64,000 nt of DNA from Marmoricola sp. (GTDB lineage: Bacteria; Actinomycetota; Actinomycetes; Propionibacteriales; Nocardioidaceae): assembly GCA_025964775.1 (NCBI GenBank), contig JAOPYE010000004.1, positions 1 to 64,000 of the forward strand. The letters run 5' to 3'. The position numbers were made by a program, and so were the translations under genes. The notes beneath the pieces were generated by a model. That model saw only the letters and a program-made list of their open reading frames with translations, made no database searches and was not told where the DNA came from. The first letter of the stretch is position 1. Each line of letters begins with the position of its first letter. This document shows positions 1 through 64,000 of the stretch, piece after piece.

Positions 1-69
1 CAGATCTACACGCACGTCACCACGGAACGGCTCCGGAGCGCGTACCGGCTGGCGCATCCGCGGGCGTGA
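1..69 (+). CDS. xerC: Tyrosine recombinase XerC, C-terminal end (partial, starts outside window)
   Basis: Frame 1 reads QIYTHVTTERLRSAYRLAHPRA*, typical XerC/D C-terminus with the active-site region Tyr; just upstream of M23/rpsB as is common in Actinobacteria. Confidence 0.8.
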   Translation, partial: QIYTHVTTERLRSAYRLAHPRA

Positions 70-556
70 CTGACAGAGGTTCCAGCGGCAGCAGCCGGAC
101 GTGCCCGCTGCCACCGAGCAGCTCGAGCGGGTCGCGGTACTGGCCGTCCACGATCAGCCCCCAGTGCAGGCAGCTGCGCGGGAAGCAGTGGCTCAGGGCC
201 ACCTCGAGGGTCCCGATGACCTGACCACGCGCGACGACGTCACCTGCGTGGACAGCGGCGTGCACCGGCTCGTAGGTCGTGCGGCGCGAGCCGTGGTCGA
301 TCACGACGACGCCCCTGCCCGCGAGGTTCCCCGCGAACGTGATCGTCCCGGCCAGCGGCGCGAGCACGGGCTCGCCCGGTCGGCCGAGCAGATCGACGCC
401 TCGGTGCCCGGCCGAGAAGGCCGAGCCCGGTGGGTCGAACCGGGCCACGACCTGCGGCCGGGGATCCAGCGGCCAGCGGACCGGCTCGACCGCGGGGTGA
501 AGCAGGCCGGACCCGAGGGAGAGGACCAGCGCGAAGGTGCTGAGCAGGACGTTCAT
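17..556 (-). CDS. M23 family metallopeptidase (secreted LytM-type)
   Basis: Signal peptide MNVLLSTFALVLSLGSGLL, then GHRGVDLLGRPGEPVLAPLAGTITFAG...HWGL; start taken at internal Met (556). Confidence 0.85.
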   Translation of the reverse strand: MNVLLSTFALVLSLGSGLLHPAVEPVRWPLDPRPQVVARFDPPGSAFSAGHRGVDLLGRPGEPVLAPLAGTITFAGNLAGRGVVVIDHGSRRTTYEPVHAAVHAGDVVARGQVIGTLEVALSHCFPRSCLHWGLIVDGQYRDPLELLGGSGHVRLLPLEPLSVTPADAPAGTRSGAVPW

Positions 557-934
557 CCGCCGACGATGCGCCCGTTCGGGTGGCGTCGCCCCGAACGGGC
601 GGACTGCTTGTGCACAACCCGCCCCGCCGGGGCGGCGGGGATGCCGCCAGCGGCCCGGCACGTTTCGACAACGGACCGTGCACGCGTCTAGAATCGCTCC
701 AACAACCCGTACGGGTTGATTTCGCACGCTCGCACACCGTGCCGACCTCCCTGGAGGGCGGAACCACGCGGGTGAGGTCCTTCAGTCCCGACCGGCTCCG
801 GTCGATCGGGTCAGGCCCCCACGCAGGCGTCAGGGCAGGCCCCAACCAAAACGATCGGTGCCTGCAACGAACTGAAAACCGGTTCGCGCGCGTCAGCATG
901 CGCACGGACCACTACAGGAAGCAGTACACCTCAC

Positions 935-1957
935 ATGGCCGTCGTCACCATGCGCCAGCTCCTCGAGAGCGGCGTCCACTTCGGGCACCAGACCCGTCGC
1001 TGGAACCCCAAGATGAAGCGCATCATCATGACCGAGCGCAATTGCATCTACATCATCGACCTGCAGCAGTCGCTGTCGTACATCGACACCAGCTACGCGT
1101 TCATCAAGGACACCGTGGCCAAGGGCGGCACGATCATGTTCATCGGGACCAAGAAGCAGGCCCAGGAATCGATCGACGAGCAGGCCACCCGCGTCGGCAT
1201 GCCCTACGTCAACCAACGTTGGCTCGGCGGCATGCTCACCAACTTCCAGACCATGAGCCAGCGGATCAACCGCCTCAAGGAGCTCGACGACGTCGACTTC
1301 GACACCGTCGCCGGCTCGGGTCGCACCAAGAAGGAGCTCCTGCAGATGAAGCGGGAGCACATCAAGCTCGACAAGACCCTGGGCGGCATCCGCGAGATGG
1401 GCCGGACCCCCTCCGCCGTGTGGATCGTCGACACCAACAAGGAGCACCTCGCGGTCGAAGAGGCACGCAAGCTCAAGATCCCGATCATCGCGATCCTCGA
1501 CTCCAACTGCGACCCCGACGTCGTCGACTACCCGATCCCGGGCAACGACGACGCGATCCGCGCGGTCGGCCTGTTGACCCGCGTGGTCGCGGACGCCGTT
1601 GCCGACGGTCTCATCGCCCGCTCGGGTCTCAAGACCGAGGGTGACGAGAAGGCCATCGGCGCCGACGAGCCGCTCGCCGACTGGGAGCGCGACCTGCTCG
1701 AGGGCGACAAGCCCGCCGAGGCCCCTGCAGCCGAGGTTGCGGCCGAGGAAGCCCCGGTTGCCGAAGCCGCTCCGGTCGAGGAGACCCCGGCCGTTGTCGA
1801 GGCCCCCGTCGCTGAGGCCGCTGTCGAGGCCCCCGTCGCCGAGGCCGTTGTCGAGGCCGACGTCGCCGAGGCCGCTGTCGAGGCCCCGGCCGCCGAAGCC
1901 GCCGAGCAGACCGCACCGGAAGCGACCGACGAGACCACCGAGACCAAGGAGGTCTGA
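935..1957 (+). CDS. rpsB: 30S ribosomal protein S2
   Basis: [27 protein letters not shown]; long Ala/Glu/Val-rich C-terminal extension. Confidence 0.98.
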
Positions 1958-1960
1958 GGC

Positions 1961-2773
1961 GTGTCGATCTCGGCTGCTGACGTCAAGAAGCTCCGCGAGC
2001 TGACCGGCGCGGGGATGATGGACTGCAAGAAGGCGCTGGAGGAAGCTGCCGGCGACTTCGACAAGGCCTCGGAGCTGCTCCGCATCAAGCTCGGCAAGAA
2101 GGCTGCCGAGCGCGGTGCCGAGCGGGAGGCGACGGCCGGACTGGTCGCCAACTCCGGCGGAGCGCTGGTCGAGCTGAAGAGCGAGACCGACTTCGTCGCC
2201 AAGAACGACGCGTTCATCGCTGCCGCCCAGAAGATCGCCGACGCGGCGGCTGCCGCCCAGGCAGTCGACGCCGAGGCCCTCAAGGCGGTCGCGCTCGACG
2301 GCAAGACCGTCGGGGAGATCGTCGAGGACCTCGCGGTCACCATCGGCGAGAAGATCGAGCTCGGCCAGGTGGCGTACTTCGGCGGTCAGTCCGTCGTCTA
2401 CCTGCACAAGCGTTCGGCCGACCTGCCGCCGGCTGTCGGCGTCCTCGTCGAGTACGACGGTGACGGCGCGGACGCCGCACGCGGTGCCGCGATGCAGATC
2501 GCGGCGATGAAGCCGACCTACGTCTCCCGCGACCAGGTCCCCGTCGAGGTCGTCGAGAAGGAGCGCGAGATCGGTGCCGCCATCGCTCGCGAGGAAGGCA
2601 AGCCCGAAGGTGCGATCGAGAAGATCGCCGAGGGTCGCCTGAACGGCTTCTTCAAGGACGTCGCCCTGCTCGACCAGCCGTCGGTCACCGATTCGAAGAA
2701 GTCGGTCAAGGCCGTCCTCGACGAGGCCGGCATCACGGTGAAGCGGTTCGCCCGGTTCGAAGTGGGAGCCTGA
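1961..2773 (+). CDS. tsf: Elongation factor Ts
   Basis: [25 protein letters not shown]. Confidence 0.98.
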
Positions 2774-2803
2774 TCCGTTAGGTTCTTCGAGACATCAACG
2801 AGG

Positions 2804-2848
2804 AGGCCGGTCCGATGAGCAAGACAACGATCATCGGGTCGGCCTTTT
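2804..2848 (+). terminator. Rho-independent terminator between tsf and pyrH
   Basis: AGGCCGGTCCGATGA / TCATCGGGTCGGCCT arms (15 nt, 2 mismatches) followed by TTTT. Confidence 0.75.
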
Positions 2849-2870
2849 CGCATGCTTCTAGGGAGATGCG

Positions 2871-3620
2871 ATGACGTACAAGCGGGTCCTGCTCAAGCTG
2901 TCCGGTGAGGTCTTCGGCGGCGGCAAGGTCGGTGTCGACCCGGACGTCGTCGCCGCGATCGCGCGCGAGATCGCTGCTGTCCAGCGCGCGGGCTTCGAGG
3001 TCGCCGTGGTGACCGGCGGTGGCAACTTCTTCCGCGGCGCCGAGCTCCAGCAGCGCGGCATGGACCGTGCGCGAGCCGACTACATGGGCATGCTCGGCAT
3101 CGTCATGAACTGTCTGGCCCTCCAGGACTTCCTGGAGAAGGAGGGCATCGAGACCCGGGTGCAGACCGCCATCACGATGGGCCAGGTCGCCGAGCCGTAC
3201 ATCCCGCGGCGCGCCATCCGGCACCTCGAGAAGGGCCGGGTCGTGATCTTCGGCGCCGGCGACGGCATGCCGTACTTCTCCACCGACACCGTCGCCGCCC
3301 AGCGTGCGCTGGAGACCAAGTGCGAGGTCGTGCTGATGGGCAAGAACGGGGTCGACGGGGTCTACACCGCCGACCCTCGCAAGGACCCGACTGCGATCAA
3401 GTACGACGAGGTCACCTACCAGGAAGTCCTGCAGAAGGGCCTCAAGGTGGCCGATGCGACCGCGTTCGCCATGTGCATGGAGAACGACCTGCCGATGATC
3501 GTGTTCGGCATGGAGCCCGAAGGCAACATCCTCAGGGTGGTCCAGGGTGAGAAGATCGGCACGCTGGTGAGCAGCGGAGAGAACGGCCCGTACGCGGGCA
3601 GCGAGAAGGAGCAGCAGTGA
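2871..3620 (+). CDS. pyrH: UMP kinase
   Basis: [16 protein letters not shown]...[11 protein letters not shown]. Confidence 0.97.
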
Positions 3621-4174
3621 TCAACGAAACGCTCAGCGAGGCCGACCAGAAGATGGGCAAGTCGGTGGCGGCCACCCGGGAGGAGTTCGCCGCGATCCGC
3701 GCCGGACGTGCCGCCCCGAGCATGTTCGCCAAGCTGACCGCCGAGTACTACGGCACTCCGACCCCGATCCAGCAGCTCGCCTCGTTCACGGCCCCCGAAG
3801 CCCGGATCATCATCGTCGCGCCGTTCGACGTGACCGCGATGCCGGCCATCGAGAAGGCGATCCGCGAGTCCGACCTCGGGGTGAACCCGTCGAACGACGG
3901 CAAGACGATCCGCTGCGTGTTCCCCGAGCTCACCGAGGAGCGGCGCAAGGAGTACATCAAGATCGCGCGGGTCAAGGCCGAGGAAGGCAAGGTCAGTGTC
4001 CGCAACATCCGTCGCAACGCCAAGCAGGATCTCGAGAAGCTCGAGAAGGACGGCGAGGCCGGTAAGGACGACGTCTCCGGTGCCGAGAAGCGCCTCGACG
4101 GGCTGACCAAGAAGCACACCGACGAGATCGACGAGCTGCTCAAGAACAAGGAAGCCGAGCTGCTCGAAGTCTGA
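3617..4174 (+). CDS. frr: Ribosome recycling factor
   Basis: [25 protein letters not shown]. Confidence 0.97.
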
Positions 4175-4194
4175 GCGACGACGCCGACCTCACC

Positions 4195-5073
4195 ATGACG
4201 ACGACAGCCGCGGGGACACCCGCGCCCGAGCAGGACCACGGGCGCGCCGGTCGTGACCTGCGCGCAGCGATCATCTCGGCTGTCGCACTGCTGGCATTGA
4301 TCGCCGGTTCGCTGTTCTTCTGGAAGACCGCGTTCATGCTGGTCGTGGCCACCGCCGTCGTGGTCGCGGTCTGGGAGCTGCACCGTGGCCTGGAGGCCAA
4401 GGGAATCGACATCCCCGAGCAGCCGCTGATGGTCGGCGGCGCCGGCATGGTCGCCGTGGCGTACTTCTGGGGCGCACCCGCGCTGGTCACCGCGACCGCG
4501 GTCAGCGCGCTGGTGATCATGCTGTGGCTGCTGCGACGCGGCGTGGACGGTTTCGTCCAGAACGCGACCGCGGCGGTGTTCACCCTGATCTACGTGCCGT
4601 TCCTCGGTTCGTTCGTCACCCTGCTGCTGGCCGAGGGCGGTGACTGGAGGACGACGACCCACTTCGACGACGGGGTCAAGGGCATCTGCGCCTTCATCGG
4701 GCTGACGATCGCCTCGGACATCGGCGGCTACATCGCCGGTGTCCTGTTCGGCAAGCACCCGATGGCCCCGGTGATCTCGCCCAAGAAGTCGTGGGAGGGC
4801 TTCGCGGGCTCCACGATCGCCTGCATCGGCGCCGGCGTCGGCTTCATGTCCTGGCTCCACGGCGACTGGTGGGTCGGCGTCCTGCTCGGAGTCATCGCTG
4901 TCGTGATGGCCACGCTGGGCGACCTGGTCGAGTCGGTGATGAAGCGCGACCTCGGCATCAAGGACATGAGCCGAATCATCCCGGGTCACGGCGGCCTGAT
5001 GGACCGGCTCGACTCCCTGCTCGCGACGATCGCCCCGATCTGGCTCGTGCTGCACTACCTCGTCTTCACCTGA
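4195..5073 (+). CDS. cdsA: Phosphatidate cytidylyltransferase
   Basis: Multi-TM; SPKKSWEGFAGS and DLVESVMKRDLGIKDMSRIIPGHGGLMDRLDS signature. Confidence 0.95.
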   Translation: MTTTAAGTPAPEQDHGRAGRDLRAAIISAVALLALIAGSLFFWKTAFMLVVATAVVVAVWELHRGLEAKGIDIPEQPLMVGGAGMVAVAYFWGAPALVTATAVSALVIMLWLLRRGVDGFVQNATAAVFTLIYVPFLGSFVTLLLAEGGDWRTTTHFDDGVKGICAFIGLTIASDIGGYIAGVLFGKHPMAPVISPKKSWEGFAGSTIACIGAGVGFMSWLHGDWWVGVLLGVIAVVMATLGDLVESVMKRDLGIKDMSRIIPGHGGLMDRLDSLLATIAPIWLVLHYLVFT

Positions 5074-5109
5074 GCGGAACCGACGGGCGGCTGCGAGCGT
5101 CTGACGACC

Positions 5110-5913
5110 ATGTGGCTCTTGCGTGCCGTCTGGGTGACGGTCTTGTTCCTGATCCTGACCGCGTGCGGATCGGCCGGACACCAGGGTCAGGGCGTTGGGG
5201 TGGACCCCGCCATGTCCGTGCTTGCGTCGTCGTACGTCGTCACAGGCGTCATCCAGGGCGGTGCGGCCCACTCACTGGTGAACGGGTCCGAGCTCCGATT
5301 GCAGTTCGCGAACGATCGCCTGACCATCACGGCGGGGTGCAACACGATGAGTGGCGCGTACCGCCGTGACGGCAACCGGATCACCGTCGGCGCGCTCGCG
5401 AGCACCGAGATGGGCTGCGCGCCCGCGTTGATGACGCAGGACGCCTGGGTCGCTGGTCTCTTTGCTCACCCGGTCCAGCTCGCCGTCGGCAAGGACGCCA
5501 CCCAGACGAGTGGCGATGTCGTCCTCGCCCTCGCTGACGTTCGTACGGTCTCGCCCGCTCGTCCCCTGGTCGGGACCAGGTGGCTCCTCAAGGAGGTGTA
5601 CGCCGGGGCGACAGCCAGCTCGGTTCCGCACGGTGACGTGGCCTGGGTCCGGTTCGGCACTGATGGCACCGTGCGGGTGAACGACGGCCTCAACGACGGC
5701 AGCGGACCGGTGCGGGTCATCGGCGACCGGCTCGTCTTCGGAGATCTGCTGTGGTCCGCGGTCGGTTGTGCCCGGACGTGTGCGGTGGGCAATTTCGGTG
5801 CCGTGTTCGCCGGAACCTCGACGTTCGCGATCACCGGTGACAGCCTCGTCCTCACCCACGGGACCGACGGACTCGGCTTCCGTGCCGTCGAGAAGCTCCC
5901 GCCGCAGAGCTGA
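5110..5913 (+). CDS. META-domain (HslJ-like) lipoprotein/secreted protein
   Basis: Signal sequence ending LTACGS; two repeats with NGSELRLQFANDRLTITAGCNTMSGAY and VGTRWLL. Confidence 0.75.
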   Translation: MWLLRAVWVTVLFLILTACGSAGHQGQGVGVDPAMSVLASSYVVTGVIQGGAAHSLVNGSELRLQFANDRLTITAGCNTMSGAYRRDGNRITVGALASTEMGCAPALMTQDAWVAGLFAHPVQLAVGKDATQTSGDVVLALADVRTVSPARPLVGTRWLLKEVYAGATASSVPHGDVAWVRFGTDGTVRVNDGLNDGSGPVRVIGDRLVFGDLLWSAVGCARTCAVGNFGAVFAGTSTFAITGDSLVLTHGTDGLGFRAVEKLPPQS

Positions 5914-5952
5914 TTCGGCTTCCCGCCCGACCGGTGGGAGAATCAACCGGTC

Positions 5953-7080
5953 ATGACAGAGCCCATCAAGACCCTCCCGCTGGTGTTCGAGGAGCCGCGA
6001 GGTCGCGGCAAGCCTCCCCAGCACCTCGCCGACCTGACGGCGGCCGAGCGCAAGGCGCGGCTGGAGGAGCTGGGACTTCCCGGGTTCCGGGCCAGGCAGC
6101 TGTCCACCCACTACTTCGAGCGCCTGGTCGACGACCCCGCGCAGATGACCGACCTCCCGGCCGCGACCCGGGACGAGCTCGTCGCCGGGCTGCTGCCTGA
6201 CCTGATGACCGCGCTGAAGGTCCAGGAGGCGGACAAGGGCGCCACCCGCAAGACCTTGTGGAAGCTGTTCGACGGCTCGCTGGTCGAGTCGGTGCTGATG
6301 CGGTACCCCGGCCGCGTCACGATGTGCGTGTCGAGCCAGGCCGGTTGCGGCATGGCGTGCCCGTTCTGCGCTACCGGACAGGGCGGGCTGCAGCGCAACA
6401 TGTCGACCGCCGAGATCGTCGAGCAGGTGGTCTCGGGTGCCCGGGCCCTGGCTCGCGGCGAGGTCGTCGGCGGCCCCGGTCGGGTCTCGAACGTCGTGTT
6501 CATGGGCATGGGCGAACCGATGGCCAACTACAACGCCGTGATGGGCGCCGTACGGCGTCTGACCGATCCGGCGCCCGACGGGCTGGGAATGTCGGCGCGA
6601 GGCATCACGGTGAGCACCGTCGGCCTGGTCCCGCGGATGAAGCAGCTGGCCGACGAGGGCATCCCGGTGACGCTGGCGCTGAGCCTGCACGCGCCCGACG
6701 ACGAGCTGCGCAACGAGCTGGTCCCGATCAACACGCGGTTCTCGGTCGCCGAGACCGTGGAGGCGGCCTGGGACTACGCCAGGAAGACCAGGCGCAGGGT
6801 GTCGATCGAGTACGCGATGATGCGCGGCATCAACGACCAGGCCTGGCGAGCGGACCTGCTGGCCGACGTCCTGAACGGGTACGGGGACTGGGGCTGGGTG
6901 CACGTGAACCTGATCCCGCTCAACCCGACGCCAGGATCGAAATGGACGGCCTCCGACCCGGCCGACGAACGTGAGTTCGTACGTCGCCTCGAGGCCAAGG
7001 GCATCTCGACGACGGTCAGGGACACCCGCGGACGCGAGATCGACGGGGCGTGCGGGCAACTCGCCGCTGTCGAGAGCTGA
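5953..7080 (+). CDS. rlmN: 23S rRNA (adenine2503-C2)-methyltransferase RlmN
   Basis: [23 protein letters not shown] radical SAM motif. Confidence 0.96.
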
Positions 7081-7207
7081 TCGGCCGCCCGGGCGTCGGC
7101 AGTGGACACCCCGCGGTCGATCCGCGAGGATTGCAAGGCCAACCGGCCGCGTCTGCGACCGGTACCCCGCCCGATGATCGGGCCCGGCGACTGAGCCGGG
7201 CGCCTCG

Positions 7208-7639
7208 ATGAGGAGTACGACGATGGCCGACGCGCCGCTGCCCGACCTGAAGAAGATCAACCGGCTCGAGGCGCTCGACGACGCGGACCTCGCGACCGTG
7301 GTGGCTGCGGGGCGGCACGTGCACCTGCCGGCGGACTGGTCGTTGATCTCGGAGCAGACCCCGGCGGACAAGGCGTACCTGATCCTGGACGGCGAGGTCT
7401 CGGTGCGGAAGGCCGGAGCCGAGATCGCGCGGCTGGGCCCGGGCGACGTGATCGGCGAGATCGGGATCGTCAACCACAAGCTGCGCACTGCCAGCGTCGT
7501 GAGCCTGAGCCCGCTCGAGGTCATCCACTTCACCCGTGACGCGCTGGAGAAGCTGCTGACCGACGTCCCTGCCTTCGGCGACGCTCTCCGGGGCACCACT
7601 GCCGACCGACTGGACGGGAACAGTGCCGGAACCGCTTGA
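7208..7639 (+). CDS. Small cyclic nucleotide-binding domain protein
   Basis: ILDGEVSVRKAGAEIARLGPGDVIGEIGIVNHKLRTASVVSLSPLEVIHFTRDAL, CNMP fold; 143 aa stand-alone. Confidence 0.85.
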   Translation: MRSTTMADAPLPDLKKINRLEALDDADLATVVAAGRHVHLPADWSLISEQTPADKAYLILDGEVSVRKAGAEIARLGPGDVIGEIGIVNHKLRTASVVSLSPLEVIHFTRDALEKLLTDVPAFGDALRGTTADRLDGNSAGTA

Positions 7640-8726
7640 TCCGCAGCAGATCTTCGACCTGCTCGAGGAGCGCCTCCTCGGCAGCAAGCCGACCCTGACC
7701 GGGGCCGAGATCGCCGCCGAGCTCGGGATCGATCGGGAGATCGCGAAACAGCGCTGGCGCTCGCTCGGGTTCACCGAGGTCGGCGACGACGTGGTCGCGT
7801 TCACCCAGGCGGACCTCGATGCGATGCGACTGACCCAGCGGATGCACGAGCTCGGCATCATCAAGCCCGAGGACGAGGCAGCCCTGATCCGGACGCTCGG
7901 TCGCAGTTTCGCGCGCCTGGCCGAATGGCAGATCAGCCTGTTGAGCCGCTCCATCGACCCCGAGGGCCTCGACCTGGACGGTCTGGGTGCGGTGATCGAC
8001 GAGGTCACGCCGGTGATCGAGCAGGTGCAGAACTACGTGTGGCGCCGGCACACGCTCAGCGCGGCCTCCCGCCTGCTGCTCGCGCCGCCCGTCGAGGACG
8101 AGGACGGCACCGGGGGAGTCTGTACGGCGATCGGCTTCGCGGACATCGTCGGTTACACCCGGCAGACGCGGTCGCTGAGCCAGGAGGACCTCGCCCGGCT
8201 GGTCGACGCCTTCGAGGCCCGTGCGCTGGCGATCATCACCGGGCACAACGGCCGGATCATCAAGACGATCGGCGACGAGGTGCTGTTCGCGGCCGACCTG
8301 CCCGCTGAAGCCGCCCACATCGCGCTGGAGCTCGTCGAGGAGCACCTGGTTGACGACGACTTCCCGCAGCTGCGCGTCGGCGCTGCCTGGGGACCTGTTC
8401 TCAACCGTCTCGGCGACGTGTTCGGGCCGACGGTCAACATCGCGTCGCGACTGACCTCGATCGTGCGGCCGGGCCGGGTGCTGGTCGACAAGGACCTGGC
8501 GGAGGCGATCGAGGGCAACGAGGACTTCAAGCTGCGCCGGATGCGCCGGGTGTCGGTCAAGGGCTACCGCCGGCTCGAGCCGTGGGCCCTGCGCCGTCCG
8601 CTGGACGAGGGCGACCTACCCCCCGTCGCCGCGGCCCTGCACGAGAAGGGGCAGGACCTCCTCCGTGCTGTCGACGACATACAGGCGCGTGCCGAACGGA
8701 CGGTCGTGCCCGAGGGTTCGCAGTAG
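7623..8726 (+). CDS. Class III adenylate cyclase with Rv1264-like N-terminal regulatory domain
   Basis: GFADIVGYTR, IIKTIGDEVLF, FGPTVNIASRLT catalytic motifs; overlaps preceding CNMP gene by 17 bp. Confidence 0.88.
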   Translation: MPEPLDPQQIFDLLEERLLGSKPTLTGAEIAAELGIDREIAKQRWRSLGFTEVGDDVVAFTQADLDAMRLTQRMHELGIIKPEDEAALIRTLGRSFARLAEWQISLLSRSIDPEGLDLDGLGAVIDEVTPVIEQVQNYVWRRHTLSAASRLLLAPPVEDEDGTGGVCTAIGFADIVGYTRQTRSLSQEDLARLVDAFEARALAIITGHNGRIIKTIGDEVLFAADLPAEAAHIALELVEEHLVDDDFPQLRVGAAWGPVLNRLGDVFGPTVNIASRLTSIVRPGRVLVDKDLAEAIEGNEDFKLRRMRRVSVKGYRRLEPWALRRPLDEGDLPPVAAALHEKGQDLLRAVDDIQARAERTVVPEGSQ

Positions 8727-9707
8727 GTCCTCCACCGGAATCGTTCGCGTCCAGTGCTCACGACCGACCAGGACCATCGGGGTCACCCCTGAGGAGTCTG
8801 CGTAGTAGTTGGTGCAGGCCGACTGGAAAATCTCCTGGACGGTGCCGGCAGCTCCCGGCAGGAAGACCAGCCCGCCGCGGCACACCTTGAGCAGCATGTC
8901 CTCGCGCACGGCGTTGTTGAAGTACTTGGCTATCACCGATGCCAGGGCGTTCGGCGGTTCGTGCCCGTAGTACCAGGTCGGGATTCCCAGCGAACCGGTC
9001 CCGTGCGGCCAGCGCTCCCGGACGTCGAGCGCGGCCCGGGCCCACGCAGCGACGTCGCCGCTGAAATCGGGTACGGCGGCGAGCAGGTCGATGGACTCGG
9101 CCAGCGCATCAGCCGGTGCGCCGGTCAGCCAGGCACCGAGGTTGGCTGCCTCCATCGCTCCCGGGCCGCCCCCGGTCGCCACCGTGAACGTGCCGCCCAG
9201 CGCCTGGCCGAGCCGGGCGGCCGTGGCGTACTCGGCGCTGTCGCGCGGTACGGCGTGCCCGCCCATGACTCCCACGAGCGTGCGGTGATCGACGTATTCC
9301 TCGAGCGCGTCGTCGATCGCGTGGTCGTGCAGCGCGGCAGCCAGCGTGCGGTCCAGCGAGCGTTCGCCGAGCGACCACGCGTACGCCATCGCGTCGGGAG
9401 TGCCCTCGTAGCCGCCGGCGAGTCCGGCGTACAGGTCGTCGGGGGAGTACAGCGTCGGGCGGTAAGGGTCGAAGGGCACGGCCGGCACGGTCGGGAAGAC
9501 CAGGCCGCCCCGACGTCGCACGTCGTCCTCGCTGCCCGGCGCGAAACGGCACCCGAGGAACACCGCACCGGCGACCTCGACAGCGGCCAGCGCATCGGCA
9601 CGATCGGTCAGGTCGAGCGACTGCAGGTGCCATCCACGCAGCGTCGCCGCGTGCCGGGCGACGATCTCGTCGAACTCGGTGAGGGTCTCGATCTCCTGCG
9701 TCTGCAC
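8616..9707 (-). CDS. LOG family (lysine decarboxylase-like Rossmann) protein
   Basis: GTFTVATGGGPGAMEAANLGAW and LVFLPGAAGTVQEIFQ; GTG start. Confidence 0.75.
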   Translation of the reverse strand: MQTQEIETLTEFDEIVARHAATLRGWHLQSLDLTDRADALAAVEVAGAVFLGCRFAPGSEDDVRRRGGLVFPTVPAVPFDPYRPTLYSPDDLYAGLAGGYEGTPDAMAYAWSLGERSLDRTLAAALHDHAIDDALEEYVDHRTLVGVMGGHAVPRDSAEYATAARLGQALGGTFTVATGGGPGAMEAANLGAWLTGAPADALAESIDLLAAVPDFSGDVAAWARAALDVRERWPHGTGSLGIPTWYYGHEPPNALASVIAKYFNNAVREDMLLKVCRGGLVFLPGAAGTVQEIFQSACTNYYADSSGVTPMVLVGREHWTRTIPVEDLLRTLGHDRPFGTRLYVVDSTEEVLPLLVQGRGDGG

Positions 9708-9815
9708 GAGGAGAACCTAACCCTCGGCAGGGTCGGCGTGGAGCGGCGACCGGGCTCGTCCTGTGTTTCCGGCACACCACCTGTCTAGACGCGCTGACCG
9801 GTTGAAGTGCCGAAT

Positions 9816-9836
9816 CCCCTTGTTTCTAGGGGTTTT
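9816..9836 (+). terminator. Short intrinsic terminator-like hairpin upstream of acyltransferase gene
   Basis: CCCCT-TGTTTCT-AGGGG-TTTT. Confidence 0.45.
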
Positions 9837-10077
9837 CTGCGACCTGGGTCACAGTCGCGAAGCCTCAGAAGGCAGGTCGTGTCGGTGGCGTAACGTCGGT
9901 GTTAATAGGTCCCGTTACGGCATTTCGCGACTGCGCGGCGACCTTAGTCTTCACGTGGCGATGAAGCCGCTGACCGGATCTTTCGCACCAGTCCGGTCAG
10001 CCGTGAGTGAGTCAAGCGGACTCCTGCAGGTGATCCATCCGCTCGGAAGCTGCCGAACCTCGGAGGACCACCGGCCC

Positions 10078-12183
10078 ATGACTCTGACAACCGTTCGACC
10101 GTCTCCCGGCAACGTGGCCGACGGAGAACCCAAGCGCCACAAGGCGGCCGACGTCGCACCCCGCAGGTTCCGTCCTGACATCCAGGGCCTCCGCGCCGTC
10201 GCCGTACTACTGGTCGTGCTGTACCACGCAGGGGTGCCGGGGTTGCGCGGCGGCTTCGTCGGCGTCGACGTCTTCTTCGTCATCTCCGGCTTCCTGATCA
10301 CCGGGCAGCTCGCCAAGGAGCTGGAACGAACGGGCCGCATCTCCCTGCTCGCGTTCTACGCCCGCCGGGCACGGCGCCTGTTGCCGCCCGCGGCGCTCGT
10401 CGTCGTCGCCTCGTTGATCTTCGCCCACTTCTTCATGCCGTTCAGTCAGCTCGTGTCGCTGACCAGGGACGCGCTCTACACCGCGATCTACGGGATCAAC
10501 TACCACCTGGCGATCGAGGGGGTGAACTACCAGAACGCATCGGCTCCACCCTCGGCGTTCCAGCACTTCTGGTCACTGGCCGTCGAGGAGCAGTTCTACC
10601 TGGTCTGGCCGCTCCTGATGATCATCTGTGCGGTCGTGGGACGTAACCGCCTGCGACGGGTCCTGCTCATCTTCGCGATCGTGGCTGTCTGCGCGGTGAC
10701 CCTCAAGCTGTCCATCGTGACCACCCCGAAGGACAGCCCGATGGCCTACTTCGGCATCCAGACGCGGGCCTGGGAGCTCGGGATCGGCGCCCTGATCGCC
10801 CTGATGTCGCCCGCGATCGCCGGCCTTCCCGACCGGGCCGCGCGGCTCCTCGGCGCCTCGGGCCTGGTCGCCGTGATCGCGTCGGCCTTCGTGTACTCCG
10901 ACCAGACGCCGTACCCGGGATCTGCGGCCCTCGTCCCCGTGCTCGGCACGGCCGCGATCATCGCCGCCGGTACCCGCGCCGTCGATCGGTCCGTGGAGTC
11001 CCGGCTGCTCTCGGGCGGAGCGATGCAGTACATCGGCCGCGCGTCCTACACCTGGTACCTCTGGCACTGGCCGATGTTGATCCTGATCCCGCTGTGGTGG
11101 GGTCGCGACCTGGTCCTGTGGGAACGACTCGAGGTCGTCTTCCTGGCGTTCTGGTTCGCCGTGCTGACGTACTTCCTGGAGAACGCCAGCGCGCGCAGCA
11201 TGTGGCGGGCCGGGAGGTGGGTCATGACAGGCCTCGGCCTCTCGGCAGCCATGGCGGTGACCGCGTCCGTGGTGGCCCTGCTGATCCCGAACCTCGAGGG
11301 TGCCGGTGCGGCGCAGGCTGCCATCACTCTAAGCTCCGCCGATCAGGCAGTGGTGACACGGGCCCTGACCGAGAGTCTGCCCATCACCAAGGTTCCTTCC
11401 AACCTGACGCCGACGATCAAGAACGCCGCGTACGACAGTCCGTCGGGTCGCGGCTTCGGCTGTATCGCCGACCTCCAATCCGTCACGTCGCCGATGTGCG
11501 TGCTGGGGGACAAGCACGGACAACGAACGGCCGTACTGGTCGGCGATTCGCACGCTGACCAGTGGGTCGGTGCGTTGAGCCCGTGGGCCAAGCAGTACCA
11601 CTGGAAGCTCATCGAGATGACCAAGTCGGCGTGCCCAGTTGCCCGGTTGCCCGTCTGGGAGTTCGACCTCAAGCGGATCTACACCGAGTGCACGACCTAC
11701 CAGAAATGGCGGGACCAGCAGATCAAGAGGATCGCCCCGGACCTGATCATCGCCAGCTCGGCCGACGCCCTGGGCATCTCCGTTGACCATCCGCCCAACG
11801 TGTGGTCCGACGTGACCGTCAACGAGCTCAAGGACTTGGCCGGTGGACATTCGCGGGTCGTCTACATCGGTGATTCGCCCTACCTGAGCCCGGACGGACT
11901 GGGGTGCATCGAGAAGAACCTGAATGAAGCGCGCACCTGCGTCTACCACCGCTCGCTGGCGTCACAGCCGGCCTGGAACGAGGCCTACCTGCTCCTCGGG
12001 AAGAAGACGGTCGGCGCCGGGTTCGCCTACATCGACACCCGGAAGTTCTTCTGCATCAACAACGAGTGCCCGCTCATCGTCAAGAACATGCTGACCCACC
12101 GCGACCAGGGCCACGTGACCGACACCTACGCAACCTGGCTGGCTCCGATGTTCGCCCCGATCTTCAAGGACGGAAAATCATGA
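10078..12183 (+). CDS. OafA/YrhL-type acyltransferase with C-terminal SGNH-like domain
   Basis: FRPDIQGLRAVAVLLVVLYHAG...GGFVGVDVFFVISGFLIT; VLVGDSHADQWVGAL in C-terminal half. Confidence 0.93.
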   Translation: MTLTTVRPSPGNVADGEPKRHKAADVAPRRFRPDIQGLRAVAVLLVVLYHAGVPGLRGGFVGVDVFFVISGFLITGQLAKELERTGRISLLAFYARRARRLLPPAALVVVASLIFAHFFMPFSQLVSLTRDALYTAIYGINYHLAIEGVNYQNASAPPSAFQHFWSLAVEEQFYLVWPLLMIICAVVGRNRLRRVLLIFAIVAVCAVTLKLSIVTTPKDSPMAYFGIQTRAWELGIGALIALMSPAIAGLPDRAARLLGASGLVAVIASAFVYSDQTPYPGSAALVPVLGTAAIIAAGTRAVDRSVESRLLSGGAMQYIGRASYTWYLWHWPMLILIPLWWGRDLVLWERLEVVFLAFWFAVLTYFLENASARSMWRAGRWVMTGLGLSAAMAVTASVVALLIPNLEGAGAAQAAITLSSADQAVVTRALTESLPITKVPSNLTPTIKNAAYDSPSGRGFGCIADLQSVTSPMCVLGDKHGQRTAVLVGDSHADQWVGALSPWAKQYHWKLIEMTKSACPVARLPVWEFDLKRIYTECTTYQKWRDQQIKRIAPDLIIASSADALGISVDHPPNVWSDVTVNELKDLAGGHSRVVYIGDSPYLSPDGLGCIEKNLNEARTCVYHRSLASQPAWNEAYLLLGKKTVGAGFAYIDTRKFFCINNECPLIVKNMLTHRDQGHVTDTYATWLAPMFAPIFKDGKS

Positions 12184-13898
12184 CCACGATCAATGACGGA
12201 CCCGTGACTCCGCAGGTGGACGCACGGGTCGCCTCGGAACGGGTCGCCGCCGGCCTGATCCCCGAACAACGCGACTTCCGGCGGCCGGTGGCGCCCCCGA
12301 ACCTCGGCGCCCAGCGGCTGACGACCGTTCCGGGACGGGCGCCGGACAAGCTCGGGCTGCCGCAGCCGCCCAGCGATGCCGAGAAGTACCTCTACTACGG
12401 CAAGCAGCACCTGTGGTTCATCTGGCTGCGGACCCTGGCGACCGTGAGTGGCGTGATCAGTCTGACGTTGTTCTCGGTCAGCCAGTCGGCACTGTGGCTG
12501 TTCTGGATCCCGATGACCGTGTTCGTGATGTACATGGTGCTCACCCACTACGCGACCACGCGCCAGCGCCGTGTCACGTTGTCGCAGCACCGCCGGATCG
12601 TCGGCCTGTGGAACCCGATGCACCTTCCTTCGATCGACGTCTTCCTGCCGAGTGCCGGCGAGGACATCGCCGTGCTCAACAACACCTACCGCTACGTGGC
12701 GCAGATGCAGTACGCCGGCGAGGCGCAGGTCTACGTGCTCGACGACGCCGATCGGCCCGAGGTCGCCGAGCTCGCCCGCACCTACCACTTCAACTACCTG
12801 GTACGACCCGATCGTCCGCACATGAAGAAGGCCGGAAACCTCAAGCACGGGTTCGGGAACTCGCGCGGCGACCTGATCGTCATCTTCGATGCCGACTTCG
12901 CGCCGCGACCTGACTTCCTGATCGAGCTCGTTCCCTACTTCGAGGACCCGAAGGTCGGCATCGTGCAGTCTCCGCAGTACTTCGACTCGGGCAAGGGCAT
13001 GCACTGGTTGCAGCAGGCGGCAGGCTCGGTCCAGGAGAGTTTCTACCGGTGGGCGCAAGTGTCACGTGACACCCTCGGTGCACCGATCTGTGTCGGCACC
13101 TGCGCGATCTACCGTCGTGCCGGGTTGGAGAACTCCGGCGGCTTCGCGCAGATCGGTCACAGCGAGGACGTCCACACCGGCGTCAACCTGATGAAGGCGG
13201 GCTACCGCACGACCTACGTCCCGGTCGTGCTGGCCAAGGGACTGTGTCCGGACAAGCTGTCGAGCTTCATCTCCCAGCAGTACCGCTGGTGTGCTGGGTC
13301 GATGTCCCTGCTGCGGGACAAGAAGTTCCACGACTCGCCGCTGACGTATCGCCAGCGGATGTGCTTCTTCACCGGGTTCGGCTACTACATCACCACGGCC
13401 GTCGGTGTGTTCTGCCTTCCGCTTCCGACGCTGATCATGCTCTGGTTCATGCCGGAGAGGGTGCAGCTGGCGAACTTCTTCTGGATGGTGCCTGCCTTCG
13501 CGATGTACCCACTGATCCGGGTGATGCACAAGAGCGGTTGGCGGGCGTCGACCCTGCGGGTCTACACGATCGCCTCGTTCAGCCACGCCGCGGCGATCCT
13601 GCACACGCTCCGCGGCCGGACTGCCGAATGGGTGCCGACCGGCGAGACGCGGCGGACATCGATGACCTCGAACGTGATCGTCACGATGGTGTCGTGGCTG
13701 GCGGTCACGAACATCGCGACGTTGATCGGCGTGCTCCGCTTCCTCGGTGTGTGGGGTGGCAGCGTGATCGACGTCGGCCCGATCGTGATGGTCGCGATCC
13801 TGAACGCATCCGTCTGGATCCCGATCCTGGGCCTTGCCTGGAAGGAGCGGTCGGTCAGCCGCGAAGCCACGACGTCAACGGACCTGGTAGCGCCCTGA
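12180..13898 (+). CDS. Family 2 glycosyltransferase (BcsA/cellulose-synthase-like)
   Basis: PSAGEDIAVLNNT, FDADFAPRPDF, QQYRWCAGS motifs, TM segments; ATGA coupling with upstream gene. Confidence 0.92.
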   Translation: MTTINDGPVTPQVDARVASERVAAGLIPEQRDFRRPVAPPNLGAQRLTTVPGRAPDKLGLPQPPSDAEKYLYYGKQHLWFIWLRTLATVSGVISLTLFSVSQSALWLFWIPMTVFVMYMVLTHYATTRQRRVTLSQHRRIVGLWNPMHLPSIDVFLPSAGEDIAVLNNTYRYVAQMQYAGEAQVYVLDDADRPEVAELARTYHFNYLVRPDRPHMKKAGNLKHGFGNSRGDLIVIFDADFAPRPDFLIELVPYFEDPKVGIVQSPQYFDSGKGMHWLQQAAGSVQESFYRWAQVSRDTLGAPICVGTCAIYRRAGLENSGGFAQIGHSEDVHTGVNLMKAGYRTTYVPVVLAKGLCPDKLSSFISQQYRWCAGSMSLLRDKKFHDSPLTYRQRMCFFTGFGYYITTAVGVFCLPLPTLIMLWFMPERVQLANFFWMVPAFAMYPLIRVMHKSGWRASTLRVYTIASFSHAAAILHTLRGRTAEWVPTGETRRTSMTSNVIVTMVSWLAVTNIATLIGVLRFLGVWGGSVIDVGPIVMVAILNASVWIPILGLAWKERSVSREATTSTDLVAP

Positions 13899-13932
13899 TC
13901 CGTTCCGAGCCGGACTCACCCCCGAGCAGTCC

Positions 13933-14778
13933 CTAGTGATACACCCGGACGTAGTCGATGACGTAGCGCTGCGGTGAGGTCACGCTGGCCGGGACGGGAC
14001 CGGCGTACGTGCCGCCCATCGCCAGGTTGAGGAGCAGGTAGAAGGGCTTGTCGAACGGCCACGTGCCGTGTTGCAGTACCTGCGCCCGGGTGATCACGCC
14101 GATGACGACACTGTCGCGGTAGAAGGTCAGGGAGTTTGACGTCCAGTCCACGGCGTAGACGTGGAACCGGCTCGACAGGGTCACCGACGACGGCGAGATC
14201 CGAGAGGTGTACCAGTGTGCGCCCAGATAGCTCGAGATGTGCGCGGCGCTGGTCGTCACCGTCGGGCGGTTACCGGCGTACTCCATCACGTCGATCTCGC
14301 CACAACGGGGCCAACCGACCTGCGGCTGGTCGGCCCCGAGCGCCCAGAACGCCGGCCAGGCCCCGGCGCCCGGGGGCAGCATCGCGCGGATCTCGAGCCG
14401 GCCGTGGGTTACCGTGAACGATTTCTGGGTGGTGATCCGCGCCGAGGTGAAGGCGTTGACATGCCCGTCGGCGCACACGTGCCCAGGGGTGCGCAGGGCA
14501 GAGATCACGAGTTGTCCGTTGCCATTCGTCGCGGCGTTCGCGCGTGAGCTGGTGTAGCACTCGAGCTCGTTGTTGCCCCAGCCGCCACCGCCGATCGCGA
14601 ATGTCCAGCCGGCCGCGTTCTGGAACGCTCCGGCCGGGCCGTTGAACTCGTCCGCCCAGACCAACGACAGGGCAGTCATAGCGACTGGCGTGGTCGCTGG
14701 GGTCGCGACGGACGGCGAACTGCCCCAGCTGAGGACAGCGCCGAGCGCCAGCAGTGCTGCGACGGTACGTGGTGACAT
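13933..14778 (-). CDS. Secreted glycoside hydrolase family 16 (beta-glucanase/laminarinase-like)
   Basis: Signal peptide; WADEFNGPAG..., WPRCGEIDVMEYAGN (ExDxxE-type active site). Confidence 0.9.
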   Translation of the reverse strand: MSPRTVAALLALGAVLSWGSSPSVATPATTPVAMTALSLVWADEFNGPAGAFQNAAGWTFAIGGGGWGNNELECYTSSRANAATNGNGQLVISALRTPGHVCADGHVNAFTSARITTQKSFTVTHGRLEIRAMLPPGAGAWPAFWALGADQPQVGWPRCGEIDVMEYAGNRPTVTTSAAHISSYLGAHWYTSRISPSSVTLSSRFHVYAVDWTSNSLTFYRDSVVIGVITRAQVLQHGTWPFDKPFYLLLNLAMGGTYAGPVPASVTSPQRYVIDYVRVYH

Positions 14779-14977
14779 GGCCGTCCAGGGTCGGAGTGGT
14801 GGGCGTCGTCGATTGTCCAGGTCCAGTAAGCACGGTCAATGTGGCGCCCATGTTTCAGATCGATGTCGAGTGCCTCGTCGATGTGCCGCGTAGGCAGGGT
14901 CGGCCCGCCATGCGACGTTCACCGACACGAGGGACAACGCGCCCCCGAGGTTAGAAACCGTTCCTAGCGTTGATGAC

Positions 14978-16177
14978 ATGAGCGCATCGCCTCGCACTCT
15001 TGCCCGCAGGTCGATCTTTCACTCCACCAACGGATTCGGGCCCTCCGATCAGGGCCTGCGGATCCTCATCGTCACCGAGTCGTTCCTGCCGCAGGTCAAC
15101 GGCGTGACGAATTCCGTGCGTCGAGTCCTCGACCACCTGGCGACGACGCCGCACCACGCCATGGTCGTGGCGCCGTCCGGTCCCGACGAGTACGCCGGCG
15201 CACCCGTACGGCGCGTCACGTCGGTCGGGATGCCGTCCTACCCGGACTTCCCGGTCGGCCTCGCCTCACAGGCCACGCTGCGCCGCATCTTCAACGAGTT
15301 CCAGCCCGACGTGGTGCACCTGGCTTCGCCGGCACTGCTCGGACGCGCGGCCGGACTGATGGCACGCAGCCTCGGGATCCCGGTCGTCGCGGTCTACCAG
15401 ACCGACCTGATCGGGTTCGCGGCCCGGTACCGGATCCCGGGTGCCACGGCGTTGATGCGCAAGCTCACGACCAGCATCCACGGCCCGGCCGACCTCAATC
15501 TCGTGCCGTCCTCGGCCAGCCGCGAACAGCTCGAGGCCCTGGGCATCGTCAACGTCGCGATGTGGGCTCGAGGAGTCGACACCGTCCAGTTCAACCCGGG
15601 CCGTCGTACCGGCGAGCTGCGTGCCGAGATCGGTGCGGCTCCCGACGACGTCATCGTCGGGTACGTCGGACGCCTGGCCGCGGAGAAGGAGCTCGACCTG
15701 CTCCGCTCCGTCCAGCACCTGCCGAACCACCGACTGGTGATGGTCGGTGGCGGCCCGGAGGAAGGACGTCTGCGGACGCTGCTGCCGGATGCGCACTTCC
15801 TCGGTGTGCGGCACGGCGTGGACCTGGGTCGCATCGTCGCGTCGTACGACGTGTTCGTGCACACCGGCAGCACCGAGACGTTCTGCCAGTCCGCCCAGGA
15901 GGCCCTCGCCTCGGGAGTACCCGTGGTGGCACCGGACGCAGGTGGTCCACGTGACCTGGTCCGCTCCGGGGAGAACGGCCTGCTGTTCACTCCCGGCGAC
16001 GGCACCGACCTCTACGGCTGCCTGGAGGCGCTGGTCGGCAATGCCGCCCGTCGGGCGCGGATGAGCTCGGCGGCCTACCTCGGCACCCGGGACCGGACCT
16101 GGGAGTCGGTCAACGAAGGACTGGTCGAGCACTACCTGCGTCTGGTCCGCCCGGACCAGGTACGCCTTGCTGGTTGA
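14978..16177 (+). CDS. Family 4 glycosyltransferase (GDP-mannose-dependent mannosyltransferase-like)
   Basis: ILIVTESFLPQVNGVTNSVRRVLDHL, SGVPVVAPDAGGPRDLV. Confidence 0.88.
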   Translation: MSASPRTLARRSIFHSTNGFGPSDQGLRILIVTESFLPQVNGVTNSVRRVLDHLATTPHHAMVVAPSGPDEYAGAPVRRVTSVGMPSYPDFPVGLASQATLRRIFNEFQPDVVHLASPALLGRAAGLMARSLGIPVVAVYQTDLIGFAARYRIPGATALMRKLTTSIHGPADLNLVPSSASREQLEALGIVNVAMWARGVDTVQFNPGRRTGELRAEIGAAPDDVIVGYVGRLAAEKELDLLRSVQHLPNHRLVMVGGGPEEGRLRTLLPDAHFLGVRHGVDLGRIVASYDVFVHTGSTETFCQSAQEALASGVPVVAPDAGGPRDLVRSGENGLLFTPGDGTDLYGCLEALVGNAARRARMSSAAYLGTRDRTWESVNEGLVEHYLRLVRPDQVRLAG

Positions 16178-16224
16178 TCATGGAGCGTGTCGAGATCTGG
16201 TGCGGTGGGCACAGTGATCACCAG

Positions 16225-17070
16225 TCATGGGTGCAGCAGCGCCGCAAGCTCCTCGACGCCATCGACCAGTCGGGTGCCAGGACGGGCCCACGATGCGTTG
16301 GCGTCCACGGCGTACACGGGTATGCCGACCGGCAGCACCTCGCTGGCCACGAGCTGATCCGCCAGTGCCGCCGAGCCCGCACGGTCGAACCCGCACGGCG
16401 CGACGACCACCACCTCGGGTAGGGCCGCGTGCACCTGGTCCCAGCTGACCCTGACCGACTTCTGGCCCGGGGTGCCCAGGACCGGGTCGCCGCCGGCGAG
16501 CCGGATCATCTCCGGGATCCAGTGCCCGGGCGCGAACGGGGGGTCGGTCCACTCCAGGAACATCACCCTCGTCGGCTTACGGTGTGCGACCCGGGCTGCG
16601 ACCGCAGCCAGACGCTCGCGCTGAGTGGCCACGAGCTCACGCGCCGCCATCTCGTGCCCGGTCGCCGTGCCGAGGGTCACGATCGAGGAGAAGACGTCCT
16701 CCAGCGTGTGCGGATCGATGGTCAGCACCTCCGCCGTGCAACCCAGGTGCGCCAGCGCGTCGTCGACCACCGAGACGTCGACCGCGCACACCGCACACAG
16801 GTCCTGGGTGACCACCAGGTCGGCGTCGAGCCCGGCGAGCGCCCCCTCGTCGAGGTGGTAGAGGTCGTCGCCCCGCGCCATCGCGGTGACCACGAAGGCG
16901 TCGATCTCGGCCGGGGTGAGGTCCTCAGGCATCGCGGAGGTCGACACGATCGTGCGAGTCCGGGCCTCGACGGGGAAGTCGCACTCGAACGTGACCCCGA
17001 CGACATCGTCCCCGGCACCGATCGCGAAGAGGATCTCGGTGGTGGAGGGGAGCAGACTCACGATGCGCAC
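16225..17070 (-). CDS. Cobalamin/heme-type ABC transporter substrate-binding-like protein (BtuF-like, no obvious signal peptide)
   Basis: MRIVSLLPSTTEILFAIGAGDDVVGVTFECDFP. Confidence 0.8.
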   Translation of the reverse strand: MRIVSLLPSTTEILFAIGAGDDVVGVTFECDFPVEARTRTIVSTSAMPEDLTPAEIDAFVVTAMARGDDLYHLDEGALAGLDADLVVTQDLCAVCAVDVSVVDDALAHLGCTAEVLTIDPHTLEDVFSSIVTLGTATGHEMAARELVATQRERLAAVAARVAHRKPTRVMFLEWTDPPFAPGHWIPEMIRLAGGDPVLGTPGQKSVRVSWDQVHAALPEVVVVAPCGFDRAGSAALADQLVASEVLPVGIPVYAVDANASWARPGTRLVDGVEELAALLHP

Positions 17071-17093
17071 GGGACGAACTCTAAGGTGGAGCC

Positions 17094-18557
17094 ATGACCA
17101 GCCCGACCGAGCAGTCCGTTCTCACCGCCGTACCCAAGCAGCTCCTGATCGGTGGCCAATGGCGTGACGCGACCGGGGGCGGGACGTTCGCGGTCGAGGA
17201 CCCTGCCACCGGGCAGACCCTGTGCGAGGTCGCCGACGCGACCCCGGCCGATGGGCTCGCGGCTCTCGACGCCGCCGTGGCCGCCCAGGCCGGCTGGGCA
17301 GCGACTCCGCCGAACGAGCGCTCCGAGATCCTGCACCGGGCGTTCCTCGCCCTGGGTGACAGGTCTGAGGAGCTTGCCCTGCTGATGACCCTGGAGATGG
17401 GCAAGTCGATCGCGGAGTCCAAGGGCGAGCTCGCCTACGCCGCGGAGTTCTTCCGCTGGTTCTCCGGTGAGGCGCTGAGGCTGGACGGTTACTACAAGAC
17501 CACCGGCAACGGGGCCAGTCGGGTGCTGGTCATGCGGCAGCCTGTCGGTCCCTGCTACTTCATCACGCCGTGGAACTTCCCGAACGCGATGGGCACCCGC
17601 AAGATCGGCCCCGCGATCGCCGCGGGCTGCACGATGGTCGTGAAGCCCGCCCAGCAGACGCCGCTCTCGATGCTGGCGCTGGCGAAGGTCCTCGAGGAGT
17701 GCGGCCTGCCGCCGGGCGTGCTCAACGTGATCACCGCGACAGCGTCGGGGGCGGTCTCCGAGCCGCTCATCCGCGACCCCCGGCTCCGCAAGCTCAGCTT
17801 CACCGGCTCCACGGGTGTCGGCAAGAAGCTCATCGCCCAGGCCGCCGACCAGGTCCTGCGCGTCTCGATGGAGCTCGGTGGCAACGCGCCGTTCCTGGTC
17901 TTCGCCGACTCCGATCTCGATGCGGCCGTCGACGGCGCGATGCTGGCCAAGATGCGCAACATGGGCGAGGCCTGTACGTCGGCCAACCGCTTCCACGTGC
18001 ACGAGTCGGTCGCGCACGAGTTCGGCGAGAAGCTGGCGGCCCGGATGGGTGGGATGACGCTGGGACGCGGCACCGAGGCCGGTGTCGAGGTCGGGCCGAT
18101 CATTGACGCGGTCCAGCGCGACAAGGTCGCCGAGCTGGTCGACGACGCGGTCAGCAAGGGCGCGATGTGTCTGACCGGCGGCAAGAAGGGCGACGGCGCC
18201 GGTTACTTCTACGAGCCCACGGTGCTCATCGACGTGTCCGACGACGCCCGGGTGCTGAGCGAGGAGATCTTCGGGCCGGTCGCTCCGATCGCCACGTTCA
18301 ACACCGACGCCGAGGCGATCGCCGCGGCCAACAACACCGAGTACGGTCTGGTCGCCTACGTCTTCACCAAGGACCTCTCGCGCGCCTTCAGGATCTGCGA
18401 GGCCCTGGAGACCGGGATGATCGGCCTGAACCAGGGCATCGTCTCGAACGCGGGCGCCCCCTTCGGCGGGGTCAAGCAGTCCGGCACCGGCCGCGAAGGC
18501 GGCAACGAGGGCATCGCGGAGTACCTGGACACCAAGTACGTCGCGATCAACGTGTGA
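17094..18557 (+). CDS. gabD: NAD(P)-dependent succinate-semialdehyde dehydrogenase family protein
   Basis: MELGGNAPFLVFADSDLD, GEACTSANRFHVH, FGGVKQSGTGREGG. Confidence 0.88.
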   Translation: MTSPTEQSVLTAVPKQLLIGGQWRDATGGGTFAVEDPATGQTLCEVADATPADGLAALDAAVAAQAGWAATPPNERSEILHRAFLALGDRSEELALLMTLEMGKSIAESKGELAYAAEFFRWFSGEALRLDGYYKTTGNGASRVLVMRQPVGPCYFITPWNFPNAMGTRKIGPAIAAGCTMVVKPAQQTPLSMLALAKVLEECGLPPGVLNVITATASGAVSEPLIRDPRLRKLSFTGSTGVGKKLIAQAADQVLRVSMELGGNAPFLVFADSDLDAAVDGAMLAKMRNMGEACTSANRFHVHESVAHEFGEKLAARMGGMTLGRGTEAGVEVGPIIDAVQRDKVAELVDDAVSKGAMCLTGGKKGDGAGYFYEPTVLIDVSDDARVLSEEIFGPVAPIATFNTDAEAIAAANNTEYGLVAYVFTKDLSRAFRICEALETGMIGLNQGIVSNAGAPFGGVKQSGTGREGGNEGIAEYLDTKYVAINV

Positions 18558-18569
18558 GCAGTTGGCCCG

Positions 18570-19623
18570 TCACTGCGACCAATCGGAGTTGCTCCTCAGG
18601 TTGGCGTTTCTCTGACGTCGGCGACGTGATCCCGCGAACGCGACCGACGCAACCAACGCAAGCCGAACCATCAAGACCCCGGTGATGACCGATCCGTGTT
18701 CCAGACGAGCCGGAAGCAAGGCGAGTACGACAACGGCGGCGGTCATGACCATGAATGACGTCACGGTCGCCTGTCCCCGCCACCCGACCCGACCGAGTAG
18801 TCCGCGCGACCATAAGTGGCTGCCCCTGGGCAGATTTCGAGTCACGCTGTACGAGGCGGCCGCGTAGACAATGAACAACCCGGTGACTGTGGCGATGCGA
18901 GCCGGGCGGTCGAGGTTGTTCGCTCCCATCACCACCACCACGACGAGGGCGATCAGCAGCGCGAAGTACAGCCTCCGAATCAGGCGGAGCAGAATGACGT
19001 CGAAGTTGCCGTGAAGGACCTTGTGCTGCGGATCCAGGGAGAGTGCACTGCTCATCAACCTTGAAGCTTCGCCAAGTCGTCCCTGATCGATTCCCATGGC
19101 GGCCAGGTTGTTGATGGCAAGGGCGTTCTCCGGATTGAGGCGGATCGCTTCGCGGTACTCCTGTGCGGCTTCAACAGGCCTGCCCATCGTTTTGAGGAGA
19201 AGTCCAGCCAGATTGTGCGGGTCCGATTCGTGGGGCGCGAGACGGCTTGCCTCCCGAGAAGCCTTCAGGCCATCCGGGATGCGGGATTTCGGTCCCAGGC
19301 GGTACGCCATCCCCAAGACGCAATGAGCCTGCCAGTTGTTCGGTGCGAGGCGCACCGCTTCCTGGGCGGCCGTGACCGCTCCCTTGTAGTTCCCCCAATC
19401 GATCAGCACGATCGCGAGCAGTCGGTGGCCTTGTTCGTCGTCCGGATCGGCCGCAACCGCTTGCCGGGAAATCGGGAGTGCCAAGGCGTGGCGCTTCTGC
19501 GCAATCAGCGCACGCACGAGGAGTCGAAGAATGACCGCAGACTCGGGTTCTGCGACCAGGGCATGACGCAGCACCGTCTCGGCTTCTCTGCCACGGCCGA
19601 GGTCGAGGAGTCGCTCGGCACGC
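18570..19623 (-). CDS. TPR protein with C-terminal membrane region (paralog of next gene); start uncertain
   Basis: RAERLLDLGRGREAETVLRHALVAEPESAVILRLLVRAL TPR-type helices then several TM segments; GTG at 19623 proposed, track ORF extends to 19766 overlapping the upstream gene. Confidence 0.7.
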
Positions 19624-19641
19624 ACGATCTCGCGGTCGATG

Positions 19642-20715
19642 TCAGGTCCGCCAGTTCGCCCGGTCGGGAGGGCTGTGGTCGCGTGGGCCGCGATCGCGAA
19701 GCGCCAGCGCTGCGATGAGCAGGACAACGAACGCGAAGAATCCAGCTGTGCCGATGCCAAGTGCAACCGTCGCCGGGCTGATCGCTGTCGCGATGTCGAC
19801 CGCCAGTACCAGGATGAACCGCGCTATGAGGACACGCTGACCTTGAGTCGCGCGGCCGAAGAGCCCGCGCGCCCAGAGATGCGCACCGCGCGGGAGGTTG
19901 CGTGTCACTTGGGCTGAAGCTGCTGCGCACAGAGCCACGAGTGCGAGTCCGACGCCGATGCGAGCGGGGTACGGCGCCTTGCTCGTCGCCAACTGCATCT
20001 GAACGAGGAAGACGACGTAGAGCGCGACATAGAGCCGGCGCATCAGCTTGAGGAGAACGACGTCGTAGTTCAGTCGGAGAATGGCTTCCTGCGGTGAAGC
20101 GGACAGGCCCGAACGGAGTGTGGCGCTGGCTTTGGACAGGCTGCCGTTGTTCATCTGGATCGCCGCCAGGTTGTTCAGCGCCATCGCGTCGTTCGGGTTG
20201 AGTCGGATGGCCTCGAGGTAGGCGGCGGTCGCTGAGTCGGTCAGGTCGAGGTTGGCGTAACACATCCCGACCAGGGTGTGGGTGGTCGACACATGGGGCG
20301 CGAGCTCGAGCGCCTGCAGGGCAGAGCTCAGGGCGTCCTTCTTTCGGGTCCAGCCGCCTCGGCGCAGCACCGACCCCAATGTGTAGTGCGTCTGCCACGT
20401 GTTTGGTGCCAACCGCACGGCCTCGCGCGCTGCGCGCTCCGCCTCGCCTCCGAACCCCGCCTCGGCCGCCGTAATCGCGAGAAGTCGATGGCCGTGCTCG
20501 GAATCCGGATCGGCTGCGACGGCGCGCCTCGCCGCAGTGTGGCACTCGCCTGTTCGGCTGGAACCGAGCAGGGCCTGCGCCAGGAGGCGGAGTGCCCGTG
20601 CGTTCTCCGGATCGTCGATGAGCTCTGCCCGCACCAGCGCCTCGGCATCAGTCTTCCGCCCTAGCTCGATCAGGTTTTCGGCTCGGGCGAGCGCGTCCGG
20701 CGACGCAGTCATCAC
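19642..20715 (-). CDS. TPR protein with C-terminal membrane region
   Basis: DALARAENLIELGRKTDAEALVRAELIDDPENARALRLLAQAL..., TM segments in the last third. Confidence 0.8.
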   Translation of the reverse strand: MMTASPDALARAENLIELGRKTDAEALVRAELIDDPENARALRLLAQALLGSSRTGECHTAARRAVAADPDSEHGHRLLAITAAEAGFGGEAERAAREAVRLAPNTWQTHYTLGSVLRRGGWTRKKDALSSALQALELAPHVSTTHTLVGMCYANLDLTDSATAAYLEAIRLNPNDAMALNNLAAIQMNNGSLSKASATLRSGLSASPQEAILRLNYDVVLLKLMRRLYVALYVVFLVQMQLATSKAPYPARIGVGLALVALCAAASAQVTRNLPRGAHLWARGLFGRATQGQRVLIARFILVLAVDIATAISPATVALGIGTAGFFAFVVLLIAALALRDRGPRDHSPPDRANWRT

Positions 20716-21923
20716 AGTGTTCCGCGCTTGCGCAGGTACTTGGCCAGCTCGTCGTACTCACCGCTCTGGTTGGCGAAGAGGGCAACGTTGCGCGCCGTTT
20801 CCATCCACGGACCGATGCTTGGCCGCACGTCCGCCAGCGCAGCCTCGAGATCCCCCATGCCGATCATCCGCACATCACCAGAGGCCGCCGAGTCGATCAG
20901 GGCCAGCTCGCTCGCCGTGTCGCAGAGGTGGGCGAGGTCGGCGCCGGAGAAACCCTCGGTCCGCTTCGCGAGTTTGCGGACGTCGATCCGCTCAACGGGC
21001 CGCTCGCGCAAGTGGTACTTCAGGATCGCCTCGCGCGCCGACGCGTCAGGCGGCAGGACGAGCAGCGTTCGGTCGAGTCGGCCGGGGCGTCGTAGCGCCG
21101 GATCGACGTCCCACGGGTGATTCGTGGCAGCGAGAACGTATACGCCTTCGTTCTGCGAACCAATACCGTCGAGTTCGGTGAGCAGTTGGTTCACGGTCGT
21201 ACGCATCCCGCTGTTGCGCGTCATGGTGCGCTTCTGGCCGATGGCGTCAAGCTCGTCGAGGAACAGCACGCATGGCGCAGAGGCTCGGGCGACTTCGAAG
21301 AGCTCTTTCACGTTCTTCTCGCTGTTGCCGATGTACATGTCGAGAACGTCGGCCAACGAGACGCTCAGGAAGCGGGCATCGAGTTCGCCGGCCACGGCTC
21401 GAGCCAGGAAGGTCTTGCCGCATCCCGGAGGTCCGTACAGGAGAAGTCCGCCGCGCAAGGACTTCTTGTAGAGCTTGCGCAACTCAGGGTTGCGTAGCGG
21501 GGCCAGGAAGCTCGCGTTCAGGCGTTTCTTCACGTCTTCCATGCCGCCGACGTCGTCGAGCCGGATTCCGGTGGACTCGATCTCGTACGGCGACGGCATC
21601 GGGCCGGCGTCGCTCCCGTCGACGAACATCGGAGGTACGGCGTCGCCGATGTCGTCCTCTGCCTGATGCCAGTCGAAGTCTGCAGATTCTGTGGGCGACG
21701 GGGCTGCCGGGACCGCGCCTGGGCCCGTCGTCATCGCCCGGGCCATCAACTCACGGGCCTCGGCGGACTCAGGTGCCGCCCCCAGGGCAGCGGCGGCGTG
21801 TCGAATGGCGTCGTCACCGCGACCGGCCTCGATCAGCAGACCGGCCAGGTGCAAACGAAGGGTCACGTCATCGGGCCGGGCGGCGACGGCTGCCTCCAGA
21901 CTCGCCAGTACTGCGTCCTCCAT
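20712..21923 (-). CDS. AAA+ ATPase (Cdc48/Vps4-like) with N-terminal TPR-like segment
   Basis: VGGMEDVKKRL, Walker A GPPGCGKT, Walker B VLFLDELDAIG, RRPGRLD; start ATG at 21923; stop overlaps next gene start. Confidence 0.88.
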   Translation of the reverse strand: MEDAVLASLEAAVAARPDDVTLRLHLAGLLIEAGRGDDAIRHAAAALGAAPESAEARELMARAMTTGPGAVPAAPSPTESADFDWHQAEDDIGDAVPPMFVDGSDAGPMPSPYEIESTGIRLDDVGGMEDVKKRLNASFLAPLRNPELRKLYKKSLRGGLLLYGPPGCGKTFLARAVAGELDARFLSVSLADVLDMYIGNSEKNVKELFEVARASAPCVLFLDELDAIGQKRTMTRNSGMRTTVNQLLTELDGIGSQNEGVYVLAATNHPWDVDPALRRPGRLDRTLLVLPPDASAREAILKYHLRERPVERIDVRKLAKRTEGFSGADLAHLCDTASELALIDSAASGDVRMIGMGDLEAALADVRPSIGPWMETARNVALFANQSGEYDELAKYLRKRGTL

Positions 21924-22001
21924 CGAACCCTCCCGAAGTCTGTGGTCTGGGCAGCCTAGAGCGTGTGCCTGCCGTTCGCCCGCGAGTTGATGTAGGCGAG
22001 G

Positions 22002-23126
22002 ATGGACCGCGTGAGAAGACGTGACGTGGTCATCCTCGGGTCCACCGGATCGATCGGGACCCAGGCACTCGAGGTCGTCCGGGCCAACCCCGATCGCTTC
22101 CGGGTGGTCGGCCTGAGTGCGGGCGGCTCGCACCCCGACCTGTACGACGCCCAGGTCGCCGAGTTCTCCCCGACGTTCGCTGGACTGGGCGAGCAGGCTT
22201 CGATCGAGGCCGCGTCGATGACCGCCGATGTGGTCCTCAACGGGATCACCGGTGCCGTCGGCCTGCGCCCGACGCTGGCAGCCCTGGAGGCCGGTACCAC
22301 CTTGGCGCTGGCCAACAAGGAGTCGTTGATCATGGGCGGCTCGGTGGTGACCTCGCGCGCGAAGCCCGGTCAGATCGTGCCGGTCGACAGCGAGCACAGC
22401 GCGCTCGCGCAGTGCCTGCGGTCCGGAGCGACCTCCGAGGTCCGCAAGCTCGTGCTGACAGCCAGCGGGGGACCGTTCCGTGGCCGCACGCGCGCCGAGC
22501 TCGAAGCGGTCACTGTGGGGGAGGCGCTGGCGCACCCGACCTGGGACATGGGCCCGGTGGTGACCATCAACTCCGCGACCCTGGTCAACAAGGGCCTGGA
22601 GGTGATCGAGGCGCACCTTCTCTTCGACGTCGCGTTCGACGCGATCGAGGTCGTGGTGCACCCGACCTCGGTGGTGCACTCGATGGTCGAGTTCACCGAC
22701 GGGTCCACGATCGCCCAGGCCTCGCCGCCGACGATGCTGATCCCGATCGCCCTGGGGATGGCCTGGCCCGACCGGCTCGACGAGGTCGCGCCCGCCGTCG
22801 ACTGGACGTCCGCGCAGACCTGGGAGTTCTCACCCCTCGATGACGACGCGTTCCCAGCGGTGGCCCTGGCGCGCGCCGCAGGCGTCGCGGGCGGGACGGC
22901 TCCGGCGGTGTACAACGCGGCCAACGAGGTGTGCGTGGCTGCGTTCCGGGCAGGACGGCTGCCCTTCCTCGGGATCGTCGACTCGATCGCCGCCATCCTG
23001 AACGACCACGGCCTCAGGCGTCACGACGTAGGCTCAGGTGCAGTTGACCTCACCCTCGACGACGTGCTCGCGGCCGATGCCTGGGCTCGTGACGAGGCCA
23101 CCCGCCTGCTGGAGAAACGCCCATGA
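22002..23126 (+). CDS. dxr: 1-deoxy-D-xylulose-5-phosphate reductoisomerase
   Basis: [29 protein letters not shown]. Confidence 0.96.
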
Positions 23127-24418
23127 CCGTCCTGCTCTACATCGCCGGAGTCCTGGCGATGGTCCTCGGGTTGGCCGTCTCGATCGGCCTGCACGAGTGC
23201 GGGCACATGATCCCGGCCAAGCGCTTCGGGGTCCGGGTGCCGCAGTTCTTCGTGGGCTTCGGCAAGACGCTGTGGTCGACGACCCGCAACGGCACCGAGT
23301 ACGGCGTGAAGGCCTTCCCGCTCGGCGGTTTCGTCAAGCTCATCGGGATGCTCCCGCCGCACGAGGATGACGCGGCTCCTGCGCGCCAGCCGGGCACGTT
23401 CGCCAAGCTGATCTCGGACGCACGCGCGGCAGAGGCCGAGCTGCTGCTCCCGGGCGACGAGGACCGGATGTTCTACCGGCTGCCGTGGTGGAAGAAGGTC
23501 ATCGTGATGTCGGGCGGCCCGACGGTGAACCTAGTCATCGCGTTCTTCCTCTTCGGCGGGGTCTTCGCCTTCCACGGCGTCCTCGAAACCACGACGACCG
23601 TCGGTACGGTCGAGAAGTGCGTGATCGCCGTTCCCGCTGGCCAGGCCGGACGCACCACCTGCCGGCCGACCGACCCGATTACCCCGAGCCGGCAGGCCGG
23701 CATCAAGGTCGGGGACAAGATCGTGTCCTTCGCCGGCACGGCGATCACCTCCTACGACCAGCTGCAGACCCTGATCCGCGCAACCCCGGACAAGACCGTC
23801 CCGATCACGGTGATCCGTGGCGGCAAGCGCGTGGCCTTGACCGCGACCACCAGGGTCAACGCGTTGCCGGCGCTCAACGGCAGCACCCGTACGGTCGATG
23901 CCGGCTACCTGGGCATCACCCCGACGCAGGAGTATGCCAAGAAGGGCGCGATCTACACCGTCCAGCAGCTGGCGAGCTACACCGGCCAGACCTTCAAGGC
24001 GCTGGGCAACCTGCCGGCGCGACTCTGGGGCGTGGGGAAGACCGTTCTCGGCATGCAGAAGCGGGACCCCAACGGCCCCATGAGCGTCGTCGGTGTCAGC
24101 CGGTACGCCGGACAGGTCGCGTCGAACAAGGCCGTCAGCAACGGCGACAAGATCGCCTTCGTCGTCGTACTGCTCGGGGGCGTGAACCTCTTCGTCGGCA
24201 TGTTCAACTTCGTACCGCTGCTGCCGCTCGACGGTGGTCACATCGCCGGTGCGCTCTACGAAGCCGTACGCCGTCGGTTGGCCAAGCTCCGCGGCCGCCC
24301 GGACCCGGGACACTTCGACGTCGCGAAGCTGCTGCCGATCGCCTACGTGACCGCGAGCCTGTTGCTGGTGATGACAGTCCTGCTCGTATATGCCGACATC
24401 GTCAAGCCCGTAGCCTGA
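23123..24418 (+). CDS. rseP: Site-2 protease, RseP/M50 family
   Basis: [17 protein letters not shown] HExxH, PDZ domain, [13 protein letters not shown]. Confidence 0.93.
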
Positions 24419-24459
24419 GCGCCGCCTGCCCCTGATGGTCGGGCCGGTAGCCTTGGGGC

Positions 24460-25611
24460 ATGACTTCGGTTTCGCTCGGCATGCCCGCGGCCCCGCCGCC
24501 CGTCCTGGCACCGCGGCGTCAGACCCGCCAGATCAAGGTGGGCAAGGTCGGCGTCGGCAGCGAGTCGCCGGTCTCGGTCCAGTCGATGACCACGACGCTC
24601 ACCTCGGACGTGAACGCGACCCTGCAGCAGATCGCGGAGCTGACCGCGACGGGCTGCGACATCGTCCGGGTCGCGTGCCCGTCGCAGGATGACGCGGACG
24701 CACTCCCGGAGATCGCCCAGCACTCGCAGATCCCGGTGATCGCCGACATCCACTTCCAGCCGAAGTACGTGTTCGCGGCGATCGAGGCCGGCTGTGCCGC
24801 CGTACGGGTGAACCCGGGCAACATCAAGAAGTTCGACGACCAGATCAAGGAGATCGCGCGAGCCGCGAACGACCACGGCACCTCGATCCGGATCGGCGTC
24901 AACGCCGGATCGCTCGACCCCCGGTTGCTGGCCAAGTACGGCAAGGCGACCCCGGAGGCGCTGGTCGAGTCCGCGAAGTGGGAGGCGTCCCTCTTCGAGG
25001 AGCACGATTTCCACGACTTCAAGATCTCGGTCAAGCACAACGACCCGGTCGTCATGGTCCGGGCCTACGAGCTGCTCGCCGAAGCCGGGGACTGGCCGCT
25101 GCACCTCGGGGTCACCGAGGCCGGCCCGGCGTTCCAGGGCACCATCAAGTCCGCCACCGCCTTCGGCGCACTGCTGTCCCAGGGCATCGGTGACACGATC
25201 CGGGTCTCGCTCTCCGCGCCGCCGGTCGAAGAGGTCAAGGTCGGCATCCAGATCCTCCAGTCGCTCAACCTGCGCCCCCGCAAGCTCGAGATCGTCTCGT
25301 GCCCGTCGTGCGGTCGCGCCCAGGTCGACGTCTACACGCTGGCCGAGCGCGTGACCGCGGGCCTGGAGGGCCTGGAGGTTCCGCTGCGTGTCGCCGTGAT
25401 GGGCTGCGTCGTCAATGGCCCCGGTGAGGCTCGGGAGGCCGATCTCGGTGTTGCGTCCGGCAACGGCAAGGGCCAGATCTTCGTGCGTGGCGAGGTCATC
25501 AAGACCGTGCCGGAGTCGATGATCGTGGAGACGCTGATCGAAGAGGCGATGCGCATGGCCGAGGAGATGGAACCCGTCGAGGGATCAGGCGCCGAGGTCA
25601 CGGTCTCCTGA
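24460..25611 (+). CDS. ispG: 4-hydroxy-3-methylbut-2-en-1-yl diphosphate synthase
   Basis: [52 protein letters not shown]. Confidence 0.97.
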
Positions 25612-25628
25612 TCGACGCTCGGTGAGCG

Positions 25629-26348
25629 TCATTCAGTCGGCGTACCGGTCGGCTGGGTAGGCGCAGCGCCCTGCTGGGCGCGCTCGGCGGTGAGGATCAC
25701 CTGCAGTGCCTGTTCGCACGCCGTCCAGTCGACGCTGGACCGCGCGAGCGAGTCGAGGTCGGCCATGGCCGACCTGACCGTGGCGTCGTCGGTGATCTCG
25801 ACGGAGGCGAACTGCTCCCACGCCGGCGCCAGATCCGCATTGGCCTGCGCGGCGTGCTCGCCCAACGTCGCCGCTGCCGTGGTCACGGCCTGCTTGGAAG
25901 GCGGCGGGACGTTCTTGCCCCGGGTGCTGCGGACCGGAGCAGGCAGCGGGTCGTGCAGGTACAGGTCGACCGCCGGGGCGACCGCCTCGGCCTGGTAGGC
26001 CATGTCGTAGGGCCGCAATGGGGTGCTGAAGTCGCGCAGCGCCGTGATCGCCCGGACCTGGGTCGCGACGGTCGCCCGGCAGCCCTTGGCGCTCGCGGTG
26101 CCCTGGTAGTAGGCGACTGTCGCGATCACCGTGGTCCACCGGGTCGCCAGGGCCGACGGATTCGTGTCGCCGTCGAGGCCGGCGACGCTCTGGGCCACGT
26201 CGCGCCACTGCGCACGGCACTGCCGTAGGGCCTGCGATTCGGTCGACGCGGGCGCACGATTCGCACCGCAGCCGCTCACGGTGAGCGCCAGGGCCAGGGC
26301 AGGGACCGCCGCGGCCCGCAGGCTCGGGCGGCGGGTCTGACGAGGCAT
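25629..26348 (-). CDS. Putative lipoprotein of unknown function
   Basis: Signal peptide with lipobox LTVSGC. Confidence 0.7.
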   Translation of the reverse strand: MPRQTRRPSLRAAAVPALALALTVSGCGANRAPASTESQALRQCRAQWRDVAQSVAGLDGDTNPSALATRWTTVIATVAYYQGTASAKGCRATVATQVRAITALRDFSTPLRPYDMAYQAEAVAPAVDLYLHDPLPAPVRSTRGKNVPPPSKQAVTTAAATLGEHAAQANADLAPAWEQFASVEITDDATVRSAMADLDSLARSSVDWTACEQALQVILTAERAQQGAAPTQPTGTPTE

Positions 26349-26421
26349 GGGGTCACGTTATCGGCCGCGCCGGGGAATCGGGCGATGGCGCGAGGCCGCA
26401 TGGCGGACCTAGGCTCGGCCC

Positions 26422-27312
26422 GTGCTCACTTCCCAGGGCCCGGACCAGGGTCCCCGCGCCGTTCGAGCCCAGGGGCGTGCCTCGGGCGTCCGGGTCCTCG
26501 GGCCTGCCGACCTTCCGGCAGCCCTCGAAGTCTTGGCCAACGACCCGATCACGAATGTCTTCGCCGAGTACCGCAGCCGGATCACCCAGCTCGACCAGCG
26601 CTGGCTGGGCGGCCAGATGTGGGGCTACGTCGAGGACGACGAACTCGTCTCGCTGTGCCACGTCGGGGCGAACCTGGTCCCGGTGCAGGCGACCCCGTCG
26701 GCATGCGCAGCGTTCGCACGCCGGGCGCTGGGGCAGCGCCGGATGAGCTCGACCATCGTCGGTGAGCGCGCCGCGGTGGAGGGCCTGTGGGCCCGGCTCG
26801 GCGATTCCTGGGGGCCTGCCCGCGACGAGCGATGGGACCAGCCACACCTCGCCCTCGCCCACGACCCGGCGATCGAGCCCGACCCGCTGGTCAGGCGCAC
26901 GTCGGTCGAGGAGGTCGAGATGCTCTACCCGGCCTGCGTGGCGATGTACACCGAGGAGGTCGGCGTCTCGCCGGAGTCCGACGGCGGACGCACCATGTAC
27001 CGGGCGAGGGTGGCCCAGCTGGTCAGTCGCGGCTGGTCGTTCTCCCGGATCGAGGACGGCGAGGTGGTCTTCAAGGCCGAGGTCGCCTGTGCCACCCCGC
27101 AGGCCTGCCAGATCCAGGGTGTGTACGTGAACCCGGCGCGGCGTGGCGAGGGGCACTGCTCACGCGGAATGGCTGCTGTCGTGGCGTTCGCCCGCAGCGA
27201 GATCGCGCCTACGGTCGCGCTCTACGTGAACGCGCACAACCTCGCCGCCCGGGCGGCGTACGAGAAGGTCGGGTTCGCCCAGACCGCCACCTTCTCGACC
27301 CTGATGTTCTGA
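26422..27312 (+). CDS. GNAT family N-acetyltransferase (DUF4081-type N-terminal domain)
   Basis: QIQGVYVNPARRGEGHCSRGMAAVVAFA, VALYVNAHNLAARAAYEKVGF. Confidence 0.85.
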   Translation: MLTSQGPDQGPRAVRAQGRASGVRVLGPADLPAALEVLANDPITNVFAEYRSRITQLDQRWLGGQMWGYVEDDELVSLCHVGANLVPVQATPSACAAFARRALGQRRMSSTIVGERAAVEGLWARLGDSWGPARDERWDQPHLALAHDPAIEPDPLVRRTSVEEVEMLYPACVAMYTEEVGVSPESDGGRTMYRARVAQLVSRGWSFSRIEDGEVVFKAEVACATPQACQIQGVYVNPARRGEGHCSRGMAAVVAFARSEIAPTVALYVNAHNLAARAAYEKVGFAQTATFSTLMF

Positions 27313-27420
27313 GCACAGTTCACCGGATCGTTACCTCGCTTTCGTCTGTTCTTCCGCTGGCGCCGATGGAGTGCGAGACGTGGGTGGCCCCACGCCCCCA
27401 TCTCACGACGAGGAGCAGAT

Positions 27421-29274
27421 GTGAAGACTTATTCGCGCAGGCTGGCGGTCGCCGCCACGATTGCATCAGCCGGGTTGTTCGCCGCGCTCGGGACGACGAC
27501 GGCGGCCCTGGGTGCGGGACACGGGCCTGACGAGGGAACAGCCACGCCGATCCAGCACCTCGTGGTGATCTTCCAGGAGAACGTGTCCTTCGACCACTAC
27601 TTCGGCACCTACCCGACCGCCGCGAACACGGGCGGCCAGACGTTCCACGCAGCTGCGGGCACCCCGTCGGTGAACGGCCTGTCAGGGTCGCTGCTGACGT
27701 CGAACCCCAATGGCGTCAACCCGCGCCGCTACAACCCGACCAGCGCGTCCGACCTGCTCACCTGCGACCAGGACCACAACTACAACGATGAGCAGCGTGC
27801 CTTCGACGGCGGCCTGATGGACAAGTTCCCGCAGACGGTGGGAAACCACTCCGGTAACGGACCGACCGGCAGCCCCTGCTCCGCCGGTGACGTCATGAAC
27901 TACTACGACGGCAACACCGCCACGGCCCTGTGGAACTACGCGCAGCGATACGCCATGAGCGACAACTCGTACGCCACGACGTTCGGGCCGTCCTCGCCAG
28001 GTGCGATCAACCTCACCTCGGGCGACACCGGCGGGGTCGACATGACGCACACGGCGAACAACCCGTCGCAAGCCACGACGGCGTCTCCGAACGCGGACCT
28101 CACCGCCGACGGCCTGGGCGGTTTCTCGCTGACCAGTGACGCCCAGCCGTACTGGGACGACTGCTCGACCCGTGACGCGGTGGCGATGAGCGGGACCAAC
28201 GTCGGCGATCTGCTCAACGCCTCCGGAAAGTCCTGGGGTTGGTTCGAGGGTGGCTTCCGGCCGACCACTTCGTTCACAGATGCTGCCTCGGCGACCGGTC
28301 ACGCCGGCCAGGCGACCTCGACCTTCCTGCCCGACGAGTTCAAGACGGCCGGGTTCAACGCCTCGGTGCCGCACTCCTCGAACCAGGGCATCTGCGACGC
28401 GGTACACCCCGTGGGCGCAGGGCTGCAGAGCCCCGTGACCCCGGGCACCGGTCAGTACGGCTACAAGGACGACTACATCCCGCACCACGAGCCGTTCCAG
28501 TACTACGCGTCGACTGCCAACCCGCACCACCTGACGCTGCCGACTGACAGCGCCGGTCAGGTGCCGACCAGTGCCCTGCGCACCATCGGCACCGACACCC
28601 AGCACTACGCCGCCGGGAAGCCGCAGTTCGACACGCCGAACCACCAGTACGACACGAGCGACTTCGACCAGCTGGTCGCGGCCATTCACAGCGGAGACCT
28701 GCCGCCGTCCGCCCTGCCTGCGGTCAGCTTCCTCAAGGCCGGTGGGTACCAGGACGGCCACGCGGCGTACTCCGACCCGATCGACGAGCAGCGCTTCATC
28801 GTCAACGAGATCAACGCGCTGCAGCGCACGCCGGACTGGAAGAGCACGGCCGTCGTGATCGCCTACGACGACTCCGACGGATGGTACGACCACGCCTACA
28901 GCGGCGTGACCAACCCGTCCACCACTGTCGCCGACGCGCTCACCGGGACAGGGATGTGTGGCAGCGGCACTCCGCTCGCCGGGGAGCATGGACGCTGCGG
29001 GTACGGTCCGCGCATGCCGTTCCTGGTGATCTCGCCGTGGGCCAAGCAGAACGCCGTCGACCACACCCTGACCGACCAGTCCTCCATCCTTCGGTTCGTC
29101 GAGGAGAACTGGGGCCTGGGGCAGATCCCGGGCAGCACGGATGCTGTGGCCGGATCTCTGGACGGCTTGTTCAACTTCGGGAGCAAGATCGGTCGCGGTT
29201 ACGCGTACGGCAATGCGGCCAACGGTGCGCCGGACCTGCTCGACCCGAGCACCGGTCAGCCGCTGGCGAACTGA
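27421..29274 (+). CDS. Secreted phosphoesterase (phospholipase C/acid phosphatase-like)
   Basis: Signal peptide; HLVVIFQENVSFDHYFGTYP, IAYDDSDGWYDHAY. Confidence 0.9.
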   Translation: MKTYSRRLAVAATIASAGLFAALGTTTAALGAGHGPDEGTATPIQHLVVIFQENVSFDHYFGTYPTAANTGGQTFHAAAGTPSVNGLSGSLLTSNPNGVNPRRYNPTSASDLLTCDQDHNYNDEQRAFDGGLMDKFPQTVGNHSGNGPTGSPCSAGDVMNYYDGNTATALWNYAQRYAMSDNSYATTFGPSSPGAINLTSGDTGGVDMTHTANNPSQATTASPNADLTADGLGGFSLTSDAQPYWDDCSTRDAVAMSGTNVGDLLNASGKSWGWFEGGFRPTTSFTDAASATGHAGQATSTFLPDEFKTAGFNASVPHSSNQGICDAVHPVGAGLQSPVTPGTGQYGYKDDYIPHHEPFQYYASTANPHHLTLPTDSAGQVPTSALRTIGTDTQHYAAGKPQFDTPNHQYDTSDFDQLVAAIHSGDLPPSALPAVSFLKAGGYQDGHAAYSDPIDEQRFIVNEINALQRTPDWKSTAVVIAYDDSDGWYDHAYSGVTNPSTTVADALTGTGMCGSGTPLAGEHGRCGYGPRMPFLVISPWAKQNAVDHTLTDQSSILRFVEENWGLGQIPGSTDAVAGSLDGLFNFGSKIGRGYAYGNAANGAPDLLDPSTGQPLAN

Positions 29275-29297
29275 GGACCGACAGGAACTGTGCCTCG

Positions 29298-29334
29298 ACC
29301 GGGGGCGGTGCGGCAACGATCGCCCGCCCCCGGT
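29298..29334. terminator. GC-rich hairpin after phosphoesterase gene
   Basis: ACCGGGGGCG / CGCCCCCGGT 10-bp perfect stem. Confidence 0.5.
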
Positions 29335-29360
29335 TCGCCTCGCCACGGTAAGTTCGCGTC

Positions 29361-29729
29361 ATGACTGCACCCCTGCGCCGCGACGGCAAGATCCTGATCG
29401 GCTCGTTCGTCGTTTCCGGCATCGTCCACCTGGTCAAGCCGGACGTCTACGAACCCCTGATGCCGTCCTGGGTGCCGATGCACCGCGAGGTCATCGTCTA
29501 CTCCGGCGTGGCCGAGATCGCCCTCGCTGCGGGCATGGCGCTTCCGCCCACCCGCAAGCTCGCCGGACTCGCCAGTGCCGGCCTGCTGGCTGCGGTCTTC
29601 GTCGGCAACGTGAAGATGGCCCAGGACGCGGCGAAGAGCAACAACCTCCCGTTCAAGGTCGGTGCGTTCGCCCGGTTGCCGATGCAGATCCCGATGGTGC
29701 GCGCGGCGCTGCGCGCCGGTCGCGCCTGA
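29361..29729 (+). CDS. DoxX family membrane protein
   Basis: FVVSGIVHLVKPDVYEPLMPSWVPMHREVIVYSGVAEIALAAGMALP. Confidence 0.75.
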   Translation: MTAPLRRDGKILIGSFVVSGIVHLVKPDVYEPLMPSWVPMHREVIVYSGVAEIALAAGMALPPTRKLAGLASAGLLAAVFVGNVKMAQDAAKSNNLPFKVGAFARLPMQIPMVRAALRAGRA

Positions 29730-29784
29730 CGCCGCGGCGTAACCGCATCGCAAGGTCGGGATCACCGCGGATAGCCTGCTCCCC

Positions 29785-31569
29785 ATGATCCTGAGGATGT
29801 CGTCCCTGTTCGTCCGGACCCTGCGTGATGATCCGGCGGACGCCGAGGTGCCGAGCCACCGGCTGCTGGTGCGCGCGGGCTACATCCGCCGGGCTGCGCC
29901 CGGGATCTACACCTGGCTGCCGCTGGGCCTGCGGGTCCTGCGCAAGGTCGAGGGCATCATCCGCCAGGAGATGGACGCGATCGGCGCCCAGGAGCTCCAG
30001 TTCCCGGCGCTGCTGCCGCGCGAGCCGTACGAGGCCACCGGCCGCTGGACCGAGTACGGCGACGGCATCTTCCGGCTCAAGGACCGCAAGGGCGGCGACT
30101 ACCTCCTCGGGCCGACCCACGAAGAGATGTTCACGCTGGTCGTCAAGGACCTGTTCTCCTCCTACAAGGACCTCCCGGTCTGGCTCTACCAGATCCAGAC
30201 CAAGTACCGCGACGAGGCGCGTCCGCGAGCGGGCCTGCTGCGCGGGCGGGAGTTCATCATGAAGGACTCCTACTCCTTCGACACGACCGACGAGGGCCTC
30301 GACGCGTCGTACGCGGCACACCGCGCGGCGTACGTGAAGACGTTCGACAGGCTGGGTTTCGACTACGTCATCGTCAAGGCGACGGCCGGTGCGATGGGCG
30401 GGTCGAAGTCCGAGGAGTTCCTGGCCCGGGCCGAGGTCGGCGAGGACACCTACGTCAGGTGCACCCGGTGTGACTACGCGGCCAACGTCGAGGCCGTCCA
30501 GGTCCCGGCCCCGGCTCCGATCCCGTACGACGACCTCCCGGCGGCGCATGCGGAGGCGACGCCGGGGACTCCGACCATCGAGTCCCTCGTGGCCCACCTC
30601 AACGAGGCGTTCCCGCGCAGCGATCGACCCTGGGCGGCGGGGGACACCCTGAAGAACGTCCTCGTCCTGCTCAAGCACCCCGACGGAACTCGCGAACCCC
30701 TCGCGATCGGGCTTCCCGGTGACCGGGAGGTCGACCAGAAGCGCCTGGAGGGTCAGCTCGAACCGATCGAGGTCGAGCCGATGGACGACGCCGAGCTGAA
30801 GAAGCACGCGTCGCTGGTCCGGGGCTACATCGGCCCCGCGGTGCTGGGGGAGAAGTCCGCGTCGGGCATCCGCTACCTGGTCGACCCGCGCGTCTCCGAG
30901 GGCAGCGCCTGGGTCACCGGGGCCAACGTCGAGGGCCAGCACGTCATCGACCTCGTCGTCGGTCGGGACTTCACGCCCGACGGGACGATCGAAGCAGCCG
31001 AGGTCCGTGACGGAGACGCCTGCCCGCAGTGTGCGGTCGAGGGGCGCCCCGACGGCGTGCTGGAGTCCGCTCGTGGCATCGAGATGGGCCACATCTTCCA
31101 GCTCGGCCGCAAGTACGCCGACGCGCTGGACCTCAAGGTCCTCGACGAGAACGGCAAGCTCGTCACCGTCACGATGGGCTCCTACGGGATCGGTGTCTCG
31201 CGCGCGGTGGCGGCGATCGCCGAGGGCAACAACGACGAGCTCGGACTGGCCTGGCCGCGCCAGATCGCCCCAGCCGACGTGCACATCGTGGCGGCCGGCA
31301 AGGACGAGGCGGTCTTCGAGGCCGCTGGTGCCCTCGCCGACGCCCTGGCCGCTGCCGGCGTCGACGTGCTCTACGACGACCGCGCCGGCAAGGTCAGTCC
31401 CGGGGTGAAGTTCAAGGACGCAGAGCTGATCGGCGTACCGACGATCGTCACGGTCGGGCGTGGCCTGGCGGAGGGAACCGTGGAGGTGCGTGACCGCCGA
31501 AGCGGCGAACGGGCCGAGATCGCCGTGGGCGACGCCGCCGCGCACCTGACCGCGCTGGTTCGGGCCTGA
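29785..31569 (+). CDS. proS: Prolyl-tRNA synthetase
   Basis: [65 protein letters not shown]. Confidence 0.98.
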
Positions 31570-31573
31570 CCCG

Positions 31574-31639
31574 CGGGCGCAGCCTGCGCCCTTCGTGCAC
31601 AGTCCACGGGCGCAGCCTGCGCCCTTCGTGCACAGTCCA
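31574..31639. repeat. Two tandem copies of a 33-bp unit, each with a GGGCGCA-GCC-TGCGCCC hairpin
   Basis: cgggcgcagcctgcgcccttcgtgcacagtcca x2, immediately after the proS stop. Confidence 0.9.
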
Positions 31640-31752
31640 CGGGCTGTGCTCCTGCTCCACAACGTCGCTGCGAACCCGCGCGGGCCTGAGCCCTGGGATC
31701 AACGCTTCCTGCAGCACGAGACCGTGCGTTCCCGCACTGCAGGAGGAGATCC

Positions 31753-32664
31753 ATGTTCATCACCCTTGCCCGGCTGGTGGCCGGCCTGGTCGCAGCCCTG
31801 TCCATCGGTGCGCCCGGCGCCGCGAGCCACCCGCCGGTCACCAAGCATCCGTGTTTCGAGCCGGTCGACGTCGGCGCGGCGGCCCGGGGAGCCACCAACC
31901 CGCGATCCGGTGACCACCGCACGATCACACCCGCGATGCAGCGGCGCATCGACGTGCGGACGGCCGGAATCCTGGCAGGGCGACGGGTGAGCACGGCGGC
32001 GGTCACCATCCCGGTCTACGTGCACGTGATGACGTCGAAGGCCGGCGCCGGCGACGTGAGCAACACCCGGATCGCCCGCCAGATCACCGTGCTCAACCAG
32101 ACCTATTCGGGCCACGACGCCGACCACGCGGGCGGGGTCGACACCGGTTTCCGGTTCCGGCTCGCCGGGACCGATCGGCACGCGAACACCACGTGGCACT
32201 CCGACGGGGACAGCGAGGCCTACCGGGCCCAGACCCGCAAGGGCGGACGCAACGCCCTGAACATCTGGCTCGTGGACTTCGGCTACCTCGGGATCGCGAC
32301 ATTCCCGTGGGACGCCGCCGGCGCGATCGGCATCGACGGGATCCGGGTCCAGTTCAGCTCGCTGCCCGGCGGCAGCGCCACGCACTACAGCGAGGGCAAG
32401 ACCGTGACGCACGAGACCGGCCACTGGCTCGGGCTGTACCACACGTTCCAGGACGGATGCGGGTCTCCCGGCGACGAGGTTGCCGACACCCCTGCGCAGT
32501 CGTCCCCGAGCACCGGGTGTCCGACCGGCCGCGATTCTTGCAGCGCCCCCGGGCTCGATCCGATCCACAACTACATGGACTACAGCTACGACGCCTGTTA
32601 CCAGTCCTTCTCGCCGCAGCAGGCGGCCCGGATGAAGAAGATGTGGACGGCGTACCGTGCCTGA
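31753..32664 (+). CDS. Secreted zinc metalloprotease, M43 (pappalysin)-like
   Basis: Signal peptide; TVTHETGHWLGLYHTFQDGC...DSCSAPGLDPIHNYMDYSYDACYQSFS. Confidence 0.88.
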   Translation: MFITLARLVAGLVAALSIGAPGAASHPPVTKHPCFEPVDVGAAARGATNPRSGDHRTITPAMQRRIDVRTAGILAGRRVSTAAVTIPVYVHVMTSKAGAGDVSNTRIARQITVLNQTYSGHDADHAGGVDTGFRFRLAGTDRHANTTWHSDGDSEAYRAQTRKGGRNALNIWLVDFGYLGIATFPWDAAGAIGIDGIRVQFSSLPGGSATHYSEGKTVTHETGHWLGLYHTFQDGCGSPGDEVADTPAQSSPSTGCPTGRDSCSAPGLDPIHNYMDYSYDACYQSFSPQQAARMKKMWTAYRA

Positions 32665-32760
32665 TCGCAGTCGATGTAACGCTTCCGGGCACCTCTGCGC
32701 TGTGTCGTGGTGAGAGCCGTTGTGGCTCGACGACCACGTACCCAGTCCAGGAGGGTTTGA

Positions 32761-33777
32761 ATGTTCTCGTCCCTGCTTCGTCGTACAGCTCTCGTCGCGG
32801 TCGCCGCGACCGCTGCGGCAGGCCTGGTGTCGGGGCCCGCGCTCAGTGCCGGCCCGCACACCACGTCCCTGTCCATCCGTACTGCGCGTCCCGCCGTAGC
32901 CCCCGGCGGCACGGACACGATCCTCGGCAGTCTCCTCGTCGGCGGGGGTCAGCCCCTGGCCGGCAAGACCGTGACGCTGGAAGCACAGCTGGCCGGCGAC
33001 CCGACCTTCCTCCCCGTGGGCACGGTCATCTCGGGTGCCCACGGTGGGGTGGCCCTGAAGGTCACGCCGGCCGAGACCACGAGGTACCAGTGGGTCTTCG
33101 CCGGTGACGCAGCCGATCGTGGGTCGCACAGCGGTGTGGCCACGGTCAGGGTCCAGGTGCCGTTGCACGCGCCGACCCGGCTGGCCACCTCGCTCTCGAT
33201 CCGGGTCGCTACCCCCGTGGTCGGCCTGACCGGCAAGGACACGGTCAGCGGTCGCTTGATCTCGCACCGGGTCGGGCTCCGGGGCAAGCTCGTGCTGCTG
33301 CTCGCCCGTGCCGACGGCACGACGTCGTGGACCTTCGGTGGCGCGAAGCGCACCGGCCCGCACGGCGGAGTCGCGTTCGTCGTCAGGCCGAAGGTGGGTA
33401 GCCACTACGAGCTGGTCTTCGAGGGCACCAGGAACTTCCGCAAGGCCCGCAGTGCCGTGGTGCATGTGGCGATCCGGCCGACGGCGATCTCGATCATGAC
33501 GTCAGCGGTCACCATCGCGCCCGGCGGCTCGGCGACGGTCAGCGGCGTGCTGACCGATCACGGGGCGCCGTTCGCGGGCCAGAGCGTCCAGCTGTGGGGC
33601 CGCCCGGCAGGGACGAGCCAGGGGTTCGCGGCACTGGCCGCCGGCACCACTGCGGCTGACGGCAGCGTGAGCTTCACGGTGTCGCCGACACGGACGATGA
33701 ACTACTTCCTTCGTTTCCCGCGTACCGCGACCGCTCCGGCAGTGCAGAGCACGACTCGTACGATTGCCGTGTCCTGA
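32761..33777 (+). CDS. Secreted protein with about three Ig-like/bacterial adhesin-type repeats
   Basis: Repeats TSLSIRTARPAVAPGGTDTILG / TSLSIRVATPVVGLTGKDTVSG / TAISIMTSAVTIAPGGSATVSG at about 100-aa spacing. Confidence 0.7.
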   Translation: MFSSLLRRTALVAVAATAAAGLVSGPALSAGPHTTSLSIRTARPAVAPGGTDTILGSLLVGGGQPLAGKTVTLEAQLAGDPTFLPVGTVISGAHGGVALKVTPAETTRYQWVFAGDAADRGSHSGVATVRVQVPLHAPTRLATSLSIRVATPVVGLTGKDTVSGRLISHRVGLRGKLVLLLARADGTTSWTFGGAKRTGPHGGVAFVVRPKVGSHYELVFEGTRNFRKARSAVVHVAIRPTAISIMTSAVTIAPGGSATVSGVLTDHGAPFAGQSVQLWGRPAGTSQGFAALAAGTTAADGSVSFTVSPTRTMNYFLRFPRTATAPAVQSTTRTIAVS

Positions 33778-33825
33778 CCGCAGCACGTCGATGCCCACGG
33801 CATCGATCGAGCGAAAGGATTCCGG

Positions 33826-34443
33826 CTGACCGGGTCCGAAAGTCCAGAGCAGGCTCGTCGGCCCGATCCCGACCGGGTTGGGGCCGACGAGGCTCTTGAC
33901 GTCGCCCTGGCACAGGCGCGCAACGGTGAGGAGGCCGGCTTCGTGGAACTCTGGCGCACCCTGCACCCGCCGCTGCTGCGATACCTGACCGTGCGCCGCA
34001 ACGACTCGCCTGAGGACCTCGCCTCCGAGACCTGGCTCCAGGTCATCCGTGACCTGTCGTCCTTCCAGGGCGATTCTCGCGATTTTCGTGCGTTCCTGTT
34101 CACGGTGGCGCGCAACCGGGCCATCGACCAGGGCCGGGCTCGCGCAGCCAGGCCGCTGGTTCTCGTCGCGGACCCGATCGAGGGGCAGGCGGCCCCGAGT
34201 GCCGAGACGGCGGCGCTGGAACAGGTCTCGACGCGTTCGGCGTTGGACCTCGTGGCCACGCTGCCGGCCGACCAGGCCGAGATGGTGATGCTGAGGGTGG
34301 TCGCAGGCCTCGACGTGGCTACGGTGGCGGCCATCGTCGGCAAGAAACCCGGCACGGTGCGCGTGAGCATCCATCGTGCCCTGCGCACGCTGGCGCGGGA
34401 CCCGCAGGTGCGTTCGGACCGGGTGCAGGAGGAGGTGGTGTAG
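33826..34443 (+). CDS. ECF-type sigma-70 family RNA polymerase sigma factor (proposed CTG start)
   Basis: EEAGFVELWRTLHPPLLRYLTVRRNDSPEDLASETWLQVIRDLSSF (region 2) and region 4; homologous reading extends upstream of GTG 33943; SD-like aAAGGA 7 nt before CTG 33826. Confidence 0.7.
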   Translation: MTGSESPEQARRPDPDRVGADEALDVALAQARNGEEAGFVELWRTLHPPLLRYLTVRRNDSPEDLASETWLQVIRDLSSFQGDSRDFRAFLFTVARNRAIDQGRARAARPLVLVADPIEGQAAPSAETAALEQVSTRSALDLVATLPADQAEMVMLRVVAGLDVATVAAIVGKKPGTVRVSIHRALRTLARDPQVRSDRVQEEVV

Positions 34444-35511
34444 ATGACAGGACCCGACGAGGAGAGCTGGGAGAACGACCCGCTCGTCCGTGCCCTGCGT
34501 GCGCCCGGAACCTCCCAGGAGCTCGCCGGCGAGAGCGAGTTCGTGGCGGCCTTCCGCGCTGAACGACGCCCGGGGGCAACGGTTCGTCGCCTGGGCAGGC
34601 GCCTCGGCATCAGCGCTACGACCGCGGTCACGACGATCGTGCTGACGGCCGGGGTCGCGGCGGCCTACAACCAGGCGCTGCCGGATCCTGTCCAGAGCTT
34701 CGCCCACAGTGTCCTCGGGCGGGTCGGTGTCCCGGCTCCTGAGCACCCGCGCCCGCACGCGAAGGCGCACGCACGGGTGGTGCGTGACGACAATCCGGCG
34801 AGCACCCACGTGCAGCCGGCGCCGCCACCCGGCGCCTCGACGACGAACACGCTGCCACCGCCGGCTGGACCCACCACCACCCCGGGGTCGACAAGCCCGC
34901 CGGCGACCGGGAGCTCGACGAGTCCTTCGCCGGCACCGGTGCCGACCGGCCAGCCCCGACGGGTGCCGGCAGCGGTCTCCATCGACGTCGCTGCTGCCCG
35001 GGTTGCTGCGGGCACTCCGGTCACCGTCTCCGGTGTCGTGAGTGCGAGTGACGGACACACGCTGCGCGGCCGCCGGGTACGCCTCGTCGCCCGTTCCGGC
35101 ACGTCGGGTTGGGTCCTGGTTGCGTCGGGACGGACAGGAGTCGGCGGCCGCATCGTCCTGCGGTCGGCCGCGTTGAACCAGAACACCGGGCTACGGCTGG
35201 TGACCGTGAACCGGGTCCGCAGCGCGATCGTCCGGGTGGTGGTCGTGCCGGTCATCACGGCGACCGTGGGCACGGCGTCCGGTACGTCGACCGTGACCAT
35301 CGTCGTCCGCGGCGGGCAGCCCGGTGACACGGTGGCCGTCTACCGGCGTCGCAACGGCGTCGAGGTCCGGATCGGCACTGTCTACCTGGACTCAGGAGGA
35401 TCTGCGGTGTTCTCGTTCCCGACGCCGAAGCGCTTGGTCCGGATCGTCCTGCGGCTGCCAGCCACGCACGCCCACGCTGCGGCGCAGACGGGCGTGACCG
35501 TGGGAGGCTGA
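34444..35511 (+). CDS. Membrane-anchored Pro-rich / Ig-like protein, putative anti-sigma partner
   Basis: Cytoplasmic N-terminus, one TM (TTAVTTIVLTAGVAAAY), Pro/Thr-rich linker, C-terminal Ig-like repeats; abuts sigma stop. Confidence 0.6.
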   Translation: MTGPDEESWENDPLVRALRAPGTSQELAGESEFVAAFRAERRPGATVRRLGRRLGISATTAVTTIVLTAGVAAAYNQALPDPVQSFAHSVLGRVGVPAPEHPRPHAKAHARVVRDDNPASTHVQPAPPPGASTTNTLPPPAGPTTTPGSTSPPATGSSTSPSPAPVPTGQPRRVPAAVSIDVAAARVAAGTPVTVSGVVSASDGHTLRGRRVRLVARSGTSGWVLVASGRTGVGGRIVLRSAALNQNTGLRLVTVNRVRSAIVRVVVVPVITATVGTASGTSTVTIVVRGGQPGDTVAVYRRRNGVEVRIGTVYLDSGGSAVFSFPTPKRLVRIVLRLPATHAHAAAQTGVTVGG

Positions 35512-36236
35512 TGCTCGTGACGGGTCACGACATCGAGGCTGTTCTCTTCGACTGGGGCGGCACCCTCACCGCCTGGCACGACATCGACTTCCATGCCGAA
35601 TCACTGGCTCTGGCGCAGGCGGTCGCCGGCACTGCGGACGGTGACGTGCTCGCGCATGCGGCACTCCTGCACGAGGCCGGCAGGACCGTCTGGGGGTGGA
35701 GCCGGGACCACCAGCGCAGTGCGACGGTCGCCGACCTTTTCGCCGTCGCAGGTCTTCCTCACGACGACGAGCTTCTGCGGCACTACTACGAGTTCTGGGA
35801 ACCGCACACCCTGACCGATTCGCAGGTCGCCGGTCTGTGGCAGACCCTGAAGGACCGGGGGATCAAGATCGGTGTCCTGTCCAACACGATCTGGCCCCGG
35901 GAGTGGCACGAGGGCTGGTTCCGGCGCGACGGGGTCCTGGACCTCATCGACGGCGACGTGTACACCAGCGAGATCCCGTGGACCAAGCCTGCCCCCGAAG
36001 CGTTCCGCGCGGCGATGGGTGCGGTCGGGGTCAGCGACCCGGCCCGGTGCGTGTACGTCGGGGACCGGCTCTTCGACGACGTCTGGGGCGCACACAACGC
36101 CGGTCTCCGCGCGATCCACATCCCGCACAGCGTGATCCCGGCCGACCAGATCGGGCACACCGAGGGGAAACCGGACGCAGTCGCGCACGACTTAGGGGAC
36201 ATCGCGGCAATTGTTGCCGGGTTGTGCAGTGCATGA
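35511..36236 (+). CDS. HAD superfamily hydrolase
   Basis: VLFDWGGTLTAWHDIDF, VLSNTIW, KPAPEAF, YVGDRLFDDVWGAHNAGLRAI. Confidence 0.88.
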   Translation: MLVTGHDIEAVLFDWGGTLTAWHDIDFHAESLALAQAVAGTADGDVLAHAALLHEAGRTVWGWSRDHQRSATVADLFAVAGLPHDDELLRHYYEFWEPHTLTDSQVAGLWQTLKDRGIKIGVLSNTIWPREWHEGWFRRDGVLDLIDGDVYTSEIPWTKPAPEAFRAAMGAVGVSDPARCVYVGDRLFDDVWGAHNAGLRAIHIPHSVIPADQIGHTEGKPDAVAHDLGDIAAIVAGLCSA

Positions 36237-36288
36237 ACCGGAAGCGCCGTGATTGTTCCGTTCGGGTCCCCGGCTCGGCAGGATCGAC

Positions 36289-36708
36289 TCAGTGGCTACC
36301 GGGGAACATCTCGGGGGTTCCTCGGAACTCCACCTGACGGACAGCCACCTCGTTGAGAGCGACAAGGGCCCATCGGCGCTGAGCGCCGGCGGTGTTCTCG
36401 ACGAGTTGGCCGTAGGTCTTGGCGATGCGGCGCTCCAGTTGGAGCGCCGCATCGTTCAATTCTGCGGCCGTCGTCATCTGCGCCGGCAGGTCGTAGGTCA
36501 CGTCGGACGCCACCGGTACGGCGCCGAGGTCGTGGATGAACACGGTCAGTTCGTCGCGGCGGCGGCGGTGCTCGCGATAGGCGTCGACCAGGACGGCGTA
36601 CAGGGCGTGCTGTCGCGATGATGACGCCTGCGCACCCAGGACGCCGGTGAGGTAGACCGCGGCGTGCTCGCCGGCGAGGGCAGCCTGCAGTGCGTCGATC
36701 GTCTTCAT
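36289..36708 (-). CDS. DUF4439 (ferritin-like) domain protein
   Basis: LQAALAGEHAAVYLTGVLGAQ...AYREHRRRRDELTVFIHDLGA. Confidence 0.8.
   Translation of the reverse strand: MKTIDALQAALAGEHAAVYLTGVLGAQASSSRQHALYAVLVDAYREHRRRRDELTVFIHDLGAVPVASDVTYDLPAQMTTAAELNDAALQLERRIAKTYGQLVENTAGAQRRWALVALNEVAVRQVEFRGTPEMFPGSH
36423..36454. repeat. 32-nt near-perfect palindrome (15-bp arms, GT centre)
   Basis: CGATGCGGCGCTCCA-GT-TGGAGCGCCGCATCG. Confidence 0.95.
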
Positions 36709-37223
36709 GCCGGCATCACCGCCAGCTGCTGCGAGATCGCCGCCGACATGCTGCCGAACAGCCGGGCGTACCGGCCGCTCTCCGCGGCGACCGCAACCTC
36801 GATGAGCCGGTCGTGGAGCGCCCGCTCGGTGTCCAGGACCAGTCGCAGCGCGGCCGCCTGGTTCCTGGCGGTGACCGGCGCCGCGCTCGTGGTGGCCCGA
36901 TCGACGTAACCAGGGACTGCCTGGCGCAAGTTCGTCAGATGAACCTCGTGCATCGCCACCAGCGGATGCAGCCGGTGCACGAGTGCCGGGTACGTCGAGG
37001 CGATCCGGCCGATCACCCGCTCGGCGCCGGCCATCGCGGATCCGAGCTCGACGGCGGCGGTCACGTCGTGCGGCGGGCCACTGCGTCGGGGCACGGGCTG
37101 CGCGGTTGCCGCCGAGGGCGCGGAGGAGGCCGAGCATCCGGTCACTGCGAGCACGCCGAGCCCGAGGCCACCGAGCACCAGGGCTCGCCTGGTCGGTGCG
37201 GCCGTTCCCACTCTCGGACTCAT
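36705..37223 (-). CDS. Tat/lipoprotein-signal protein, probably ferritin-like
   Basis: TRRALVLGGLGLGVLAVTGCSA twin-Arg plus lipobox; 4-bp overlap with DUF4439 gene. Confidence 0.65.
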   Translation of the reverse strand: MSPRVGTAAPTRRALVLGGLGLGVLAVTGCSASSAPSAATAQPVPRRSGPPHDVTAAVELGSAMAGAERVIGRIASTYPALVHRLHPLVAMHEVHLTNLRQAVPGYVDRATTSAAPVTARNQAAALRLVLDTERALHDRLIEVAVAAESGRYARLFGSMSAAISQQLAVMPA

Positions 37224-37321
37224 CACGGCGCATCGTAACCAGCACCGTGCGTCGGTGCGTCGGCGGCGTTGGCCGGATGCCCTAGGCTGACCGCACCACA
37301 ACAACACAGCAGGAGGTCGAG

Positions 37322-37786
37322 ATGGGAACGCCGGACATCACCGACCGTCTGGCTGCTGTGCTCGGTGCTCCGGTCGAGGCCCTGGGCCTGGACCTGGAGG
37401 CAGTGGACCTGTCCAAGGCAGGCAAGCGATCGGTCCTGCGGGTCGCTGTCGACAAGGACGGCGGCGTCGACATGGACGACATCGCGGAAGCCACCAAGGC
37501 GGTCTCGGCGGTCCTCGACGACTCCGACCTGATGGGCAGCGGAGCGTTCACCCTGGAGGTCTCCTCGCCGGGCGTTGATCGGCCCCTGACGCATCCGCGG
37601 CACTGGCGCCGGAACCAGACCCGACTGGTCAAGGTCGACCTGGTCGACGGCGAAGCGGTCACGGGCCGCATCGTTGCAGCCGACGATTCCGGCGCCACCC
37701 TCGATGTCGAGGGCACCGAGCAGGTGGTCTCCTACGAGGCGATCGCCAAGGCGAAGATCCAGATCGAGTTCAAGCGGGAAGGCTGA
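37322..37786 (+). CDS. rimP: Ribosome maturation factor RimP
   Basis: LEVSSPGVDRPLTHPRHWRRNQTRLVKV. Confidence 0.95.
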   Translation: MGTPDITDRLAAVLGAPVEALGLDLEAVDLSKAGKRSVLRVAVDKDGGVDMDDIAEATKAVSAVLDDSDLMGSGAFTLEVSSPGVDRPLTHPRHWRRNQTRLVKVDLVDGEAVTGRIVAADDSGATLDVEGTEQVVSYEAIAKAKIQIEFKREG

Positions 37787-37789
37787 GAC

Positions 37790-38767
37790 GTGGACATCGA
37801 CATGAGCATCTTGCGCATGCTCGAGCGCGAGAAGGAGATCTCCTTCGAGGTACTGGTCGAAGCGATCGAGCAGGCGCTGCTGACGGCCTACCACAAGACG
37901 CCAGGGGCGCTCGAGCACGCGCGCGTGCAGCTCGACCGCAAGAGCGGACACGTGGTGGTCTTCGTCCGCGAGACCGATGACGCCGGGGAGACGGTCGGCG
38001 AGGAGTTCGACGACACCCCCGAGGACTTCGGCCGGATCGCCGCAACGACGGCGAAGCAGATCATGTTGCAGCGCCTGCGCGACGCCGAGGACGAGATCCG
38101 GTTCGGGGAGTTCTCCGGCAAGGAGGGCGACATCGTCTCCGGCCTGATCCAGCAGGGTCGTGACCCCCAGGACGTCATGGTCGACCTGGGCAAGCTGGAG
38201 GCGCTGCTCCCGGCCGGTGAGCAGGTGCCGGGGGAGGACTACTCCCACGGAACCCGGATCAAGTGCCTGGTCGTGAGCGTCCGCAAGGGCATGCGGGGTC
38301 CGCAGGTGATGCTCTCGCGCACCCACCCGAACCTGGTCAAGAAGCTGTTCGCGCTCGAGGTCCCCGAGATCGCCGACGGCACCGTCGAGATCGTCGCCAT
38401 CGCGCGCGAGGCCGGTCACCGCACCAAGATCGCGGTGAAGACCGAGGTCGCCGGCGTGAATGCCAAGGGCTCGTGCATCGGTCCGATGGGCCAGCGCGTC
38501 CGGGCAGTGATGAACGAGCTCCACGGCGAGAAGATCGACATCATCGACTGGTCCGACGACCCGGCCGACATGGTGGCCAACGCGCTGAGCCCGGCGCGGG
38601 TCTCCAGCGTGAAGGTCGTCGACGAGTCGGCCCGTTCGGCACGCGTGGTCGTTCCCGACTTCCAGCTCTCGCTCGCGATCGGCAAGGAGGGTCAGAACGC
38701 CCGCCTCGCGGCTCGCCTGACAGGCTGGAGGATCGACATCCGTTCCGACGAGGCTCCCGAGGAGTGA
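37790..38767 (+). CDS. nusA: Transcription termination/antitermination protein NusA
   Basis: [39 protein letters not shown] domains. Confidence 0.97.
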
Positions 38768-38834
38768 TCCCGCGCGGGGTCCGGCGGCGCTGCGGTTCGG
38801 CGTTGTCGACCCCGACCGGCTAGACTCCTCGCTG

Positions 38835-39143
38835 GTGACCCCACGCGACCCCGATCTGGCTCCCGGCCCTGTCCGGACGTGCATCGGATGTCGCAGGCGG
38901 GCCACCAAGCGTGAGTTGCTGCGAGTCGTCGCAGGAGACGGGACGGTGGTCCCTGACCCGGACGGTTCGGCGCCGGGACGCGGTGCGCACCTGCACCCGA
39001 CCCTTGCGTGTTTCGAGCTCGCCGAGCGAAAGCGTGCCTTCACCCGGGCCCTGCGACATGATGTCGCGAAATCCGGGGGGCAGCTCGACCTGGCTGGCTT
39101 GAAGGAGCACCTGACGCACTCCGACCCAGCAGCACCGAGATGA
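38835..39143 (+). CDS. ylxR: YlxR family protein
   Basis: PVRTCIGCRRRATKRELLRVV. Confidence 0.9.
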   Translation: MTPRDPDLAPGPVRTCIGCRRRATKRELLRVVAGDGTVVPDPDGSAPGRGAHLHPTLACFELAERKRAFTRALRHDVAKSGGQLDLAGLKEHLTHSDPAAPR

Positions 39144-39256
39144 AACTGGAGCATCAGCTCATGAGCCTGCGATGAGAACTTCGCGATGAGCGTGCACATC
39201 AACTAGCGGTCCGCAGCCCCCGGTTTCCACCCGGGCTCGGACCAGGAGGAACAAGC

Positions 39257-42097
39257 GTGGCCAAGGTCCGAGTCCATGAACTCGCAAAAGATTACGGCGT
39301 CACCAGCAAGGATGTGCTGGCGATGCTCGGCGAACTCGGTGAGTTCGTCAAAGCCGCTTCGTCGACGGTGGAGCCTCCCGTCGTCAAGCGCTTCCAGGAC
39401 AAGTACGGCGCTGAGTTGACCGCGAAGGCGGAAGCAGTGGCGGCCAAGAAGGCTGCCAAGAAGGTCGGTGCCAAGAAAGCAAGCGCCGACGAAGCGCCGG
39501 TCGACGTAGCGCCGGACGCCGCAGTTACCGTTGCCGAAGTGCCCGCCGCGGCTGCGGCTGCGAAGGCGGCTGCTCCGCGGCCGGGTCCGCGTGCTGCGGC
39601 CGTCGAGGAGGTCGTCGAGCCCGTCGTGGACGAGGCGCCGGCGCCGGTCGAGGCACCGGTCGTCGAGCCCCCCGCTGACGAGCCGCCGGCTGCCGGCCCG
39701 CGTCCGGGTGCTCGTCCGGGCGCGCCGCGTCCGGGCAACAACCCGTTCTCCTCGACCCAGGGCATGGGCCGACGTCCGGCTGCGGTCCCGCCGCGCGACG
39801 GCGCCGCTCCCGGTGCTCCTGAGCAGGGTGCTCCGGCTGGTCGTCCCGGCATGCCGCGCCCGAACCCGGCGATGATGCCGAAGTCTCCGGCCGCCTTCGG
39901 TGGGGGCCCCGGCGGCGCACGTCCGCGTCCGGGCGGTCCTGGTGCCGGTGGCCCCGGTGGCCCCGGTGGCCGTGGTCCCGGCGGTCCGGGTGCTGGTCGA
40001 GGCCCCGGCGGTCCGGGTGCCGGTCGTCCCGGTGCAGGTGCCGGTGCCGGTGCTCCCGGTCGCGGCGGCTTCGGTGGCGGCCCTGGCGGTGCGCCCGGCG
40101 GTGGCGGTCCCGGTGGTGGCCCTGGTGGTCGTCCCGGTGGCGGCGGTCGTCCTGGCCAGCGTGGCAGCACCCAGGGCGCCTTCGGTCGCCCGGGTGGCCC
40201 GTCGCGCCGTGGCCGCAAGTCGAAGCGTGCCCGTCGCCAGGAATTCGAGCAGATGGAAGCCCCGACGATCGGCGGCATCCGCGTCCGCAAGGGCAACGGC
40301 GAGACCGTTCGCCTGGCCCGCGGTGCCTCGCTGACCGACTTCGCCGAGAAGGTAGGTGTCGATCCGGCTTCGCTGGTCCAGATGCTCTTCTCGCTCGGCG
40401 AGATGGTCACCGCGACCGAGTCGGTCAACGACGCGACTCTCGAACTCCTCGGTGAGGAGCTCAACTACATCGTCGAGGTCGTCTCGCCCGAGGACGAGGA
40501 CCGGGAGCTGCTCGAGTCCTTCGACCTGGAGTTCGGTGCCGACGAGGGCAGCGAGGACGACCTGGTCATCCGGCCGCCGGTCGTGACCGTGATGGGTCAC
40601 GTCGACCACGGAAAGACCAAGCTCCTCGACGCCCTGCGCGACGCGAACGTCGTCGACAAGGAGGCCGGTGGCATCACCCAGCACATCGGCGCCTACCAGG
40701 TCTCGGCGGAGGTCGACGGCAACGAACGCCGGATCACCTTCATCGACACCCCGGGTCACGAGGCGTTCACCGCAATGCGTGCCCGTGGTGCCCAGGCGAC
40801 CGACATCGCCGTCCTGGTGGTCGCGGCCGACGACGGCGTCATGCCGCAGACGGTCGAGGCGCTCAACCACGCCAAGGCTGCCGGCGTACCGATCGTGGTC
40901 GCGGTCAACAAGATCGACAAGGAAGACGCCGACCCGACCAAGGTCCGTGGCCAGCTGACCGAGTACGGCCTGGTGCCCGAGGAGTACGGCGGCGACGCCA
41001 TGTTCGTCGACGTCTCGGCCAAGTCGCAGCTCAACCTCGACAAGCTGCTCGAGGCGATCGTCCTGACCGCCGATGCCTCGCTCGACCTGCGGGCCAACCC
41101 GCACCAGGACGCGCAGGGCCTCGTCGTCGAAGCGCACCTCGACCGCGGTCGCGGTCCGGTCGCGACGATCCTGGTCCAGCGCGGAACGCTGCGCGTGGGT
41201 GACTCGATCGTGGCCGGCCCGGCGTTCGGCCGGGTTCGCGCCATGCTCGACGAGCACGGCGAGAACATCGAGTACGCCGACCCGTCCCGTCCCGCGATGG
41301 TGCTCGGCCTCTCCGGTGTCCCCGGAGCCGGGCAGAACTTCATCGTGGTCGAGGACGACCGGATGGCTCGCCAGATCGCCGAGAAGCGCGAAGCCCGCGA
41401 GCGGGCGGCCATGCAGGCCAAGCGCCGCGTGCGTCGTACGCTCGAGGACTTCATGGCCTCGATGGAGAAGGGTGCGGAGAGCCAGGAGCTCAACCTCATC
41501 CTCAAGGGCGACGTGTCCGGTTCGGTCGAGGCTCTCGAGGACGCGCTCGCCAAGATCGACGTCGGCGACGAGGTCAGCCTGCGGGTCATCGACCGCGGCG
41601 TCGGTGCGATCACCGAGACCAACGTCGACCTGGCCGCGGCCTCCGACGCGATCATCATCGGCTTCAACGTCCGCCCGCAGGGCAAGGCGACCGAGATGGC
41701 CGACAAGGAAGGCGTGGAGATCCGGTACTACTCGGTCATCTACCAGGCCATCGAGGAGATCGAGGCAGCGCTCAAGGGCATGCTCAAGCCGGAGTTCGAG
41801 GAGTCGGTGCTGGGTCAGGCCGAGATCCGCGCGATCTTCCGCTCGTCCAAGATCGGCAACATCGCCGGCTGCATGGTCACCAGCGGTGTGATCCGTCGCA
41901 ACGCGAAGGTCCGCCTGATCCGCGACGGTGCCGTGATCGTGGAGAGCGCCGACCTCGGCTCGCTCAAGCGCGAGAAGGACGACGCCTCCGAGGTCCGCGA
42001 GGGCTTCGAGTGCGGTCTGGTCATCAAGGGCTACAACGATGTCAAGGAAGGCGACATCGTGGAGGCCTACGAGATGAAGGAGATCCCGCGCAGCTGA
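39257..42097 (+). CDS. infB: Translation initiation factor IF-2
   Basis: [37 protein letters not shown]; long Gly/Pro-rich N-terminal linker. Confidence 0.98.
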
Positions 42098-42102
42098 TCG
42101 CT

Positions 42103-42143
42103 CGTTGCCGACCCGCCGCCTGCTGGCAGGCGGGTCGGCAACG
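42103..42143. other. 15-bp perfect hairpin between infB and rbfA
   Basis: CGTTGCCGACCCGCC / GGCGGGTCGGCAACG with 11-nt loop, no U-tract. Confidence 0.85.
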
Positions 42144-42179
42144 GATCGGTCCAGCTCACGGGACAGGAAGAGACTCACC

Positions 42180-42653
42180 ATGGCAAGCCCACGCGTTCGC
42201 AAGGTCGCCGACCGCATCAAGGTCATCGTCGCCGAGATGCTCGAGCGCCGGATCAAGGACCCGCGGCTCGGGTTCGTCACGGTCACCGATGTCCGGGTCA
42301 CCGGCGACACCCAGCAGGCCTCGGTCTTCTACACCGTCTTCGGCGAGAGCGATGACCTCGTCGGGACGGCGGCCGCGCTCGAATCTGCCAAGGGCCTGAT
42401 CCGGTCCGAGGTCGCCAAGCAGCTCGGGATGCGGCACTCGCCGTCGATCGAGTTCATCCACGACGCTCTGCCGGAGTCGGCTCGGGCGATCGACGACCTT
42501 CTCAGCCGGGCTCGTGCCTCCGACGAGGTCGTGGCCCAGGCCCGCAGCGGAGCCGAGTACGCCGGCGAACCCGATCCGTACAAGAAACCGAGGGACGCGG
42601 GCGCAGAAGACGGCGCAGAAGACGGCGCCGACCTCGACGACGACGACGAGTGA
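42180..42653 (+). CDS. rbfA: Ribosome-binding factor A
   Basis: [35 protein letters not shown]. Confidence 0.95.
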
Positions 42654-43528
42654 CCGCCTCGACAACCTCGGGCCTGGTCATCGTCGACAAGCCCGCCGGG
42701 ATGACCTCGCACGACGTGGTCGCCAGGGTCCGTCGACTGGCCGGCACCCGCAAGGTGGGCCATGCCGGCACCCTGGACCCGATGGCCACCGGAGTCCTCG
42801 TCGTGGGCATCAACCGCGCGACCAGGCTGCTCGGGCACCTGCTGCTGACCGACAAGACCTACGACGCCACCATCGTGCTGGGTGCGAGCACGACCACCGA
42901 CGACGCCGAGGGCGAGGAACTGCAGGCGACGGCCACCGATGAGGTCTCCGAGGAGGCCGTCCGTGCCGGCCTGGAGGCGATGGTCGGCGAGATCGATCAG
43001 GTGCCCTCGGCGGTCTCGGCGATCAAGGTCGACGGCAAGCGGGCCTACGAACGGGTGCGCGCCGGTGAGCACGTCGAGCTGGCCCCGCGTCGGGTCAGGA
43101 TCGCGTCGATCGACGTCACCCGCGTGGCTCGCGCCGGTGCCCGGCTCGAGGTCGACGTCAGCGTCGCCTGCTCCAGCGGCACCTACATCCGCGCGATCGC
43201 GCGTGACCTCGGCGAGGCGCTCGGCGTCGGAGGCCACCTGAGCTCGCTGCGGCGTACGGCGGTCGGGTCCTTCAGGATCGACGGCGCCCGGACGCTGGAC
43301 GAGCTGGCGGGCGAGTTCGCCGTCATCGACATCGCTGCGGCTGCCCGTGCGACGTTCCCGGCGTACGAGCTGGAGGAGGTGGAGGCGGCGCTCGTCCGGG
43401 TCGGTCGCAAGCTTCCGCTGGAACTGCCGGCCGAAGGACCCGTGGCCGTCTTCGCCCCCGACGGCGAGTTCCTGGCCCTCTACGAGCGCGGCGGCGAGCT
43501 GGCCCGCGCGGTGGCGGTGTTCGTGTGA
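42650..43528 (+). CDS. truB: tRNA pseudouridine(55) synthase
   Basis: [17 protein letters not shown]...[16 protein letters not shown]. Confidence 0.97.
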
Positions 43529-43848
43529 CGACCCCGATCTTCCACGTGGCCCTGGCTGCGGACTGGGCAGCAGCGCAGGCGAGCGGCGAGTACGCCATCT
43601 CAACTCGGGGTCGCACCCTGGCCGAGGAGGGCTTCATCCACGCCTCTCGCTCGGACCAGTGGGAGGCGATCCGCGCCCGCTTCTACGCCGGTGTCACCGA
43701 GCAGGTCCTCGTGCTGGAGATCGATCCCGACAGGCTCACCAGCCCGGTGGTCGTCGAGTACGTCGCCGAGGCGGGCCAGGAGTTTCCGCACATCTACGGA
43801 CCGATCAACCTCGACGCGGTCGTCCGGGTCGAACCCCTCGACCAGTAG
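43525..43848 (+). CDS. DUF952 domain protein
   Basis: IFHVALAADWAAAQASGEYAISTRGRTLAEEGFIHASR. Confidence 0.85.
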   Translation: MTTPIFHVALAADWAAAQASGEYAISTRGRTLAEEGFIHASRSDQWEAIRARFYAGVTEQVLVLEIDPDRLTSPVVVEYVAEAGQEFPHIYGPINLDAVVRVEPLDQ

Positions 43849-43938
43849 CCTCGCCTCATGATCCTCGCTGCGCTCGTCAATGAGCTCTCGGCCACTCGGT
43901 CTCGAGCAAGCTCGGACCCTCGGTAGCCTCGGCTCATG
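43846..43938 (+). repeat. Dispersed repeat copy 1 with promoter-like ends and a 22-codon mini-ORF (43858-43926), abutting ribF start
   Basis: About 78 nt matching 59875-59952 with 10 mismatches by hand alignment. Confidence 0.85.
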
Positions 43939-44898
43939 CGTGTCTGGCATTCCCTGGAGCAGGTTCCGGCTGATCTCGGCCGGACGGTTGTCGTCATCGG
44001 CAACTTCGACGGCGTGCACCTCGGCCACCAGCACGTCATCGGCCGGGCGCGCGAACTCGCCGACGAAGCCGGGATCCAGCTTGTCGCCGTGACCTTCGAC
44101 CCGCACCCGATGGCGGTGCTGCGCCCTGACCACGCTCCACTGACCCTGACCGACGTCGCAGCAAGGTGCGAGCTGCTCGCTGCTGCGGGTGCCGACGACG
44201 TGTTCGTGATCCCCTTCTCCCGCGAGATCGCTGCGTGGACCCCGGACGAGTTCATCGAGAGGGTGCTCGTCGACGGCCTGCACGCGTGCGCCGTCGTCGT
44301 GGGCGCGAACTTCCGGTTCGGCAACCGTGCGGCCGGTGACGTGGCGACCCTGATCGCCGCGGGCCGCGGCGCGGATTTCGTGGTCGAGGGAATCGCTCTC
44401 GACGGCGGCCCGCAGGTGTGGTCCTCGACGTACGTGCGCACCTGCTTGCTCGCCGGCGACGTCGAGGGTGCAGCCGAAGCGCTCGGCCGCCCGTACGCCG
44501 TGACCGGTGAGGTCGTCAAGGGCGATCAGCGCGGCCGCGAGCTCGGCTTCCCGACCGCGAACGTCCCGACGCGCGGCATCGCAGCCCCTGCCGACGGCGT
44601 GTACGCCGGCTGGCTGCGTCGCCTCCCGTCGACAGGCTCAGGACGAGGGACAGAACCGGACTCGACCCCGCTGCCGGCGGCGATCTCGGTGGGCACGAAC
44701 CCGACCTTCGACGGAGAGCGCGAGCGCCGGGTCGAGGCCTACGTCCTGGACCGCACCGACCTCGACCTGTACGGCGCACGGGTCGAGATCTCGTTCGTCG
44801 CCCGGATCCGGGGCATGGTCGCGTTCGAGGGCATCGAGGCGCTGGTCGAGACGATGAAGGGCGATGTCGTCCGGACCCGAGAGATCCTCGGTACGTGA
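43936..44898 (+). CDS. ribF: Bifunctional riboflavin kinase/FAD synthetase
   Basis: VVVIGNFDGVHLGHQHVI, VTFDPHPMAVL, GFPTANV, VGTNPTF. Confidence 0.95.
   Translation: MRVWHSLEQVPADLGRTVVVIGNFDGVHLGHQHVIGRARELADEAGIQLVAVTFDPHPMAVLRPDHAPLTLTDVAARCELLAAAGADDVFVIPFSREIAAWTPDEFIERVLVDGLHACAVVVGANFRFGNRAAGDVATLIAAGRGADFVVEGIALDGGPQVWSSTYVRTCLLAGDVEGAAEALGRPYAVTGEVVKGDQRGRELGFPTANVPTRGIAAPADGVYAGWLRRLPSTGSGRGTEPDSTPLPAAISVGTNPTFDGERERRVEAYVLDRTDLDLYGARVEISFVARIRGMVAFEGIEALVETMKGDVVRTREILGT
44621..44660 (+). repeat. REP-like insert inside ribF containing GTCGACAGGCTCAGGACGAGG
   Basis: In-frame sequence RLPSTGSGRGTEPDST between GVYAGWL and PAAISVGTNPTFDG, which are normally close together. Confidence 0.65.
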
Positions 44899-45662
44899 TC
44901 GCAGCCCTGGTCGCTGGCCTGCGGGCCGTGGTGGCAGCGTTCAGCTTCCTCACGGTGCTGCCGTTCGGGCGCCTCGTGGCCCTCGACGGTCGCGACGTCG
45001 CCCGCGGATCGGTGCTGTTCGGAGTGGTCGGCGGTGCCATCGGTGCGATGACCGGAGGCGTGGCATTCGGGCTCGCCGATCGACTCTCACCGTTGCTCGG
45101 CGCGGTCCTGGCGGTCGCCCTCGGCACCATCGTCACCGGGGCACTGCACCTGGACGGCCTGGCCGACTGTGCCGACGGCTTCGGCGGCCGCACCCCGGCG
45201 GACCGGCTGCGGATCATGCGCGATCACACCATCGGCACCTACGGGGCAAGTGCCTTGCTGCTCGACCTGGTCGTCCGGATCTGCGCACTAGCCACGATCG
45301 CGCGCACCAAGGAAGCAATCCTGTTCTCGATCGCAGCCGGTGCTCTTTCGCGCGTCGGCGGCCCGCTCCTCGCTGTCTGGTTGCCGTACGCGCAGGCCAG
45401 GCCGGGCGCCGGTGAGGCCCTGAACTCGCACCCCAGCCAGCCGCGAGCAGCCGTCGCCCTGGTCGTGGCTGCCCTGATCGCGTTCGTGGCGATCCCGGCG
45501 ACCGGCAGCTATGCCGCGATCGTCGCCACCACGGGCATCGTGATCGCGCACGTCGGATGGACTGCCAGGTCCCGGCTCGGAGGGGTCACCGGAGACGTGA
45601 TGGGGGCAACCTCGGAACTCGTCGAGCTCGCCGTCCTGGTCGTCCTCGTCTGGATGCGCTGA
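44895..45662 (+). CDS. cobS: Adenosylcobinamide-GDP ribazoletransferase (cobalamin synthase)
   Basis: FLTVLPFGR, GALHLDGLADCADGFGG. Confidence 0.93.
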   Translation: MIAALVAGLRAVVAAFSFLTVLPFGRLVALDGRDVARGSVLFGVVGGAIGAMTGGVAFGLADRLSPLLGAVLAVALGTIVTGALHLDGLADCADGFGGRTPADRLRIMRDHTIGTYGASALLLDLVVRICALATIARTKEAILFSIAAGALSRVGGPLLAVWLPYAQARPGAGEALNSHPSQPRAAVALVVAALIAFVAIPATGSYAAIVATTGIVIAHVGWTARSRLGGVTGDVMGATSELVELAVLVVLVWMR

Positions 45663-45665
45663 GCC

Positions 45666-45728
45666 GATAGTCCGGCACGTTCTCGCCCCCGCCAGACCCT
45701 GAGAAGGGCCAAAACGTGCCGGACTATC
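45666..45728. terminator. Bidirectional terminator-like inverted repeat between convergent genes
   Basis: GATAGTCCGGCACGTT ... AACGTGCCGGACTATC (16-bp perfect arms). Confidence 0.8.
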
Positions 45729-47856
45729 CGACTTCTGCCGGCACCAGGGCCACGACGGTCACCGGTACGCCGCTCAGCGCAGCGTTCCCGCTGACGTCGA
45801 GGCGCTCGGGATCGGTGAGGTCGTTGATCGAGACCCCGGCGACTCCGGCGGCGTTTCCGAGCCGGATGCCCTCGACCTGGTGGCCGTAGCCGTGCGGCAA
45901 CGAGACGACGCCGCGCATCATGTCCTCGGCGGCGGCGACCTCCACATCCACCGATCCGACGCGCGAGGTCACCCGGACCACGTCGCCGTCGTTGATCCCG
46001 CGGCTGCTCAGATCGGCGGGGTTCATCAGCAGCTGGTGGCGTGGCTTGCCGCGGGTGAGCCGTTCTGAGTTGTGCATCCAGGAGTTGCAGTCCTGCTTGT
46101 GCCGCCGGCCGATCAGGACGAGTTCGCCCTCGGCGGGCACCGGCAGGCCGGCCCGGAGCCGGTCGAGGTCGGCGACCAGCGGGGCAGGGGCCAGGTCGAT
46201 CCGCTTGTCCTTGGTGTGCAGGCGGCCGGGCATCGTCGGGCGCAGCGGTCCCAGGTCGACGCCGGCGGGGTTCTTGCGCAGTTCGCGCATCGAGGTCTTG
46301 CGTCCGAGCGCGAGCAGCAGCGTGATCATCGTCGTCGGGCTGAGCGAGAGTCGCACTCGCTCGGAGAGTCGCTGGACCAGCGACGTGTTCCGGTGGATCC
46401 GCGCCGTCGTGCGCAGGGCGATCTCGCGGAAGATCTCCCAGTCGTGCATCGCGTCCTTCTCCTTCGCGAAGACGGCTGGCGTGAAGCGCGCAGTGTTCCG
46501 GACGGCCAGCGTGTGGAAGACCAGGTCGTAGTGGTCGCGCTCCAGCGCCGTGGTCGGCGGCAGGATCACGTCGGCGTGCCGGGTCGTCTCGTTGAGGTAG
46601 ATGTCGACGCTGGCCATGAAGTCCAGTCCGGCGAACGCCTCGCTGAGCCGACGGCCGTCGGGGGTCGAGAGGACAGGATTGCCCGCCAGCGTCAGGACCG
46701 CCTTGATCTGTCCGGCGCCGGGGGTCTCGATCTCCTCGCGGAAGCAGGAGACCGGCAGCTCGCCCCCGAACTCCGGCATGTCGCGGACGCGGCTGCGCCA
46801 CACGCCGAAGTGTCCCGCCGAGAGCAGTCCGTTCTTGGCGGCGTCGATCGCCGGCTCGGGGAACATCACCCCGCCGATCCGGTCGAAGTTGCCGGTCAGG
46901 ATGTTGAGCAGGTTGATCGCCCACTGGCAGATCGAGCCGAATCCCTGCGTCGAGAGTCCGATCCGGCCGTAGGCGGCCGCCCCTGGCGCAGCGGCGAACT
47001 CGCGGGTGATGCGACGGATCTCCTCGGCAGGGACGCCGCTGACGGTCTCGGCGTACTCGGGCGTGAAGTCGGTGATCGCGCGCTGGAGCTCCTCGACGTG
47101 GTCCACGTACGTCGGCACATCGGTCAGGCCCTCGGCGAACAGGGTGTTGATCATCGCCATCAGCACGACCGCATCGCTCGCCGGCCGGATGAAGTGGTGC
47201 TCGCTGGCGACCTTGGCCGTCTCGGTGCGGCGCGGATCGAAAACGACCATCCTGCCGCCGCGCGCCTTGAGCTCGCGCACCCGGTTCGGGAAGTCCGGGA
47301 CGGTCATCAACGAGCCGTTCGACGCCATCGGGTTGGCGCCGAAGACCAGGAAGTAACTGGTCCGGTCGATGTCGGGGACCGGCAGCAGCAGCTGGTGGCC
47401 GAACTGCAGCATGCCGACGTACATGTGCGGGATCTGGTCGACCGAGGACGCCGAGAACTTGTTGCGGGTCTTGAAGGTCTTGATCAGCTGGAAGCCGTGG
47501 GTCATCGAACCCAGCGAGTGTGCGTTCGGGTTGCCGAGGTAGATGCCGAGGGCGTTCTTGTCGTTCTCGTTGATCGCCTTGGCCAGGCCGTCGGCGACCG
47601 TGTCGAGGGCCTCGTCCCAGCTGATCTCGGTCCAGGTGGCCTCCGCCCCGGTCCCGGTACGCCGGACGGGTCGCCGCAACCGGTCGGGGTCGGTGTAGAT
47701 GTCGGCCAGGGCGACGCCCTTGGGGCAGATGTGACCGCGGGAGAGCGGATCGGCCTCGTTCCCGCGGATCTGGGTGACGGCGCCGTCCTCGATCGTGAGC
47801 GTGAGCCCGCAGATGGCTTCGCAGAGGTTGCACACGCCGAGCTTGGTCTGGGTCAT
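45724..47856 (-). CDS. Molybdopterin-dependent oxidoreductase with N-terminal 4Fe-4S motif
   Basis: GVCNLCEAICGLTLTIEDGAVTQIRGNEADPLSRGHICPKG; molybdopterin and dinucleotide-binding domains. Confidence 0.93.
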   Translation of the reverse strand: MTQTKLGVCNLCEAICGLTLTIEDGAVTQIRGNEADPLSRGHICPKGVALADIYTDPDRLRRPVRRTGTGAEATWTEISWDEALDTVADGLAKAINENDKNALGIYLGNPNAHSLGSMTHGFQLIKTFKTRNKFSASSVDQIPHMYVGMLQFGHQLLLPVPDIDRTSYFLVFGANPMASNGSLMTVPDFPNRVRELKARGGRMVVFDPRRTETAKVASEHHFIRPASDAVVLMAMINTLFAEGLTDVPTYVDHVEELQRAITDFTPEYAETVSGVPAEEIRRITREFAAAPGAAAYGRIGLSTQGFGSICQWAINLLNILTGNFDRIGGVMFPEPAIDAAKNGLLSAGHFGVWRSRVRDMPEFGGELPVSCFREEIETPGAGQIKAVLTLAGNPVLSTPDGRRLSEAFAGLDFMASVDIYLNETTRHADVILPPTTALERDHYDLVFHTLAVRNTARFTPAVFAKEKDAMHDWEIFREIALRTTARIHRNTSLVQRLSERVRLSLSPTTMITLLLALGRKTSMRELRKNPAGVDLGPLRPTMPGRLHTKDKRIDLAPAPLVADLDRLRAGLPVPAEGELVLIGRRHKQDCNSWMHNSERLTRGKPRHQLLMNPADLSSRGINDGDVVRVTSRVGSVDVEVAAAEDMMRGVVSLPHGYGHQVEGIRLGNAAGVAGVSINDLTDPERLDVSGNAALSGVPVTVVALVPAEVG

Positions 47857-47995
47857 GTCTCGGATGGTCCCACGATTTCACGCTCACCGGGAGCGCTGAT
47901 AGCCTTGGTTGTTGCCGTCTGACGGCCGCGGATCAAGAGTGCCCGGAGGGACATGCCCCGGCGCGCCGCGCAGCAAACACATGAAGGGAGTCCAC

Positions 47996-48271
47996 GTGTC
48001 CATCGGTACCGACGCGGAGACCAAGAAGAGGATCATCGCCGAGTACGCCACCATTGATGGCGACACCGGCTCCCCCGAGGTGCAGATCGCGTTGCTCTCG
48101 CACCGCATCTCGCACCTGACCGAGCACCTCAAGACGCACAAGCACGACCACCACAGCCGTCGTGGCCTGCTTCTGCTCGTCGGCCAGCGCCGCCGTCTTC
48201 TCAACTACCTCGAGAAGACCGACATCGAGCGCTACCGCTCGATCGTTCAGCGGCTCGGCCTGCGTCGATGA
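47996..48271 (+). CDS. rpsO: 30S ribosomal protein S15
   Basis: [49 protein letters not shown]. Confidence 0.97.
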
Positions 48272-48276
48272 TTCTC

Positions 48277-48308
48277 CGCGGCGGTTCGCCTTCGGGCGGG
48301 CCGCCGCG
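48277..48308 (+). other. GC-rich hairpin closed by UUCG tetraloop, rpsO-pnp intergenic
   Basis: CGCGGCGGTTCGCC-TTCG-GGCGGGCCGCCGCG. Confidence 0.8.
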
Positions 48309-48545
48309 TGTCATATCTTCCCACTGAAAACTGAATACCAACCATTAACAGGAGCGGCCCGCGAAACGCCGGCTCGGTCCTCGGTAGTGGCTTTCGGAGC
48401 GCAGGTTGAACGGCGTTCCGCAGGCCTCGATCGAAGACCGGCCACCTACCCTCACATCGGTGAGGTCGCAGGCAGTGCCTCACTCGTAGCCCTTGCGGGC
48501 TAATCATGGGCTCGCGGGACGCTCCGCGAAGAGAAAGGGAAACCC

Positions 48546-50783
48546 TTGAACGAGGGCCCCGTCATTTCCGCCGTCGAAACCGTTCTGGACAACGGCAAGT
48601 TCGGCACCCGCACGATCAAGTTCGAGACCGGGCTGCTGGCCCGCCAGGCCGCTGGTGCGGTCACCGCGTACCTCGACGACGACACGATGCTGCTCTCGGC
48701 GACCACTGCCGGCAAGCAGCCCAAGGACCACTTCGACTTCTTCCCCCTCACGATCGACGTCGAGGAGCGGATGTACGCCGCCGGCCGCATCCCGGGATCG
48801 TTCTTCCGCAGTGAAGGCCGCCCGGGCGAGGACGCGATCCTGGCCTGCCGCCTGATCGACCGCCCGCTGCGCCCGACCTTCAAGAAGGGTCTGCGCAACG
48901 AGGTCCAGGTCGTCATCACCGTGCTGGCCCTCAACCCGGACGCCCCGTACGACGTCCTCGCGATCAACGCCGCCTCTGCGTCGACGCAGATCTCCGGCCT
49001 GCCGTTCACCGGCCCGGTCGGCGCCACCCGTGTCGCCCTGATCGAGGGCCAGTGGGTCGCGTTCCCGTCGTACAGCCAGACCGAGAAGGCCGTCTTCGAC
49101 ATGGTCGTCGCCGGTCGGGTCACCGACACCGGTGACGTCGCGATCATGATGGTCGAGGCCGAGGCCACCGAGAACACCATCGAGCTCATCGCCAACGGCG
49201 CCGTCGCGCCGACCGAAGAGGTCGTCGCCAGCGGTCTGGAAGCGGCCAAGCCGTTCATCAAGCAGCTGTGCGAAGCACAGGTCGAGCTGGCCAAGCAGGC
49301 CGCGAAGCCTGTCCAGGAGTTCCCGATCTTCCTCGACTACGAGGACGACGTGTACGCCGCTGTGGCCGCCCACGCCACCGACGCCACCGCGTCGGCGCTG
49401 AAGATCGCCGGCAAGGCCGAGCGCGAGGACACTCTCGACGACGTCAAGGCTGACGTCCTCTCCGCCCTGGGTGAGAAGTTCGAGGGTCGCGAGAAGGAGA
49501 TCGGCGCAGCGTTCCGCTCGCTGAACAAGGCGCTGATGCGTCAGCGTGTGCTCCGCGACAAGATCCGGATGGACGGCCGTGGCCTGACCGACATCCGGTC
49601 GCTCTCGGCCGAGGTCGAGGTCATCCCGCGGGTGCACGGTTCGGCGCTGTTCGAGCGTGGCGAGACCCAGATCCTGGGCGTCACCACGCTGGACATGCTC
49701 AAGCTCGAGCAGCAGCTCGACGGCCTCTCCCCGGAGAAGCACCGCCGGTACATGCACAAGTACATCTTCCCGCCGTTCTCCACCGGTGAGACCGGCCGTG
49801 TCGGTTCGCCGAAGCGCCGCGAGACCGGGCACGGTGCGCTCGCGCGCCGAGCGCTGCTGCCGGTGCTGCCGACCCGTGAAGAGTTCCCGTACGCCATCCG
49901 TCAGCTCTCCGAGGCGATGGGCTCCAACGGGTCCACCTCGATGGGCTCGGTCTGCGCCTCGACGCTGTCGCTGCTCCAGGCCGGCGTCCCGCTGAAGGCT
50001 CCGGTCGCCGGTATCGCGATGGGTCTGATCTCCGACGAGGTCGACGGCAAGACCGAGTACGTAGCGCTGACTGACATCCTCGGTGCCGAGGACGCGTTCG
50101 GCGACATGGACTTCAAGGTTGCAGGTACCAAGCAGTTCGTCACCGCCCTCCAGCTCGACACCAAGCTCGACGGCATCCCCGCCGACGTGCTGGCCGGCGC
50201 GCTGACCCAGGCCCGCGACGCCCGTCTGGCGATCCTCGAGGTGATGGCCGAGGCCATCGACGGCCCCGAGGAGATGTCGATCCACGCCCCGCGGATCATC
50301 ACCGTGAAGATCCCGGTCGACAAGATCGGCGAGGTGATCGGGCCGAAGGGCAAGATCATCAACCAGATCCAGGACGACACCGGCGCCAACATCTCGATCG
50401 AGGACGACGGCACCATCTACATCGGTGCGACGAACGGCGAAGCGGCTGAAGCTGCCCGCCAGGCCGTCAACGCGATCGCCAACCCGACGATGCCCGAGGT
50501 CGGCGAGCGCTACCTCGGCACCGTCGTCAAGACGACCAACTTCGGTGCGTTCGTCTCGCTGATGCCGGGCAAGGACGGGCTGCTGCACATCAGCAAGCTG
50601 CGCGCCCTCGCCGGTGGCAAGCGTGTCGACAACGTCGAGGACGTCGTCTCGGTCGGCCAGAAGATCCAGGTCGAGATCGGCGAGATCGACGACCGCGGCA
50701 AACTGTCGCTGGTTCCGTACATCGAGGGTGGCGAGGACTCGGCGTCCGACGACTCGGACGCAGGGGACTCAAGCGAAGCGTGA
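48546..50783 (+). CDS. pnp: Polyribonucleotide nucleotidyltransferase (guanosine pentaphosphate synthetase)
   Basis: [29 protein letters not shown] and S1 domains. Confidence 0.97.
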
Positions 50784-52072
50784 TGCTCGCAGCTGAGCAG
50801 AAGCCCGGCACGACCCGCACCCTCATCGAAGGCGTCCACAGGACTGTCCTTCCGGGAGGGCTGCGGGTCGTGACCGAGCACGTCCCCGGTGTCCGCTCGG
50901 CGGCCATCGGGGTCTTCGTCGGTGTCGGGTCCCGTGACGAGACTCCGGCGCTGAACGGCGCCTCGCACTTCCTCGAGCACCTCCTGTTCAAGGGCACCCC
51001 GAGCCGGTCGGCGATGGACATCTCGTCGTCGCTCGACGCGGTGGGCGGGGAGTTCAACGCCTACACCGCACGCGAGTACACCTGCTACCACGCACGTGTC
51101 CTCGACGAGGACCTGCCGATGGCGATTGACGTCCTCGGCGACATGCTGACGTCCTCGTTGATCACCGCCGAAGACGTCGAGGCCGAGCGTGAGGTCATCC
51201 TCGACGAGATCGCCATGCACGACGACGATCCCGACGACGTCGTGCACAACCTCTTCGCCGCGACCGCCTGGTCCGGCACGTCCCTGGCCCGGCCGATCGC
51301 CGGGACCGCCGAGTCGATCCGGGCGCTGACCCGCTCGCAGATCAACCGGTACTACAAGACCCGTTACACAGCGCCCGCGATGACGGTTACCGTCGCCGGC
51401 AACCTGGTGCACAAGGACGTCGTACGGCTCGTGCGCACGGCGTTCTCGCGCAACCACTTCCTGGCTGATCTCGAGGCGCGCCCGATGCCGCCGCGCGTCG
51501 CCGAGCGTCCGCGGGTGACCAAGCCCGGCGAGGTCACCACCGCGCGCCCGTTCGAACAGGTCAACCTGGTCCTCGGCATGCGTGGCATGACCCGCTCGGA
51601 CCCGCGTCGCTACGCGCTGGGCGTCCTGAACGCCGCCTTCGGCGGCGGATCGTCCTCACGGCTGTTCCAGGAGGTGCGCGAGAAGCGCGGCCTGGCGTAC
51701 TCGGTGTACTCGTTCGCCACCAGCTACTCCGATGCCGGCATGGTCGGCGTCGCGGTCGGATCGCTGCCGAGCAAGTCCGGCGAGGTCCTCGACGTGGTGC
51801 GCGCGGAACTGGCGCGGATGGTCGAGTCCGGCCTGACCGCCGACGAGCTCGACCGTGGCCGTGGCCAGATGCGTGGCGGCCTGGTGCTCAGCCTCGAGGA
51901 CACCGGCTCGCGGATGACCCGCCTCGGTGAGGTGGAGCTCTTCCAGGAGCGGCTGCTCTCGCTCGACGAGGTGCTGGCCCGGTTGGACGAGGTCACGCTC
52001 GAAGACGTGCACACGCTGGCCGCCGAGCTCTTCGGCCGACCTGAGACCCTGGCCGTCGTCGGCCCTAGTTAA
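50780..52072 (+). CDS. M16 family insulinase-like zinc peptidase
   Basis: [40 protein letters not shown] (HxxEH). Confidence 0.94.
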
Positions 52073-52577
52073 GCAGGCTCCACAGGACGCCGGCCCACGC
52101 GATCGCCCAGAGCACGCTGACGAACGAGCCGATGATGAAGCGTTCGGCGGCACCGGGCTGCTTGAGCTCGGGGTAGCGGCCCAGGCCCTTCATGGCCAGC
52201 ACCGCGAGCAGGCCCTCCGGCCAGCCGGCGACCAGGGTCGAGAAGATCGCGACCCGTTCCATGGCGCCGATCCAGGCACCGCCGCGCAGGACGTCACCGG
52301 CGCGCTCGATCGGACCACCGTGGTCCACCCGGTGCAGGACCGCGGCGGTGACCGGGCCGCCGCCGAAACCGGCCAGGATCGCGATCAGGACGATCAGGCT
52401 GCCGCGCAGCGTGTCGCCCTCGGCGACGTACGCCGGGTCGAAGAGCAACCAGCCGCCGAGACCGGCCAGGACCAGGACGCCCAGGACAGAGCCCACCAGG
52501 TGGGCTCGTAGGCGGTCGCTCAGCAGCCAGCCGGGAAGCGTCCCGGCCAGGCCGAGCAGCAGTGCGGCGATGATCAT
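52065..52577 (-). CDS. DUF3307-like membrane protein
   Basis: ERVAIFSTLVAGWPEGLLAVLAMKGLGRYPEL...ERFIIGSFVSVLWAIAWA. Confidence 0.6.
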   Translation of the reverse strand: MIIAALLLGLAGTLPGWLLSDRLRAHLVGSVLGVLVLAGLGGWLLFDPAYVAEGDTLRGSLIVLIAILAGFGGGPVTAAVLHRVDHGGPIERAGDVLRGGAWIGAMERVAIFSTLVAGWPEGLLAVLAMKGLGRYPELKQPGAAERFIIGSFVSVLWAIAWAGVLWSLLN

Positions 52578-53179
52578 CGTTCCTCCCTCAGGGCCTCGTC
52601 GAGCAGTTCGGTCAGCAGCCGCGCGGCACGGTCGCCCTCCACCAGTCCGGCAACCTGTGCGCGTTGCGAGACAGCCGACTGGCTGATCCCGAGCCGGTGC
52701 GCTGCATCAGCGTGCGAGAGGCCCTCGCCGAGCAGGTCGGCGACCTCCCAGCCGCGGGTGCTGCGCCGGTTCAGGACCCCCGCCCAGAGCCACGCAACGG
52801 TCTCGATCCTCATCGCACGGTACTCGGGCACGCCGACAACACTGAGGCGGCTGGGGTGCTGCTTGGCACGCATGACCGCCTGCCGGGCCAGGACGAAGGC
52901 CTCCCCGCGACCGGCCCGGGTGCTGCTGGGCAGCGGCTCCTCGACGGCGCCGATGCCGAGTCCGATGTTCCAGGTGCTGGCGCGCAGGAGCAGGCCGATC
53001 CGGTCCACCACGGCGGCTCCGTCGACCAGGACGCCCTGGACCTCGTCGCCGGCAGTCCGTTCGAAGGGGCGCAGCGGGTCCGCGAGGGCGGCGTCGTTGA
53101 GCGAGTCGAGCACGTCGGGGACCAGATCCGGCCCGGAGCGGCTGCCGCGCTGGTCGACGGTGAGGATGGCCACGGTCAT
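52574..53179 (-). CDS. SatD family protein with C-terminal HTH
   Basis: VAILTVDQRGSRS...GEGLSHADAAHRLGISQSAVSQRAQVAG. Confidence 0.7.
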   Translation of the reverse strand: MTVAILTVDQRGSRSGPDLVPDVLDSLNDAALADPLRPFERTAGDEVQGVLVDGAAVVDRIGLLLRASTWNIGLGIGAVEEPLPSSTRAGRGEAFVLARQAVMRAKQHPSRLSVVGVPEYRAMRIETVAWLWAGVLNRRSTRGWEVADLLGEGLSHADAAHRLGISQSAVSQRAQVAGLVEGDRAARLLTELLDEALREER

Positions 53180-53188
53180 CAGTCTTCG

Positions 53189-53223
53189 TCCTTATCTTGA
53201 GACGTATAAGGAATATACCTTAT
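53189..53223. promoter_or_regulatory. Operator-like array of CCTTAT/ATAAGG half-sites
   Basis: TCCTTAT-N10-ATAAGG-AATATA-CCTTAT between divergent SatD-family gene and dapB. Confidence 0.65.
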
Positions 53224-53258
53224 GAAAGGTAGATGAAGGGCAGAACCTGTTCGGCTAG

Positions 53259-54020
<762 letters not shown>

Positions 54021-54027
54021 GGTCTCC

Positions 54028-54276
54028 TCAGCCGAGGTAGCCCTCGACCTCGTTCACCGGTCGCACGCTTGCCGCAGCCGGATCGTCCCCTGCATTGCGC
54101 AGGGCCTCGCGTTGGCGCAGCAGGTCCCAGCACTGGTCGAGCTGCGCCTCGAGGTCCCGCAGCCGGGCGTGCTCCTCGGCCGGCTCGATCTCGTGAGCCT
54201 GCAGTCGGGCCCGCAGGTCGTGCTCCCGGGCGACAAGTTCGGAGATCTGCTCGTGGATACCGCGATCAGTCGTCAT
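54028..54276 (-). CDS. DUF2630 family protein
   Basis: IHEQISELVAREHDLRARLQ...RDLEAQLDQCWDLLRQREALRNAG. Confidence 0.85.
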   Translation of the reverse strand: MTTDRGIHEQISELVAREHDLRARLQAHEIEPAEEHARLRDLEAQLDQCWDLLRQREALRNAGDDPAAASVRPVNEVEGYLG

Positions 54277-54308
54277 GCACCGAGTATGCGTCGCTGTGCC
54301 GCGGTCGG

Positions 54309-54617
54309 CTAGGCCAGCCGGATCAGTGCCGCGGTCACTGCGGAGACGATCACCACCACCAGGAACGGCGCTCGCAGCACCAGTGCGACCGCGGCGGCTC
54401 CCAGTCCGGCGACCCGGGCATCGACGGTCAGGCCCGGGGTGTGATCCACCGGACGAGAAGACCTGGACGGAGATCAGTGCAGCGAGCAGGGCGATCGGCA
54501 GCACGTCGGCGATCCGCTGGACCAGCGGCCGTTCGAGCACGCCCGGGGGATCGAGACGCCGGCGAGCTTGAGCAGGTAGCAGCCCAGCGCGCACACACCG
54601 ATGGCCACCCAGATCAC
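54309..54617 (-). pseudogene. azlD: Frameshifted AzlD-like branched-chain amino acid exporter subunit
   Basis: VIWVAIGVCALGCYLLKLAGVSIP / VLERPLVQRIADVLPIALLAALISVQVF / DARVAGLGAAAVALVLRAPFLVVVIVSAVTAALIRLA* occur in three successive minus-strand frames. Confidence 0.75.
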
Positions 54618-54873
54618 GGTGCGACCTCGCGGCCTCGAAGCGCGAGGCCGAGCGCCACGACGCCCGCGGCCAGGACCGCGGTCAGACGGCTGCGCGCGGT
54701 CGTCAGCCGCGGCCACAGCAGCGCCAGGAACGCGCCACCCACGGCCGAGTCGAGGCCATAGTCGCGGCGATCGCGCCGAAGGAGATCCCGTACGCGCCGG
54801 TGGCCACCGCGACGGCCAGGACGTCGGAGATGATCTGGCGCCGCTGGACCGGATCCAGGTCGGAGGTGGTCAC
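54614..54873 (-). pseudogene. azlC: Truncated AzlC-like permease remnant
   Basis: N-term VTTSDLDPVQRRQIISDVLAVAVATGAYGISFGAIA then, in another frame, C-term GGAFLALLWPRLTTARSRLTAVLAAGVVALGLAL; middle missing. Confidence 0.7.
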
Positions 54874-54877
54874 GGGC

Positions 54878-55429
54878 TCAGCCCAGGTCCGTGTGCAGCC
54901 GGACCTGCTTGAGGGTCACGCTCCCGTCGCCGGTGAGATCGAGCGTGCGGTGGGCGCCGTCAGGCCCCCAGCCGGCCGCGGTCAGGAACGTGCGGGTGTC
55001 GTCGTCGTTCGCAGCCAGCCAGGTGATCGCGCGCGTGAAGCGGTCTGCCTTGAGGGTGTCGACACAGGCCTGCATCAGCCTCGAGCCGTGGCCCGCCCGC
55101 CGCTTGTGCGGATCGACAGTCAGGTCGGTCACCTCGCCGTCGGAGACCGGATCGCAGTCAGGGTCGCCTGCAGGCCCGGTGAGGGCGAAGCCGGTGACCA
55201 GGTTGCGTTCCAGGGCGATCAGGACCCGGTTGCGCGCGTCCGGGGGAGCGGCGAGCGAGGTGCGCCAGCCGTCGGCGAGCGTCTCGGAGTCCATCGAGGA
55301 GAGCAGGTCGGCGGGAAGCAGGTCGGCGTACGAGGTCCGCCAGGCACGGACCTGCACGGCAGCGATCGCCGGGGCGTCGTCGGCCCAGGCAACCCGGCAG
55401 GACACGTCGGAACTCACCGTCCCATCCAA
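54878..55429 (-). CDS. GNAT family N-acetyltransferase
   Basis: VSDGEVTDLTVDPHKRRAGHGSRLMQACVDTLK. Confidence 0.85.
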   Translation of the reverse strand: MDGTVSSDVSCRVAWADDAPAIAAVQVRAWRTSYADLLPADLLSSMDSETLADGWRTSLAAPPDARNRVLIALERNLVTGFALTGPAGDPDCDPVSDGEVTDLTVDPHKRRAGHGSRLMQACVDTLKADRFTRAITWLAANDDDTRTFLTAAGWGPDGAHRTLDLTGDGSVTLKQVRLHTDLG

Positions 55430-55503
55430 GCAGGTGGGGTGTATGACAGTCAGTCCGGCGTACGACGGTTAAAATGTAACAATGCTTGCGTTATCCTCGG
55501 AGC

Positions 55504-56424
55504 ATGACGTCCTTCGAGTCGGCGATCGCCGAGGGTGCCCGCATCGAGCCGCGCGATGCTATGCCCGAGGACTACCGCGCGACCCTGATCCGTCAGATCG
55601 CCCAGCACGCGCACTCCGAGATCATCGGGATGCAGCCCGAAGGGGCCTGGATCACGCGGGCACCCAGCCTGCGGCGCAAGGCGATCCTGCTGGCCAAGGT
55701 GCAGGACGAGGCCGGCCACGGCCTCTACCTGTACGCCGCTGCCGAGACCCTGGGCGTCGCCCGCTCCGAGCTGTACGACGCTCTGCTCACCGGCCGCCAG
55801 AAGTACTCCTCGATCTTCAACTACCCGACGCTGACGTGGGCCGACGTCGGCACCATCGGCTGGTTGGTCGACGGCGCCGCGATCGTCAACCAGGTGCCGC
55901 TGTGCCGGTGCTCCTACGGTCCCTATGCCCGTGGCATGGTCCGGATCTGCAAGGAGGAGTCGTTCCACCAGCGCCAGGGCTTCGAGTCCCTGCTCGCGCT
56001 GAGCAACGGGACGCCGGGGCAGCACGCGATGGCCCAGGACGCGGTGAACCGCTGGTGGTGGCCCTCGCTGATGATGTTCGGCCCGCCCGACACCGACTCC
56101 CCGCATTCCGCGAGGTCGACGGCGTGGGGGATCAAGCGGTTCTCGAACGACACCCTGAGGCAGCGGTTCGTGGACATGGTGGTGCCGCAGGCCGAGGTGC
56201 TCGGTCTGTCGCTGCCCGATCCCGACCTCCGGTTCGACGAGGGGCGCGGCTCCTGGGACTTCGGGCCGGTCGACTTCACCGAGCTGCGCGAGGTCGTCGC
56301 CGGCAACGGGCCCTGCAACGCCGAGCGACTGGCGCACCGCAGGGCTGCCGAGGACGACGGCGCCTGGGTCCGGGAGGCCGCCCGGGTCCATGCTGCCAAG
56401 CAAGTGCGACGAGGTGCCGCATGA
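55504..56424 (+). CDS. paaA: 1,2-phenylacetyl-CoA epoxidase subunit PaaA
   Basis: [33 protein letters not shown]. Confidence 0.96.
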
Positions 56425-56693
56425 GTGACCTCTGGGAGGTCTTCGTCCGGCCGAAGCGAGGTCTGGCCCACGTCCACGTCGGCTCGCTGCACGCGGCCGA
56501 CGCCGAGCTGGCCCTGCACCACGCGCGCGACGTCTACACCCGTCGCAGCGAGGGCGTCTCGATCTGGGTCGTGCCGTCGGTTCAGGTCACGGCCAGCAGC
56601 CCCGACGAGCAGGACTCGTTCTTCGATCCGGCCGCGGACAAGGTCTACCGGCACCCGTCGTTCTACGAGGTGCCCGATGAGCTCCAGATTTGA
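56421..56693 (+). CDS. paaB: 1,2-phenylacetyl-CoA epoxidase subunit PaaB
   Basis: [38 protein letters not shown]. Confidence 0.95.
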
Positions 56694-57450
56694 TGCCCGG
56701 TCGCGCTCGGTGCTGGGCCTCGCCGACGATGCGTTGATCGCGTCGCACCGCCTCTCCGAATGGGTCGCACGGGCACCCGAGCTCGAGGAGGACATCGCGC
56801 TCGCGAACGTGGCCCTCGACCTGCTCGGCCAGGCCCGGTTGCTGCTCGCCCACGCCGGCCAGATGCAGGTCCCGGCGCTCAACGAGGACCAGCTGGCTTA
56901 CGAGCGGCCCATCGAGGAGTTCCGGAACGCGGTCATGCTCGAGCGTCCGAACGGGGACTTCGCGGCCACGATGGCGCGGATGCTGCTCTTCTCGGCGTAC
57001 CAGTACCAGCTGTACTCCGGGCTGTCCGGCTGCGCTGACCCCCAGCTCGCAGCGATCGCCGGCAAGGCGGTCAAGGAGGTCGAGTACCACCGCGACCACG
57101 CGGCCGGCTGGGTGGTGCGGCTCGGTGACGGTACCGAGGAGTCGCACCAGCGGATGCAGGCCGGCCTGGACGCGGAGTGGTCCGGGTTCACCCGGCTGTT
57201 CGTCGACTGGATCCGCGATGACGTGATCGCCGCAGGCGAGGCGATCTTCCCGCCGTGGTTGCGCGAGCCCGTGGTGCACTGGCTCGAGCCGGTGCTCGAA
57301 CGAGCGACCCTGGAGCACCCGGAGGTCACCCTGATCCGGGAGCCGGGGACCCGGGAGCCGGGTCGCAACGGCGCCCACACCGATGACCTCATCGACATCC
57401 TTGCCCGGATGCGCGAGGTCCGCGCAGCGCATCCGGGGGCGTCGTGGTGA
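56677..57450 (+). CDS. paaC: 1,2-phenylacetyl-CoA epoxidase subunit PaaC
   Basis: DDALIASHRLSEWVARAPELEEDIALANVALDLLGQAR. Confidence 0.95.
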   Translation: MSSRFDARSRSVLGLADDALIASHRLSEWVARAPELEEDIALANVALDLLGQARLLLAHAGQMQVPALNEDQLAYERPIEEFRNAVMLERPNGDFAATMARMLLFSAYQYQLYSGLSGCADPQLAAIAGKAVKEVEYHRDHAAGWVVRLGDGTEESHQRMQAGLDAEWSGFTRLFVDWIRDDVIAAGEAIFPPWLREPVVHWLEPVLERATLEHPEVTLIREPGTREPGRNGAHTDDLIDILARMREVRAAHPGASW

Positions 57451-57947
57451 GCCCCGTGGTGAGCCCCGAGGTGAGCCCCGAGGTAGGCGCAGTACTGGCC
57501 GACGTGCGCCAGCGGATCGCGGCGGTGCCGGATCCCGAGCTGCCGATGCTCTCGATCGCCGACCTCGGGATCCTGCGGAGGATCGAGGAGGTCGACGGCA
57601 CGATCGAGGTCGTCATCACGCCCACCTACGCCGGCTGCCCGGCGATGGAGGCGATCCGCGCTGACATCGAGGCGGCGGCAGAACCGGCCCGTGTGCTGGT
57701 GCGCACCGTGCTCGCGCCGCCGTGGTCGAGCGATGACATCACCGAAGCCGGACGCGCGGCGCTGGCAGAGCACGGGATCGCGCCACCCGGTCCTGCCGGC
57801 CCGGTGAGCCTGAGGATGGCTGTCCGGTGCCCGCAGTGCGGATCGGTCGAGACCCGCGAGCTGAGTCGGTTCGCCGCAGCCGCCTGCAGGTCGCTGCGGG
57901 TGTGCACGACGTGTGCGGAGCCCTTCGACGCGTTCAAGGCCCACTGA
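57447..57947 (+). CDS. paaD: Phenylacetate-CoA oxygenase subunit PaaD (DUF59/zinc ribbon)
   Basis: VPDPELPMLSIADLGILRRIE, CPQCGSVETRELSRFAAAACRSLRVCTTCAEPFDAFKAH. Confidence 0.94.
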   Translation: MSPVVSPEVSPEVGAVLADVRQRIAAVPDPELPMLSIADLGILRRIEEVDGTIEVVITPTYAGCPAMEAIRADIEAAAEPARVLVRTVLAPPWSSDDITEAGRAALAEHGIAPPGPAGPVSLRMAVRCPQCGSVETRELSRFAAAACRSLRVCTTCAEPFDAFKAH

Positions 57948-58990
57948 TGGCAGGAACCTCGCCGACCACGCACGCCCTGCGGGTCGCCTCGATCGAGGAG
58001 CTCGCGACCGACGCGGTCGCGATCGCCTTCGACGTGCCGACCGAGCTCGCTGCGGCCTACGCCTTCGAGCCGGGCCAGCACGTCGCCGTACGGATTCCGG
58101 GTGAGGCGACGCGTCGCTCCTACTCGGTCTGCTCGACGCCGGGGGGTCCGCTCCGGATCGGGGTCAAGCGCCTGCCCGGTGGCGCGTTCTCGGGTGCCGT
58201 GCTCGACCGGTTGACGGTCGGGGACGACCTCGAGGTGATGACACCGACCGGCCGCTTCGGGGCTGCGCTGACCCGGCTCCGCCGGCCTGCGTTCGTCGCG
58301 GCGGGCTCCGGGATCACCCCGGTCCTGGCCATGGTCGCTGCCGCCCTCGCTGATGCCCAGGTCGAGCAGGTGGTGCTGGTGGACTGCAACCGCAGCCAGC
58401 GCGACGTGATGTTCCTCGACGAGATCGCCGACCTCAAGGACCGTTGGCCCGGTCGGCTCCAGCTCGTGCACGTGCTGAGCCGGGAAGCCCAGGAGAGCGA
58501 GCTGCTCTCGGCGAGGCTGGACGGAGACCGGTTGCGGCGGATCCGGGCCGACCTGCTCGGTGAGGTCGACGGGTGGTTCCTGTGCGGCCCGTTCGACCTG
58601 GTCGCCGACCTGCGCGCCTCCCTGCTCGCCGACGGGATCGGTGAGGGCGCGATCCACACCGAGCTGTTCCACGCGCAAGCACCGGCGCGTACGGTCGAGG
58701 TGCCGCTGCGAGAAGGCGTCGAGGTCACCGCCAGGCTCGGCGGCCTGGAGTCCCGGTTCACCCTGGAGCCGGGGGAGGTCGTCCTGGACGGTCTGCTGCG
58801 GGTGCGCAGCGACGCTCCGTACGCGTGCCAGGGCGGGGTGTGCGGCACCTGCCGGGCGCGCCTGGTCTCCGGTTCGGTGCAGATGGACGCGACCTGGGCC
58901 CTCGAGCCCGACGAGATCGCCCGCGGTGACGTGCTGACCTGCCAGTCGCACCCGACCTCGGACCGGCTCGCGCTGGACTACGACGGCTGA
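57947..58990 (+). CDS. paaE: 1,2-phenylacetyl-CoA epoxidase reductase subunit PaaE
   Basis: FAD/NAD-binding reductase plus C-terminal 2Fe-2S ACQGGVCGTCRARLVSG. Confidence 0.95.
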   Translation: MAGTSPTTHALRVASIEELATDAVAIAFDVPTELAAAYAFEPGQHVAVRIPGEATRRSYSVCSTPGGPLRIGVKRLPGGAFSGAVLDRLTVGDDLEVMTPTGRFGAALTRLRRPAFVAAGSGITPVLAMVAAALADAQVEQVVLVDCNRSQRDVMFLDEIADLKDRWPGRLQLVHVLSREAQESELLSARLDGDRLRRIRADLLGEVDGWFLCGPFDLVADLRASLLADGIGEGAIHTELFHAQAPARTVEVPLREGVEVTARLGGLESRFTLEPGEVVLDGLLRVRSDAPYACQGGVCGTCRARLVSGSVQMDATWALEPDEIARGDVLTCQSHPTSDRLALDYDG

Positions 58991-59790
58991 TCGGTCGCAG
59001 CGAGCTCGTCGACGTCGACGATCTCCAGCCGGGCCTCGGCACCGGACAGCACGATGCCGGCCACCAGCGACAGGCCGAACGCCGTGGCCGCGAACGGCCA
59101 CCACCCGTGGCGGACGTCGTCGTGGAACAGCGCCACGCCGACCGCGGCCGGGATGACCGTCTGGAGCAGCACCAGGGGAGCGGTCGCGGCCGTCACCGAG
59201 GTCCGGTTGAGGCCGATCGAGTACAGGACGAAGCCGAGGGCACCGAACAACCCGATGCTGGCGGCGGTCGCGAGGGTGTCGAGGGTCCAGGAGAAGTCGA
59301 CCAGGGCCCTGGTGGCGATCGGCGAGCCGCCGTACGCGACCCCGGCGAGGATGCCGAGGGCGACGCCGCTGTGCGGATGGGTCCACCGGACTGCCAGCCA
59401 CCCCAGAACGCCGGTGAGGACCAGCAGCACGTAGAGGGCGATCGTGGTGCGGTTGGTGAAGGTGGCCTGCCCGACCGAGCCGGAGGCGAGGGACAGGACG
59501 CCCAGGGAGACGACCATGGTCGCGATGGCGACCCAGTGCTCGCGGCGCAACGGCTCGCCCATCACGAACGCGGCGATCAGGGCCGTGACCACCAGCGAGG
59601 CTCCGACGCCGACCTGCGCCAGGTAGAGCGGGAGCCGGGCGATCGCCACCAGGTGCAGCACCCAGCCGAGGAGATAGCCGGCGAGAACGCCGAGCATCAT
59701 CGCCGAGCGCAGACCGTGCCGGCGGATGACCGAAGCCTGGACGGCGGCGATCGCGCCGAAGAGGGCGGCAGCGACCAGCGCTGCGGTCAT
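58978..59790 (-). CDS. EamA/DMT-type transporter family membrane protein
   Basis: About 9-10 TM helices, MTAALVAAALFGAIAAVQASVIRRHG. Confidence 0.8.
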   Translation of the reverse strand: MTAALVAAALFGAIAAVQASVIRRHGLRSAMMLGVLAGYLLGWVLHLVAIARLPLYLAQVGVGASLVVTALIAAFVMGEPLRREHWVAIATMVVSLGVLSLASGSVGQATFTNRTTIALYVLLVLTGVLGWLAVRWTHPHSGVALGILAGVAYGGSPIATRALVDFSWTLDTLATAASIGLFGALGFVLYSIGLNRTSVTAATAPLVLLQTVIPAAVGVALFHDDVRHGWWPFAATAFGLSLVAGIVLSGAEARLEIVDVDELAATDQPS

Positions 59791-59862
59791 ACCGAGGAAC
59801 ACTCTCGTACTGTCCCACGCGACACCGACGTGGACGGCCCGTGATCGGGGTGCGGTCGGCGG

Positions 59863-59955
59863 TAAGTTGGGCGCATGATCCTCGCTGCGCTCGTCAACGC
59901 GTCCTCGCCCACTCGGCCTCGAGCAAGCTCGGGCACTCGGTAGGCTCGGCGCGTG
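59863..59955 (+). repeat. Dispersed repeat copy 2 with 22-codon mini-ORF (59875-59943), abutting thyA start
   Basis: Matches 43858-43935. Confidence 0.85.
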
Positions 59956-60762
59956 CAGAGCTACCTCGACCTCGTCCGCCGGATCCTGGACGACGGTGTC
60001 GAGAAGCCGGACCGCACCGGGACCGGCACGCTGTCGGTCTTCGGGCACCAGATGAGGTTCGACCTCGCCGAGGGCTTCCCGCTGGTGACCACCAAGAAGA
60101 TCCACACCCGGTCGGTCTTCGCCGAGCTGCTCTGGTTCCTGCGCGGAGACACCAACGTGAAGTGGCTCCAGGACCGTGGCGTCACGATCTGGGACGAGTG
60201 GGCCGACGAGAACGGCGATCTCGGTCCCGTCTACGGCTACCAGTGGCGGTCCTGGCCGACCCCGGACGGCCACCACGTCGACCAGATCGCGCAGATCGTC
60301 GAGCAGTTGCGTCGTGATCCCGACTCGCGGCGGCACATCGTCTCCGCCTGGAACGTCGCCGACATCCCGCAGATGGCCCTGGCCCCGTGCCACACGATGT
60401 TCCAGTTCTACGTGGCCCCCAGCGACACCGGCCCCGGCAAGCTGTCCTGCCAGCTGTACCAACGCTCCGCCGACGTGTTCCTCGGCGTGCCGTTCAACAT
60501 CGCGTCGTACGCGCTGCTGACCCAGATGGTGGCGCAGGTGACCGGCCTGGGCCTCGGCGACTTCGTGCACACCCTGGGCGACGCCCACCTCTACACCAAC
60601 CACCTCGACCAGGCCCGGCTCCAGCTCACCCGTGAGCCGCGTCCGCTGCCCACCCTGCGGCTGGACCCGTCGGTGACTGCGCTGGACGCGTTCGACCTCG
60701 AACACATCACGATCGAGGGGTACGACCCGCACCCGGGGATCAAGGCCCCGATCGCTGTATGA
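59953..60762 (+). CDS. thyA: Thymidylate synthase
   Basis: [51 protein letters not shown]. Confidence 0.98.
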
Positions 60763-61238
60763 CGCTGACCCTCCTCGCCGCCGTCGCCGACAACGGCGTG
60801 ATCGGCGCCGACGGCGACATCCCGTGGCGGATCCCCGCCGACTTCGCGCACTTCAAGGCACTGACGCTCGGGCACGTGCTGGTGATGGGTCGCGCGACGT
60901 ACGAGTCCATCGGCCGCCCGCTTCCCGGTCGGACCACGATCGTGCTGACCCGTGATCCCGCCTGGTCGACCGACGGGGTCCTGGTCGCCCACGACCTCGT
61001 CACCGCGCTGGCGTTGGCCGAGGACATCGACCACGACGTCTTCGTCGTCGGCGGTGCCAGTGTGTACGGCGACGCACTGGGTGTGGCCGACGCGCAGGTA
61101 CTCACCGAGGTCCACCTGTCGCCCGAGGGCGACACCGTCTACCCGGCCTTCGACCGGGCGGAGTGGATCGAGACCCACCGCGAGCCCCACCTGGAGGGGG
61201 AGACGGGTTTCGAGTTCGTCTGGTACGAGCGCGCCTAG
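60759..61238 (+). CDS. folA: Dihydrofolate reductase
   Basis: [42 protein letters not shown]. Confidence 0.97.
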
Positions 61239-61244
61239 GTTGCC

Positions 61245-62165
61245 TCAGCGTCCCGCGAGCTGCCCGGGTGCCTCGGTCGCGATCCGTTCGAAGGTCTGCT
61301 GGTCTGCGGCGAAATCGCTGTCGGCGATCGGCCAGTGGATCACGATCTCGTCGAACCCCATGGCGAGGTGCCGGCCGGCGAAGTCCACGAACCGGTCGAG
61401 GGAGGCGAGGATCTCGTTCTTCTCCGGCGTGAACCCGGTCAGCAGGATCCGCTGGACCTCGTCGGCGTCTCGGTCGATCGCCGCGCAGGCGCCCTCGAGC
61501 CGGGCCAGCTGCGCGAGGAGGGCGGCGTCGGACCCGGCCACGTCCAGCGAATCCCAGAGCAACGGGTCGCCGGTGGTGACCCAGGCCTGACCGAACCGGG
61601 CGGTCAGGTCGAGCCCGCGTGGTCCTGCTGCTGCGATCGCGAACGGCAGCCGCGGCAGCTGGACGCAGCCGGGGATCGTGCGCGCCTCGTGAGCCGAGTA
61701 GTACTGCCCGGACGCGGTGACGTCGGGCTCGGTCAACAACCGATCGAGCAGGCCGACGAACTCGGCGAAGCGGTCCGCGCGTTCCTTCGGTGACCATGCC
61801 TCCTGGCCGAGCGCCGTCGCGTCGAACCCCGAGGTGCCCGCCCCGATGCCCAGGGTGATCCGCCCGCCGGACACGTCGTCGAGGGAGATCAGGTCCTTCG
61901 CCAGCGTGACCGGGTGCCGGAAGTTCGGGTTCGTCACCAGCGTGCCGAGACGGATCCGGTCGGTGACTCCGGCCGCGGCCGTCAGGGTCGGGACGGCACC
62001 GAACCACGGTCCGTCGCGGAACGTGCGCCAGGAGAGGTGGTCATAGGTGTACGCCGCGTGGAATCCGAGGTCGTCGGCAGCCCGCCAGGTCGCCTCGGCA
62101 GCGCTCCAGCGCTCGTGCGGAAGGATCACGGTGCTCAACACGGTCCCGGTGCGTGCGGACGTCAC
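61245..62165 (-). CDS. LLM-class flavin-dependent oxidoreductase
   Basis: LGTLVTNPNFRHPVTLAKDLISLDDVSGGRITLGIGAG. Confidence 0.9.
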   Translation of the reverse strand: MTSARTGTVLSTVILPHERWSAAEATWRAADDLGFHAAYTYDHLSWRTFRDGPWFGAVPTLTAAAGVTDRIRLGTLVTNPNFRHPVTLAKDLISLDDVSGGRITLGIGAGTSGFDATALGQEAWSPKERADRFAEFVGLLDRLLTEPDVTASGQYYSAHEARTIPGCVQLPRLPFAIAAAGPRGLDLTARFGQAWVTTGDPLLWDSLDVAGSDAALLAQLARLEGACAAIDRDADEVQRILLTGFTPEKNEILASLDRFVDFAGRHLAMGFDEIVIHWPIADSDFAADQQTFERIATEAPGQLAGR

Positions 62166-62851
62166 TGCCTGCCTGCCTGACCGGCGACGAACCTCAGCAG
62201 CGCCACGACCAGCGACCGGACCTGGGTCGCACCCAGCCCGGTGGACTCCTCGAGGGTGAGGTTGATCAGGCGGTCGCCGATCCGCACCGCTCCCGCACCG
62301 TTGACGTACGGTCCGCCGAACGTGGTGCCGGTGACCACGAACGCTGCATCACCGATCCCGGCCAGGTCCTCGGGCGTGCCCTCCACCGACGAGGTCGCAT
62401 CGGTCTTGGCGCCGCTCATGCCGCCGGCGGTCTTCGCGTACGACGTCTCGATGAAGGTCACTGCCGGTGCTTTCGGGTTCGCCCGGTCGAAGCTGCAGCC
62501 GGGGCCGCCGGCGATCGCGGAGCCGGTGTAGGTCCCGCCGAGGACGTGCGCGACCTCGGCGTCGGTGATGTCGGAGCAGATGCCACCGCCGGCCGTGGCG
62601 GGCTTGTGCGGATCGGTGCTGTCGCCGTTCCCGCCGGACGGCGTCGGTGTCGGCGTCGGCGTGTGCGATGTGGCGGGCACCGTGGGTGTCGGGGTCGCAG
62701 GGACCGACGGAGTCGTCACCGATGCGCTGGGCGTCGGGTCAGCCGCGGGCGTCGCACTGCCGCACCCGGTGATCCCCGTGCCGGCCAGCACCAGACCGGC
62801 GACCACGACGCTGGTGCGGACCAGGCGGTCGGGATTCGCGTAGTTCCTCAC
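62162..62851 (-). CDS. Putative lipoprotein (DUF3558-like)
   Basis: Lipobox TGITGCGS, Pro/Thr linker, conserved Cys; GTG start with AGGAG. Confidence 0.65.
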   Translation of the reverse strand: MRNYANPDRLVRTSVVVAGLVLAGTGITGCGSATPAADPTPSASVTTPSVPATPTPTVPATSHTPTPTPTPSGGNGDSTDPHKPATAGGGICSDITDAEVAHVLGGTYTGSAIAGGPGCSFDRANPKAPAVTFIETSYAKTAGGMSGAKTDATSSVEGTPEDLAGIGDAAFVVTGTTFGGPYVNGAGAVRIGDRLINLTLEESTGLGATQVRSLVVALLRFVAGQAGRQ

Positions 62852-62960
62852 TCTCCTGAACGTACCGGGGCGCGGATCGGAGGCGGGCGACGCCCGCGCG
62901 TGTCGCCCACACGGGCAATCGGGCGAGCCAGTCTCCGCGGGGAGCACTAACCTAGGCAGC

Positions 62961-63872
62961 ATGACTTTGCCTGCTGCTCCGTTCGGCCGCGTGCTCACGG
63001 CCATGGTGACGCCGTTCAAGGACGACGGGTCGGTCGATCTCGACGCTGTCGCCCGGGTCGCCGATCACCTGGTCACCAACGGCAACGACGGCATCGTGGT
63101 CAGCGGCACGACCGGTGAGGCGCCGACCACCTCGGTCGCCGAGGACGGCGAGATCCTGCGCGCGGTGATCGACGCGGTGGGGGACCGGGCCACGATCATC
63201 GCCGGCGTCGGTACCAACCACACCGAGCACTCGATCGAGCTCAACGAGCAGGCGGCCAAGGCGGGTGCCGACGGCGTACTGCTGGTCTCGCCGTACTACA
63301 ACAAGCCCACGCAGGCCGGGATCGCGGCGCACTTCGAAGCCGTCGCGGCGGCCAGCGACCTGCCGATCATGCTCTACGACATCCCCGGTCGCACCGGCGT
63401 CACGATCGCGCCCGAGACCTACGCCCGGCTGGCCACCAACGAGAAGTTCGTCGCGGTCAAGGATGCCGTCGGCGACCTGTTCCGCGGAGCCTCGATCATG
63501 GCCGAGACCGGACTGGCCTTCTACTCCGGTGACGACGTCCTCAACCTCGGCTGGCTGACCCACGGAGGCGCCGGCGTGGTCTCGGTCGTCGGCCACGTCG
63601 CCGGCAACCAGTACGCCGCGATGGTCGCGGCCGTCGACCGCGGTGATCTCGAAGCCGCACTCTCGATCTACGTCGACCTGATCCCCGTGGTCGACGCGAT
63701 CATGAACCACGCCCCCGGGGTGATGACTGCGAAGGCCGCGCTGGAGCTGGTCGGCGTGCACGGCAACAGGACGGTGCGACTGCCGCTGGTCCAGGCTGAC
63801 GAGGACCTCGTCGGCCTGGTGCACGAGGCGCTCGCCAACGCCGGCCTGCTGCCGGTCACGGACGCCAACTGA
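62961..63872 (+). CDS. dapA: 4-hydroxy-tetrahydrodipicolinate synthase
   Basis: VSGTTGEAPTTS, LLVSPYYNKPTQAG, MLYDIPGRTGV. Confidence 0.97.
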   Translation: MTLPAAPFGRVLTAMVTPFKDDGSVDLDAVARVADHLVTNGNDGIVVSGTTGEAPTTSVAEDGEILRAVIDAVGDRATIIAGVGTNHTEHSIELNEQAAKAGADGVLLVSPYYNKPTQAGIAAHFEAVAAASDLPIMLYDIPGRTGVTIAPETYARLATNEKFVAVKDAVGDLFRGASIMAETGLAFYSGDDVLNLGWLTHGGAGVVSVVGHVAGNQYAAMVAAVDRGDLEAALSIYVDLIPVVDAIMNHAPGVMTAKAALELVGVHGNRTVRLPLVQADEDLVGLVHEALANAGLLPVTDAN

Positions 63873-64000
63873 TGAGCCACGCACACTCCGAGCTCGACGT
63901 CCCCGCGCCGCTCCCGAAGGGCGCGCTGCGGGTGATCGCCCTCGGCGGCCTGGGCGAGGTCGGTCGCAACATGACCGTCTTCGAGTACGACGGCCGCCTG
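63872..64000 (+). CDS. rnj: Ribonuclease J, N-terminus (partial)
   Basis: LRVIALGGLGEVGRNMTVFEYDGRL. Confidence 0.92.
   Translation, partial: MSHAHSELDVPAPLPKGALRVIALGGLGEVGRNMTVFEYDGRL

Follow-up and report, generated by a model that had tools for sequence, protein, structure and literature searches.

At the start of ribF, the window (the whole 64,000-nucleotide stretch of DNA analysed here) carries a small dispersed repeat that we call type A, and a second copy lies at the start of thyA. The parts of the element are collected in Table 1. The ribF copy is matched by our covariance model, R1, at 43858-43938 with an E value of 9.4e-21. An earlier note on this DNA had pointed to a duplicated -10 and start codon motif, and indeed the window contains TAGCCTCGCCTCATG (43846-43860) and TAGCCTCGGCTCATG (43924-43938) and no third match, even with up to two mismatches allowed, where chance predicts 0.05. 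Its observation that the repeat recurs before thyA also holds, the copy at 59874-59956 being identical at 72 of 83 positions (the note had counted about 10 mismatches in 78). The extent that it gave, 43858-43935, shifts to 43860-43937 once the unit is set in RT|G phase. The TAG at 43846-43848 makes up the first three bases of the native ribF -10 box and at the same time terminates the preceding gene; the same overlap is present in G020, a relative without the element.

Table 1. Features of the type A element at ribF and of its second copy in the window.
Feature	Coordinates	Strand	Remarks and basis
Native leaderless promoter and start of ribF before the insertion	43846-43859	+	-10 TAGCCT at 43846-43851, N6, AT of start codon; agrees with empty ribF sites in relatives such as G020, cagtaggctcgacccGTGCGT
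Inserted type A element, 78 nt	43860-43937	+	GATCCTCGCT...GGCTCAT; splits start codon between T and G; copy search, empty sites, model R1
GNA minihairpin	43864-43876	-	CGAGCGCAGCGAG; GCGNAGC loop and tandem G.A motif; covariation 7:19 and 10:16 in the 81-column alignment
Guide arm	43880-43892	.	ATGAGCTCTCGGC; partner of the element's right end; 10 pairs, 9 with two-sided changes
Inner hairpin and flanking Y:R pair	43895-43922	.	CGAG-CAAG-CTCG; helix 3; varies in other copies
Element-borne -10	43924-43929	+	TAGCCT; alignment columns T67, A68 and T72 invariant in 43 copies
Right-end arm	43926-43937	.	Partner of guide arm; covariation
22-codon open frame (leaderless mini-ORF)	43858-43926	+	Stop TAG within the element's -10; translation
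ribF	43936-44898	+	Start codon half element, half native; ribF found in 23/24 genus genomes
Second type A copy, within the thyA start codon	59877-59954	+	Repeat comparison, empty sites, model R1

The insertion junction was fixed from empty and filled ribF and thyA sites in up to 24 genomes. At thyA, the empty sites read gcaggtaggttggctccATG|CAGAGC (G006) and ggtaggttaggggtATG|CAGAGC (G020), and the filled site of G000 reads ggtaagttgggcgcATG|ATCC...TAGGCTCGGCGCGTG|CAGAGC. Similarly, G020 has an empty ribF site (cagtaggctcgacccGTG|CGTGTG) and G000, G016 and G017 have a filled one, while the ribF start of G009 and G019 holds other members of the repeat family and that of G005 a remnant. From this comparison, the native promoter and RT stay on the left, the element brings a -10, a 6-nt spacer and a new RT, and the native G then serves as the last base of the resulting start codon. 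The 78-nt unit thus appears to have entered between the T and the G of the native RTG, a phase that we infer from the type B junctions described below and from the covariation of the right-end R with the internal arm; shifts of one or two bases yield an identical product. The 5' TAGCCT-N6-ATG is thus the original promoter and start, and the 3' one belongs to the element, which rebuilds both.

The earlier note had proposed either a mobile repeat inserted with target duplication or a transposable uORF and promoter cassette. What survives is a small dispersed repeat at a leaderless start that brings a promoter-like -10 and a start codon. Target duplication does not, as the empty thyA sites are nearly all ATG whereas the 3' codon of the filled sites is mostly the element's GTG, and the 5' -10 and ATG, seen in the empty sites, are the native promoter and not a product of duplication. 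Nor does a conserved reading frame, to which we return below.

The window's own genome (Nocardioides/Marmoricola clade, 3.9 Mb in 53 contigs) contains 15 copies with E<1e-7. All of them have a start codon directly before them, usually behind a -10-like box, and the right end of each falls precisely on a gene's start codon. The genes behind these copies are presumably ribF, thyA, purC, a permease, a dut-like gene, a leucyl aminopeptidase-like gene and others, as far as N-terminal similarity could be recognised by eye. Random choice among intergenic RTG triplets, estimated from the window, would fall on gene starts in about 22% of cases, which gives 15/15 a p of about 1e-10. The repeat is present in 12 of the 24 genus genomes, with up to 35 copies in one and with tandem arrays in relatives. 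In a genus catalogue of 104 copies whose 3' end is of the promoter type, 97 lead into an open reading frame of 60 or more codons; of the remaining seven, six lie in the interior of tandem arrays and one is truncated where its contig stops. A start triplet, RTG or TTG, directly precedes 94 of the 104, and TANNNT lies 5-9 nt upstream of that triplet in 79, compared with 1.3% of random RTGs. Only copies with that 3' end entered the catalogue; the 15/15 of the own genome is the figure free of this condition. The native promoter before the copies usually follows TANNNT-N6-RTG, the leaderless type; in high-GC actinobacteria, leaderless genes are marked by a TANNNT some 12 nt ahead of the start (PMC3160421).

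Copies at different loci share a fold. In alignment A1 (43 non-orthologous copies, 81 columns), we counted 22 pairs in three helices, with 95.1% of the cells forming pairs compared with 83.5% after shuffling, and with 109 two-sided changes against 34.7; none of 500 shuffles reached as many, and slid controls collapse. The four strongest mutual-information pairs all belong to the structure, and one of them, 26:77, uses all four Watson-Crick pairs. In the long helix, an internal arm AYGNNN pairs with the right end NNNCRT. The 5' hairpin, read on the antisense strand as CGAGCGNAGCGAG, has a GNA loop and a tandem G.A motif, and the latter is found again in the other helices. Hairpins of the d(GCGNAGC) type are exceptionally stable. 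Wobble counts (15 vs 20) leave the strand undecided, and energies from folding single sequences do not stand out. The GNA loop and the tandem G.A motif do favour one strand, and the fold is most likely that of the antisense single strand. The earlier note had missed this covarying structure, as well as the second insertion site described below. In some longer type A copies (L122, L144, L157, L159 and L166), the inner hairpin is preceded by an additional inserted palindrome, GGCACC..GGTGACGTCACC..GGTGCC.

How the pairs change over time suggests what the fold is for. Between loci with 13 or fewer differences, 49% of changed pairs are compensated and 22% broken, whereas between orthologous copies in different species 47% are broken and 23% compensated, the latter comparison being small (34 pairs, not independent, some of the orthologous copies possibly separate insertions). 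Since pairing is compensated between loci and mostly broken between orthologs, the fold seems to serve the spreading of the element and not local regulation. The target flank also resembles the right end slightly: shared runs average 2.0 nt compared with 1.08 nt after shuffling (p 0.0005, 33 loci, nested and tandem copies left out as far as the pattern filter allowed), a weak effect, and RT alone is nearly fixed in the flank.

A sister repeat, type B (GATCGTCGCTNCGCTCCTCAACGC...CGCGT), enters at a point further upstream. Its 26 copies, some of them orthologous, lie at T|ANNNT-N5-10-RTG; the repeat inserts between the T and the A of the -10 hexamer and restores the T. In 11 of the 26, type B is nested in a type A copy and splits the known sequence CTCGGT|AGCCTCGACCCGTG, the T|A of the element-borne -10 being the entry point, with almost no homology between the insert and its entry site. 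Moreover, the promoter of a PAC2-like gene holds type A at RT|G in G000 and type B at T|A in G017. At a leaderless start, the type A and type B points correspond to +2/+3 and -12/-11. In the open promoter complex, the junction lies at -12/-11 and the non-template strand is single-stranded to +2 (PMC4593229). We infer that the two insertion points correspond to the two edges of the RNA polymerase open complex.

The same architecture extends beyond the genus. Covariance model matches occur in 19 of 299 genomes, in 5 of 26 genera, elsewhere in the family, and they are rare in the class (5/395 genomes). Among named genomes, a 25-nt pattern matches in Nocardioides marmoriginsengisoli, N. pocheonensis, N. 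marmorisolisilvae, and Marmoricola and other Nocardioidaceae MAGs. Marmoricola RYN_197 (G016) is a close relative of the window's genome, with a RibF 96% identical. Several relatives lie antisense to a gene whose end they touch: they supply the 3' end of a tRNA gene (His, Gln, Arg, Phe and one unclassified) or abut the end of a CDS. The tRNA-end relatives (L065, L126, L164, L334, L333, L339 and L348) come from several genera, and the tRNA-Gln site is used in four genomes. Placement at start codons and -10 boxes is thus a habit of this clade, and the T|R junction is more general. As the 3' ends of tRNA genes and CDSs are not promoters, targeting of the transcription bubble cannot be general.

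The open frame at ribF invites a different reading. The earlier note had translated it correctly as MILAALVNELSATRSRASSDPR*, and it could belong to a functional leaderless uORF or attenuator cassette, in which translation of the mini-ORF opens a hairpin hiding the main start and thereby couples the gene, the cassette having spread by useful regulation. With few exceptions, type A copies do keep a start codon in front, usually a leaderless-like one; the right end that bears the RTG is paired with the guide arm; and in most 86-nt variants the frame ends in an RTGA overlapping the gene start. The frame itself, however, has no coding signal: synonymous changes are not enriched (0.256, compared with 0.407 and 0.216 in the two alternative frames), variation peaks at codon position 1, and some copies have 1-nt deletions or other lengths that break it. 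In the 78-nt form the frame stops at a TAG 12 nt before the RTG. Furthermore, the pairing decays at fixed loci and the element's own -10 makes coupling unnecessary. From its pattern of substitutions, the 22-codon frame is probably incidental, and we regard a regulatory cassette as unlikely; the data are better explained by a folded mobile repeat. In the 86-nt variants L013, L014, L015, L141, L142 and L143, the mini-ORF is shifted and its TGA overlaps the gene start (GTGA), which occurs in 6 of 7 copies but represents only about four independent loci.

It is also conceivable that a mobile repeat without any targeting enters many short RT|R sites, and that selection spares only those insertions whose split feature, be it a start codon, a -10 box or the end of a tRNA gene or CDS, the element rebuilds. 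This would account for the fact that RT|R plus a restored split feature is the sole rule common to all contexts. Nevertheless, about 78% of the intergenic RTG sites in the window are not gene starts, and other intergenic insertions should survive, yet the copies of the own genome sit at starts 15 times out of 15; we hold this reading to be possible, though doubtful. Far less credible to us is homologous recombination or gene conversion between similar leaderless promoters in place of transposition. In its favour, the left flank resembles the right end more than expected and tandem arrays do occur, but the junction is exact although the native flanks differ widely (compare L007 TAAGTTGGGCGC with L014 TAGGCTGAAGAG), exact single-copy insertions without flank similarity are already common, and the nested type B copies share almost no homology with their entry site.

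Weighing these readings together, we consider a folded mobile repeat that rebuilds split leaderless starts the probable explanation of the whole. Type A, as the sequence comparisons presented here show, is a non-coding, folded, site-specific repeat, mostly of 78 nt, which splits the T from the G of the start codon of a leaderless gene and leaves the product unchanged. In this scenario, type A and type B would be non-autonomous mobile elements, whose fold may be recognised by a transposase or recombinase acting in trans, with the internal guide pairing with the element end as in IS200/IS605 and REP elements. Melted promoters may be the target in this clade; re-supply of the promoter would make the insertion nearly harmless, and the mini-ORF would be a by-product of the old start codon left in place.

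Several known systems resemble the element. MIRUs are seemingly mobile repeats at start codons, with a coupled ORF and little harm to the gene (PMC12548453, PMC2734929). Both are intergenic, dispersed and tandem, and placed at start codons, with MIRUs measuring 40-100 nt and the elements described here 70-90 nt. However, a MIRU couples translation through an ORF that overlaps the gene start by 4 nt (RTGA), an overlap that the 78-nt form lacks; our element instead brings in a -10 and start of its own, its ORF shows no conservation, its GNA hairpin lies on the antisense strand, and a second form splits the -10 box. With the MIRU motif, the sequences have only the GAGCGNAGCGA hairpin motif in common, in opposite orientation. 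Repeats with a MIRU-like motif in one genus of the class also carry GAGCGNAGCGA, often between RTGA-like sites, and several copies read RTGA...GAGCGNAGCGATGAGGAGGAG...RTGA. These MIRU-like repeats (L365-L380) reach 13 matches per genome, some in tandem arrays of 51-55 nt, with the same GNA hairpin motif.

In IS608, an internal guide pairs with the element end (PMC5934647). As in this IS200/IS605 member, the element inserts 3' of a short fixed target that is kept in the left flank, without target duplication, and its guide pairs with its end: 9 of the 10 pairs of the helix covary on both sides, the match to the target side being weak. In contrast, the Y1 transposase (PF01797) occurs in none of the 24 genus genomes, with positive controls, so it was rejected as the mobiliser; moreover, the 6-nt duplex is extended by an inner helix, and the element is 78 nt long and gene-less. 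REPs are likewise short, structured, dispersed and non-autonomous, and the CGTC-tagged palindromic REPs also have no known transposase (PMC3733652), but REPs are single hairpins of 20-40 nt without placement at start codons or -10 boxes, unlike the 70-90 nt multi-helix fold found here. An Rfam search returned one chance match only, outside the element and under the gathering score. The element works most like a MIRU; since it lacks the defining features, namely the 4-nt ORF overlap of MIRUs and the Y1 enzyme of IS200 and RAYT-mobilised REPs, it is filed under neither.

It is tempting to speculate, with considerable reserve, that an actinobacterial superfamily of gene-less, guide-duplex mobile repeats inserts as single-stranded DNA at both edges of the open complex and rebuilds the split -10 or start, and that the tRNA-end members and the mycobacterial MIRUs belong to it. 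The consequence at hand is a base-precise change of promoter at many housekeeping genes (ribF, thyA, purC, csrA, cysK-like and lpd-like genes) with the protein undamaged. Moreover, since this family displays its junctions, empty sites and nested insertions together with a covarying guide duplex, the old puzzle of what moves MIRU-like repeats and how they reach start codons becomes testable. Should open promoters be the target, it is transcription itself that steers insertion.

Some minor observations accompany these results. Matches to the 5' pattern in other phyla and orders (L169, L191, L195-L197, L199 and L201) look like chance, the rest of the element being absent, and the 5' hairpin sequence of L338 (G294), inside an apparent coding region, is probably chance too. 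In G020, GC skew over 20 sampled stretches was too noisy to place the origin for an analysis of replication-strand bias. Finally, the coding region of ribF contains GTCGACAGGCTCAGGACGAG at 44628-44647, with similar 20-mers (mostly TTCGACAGGCTCAGGACAAG) at nine other places in the genome; this segment may be a second, different dispersed repeat inserted in frame. In G000 and G016, the ribF match exceeds that of most close relatives by 27 nt.
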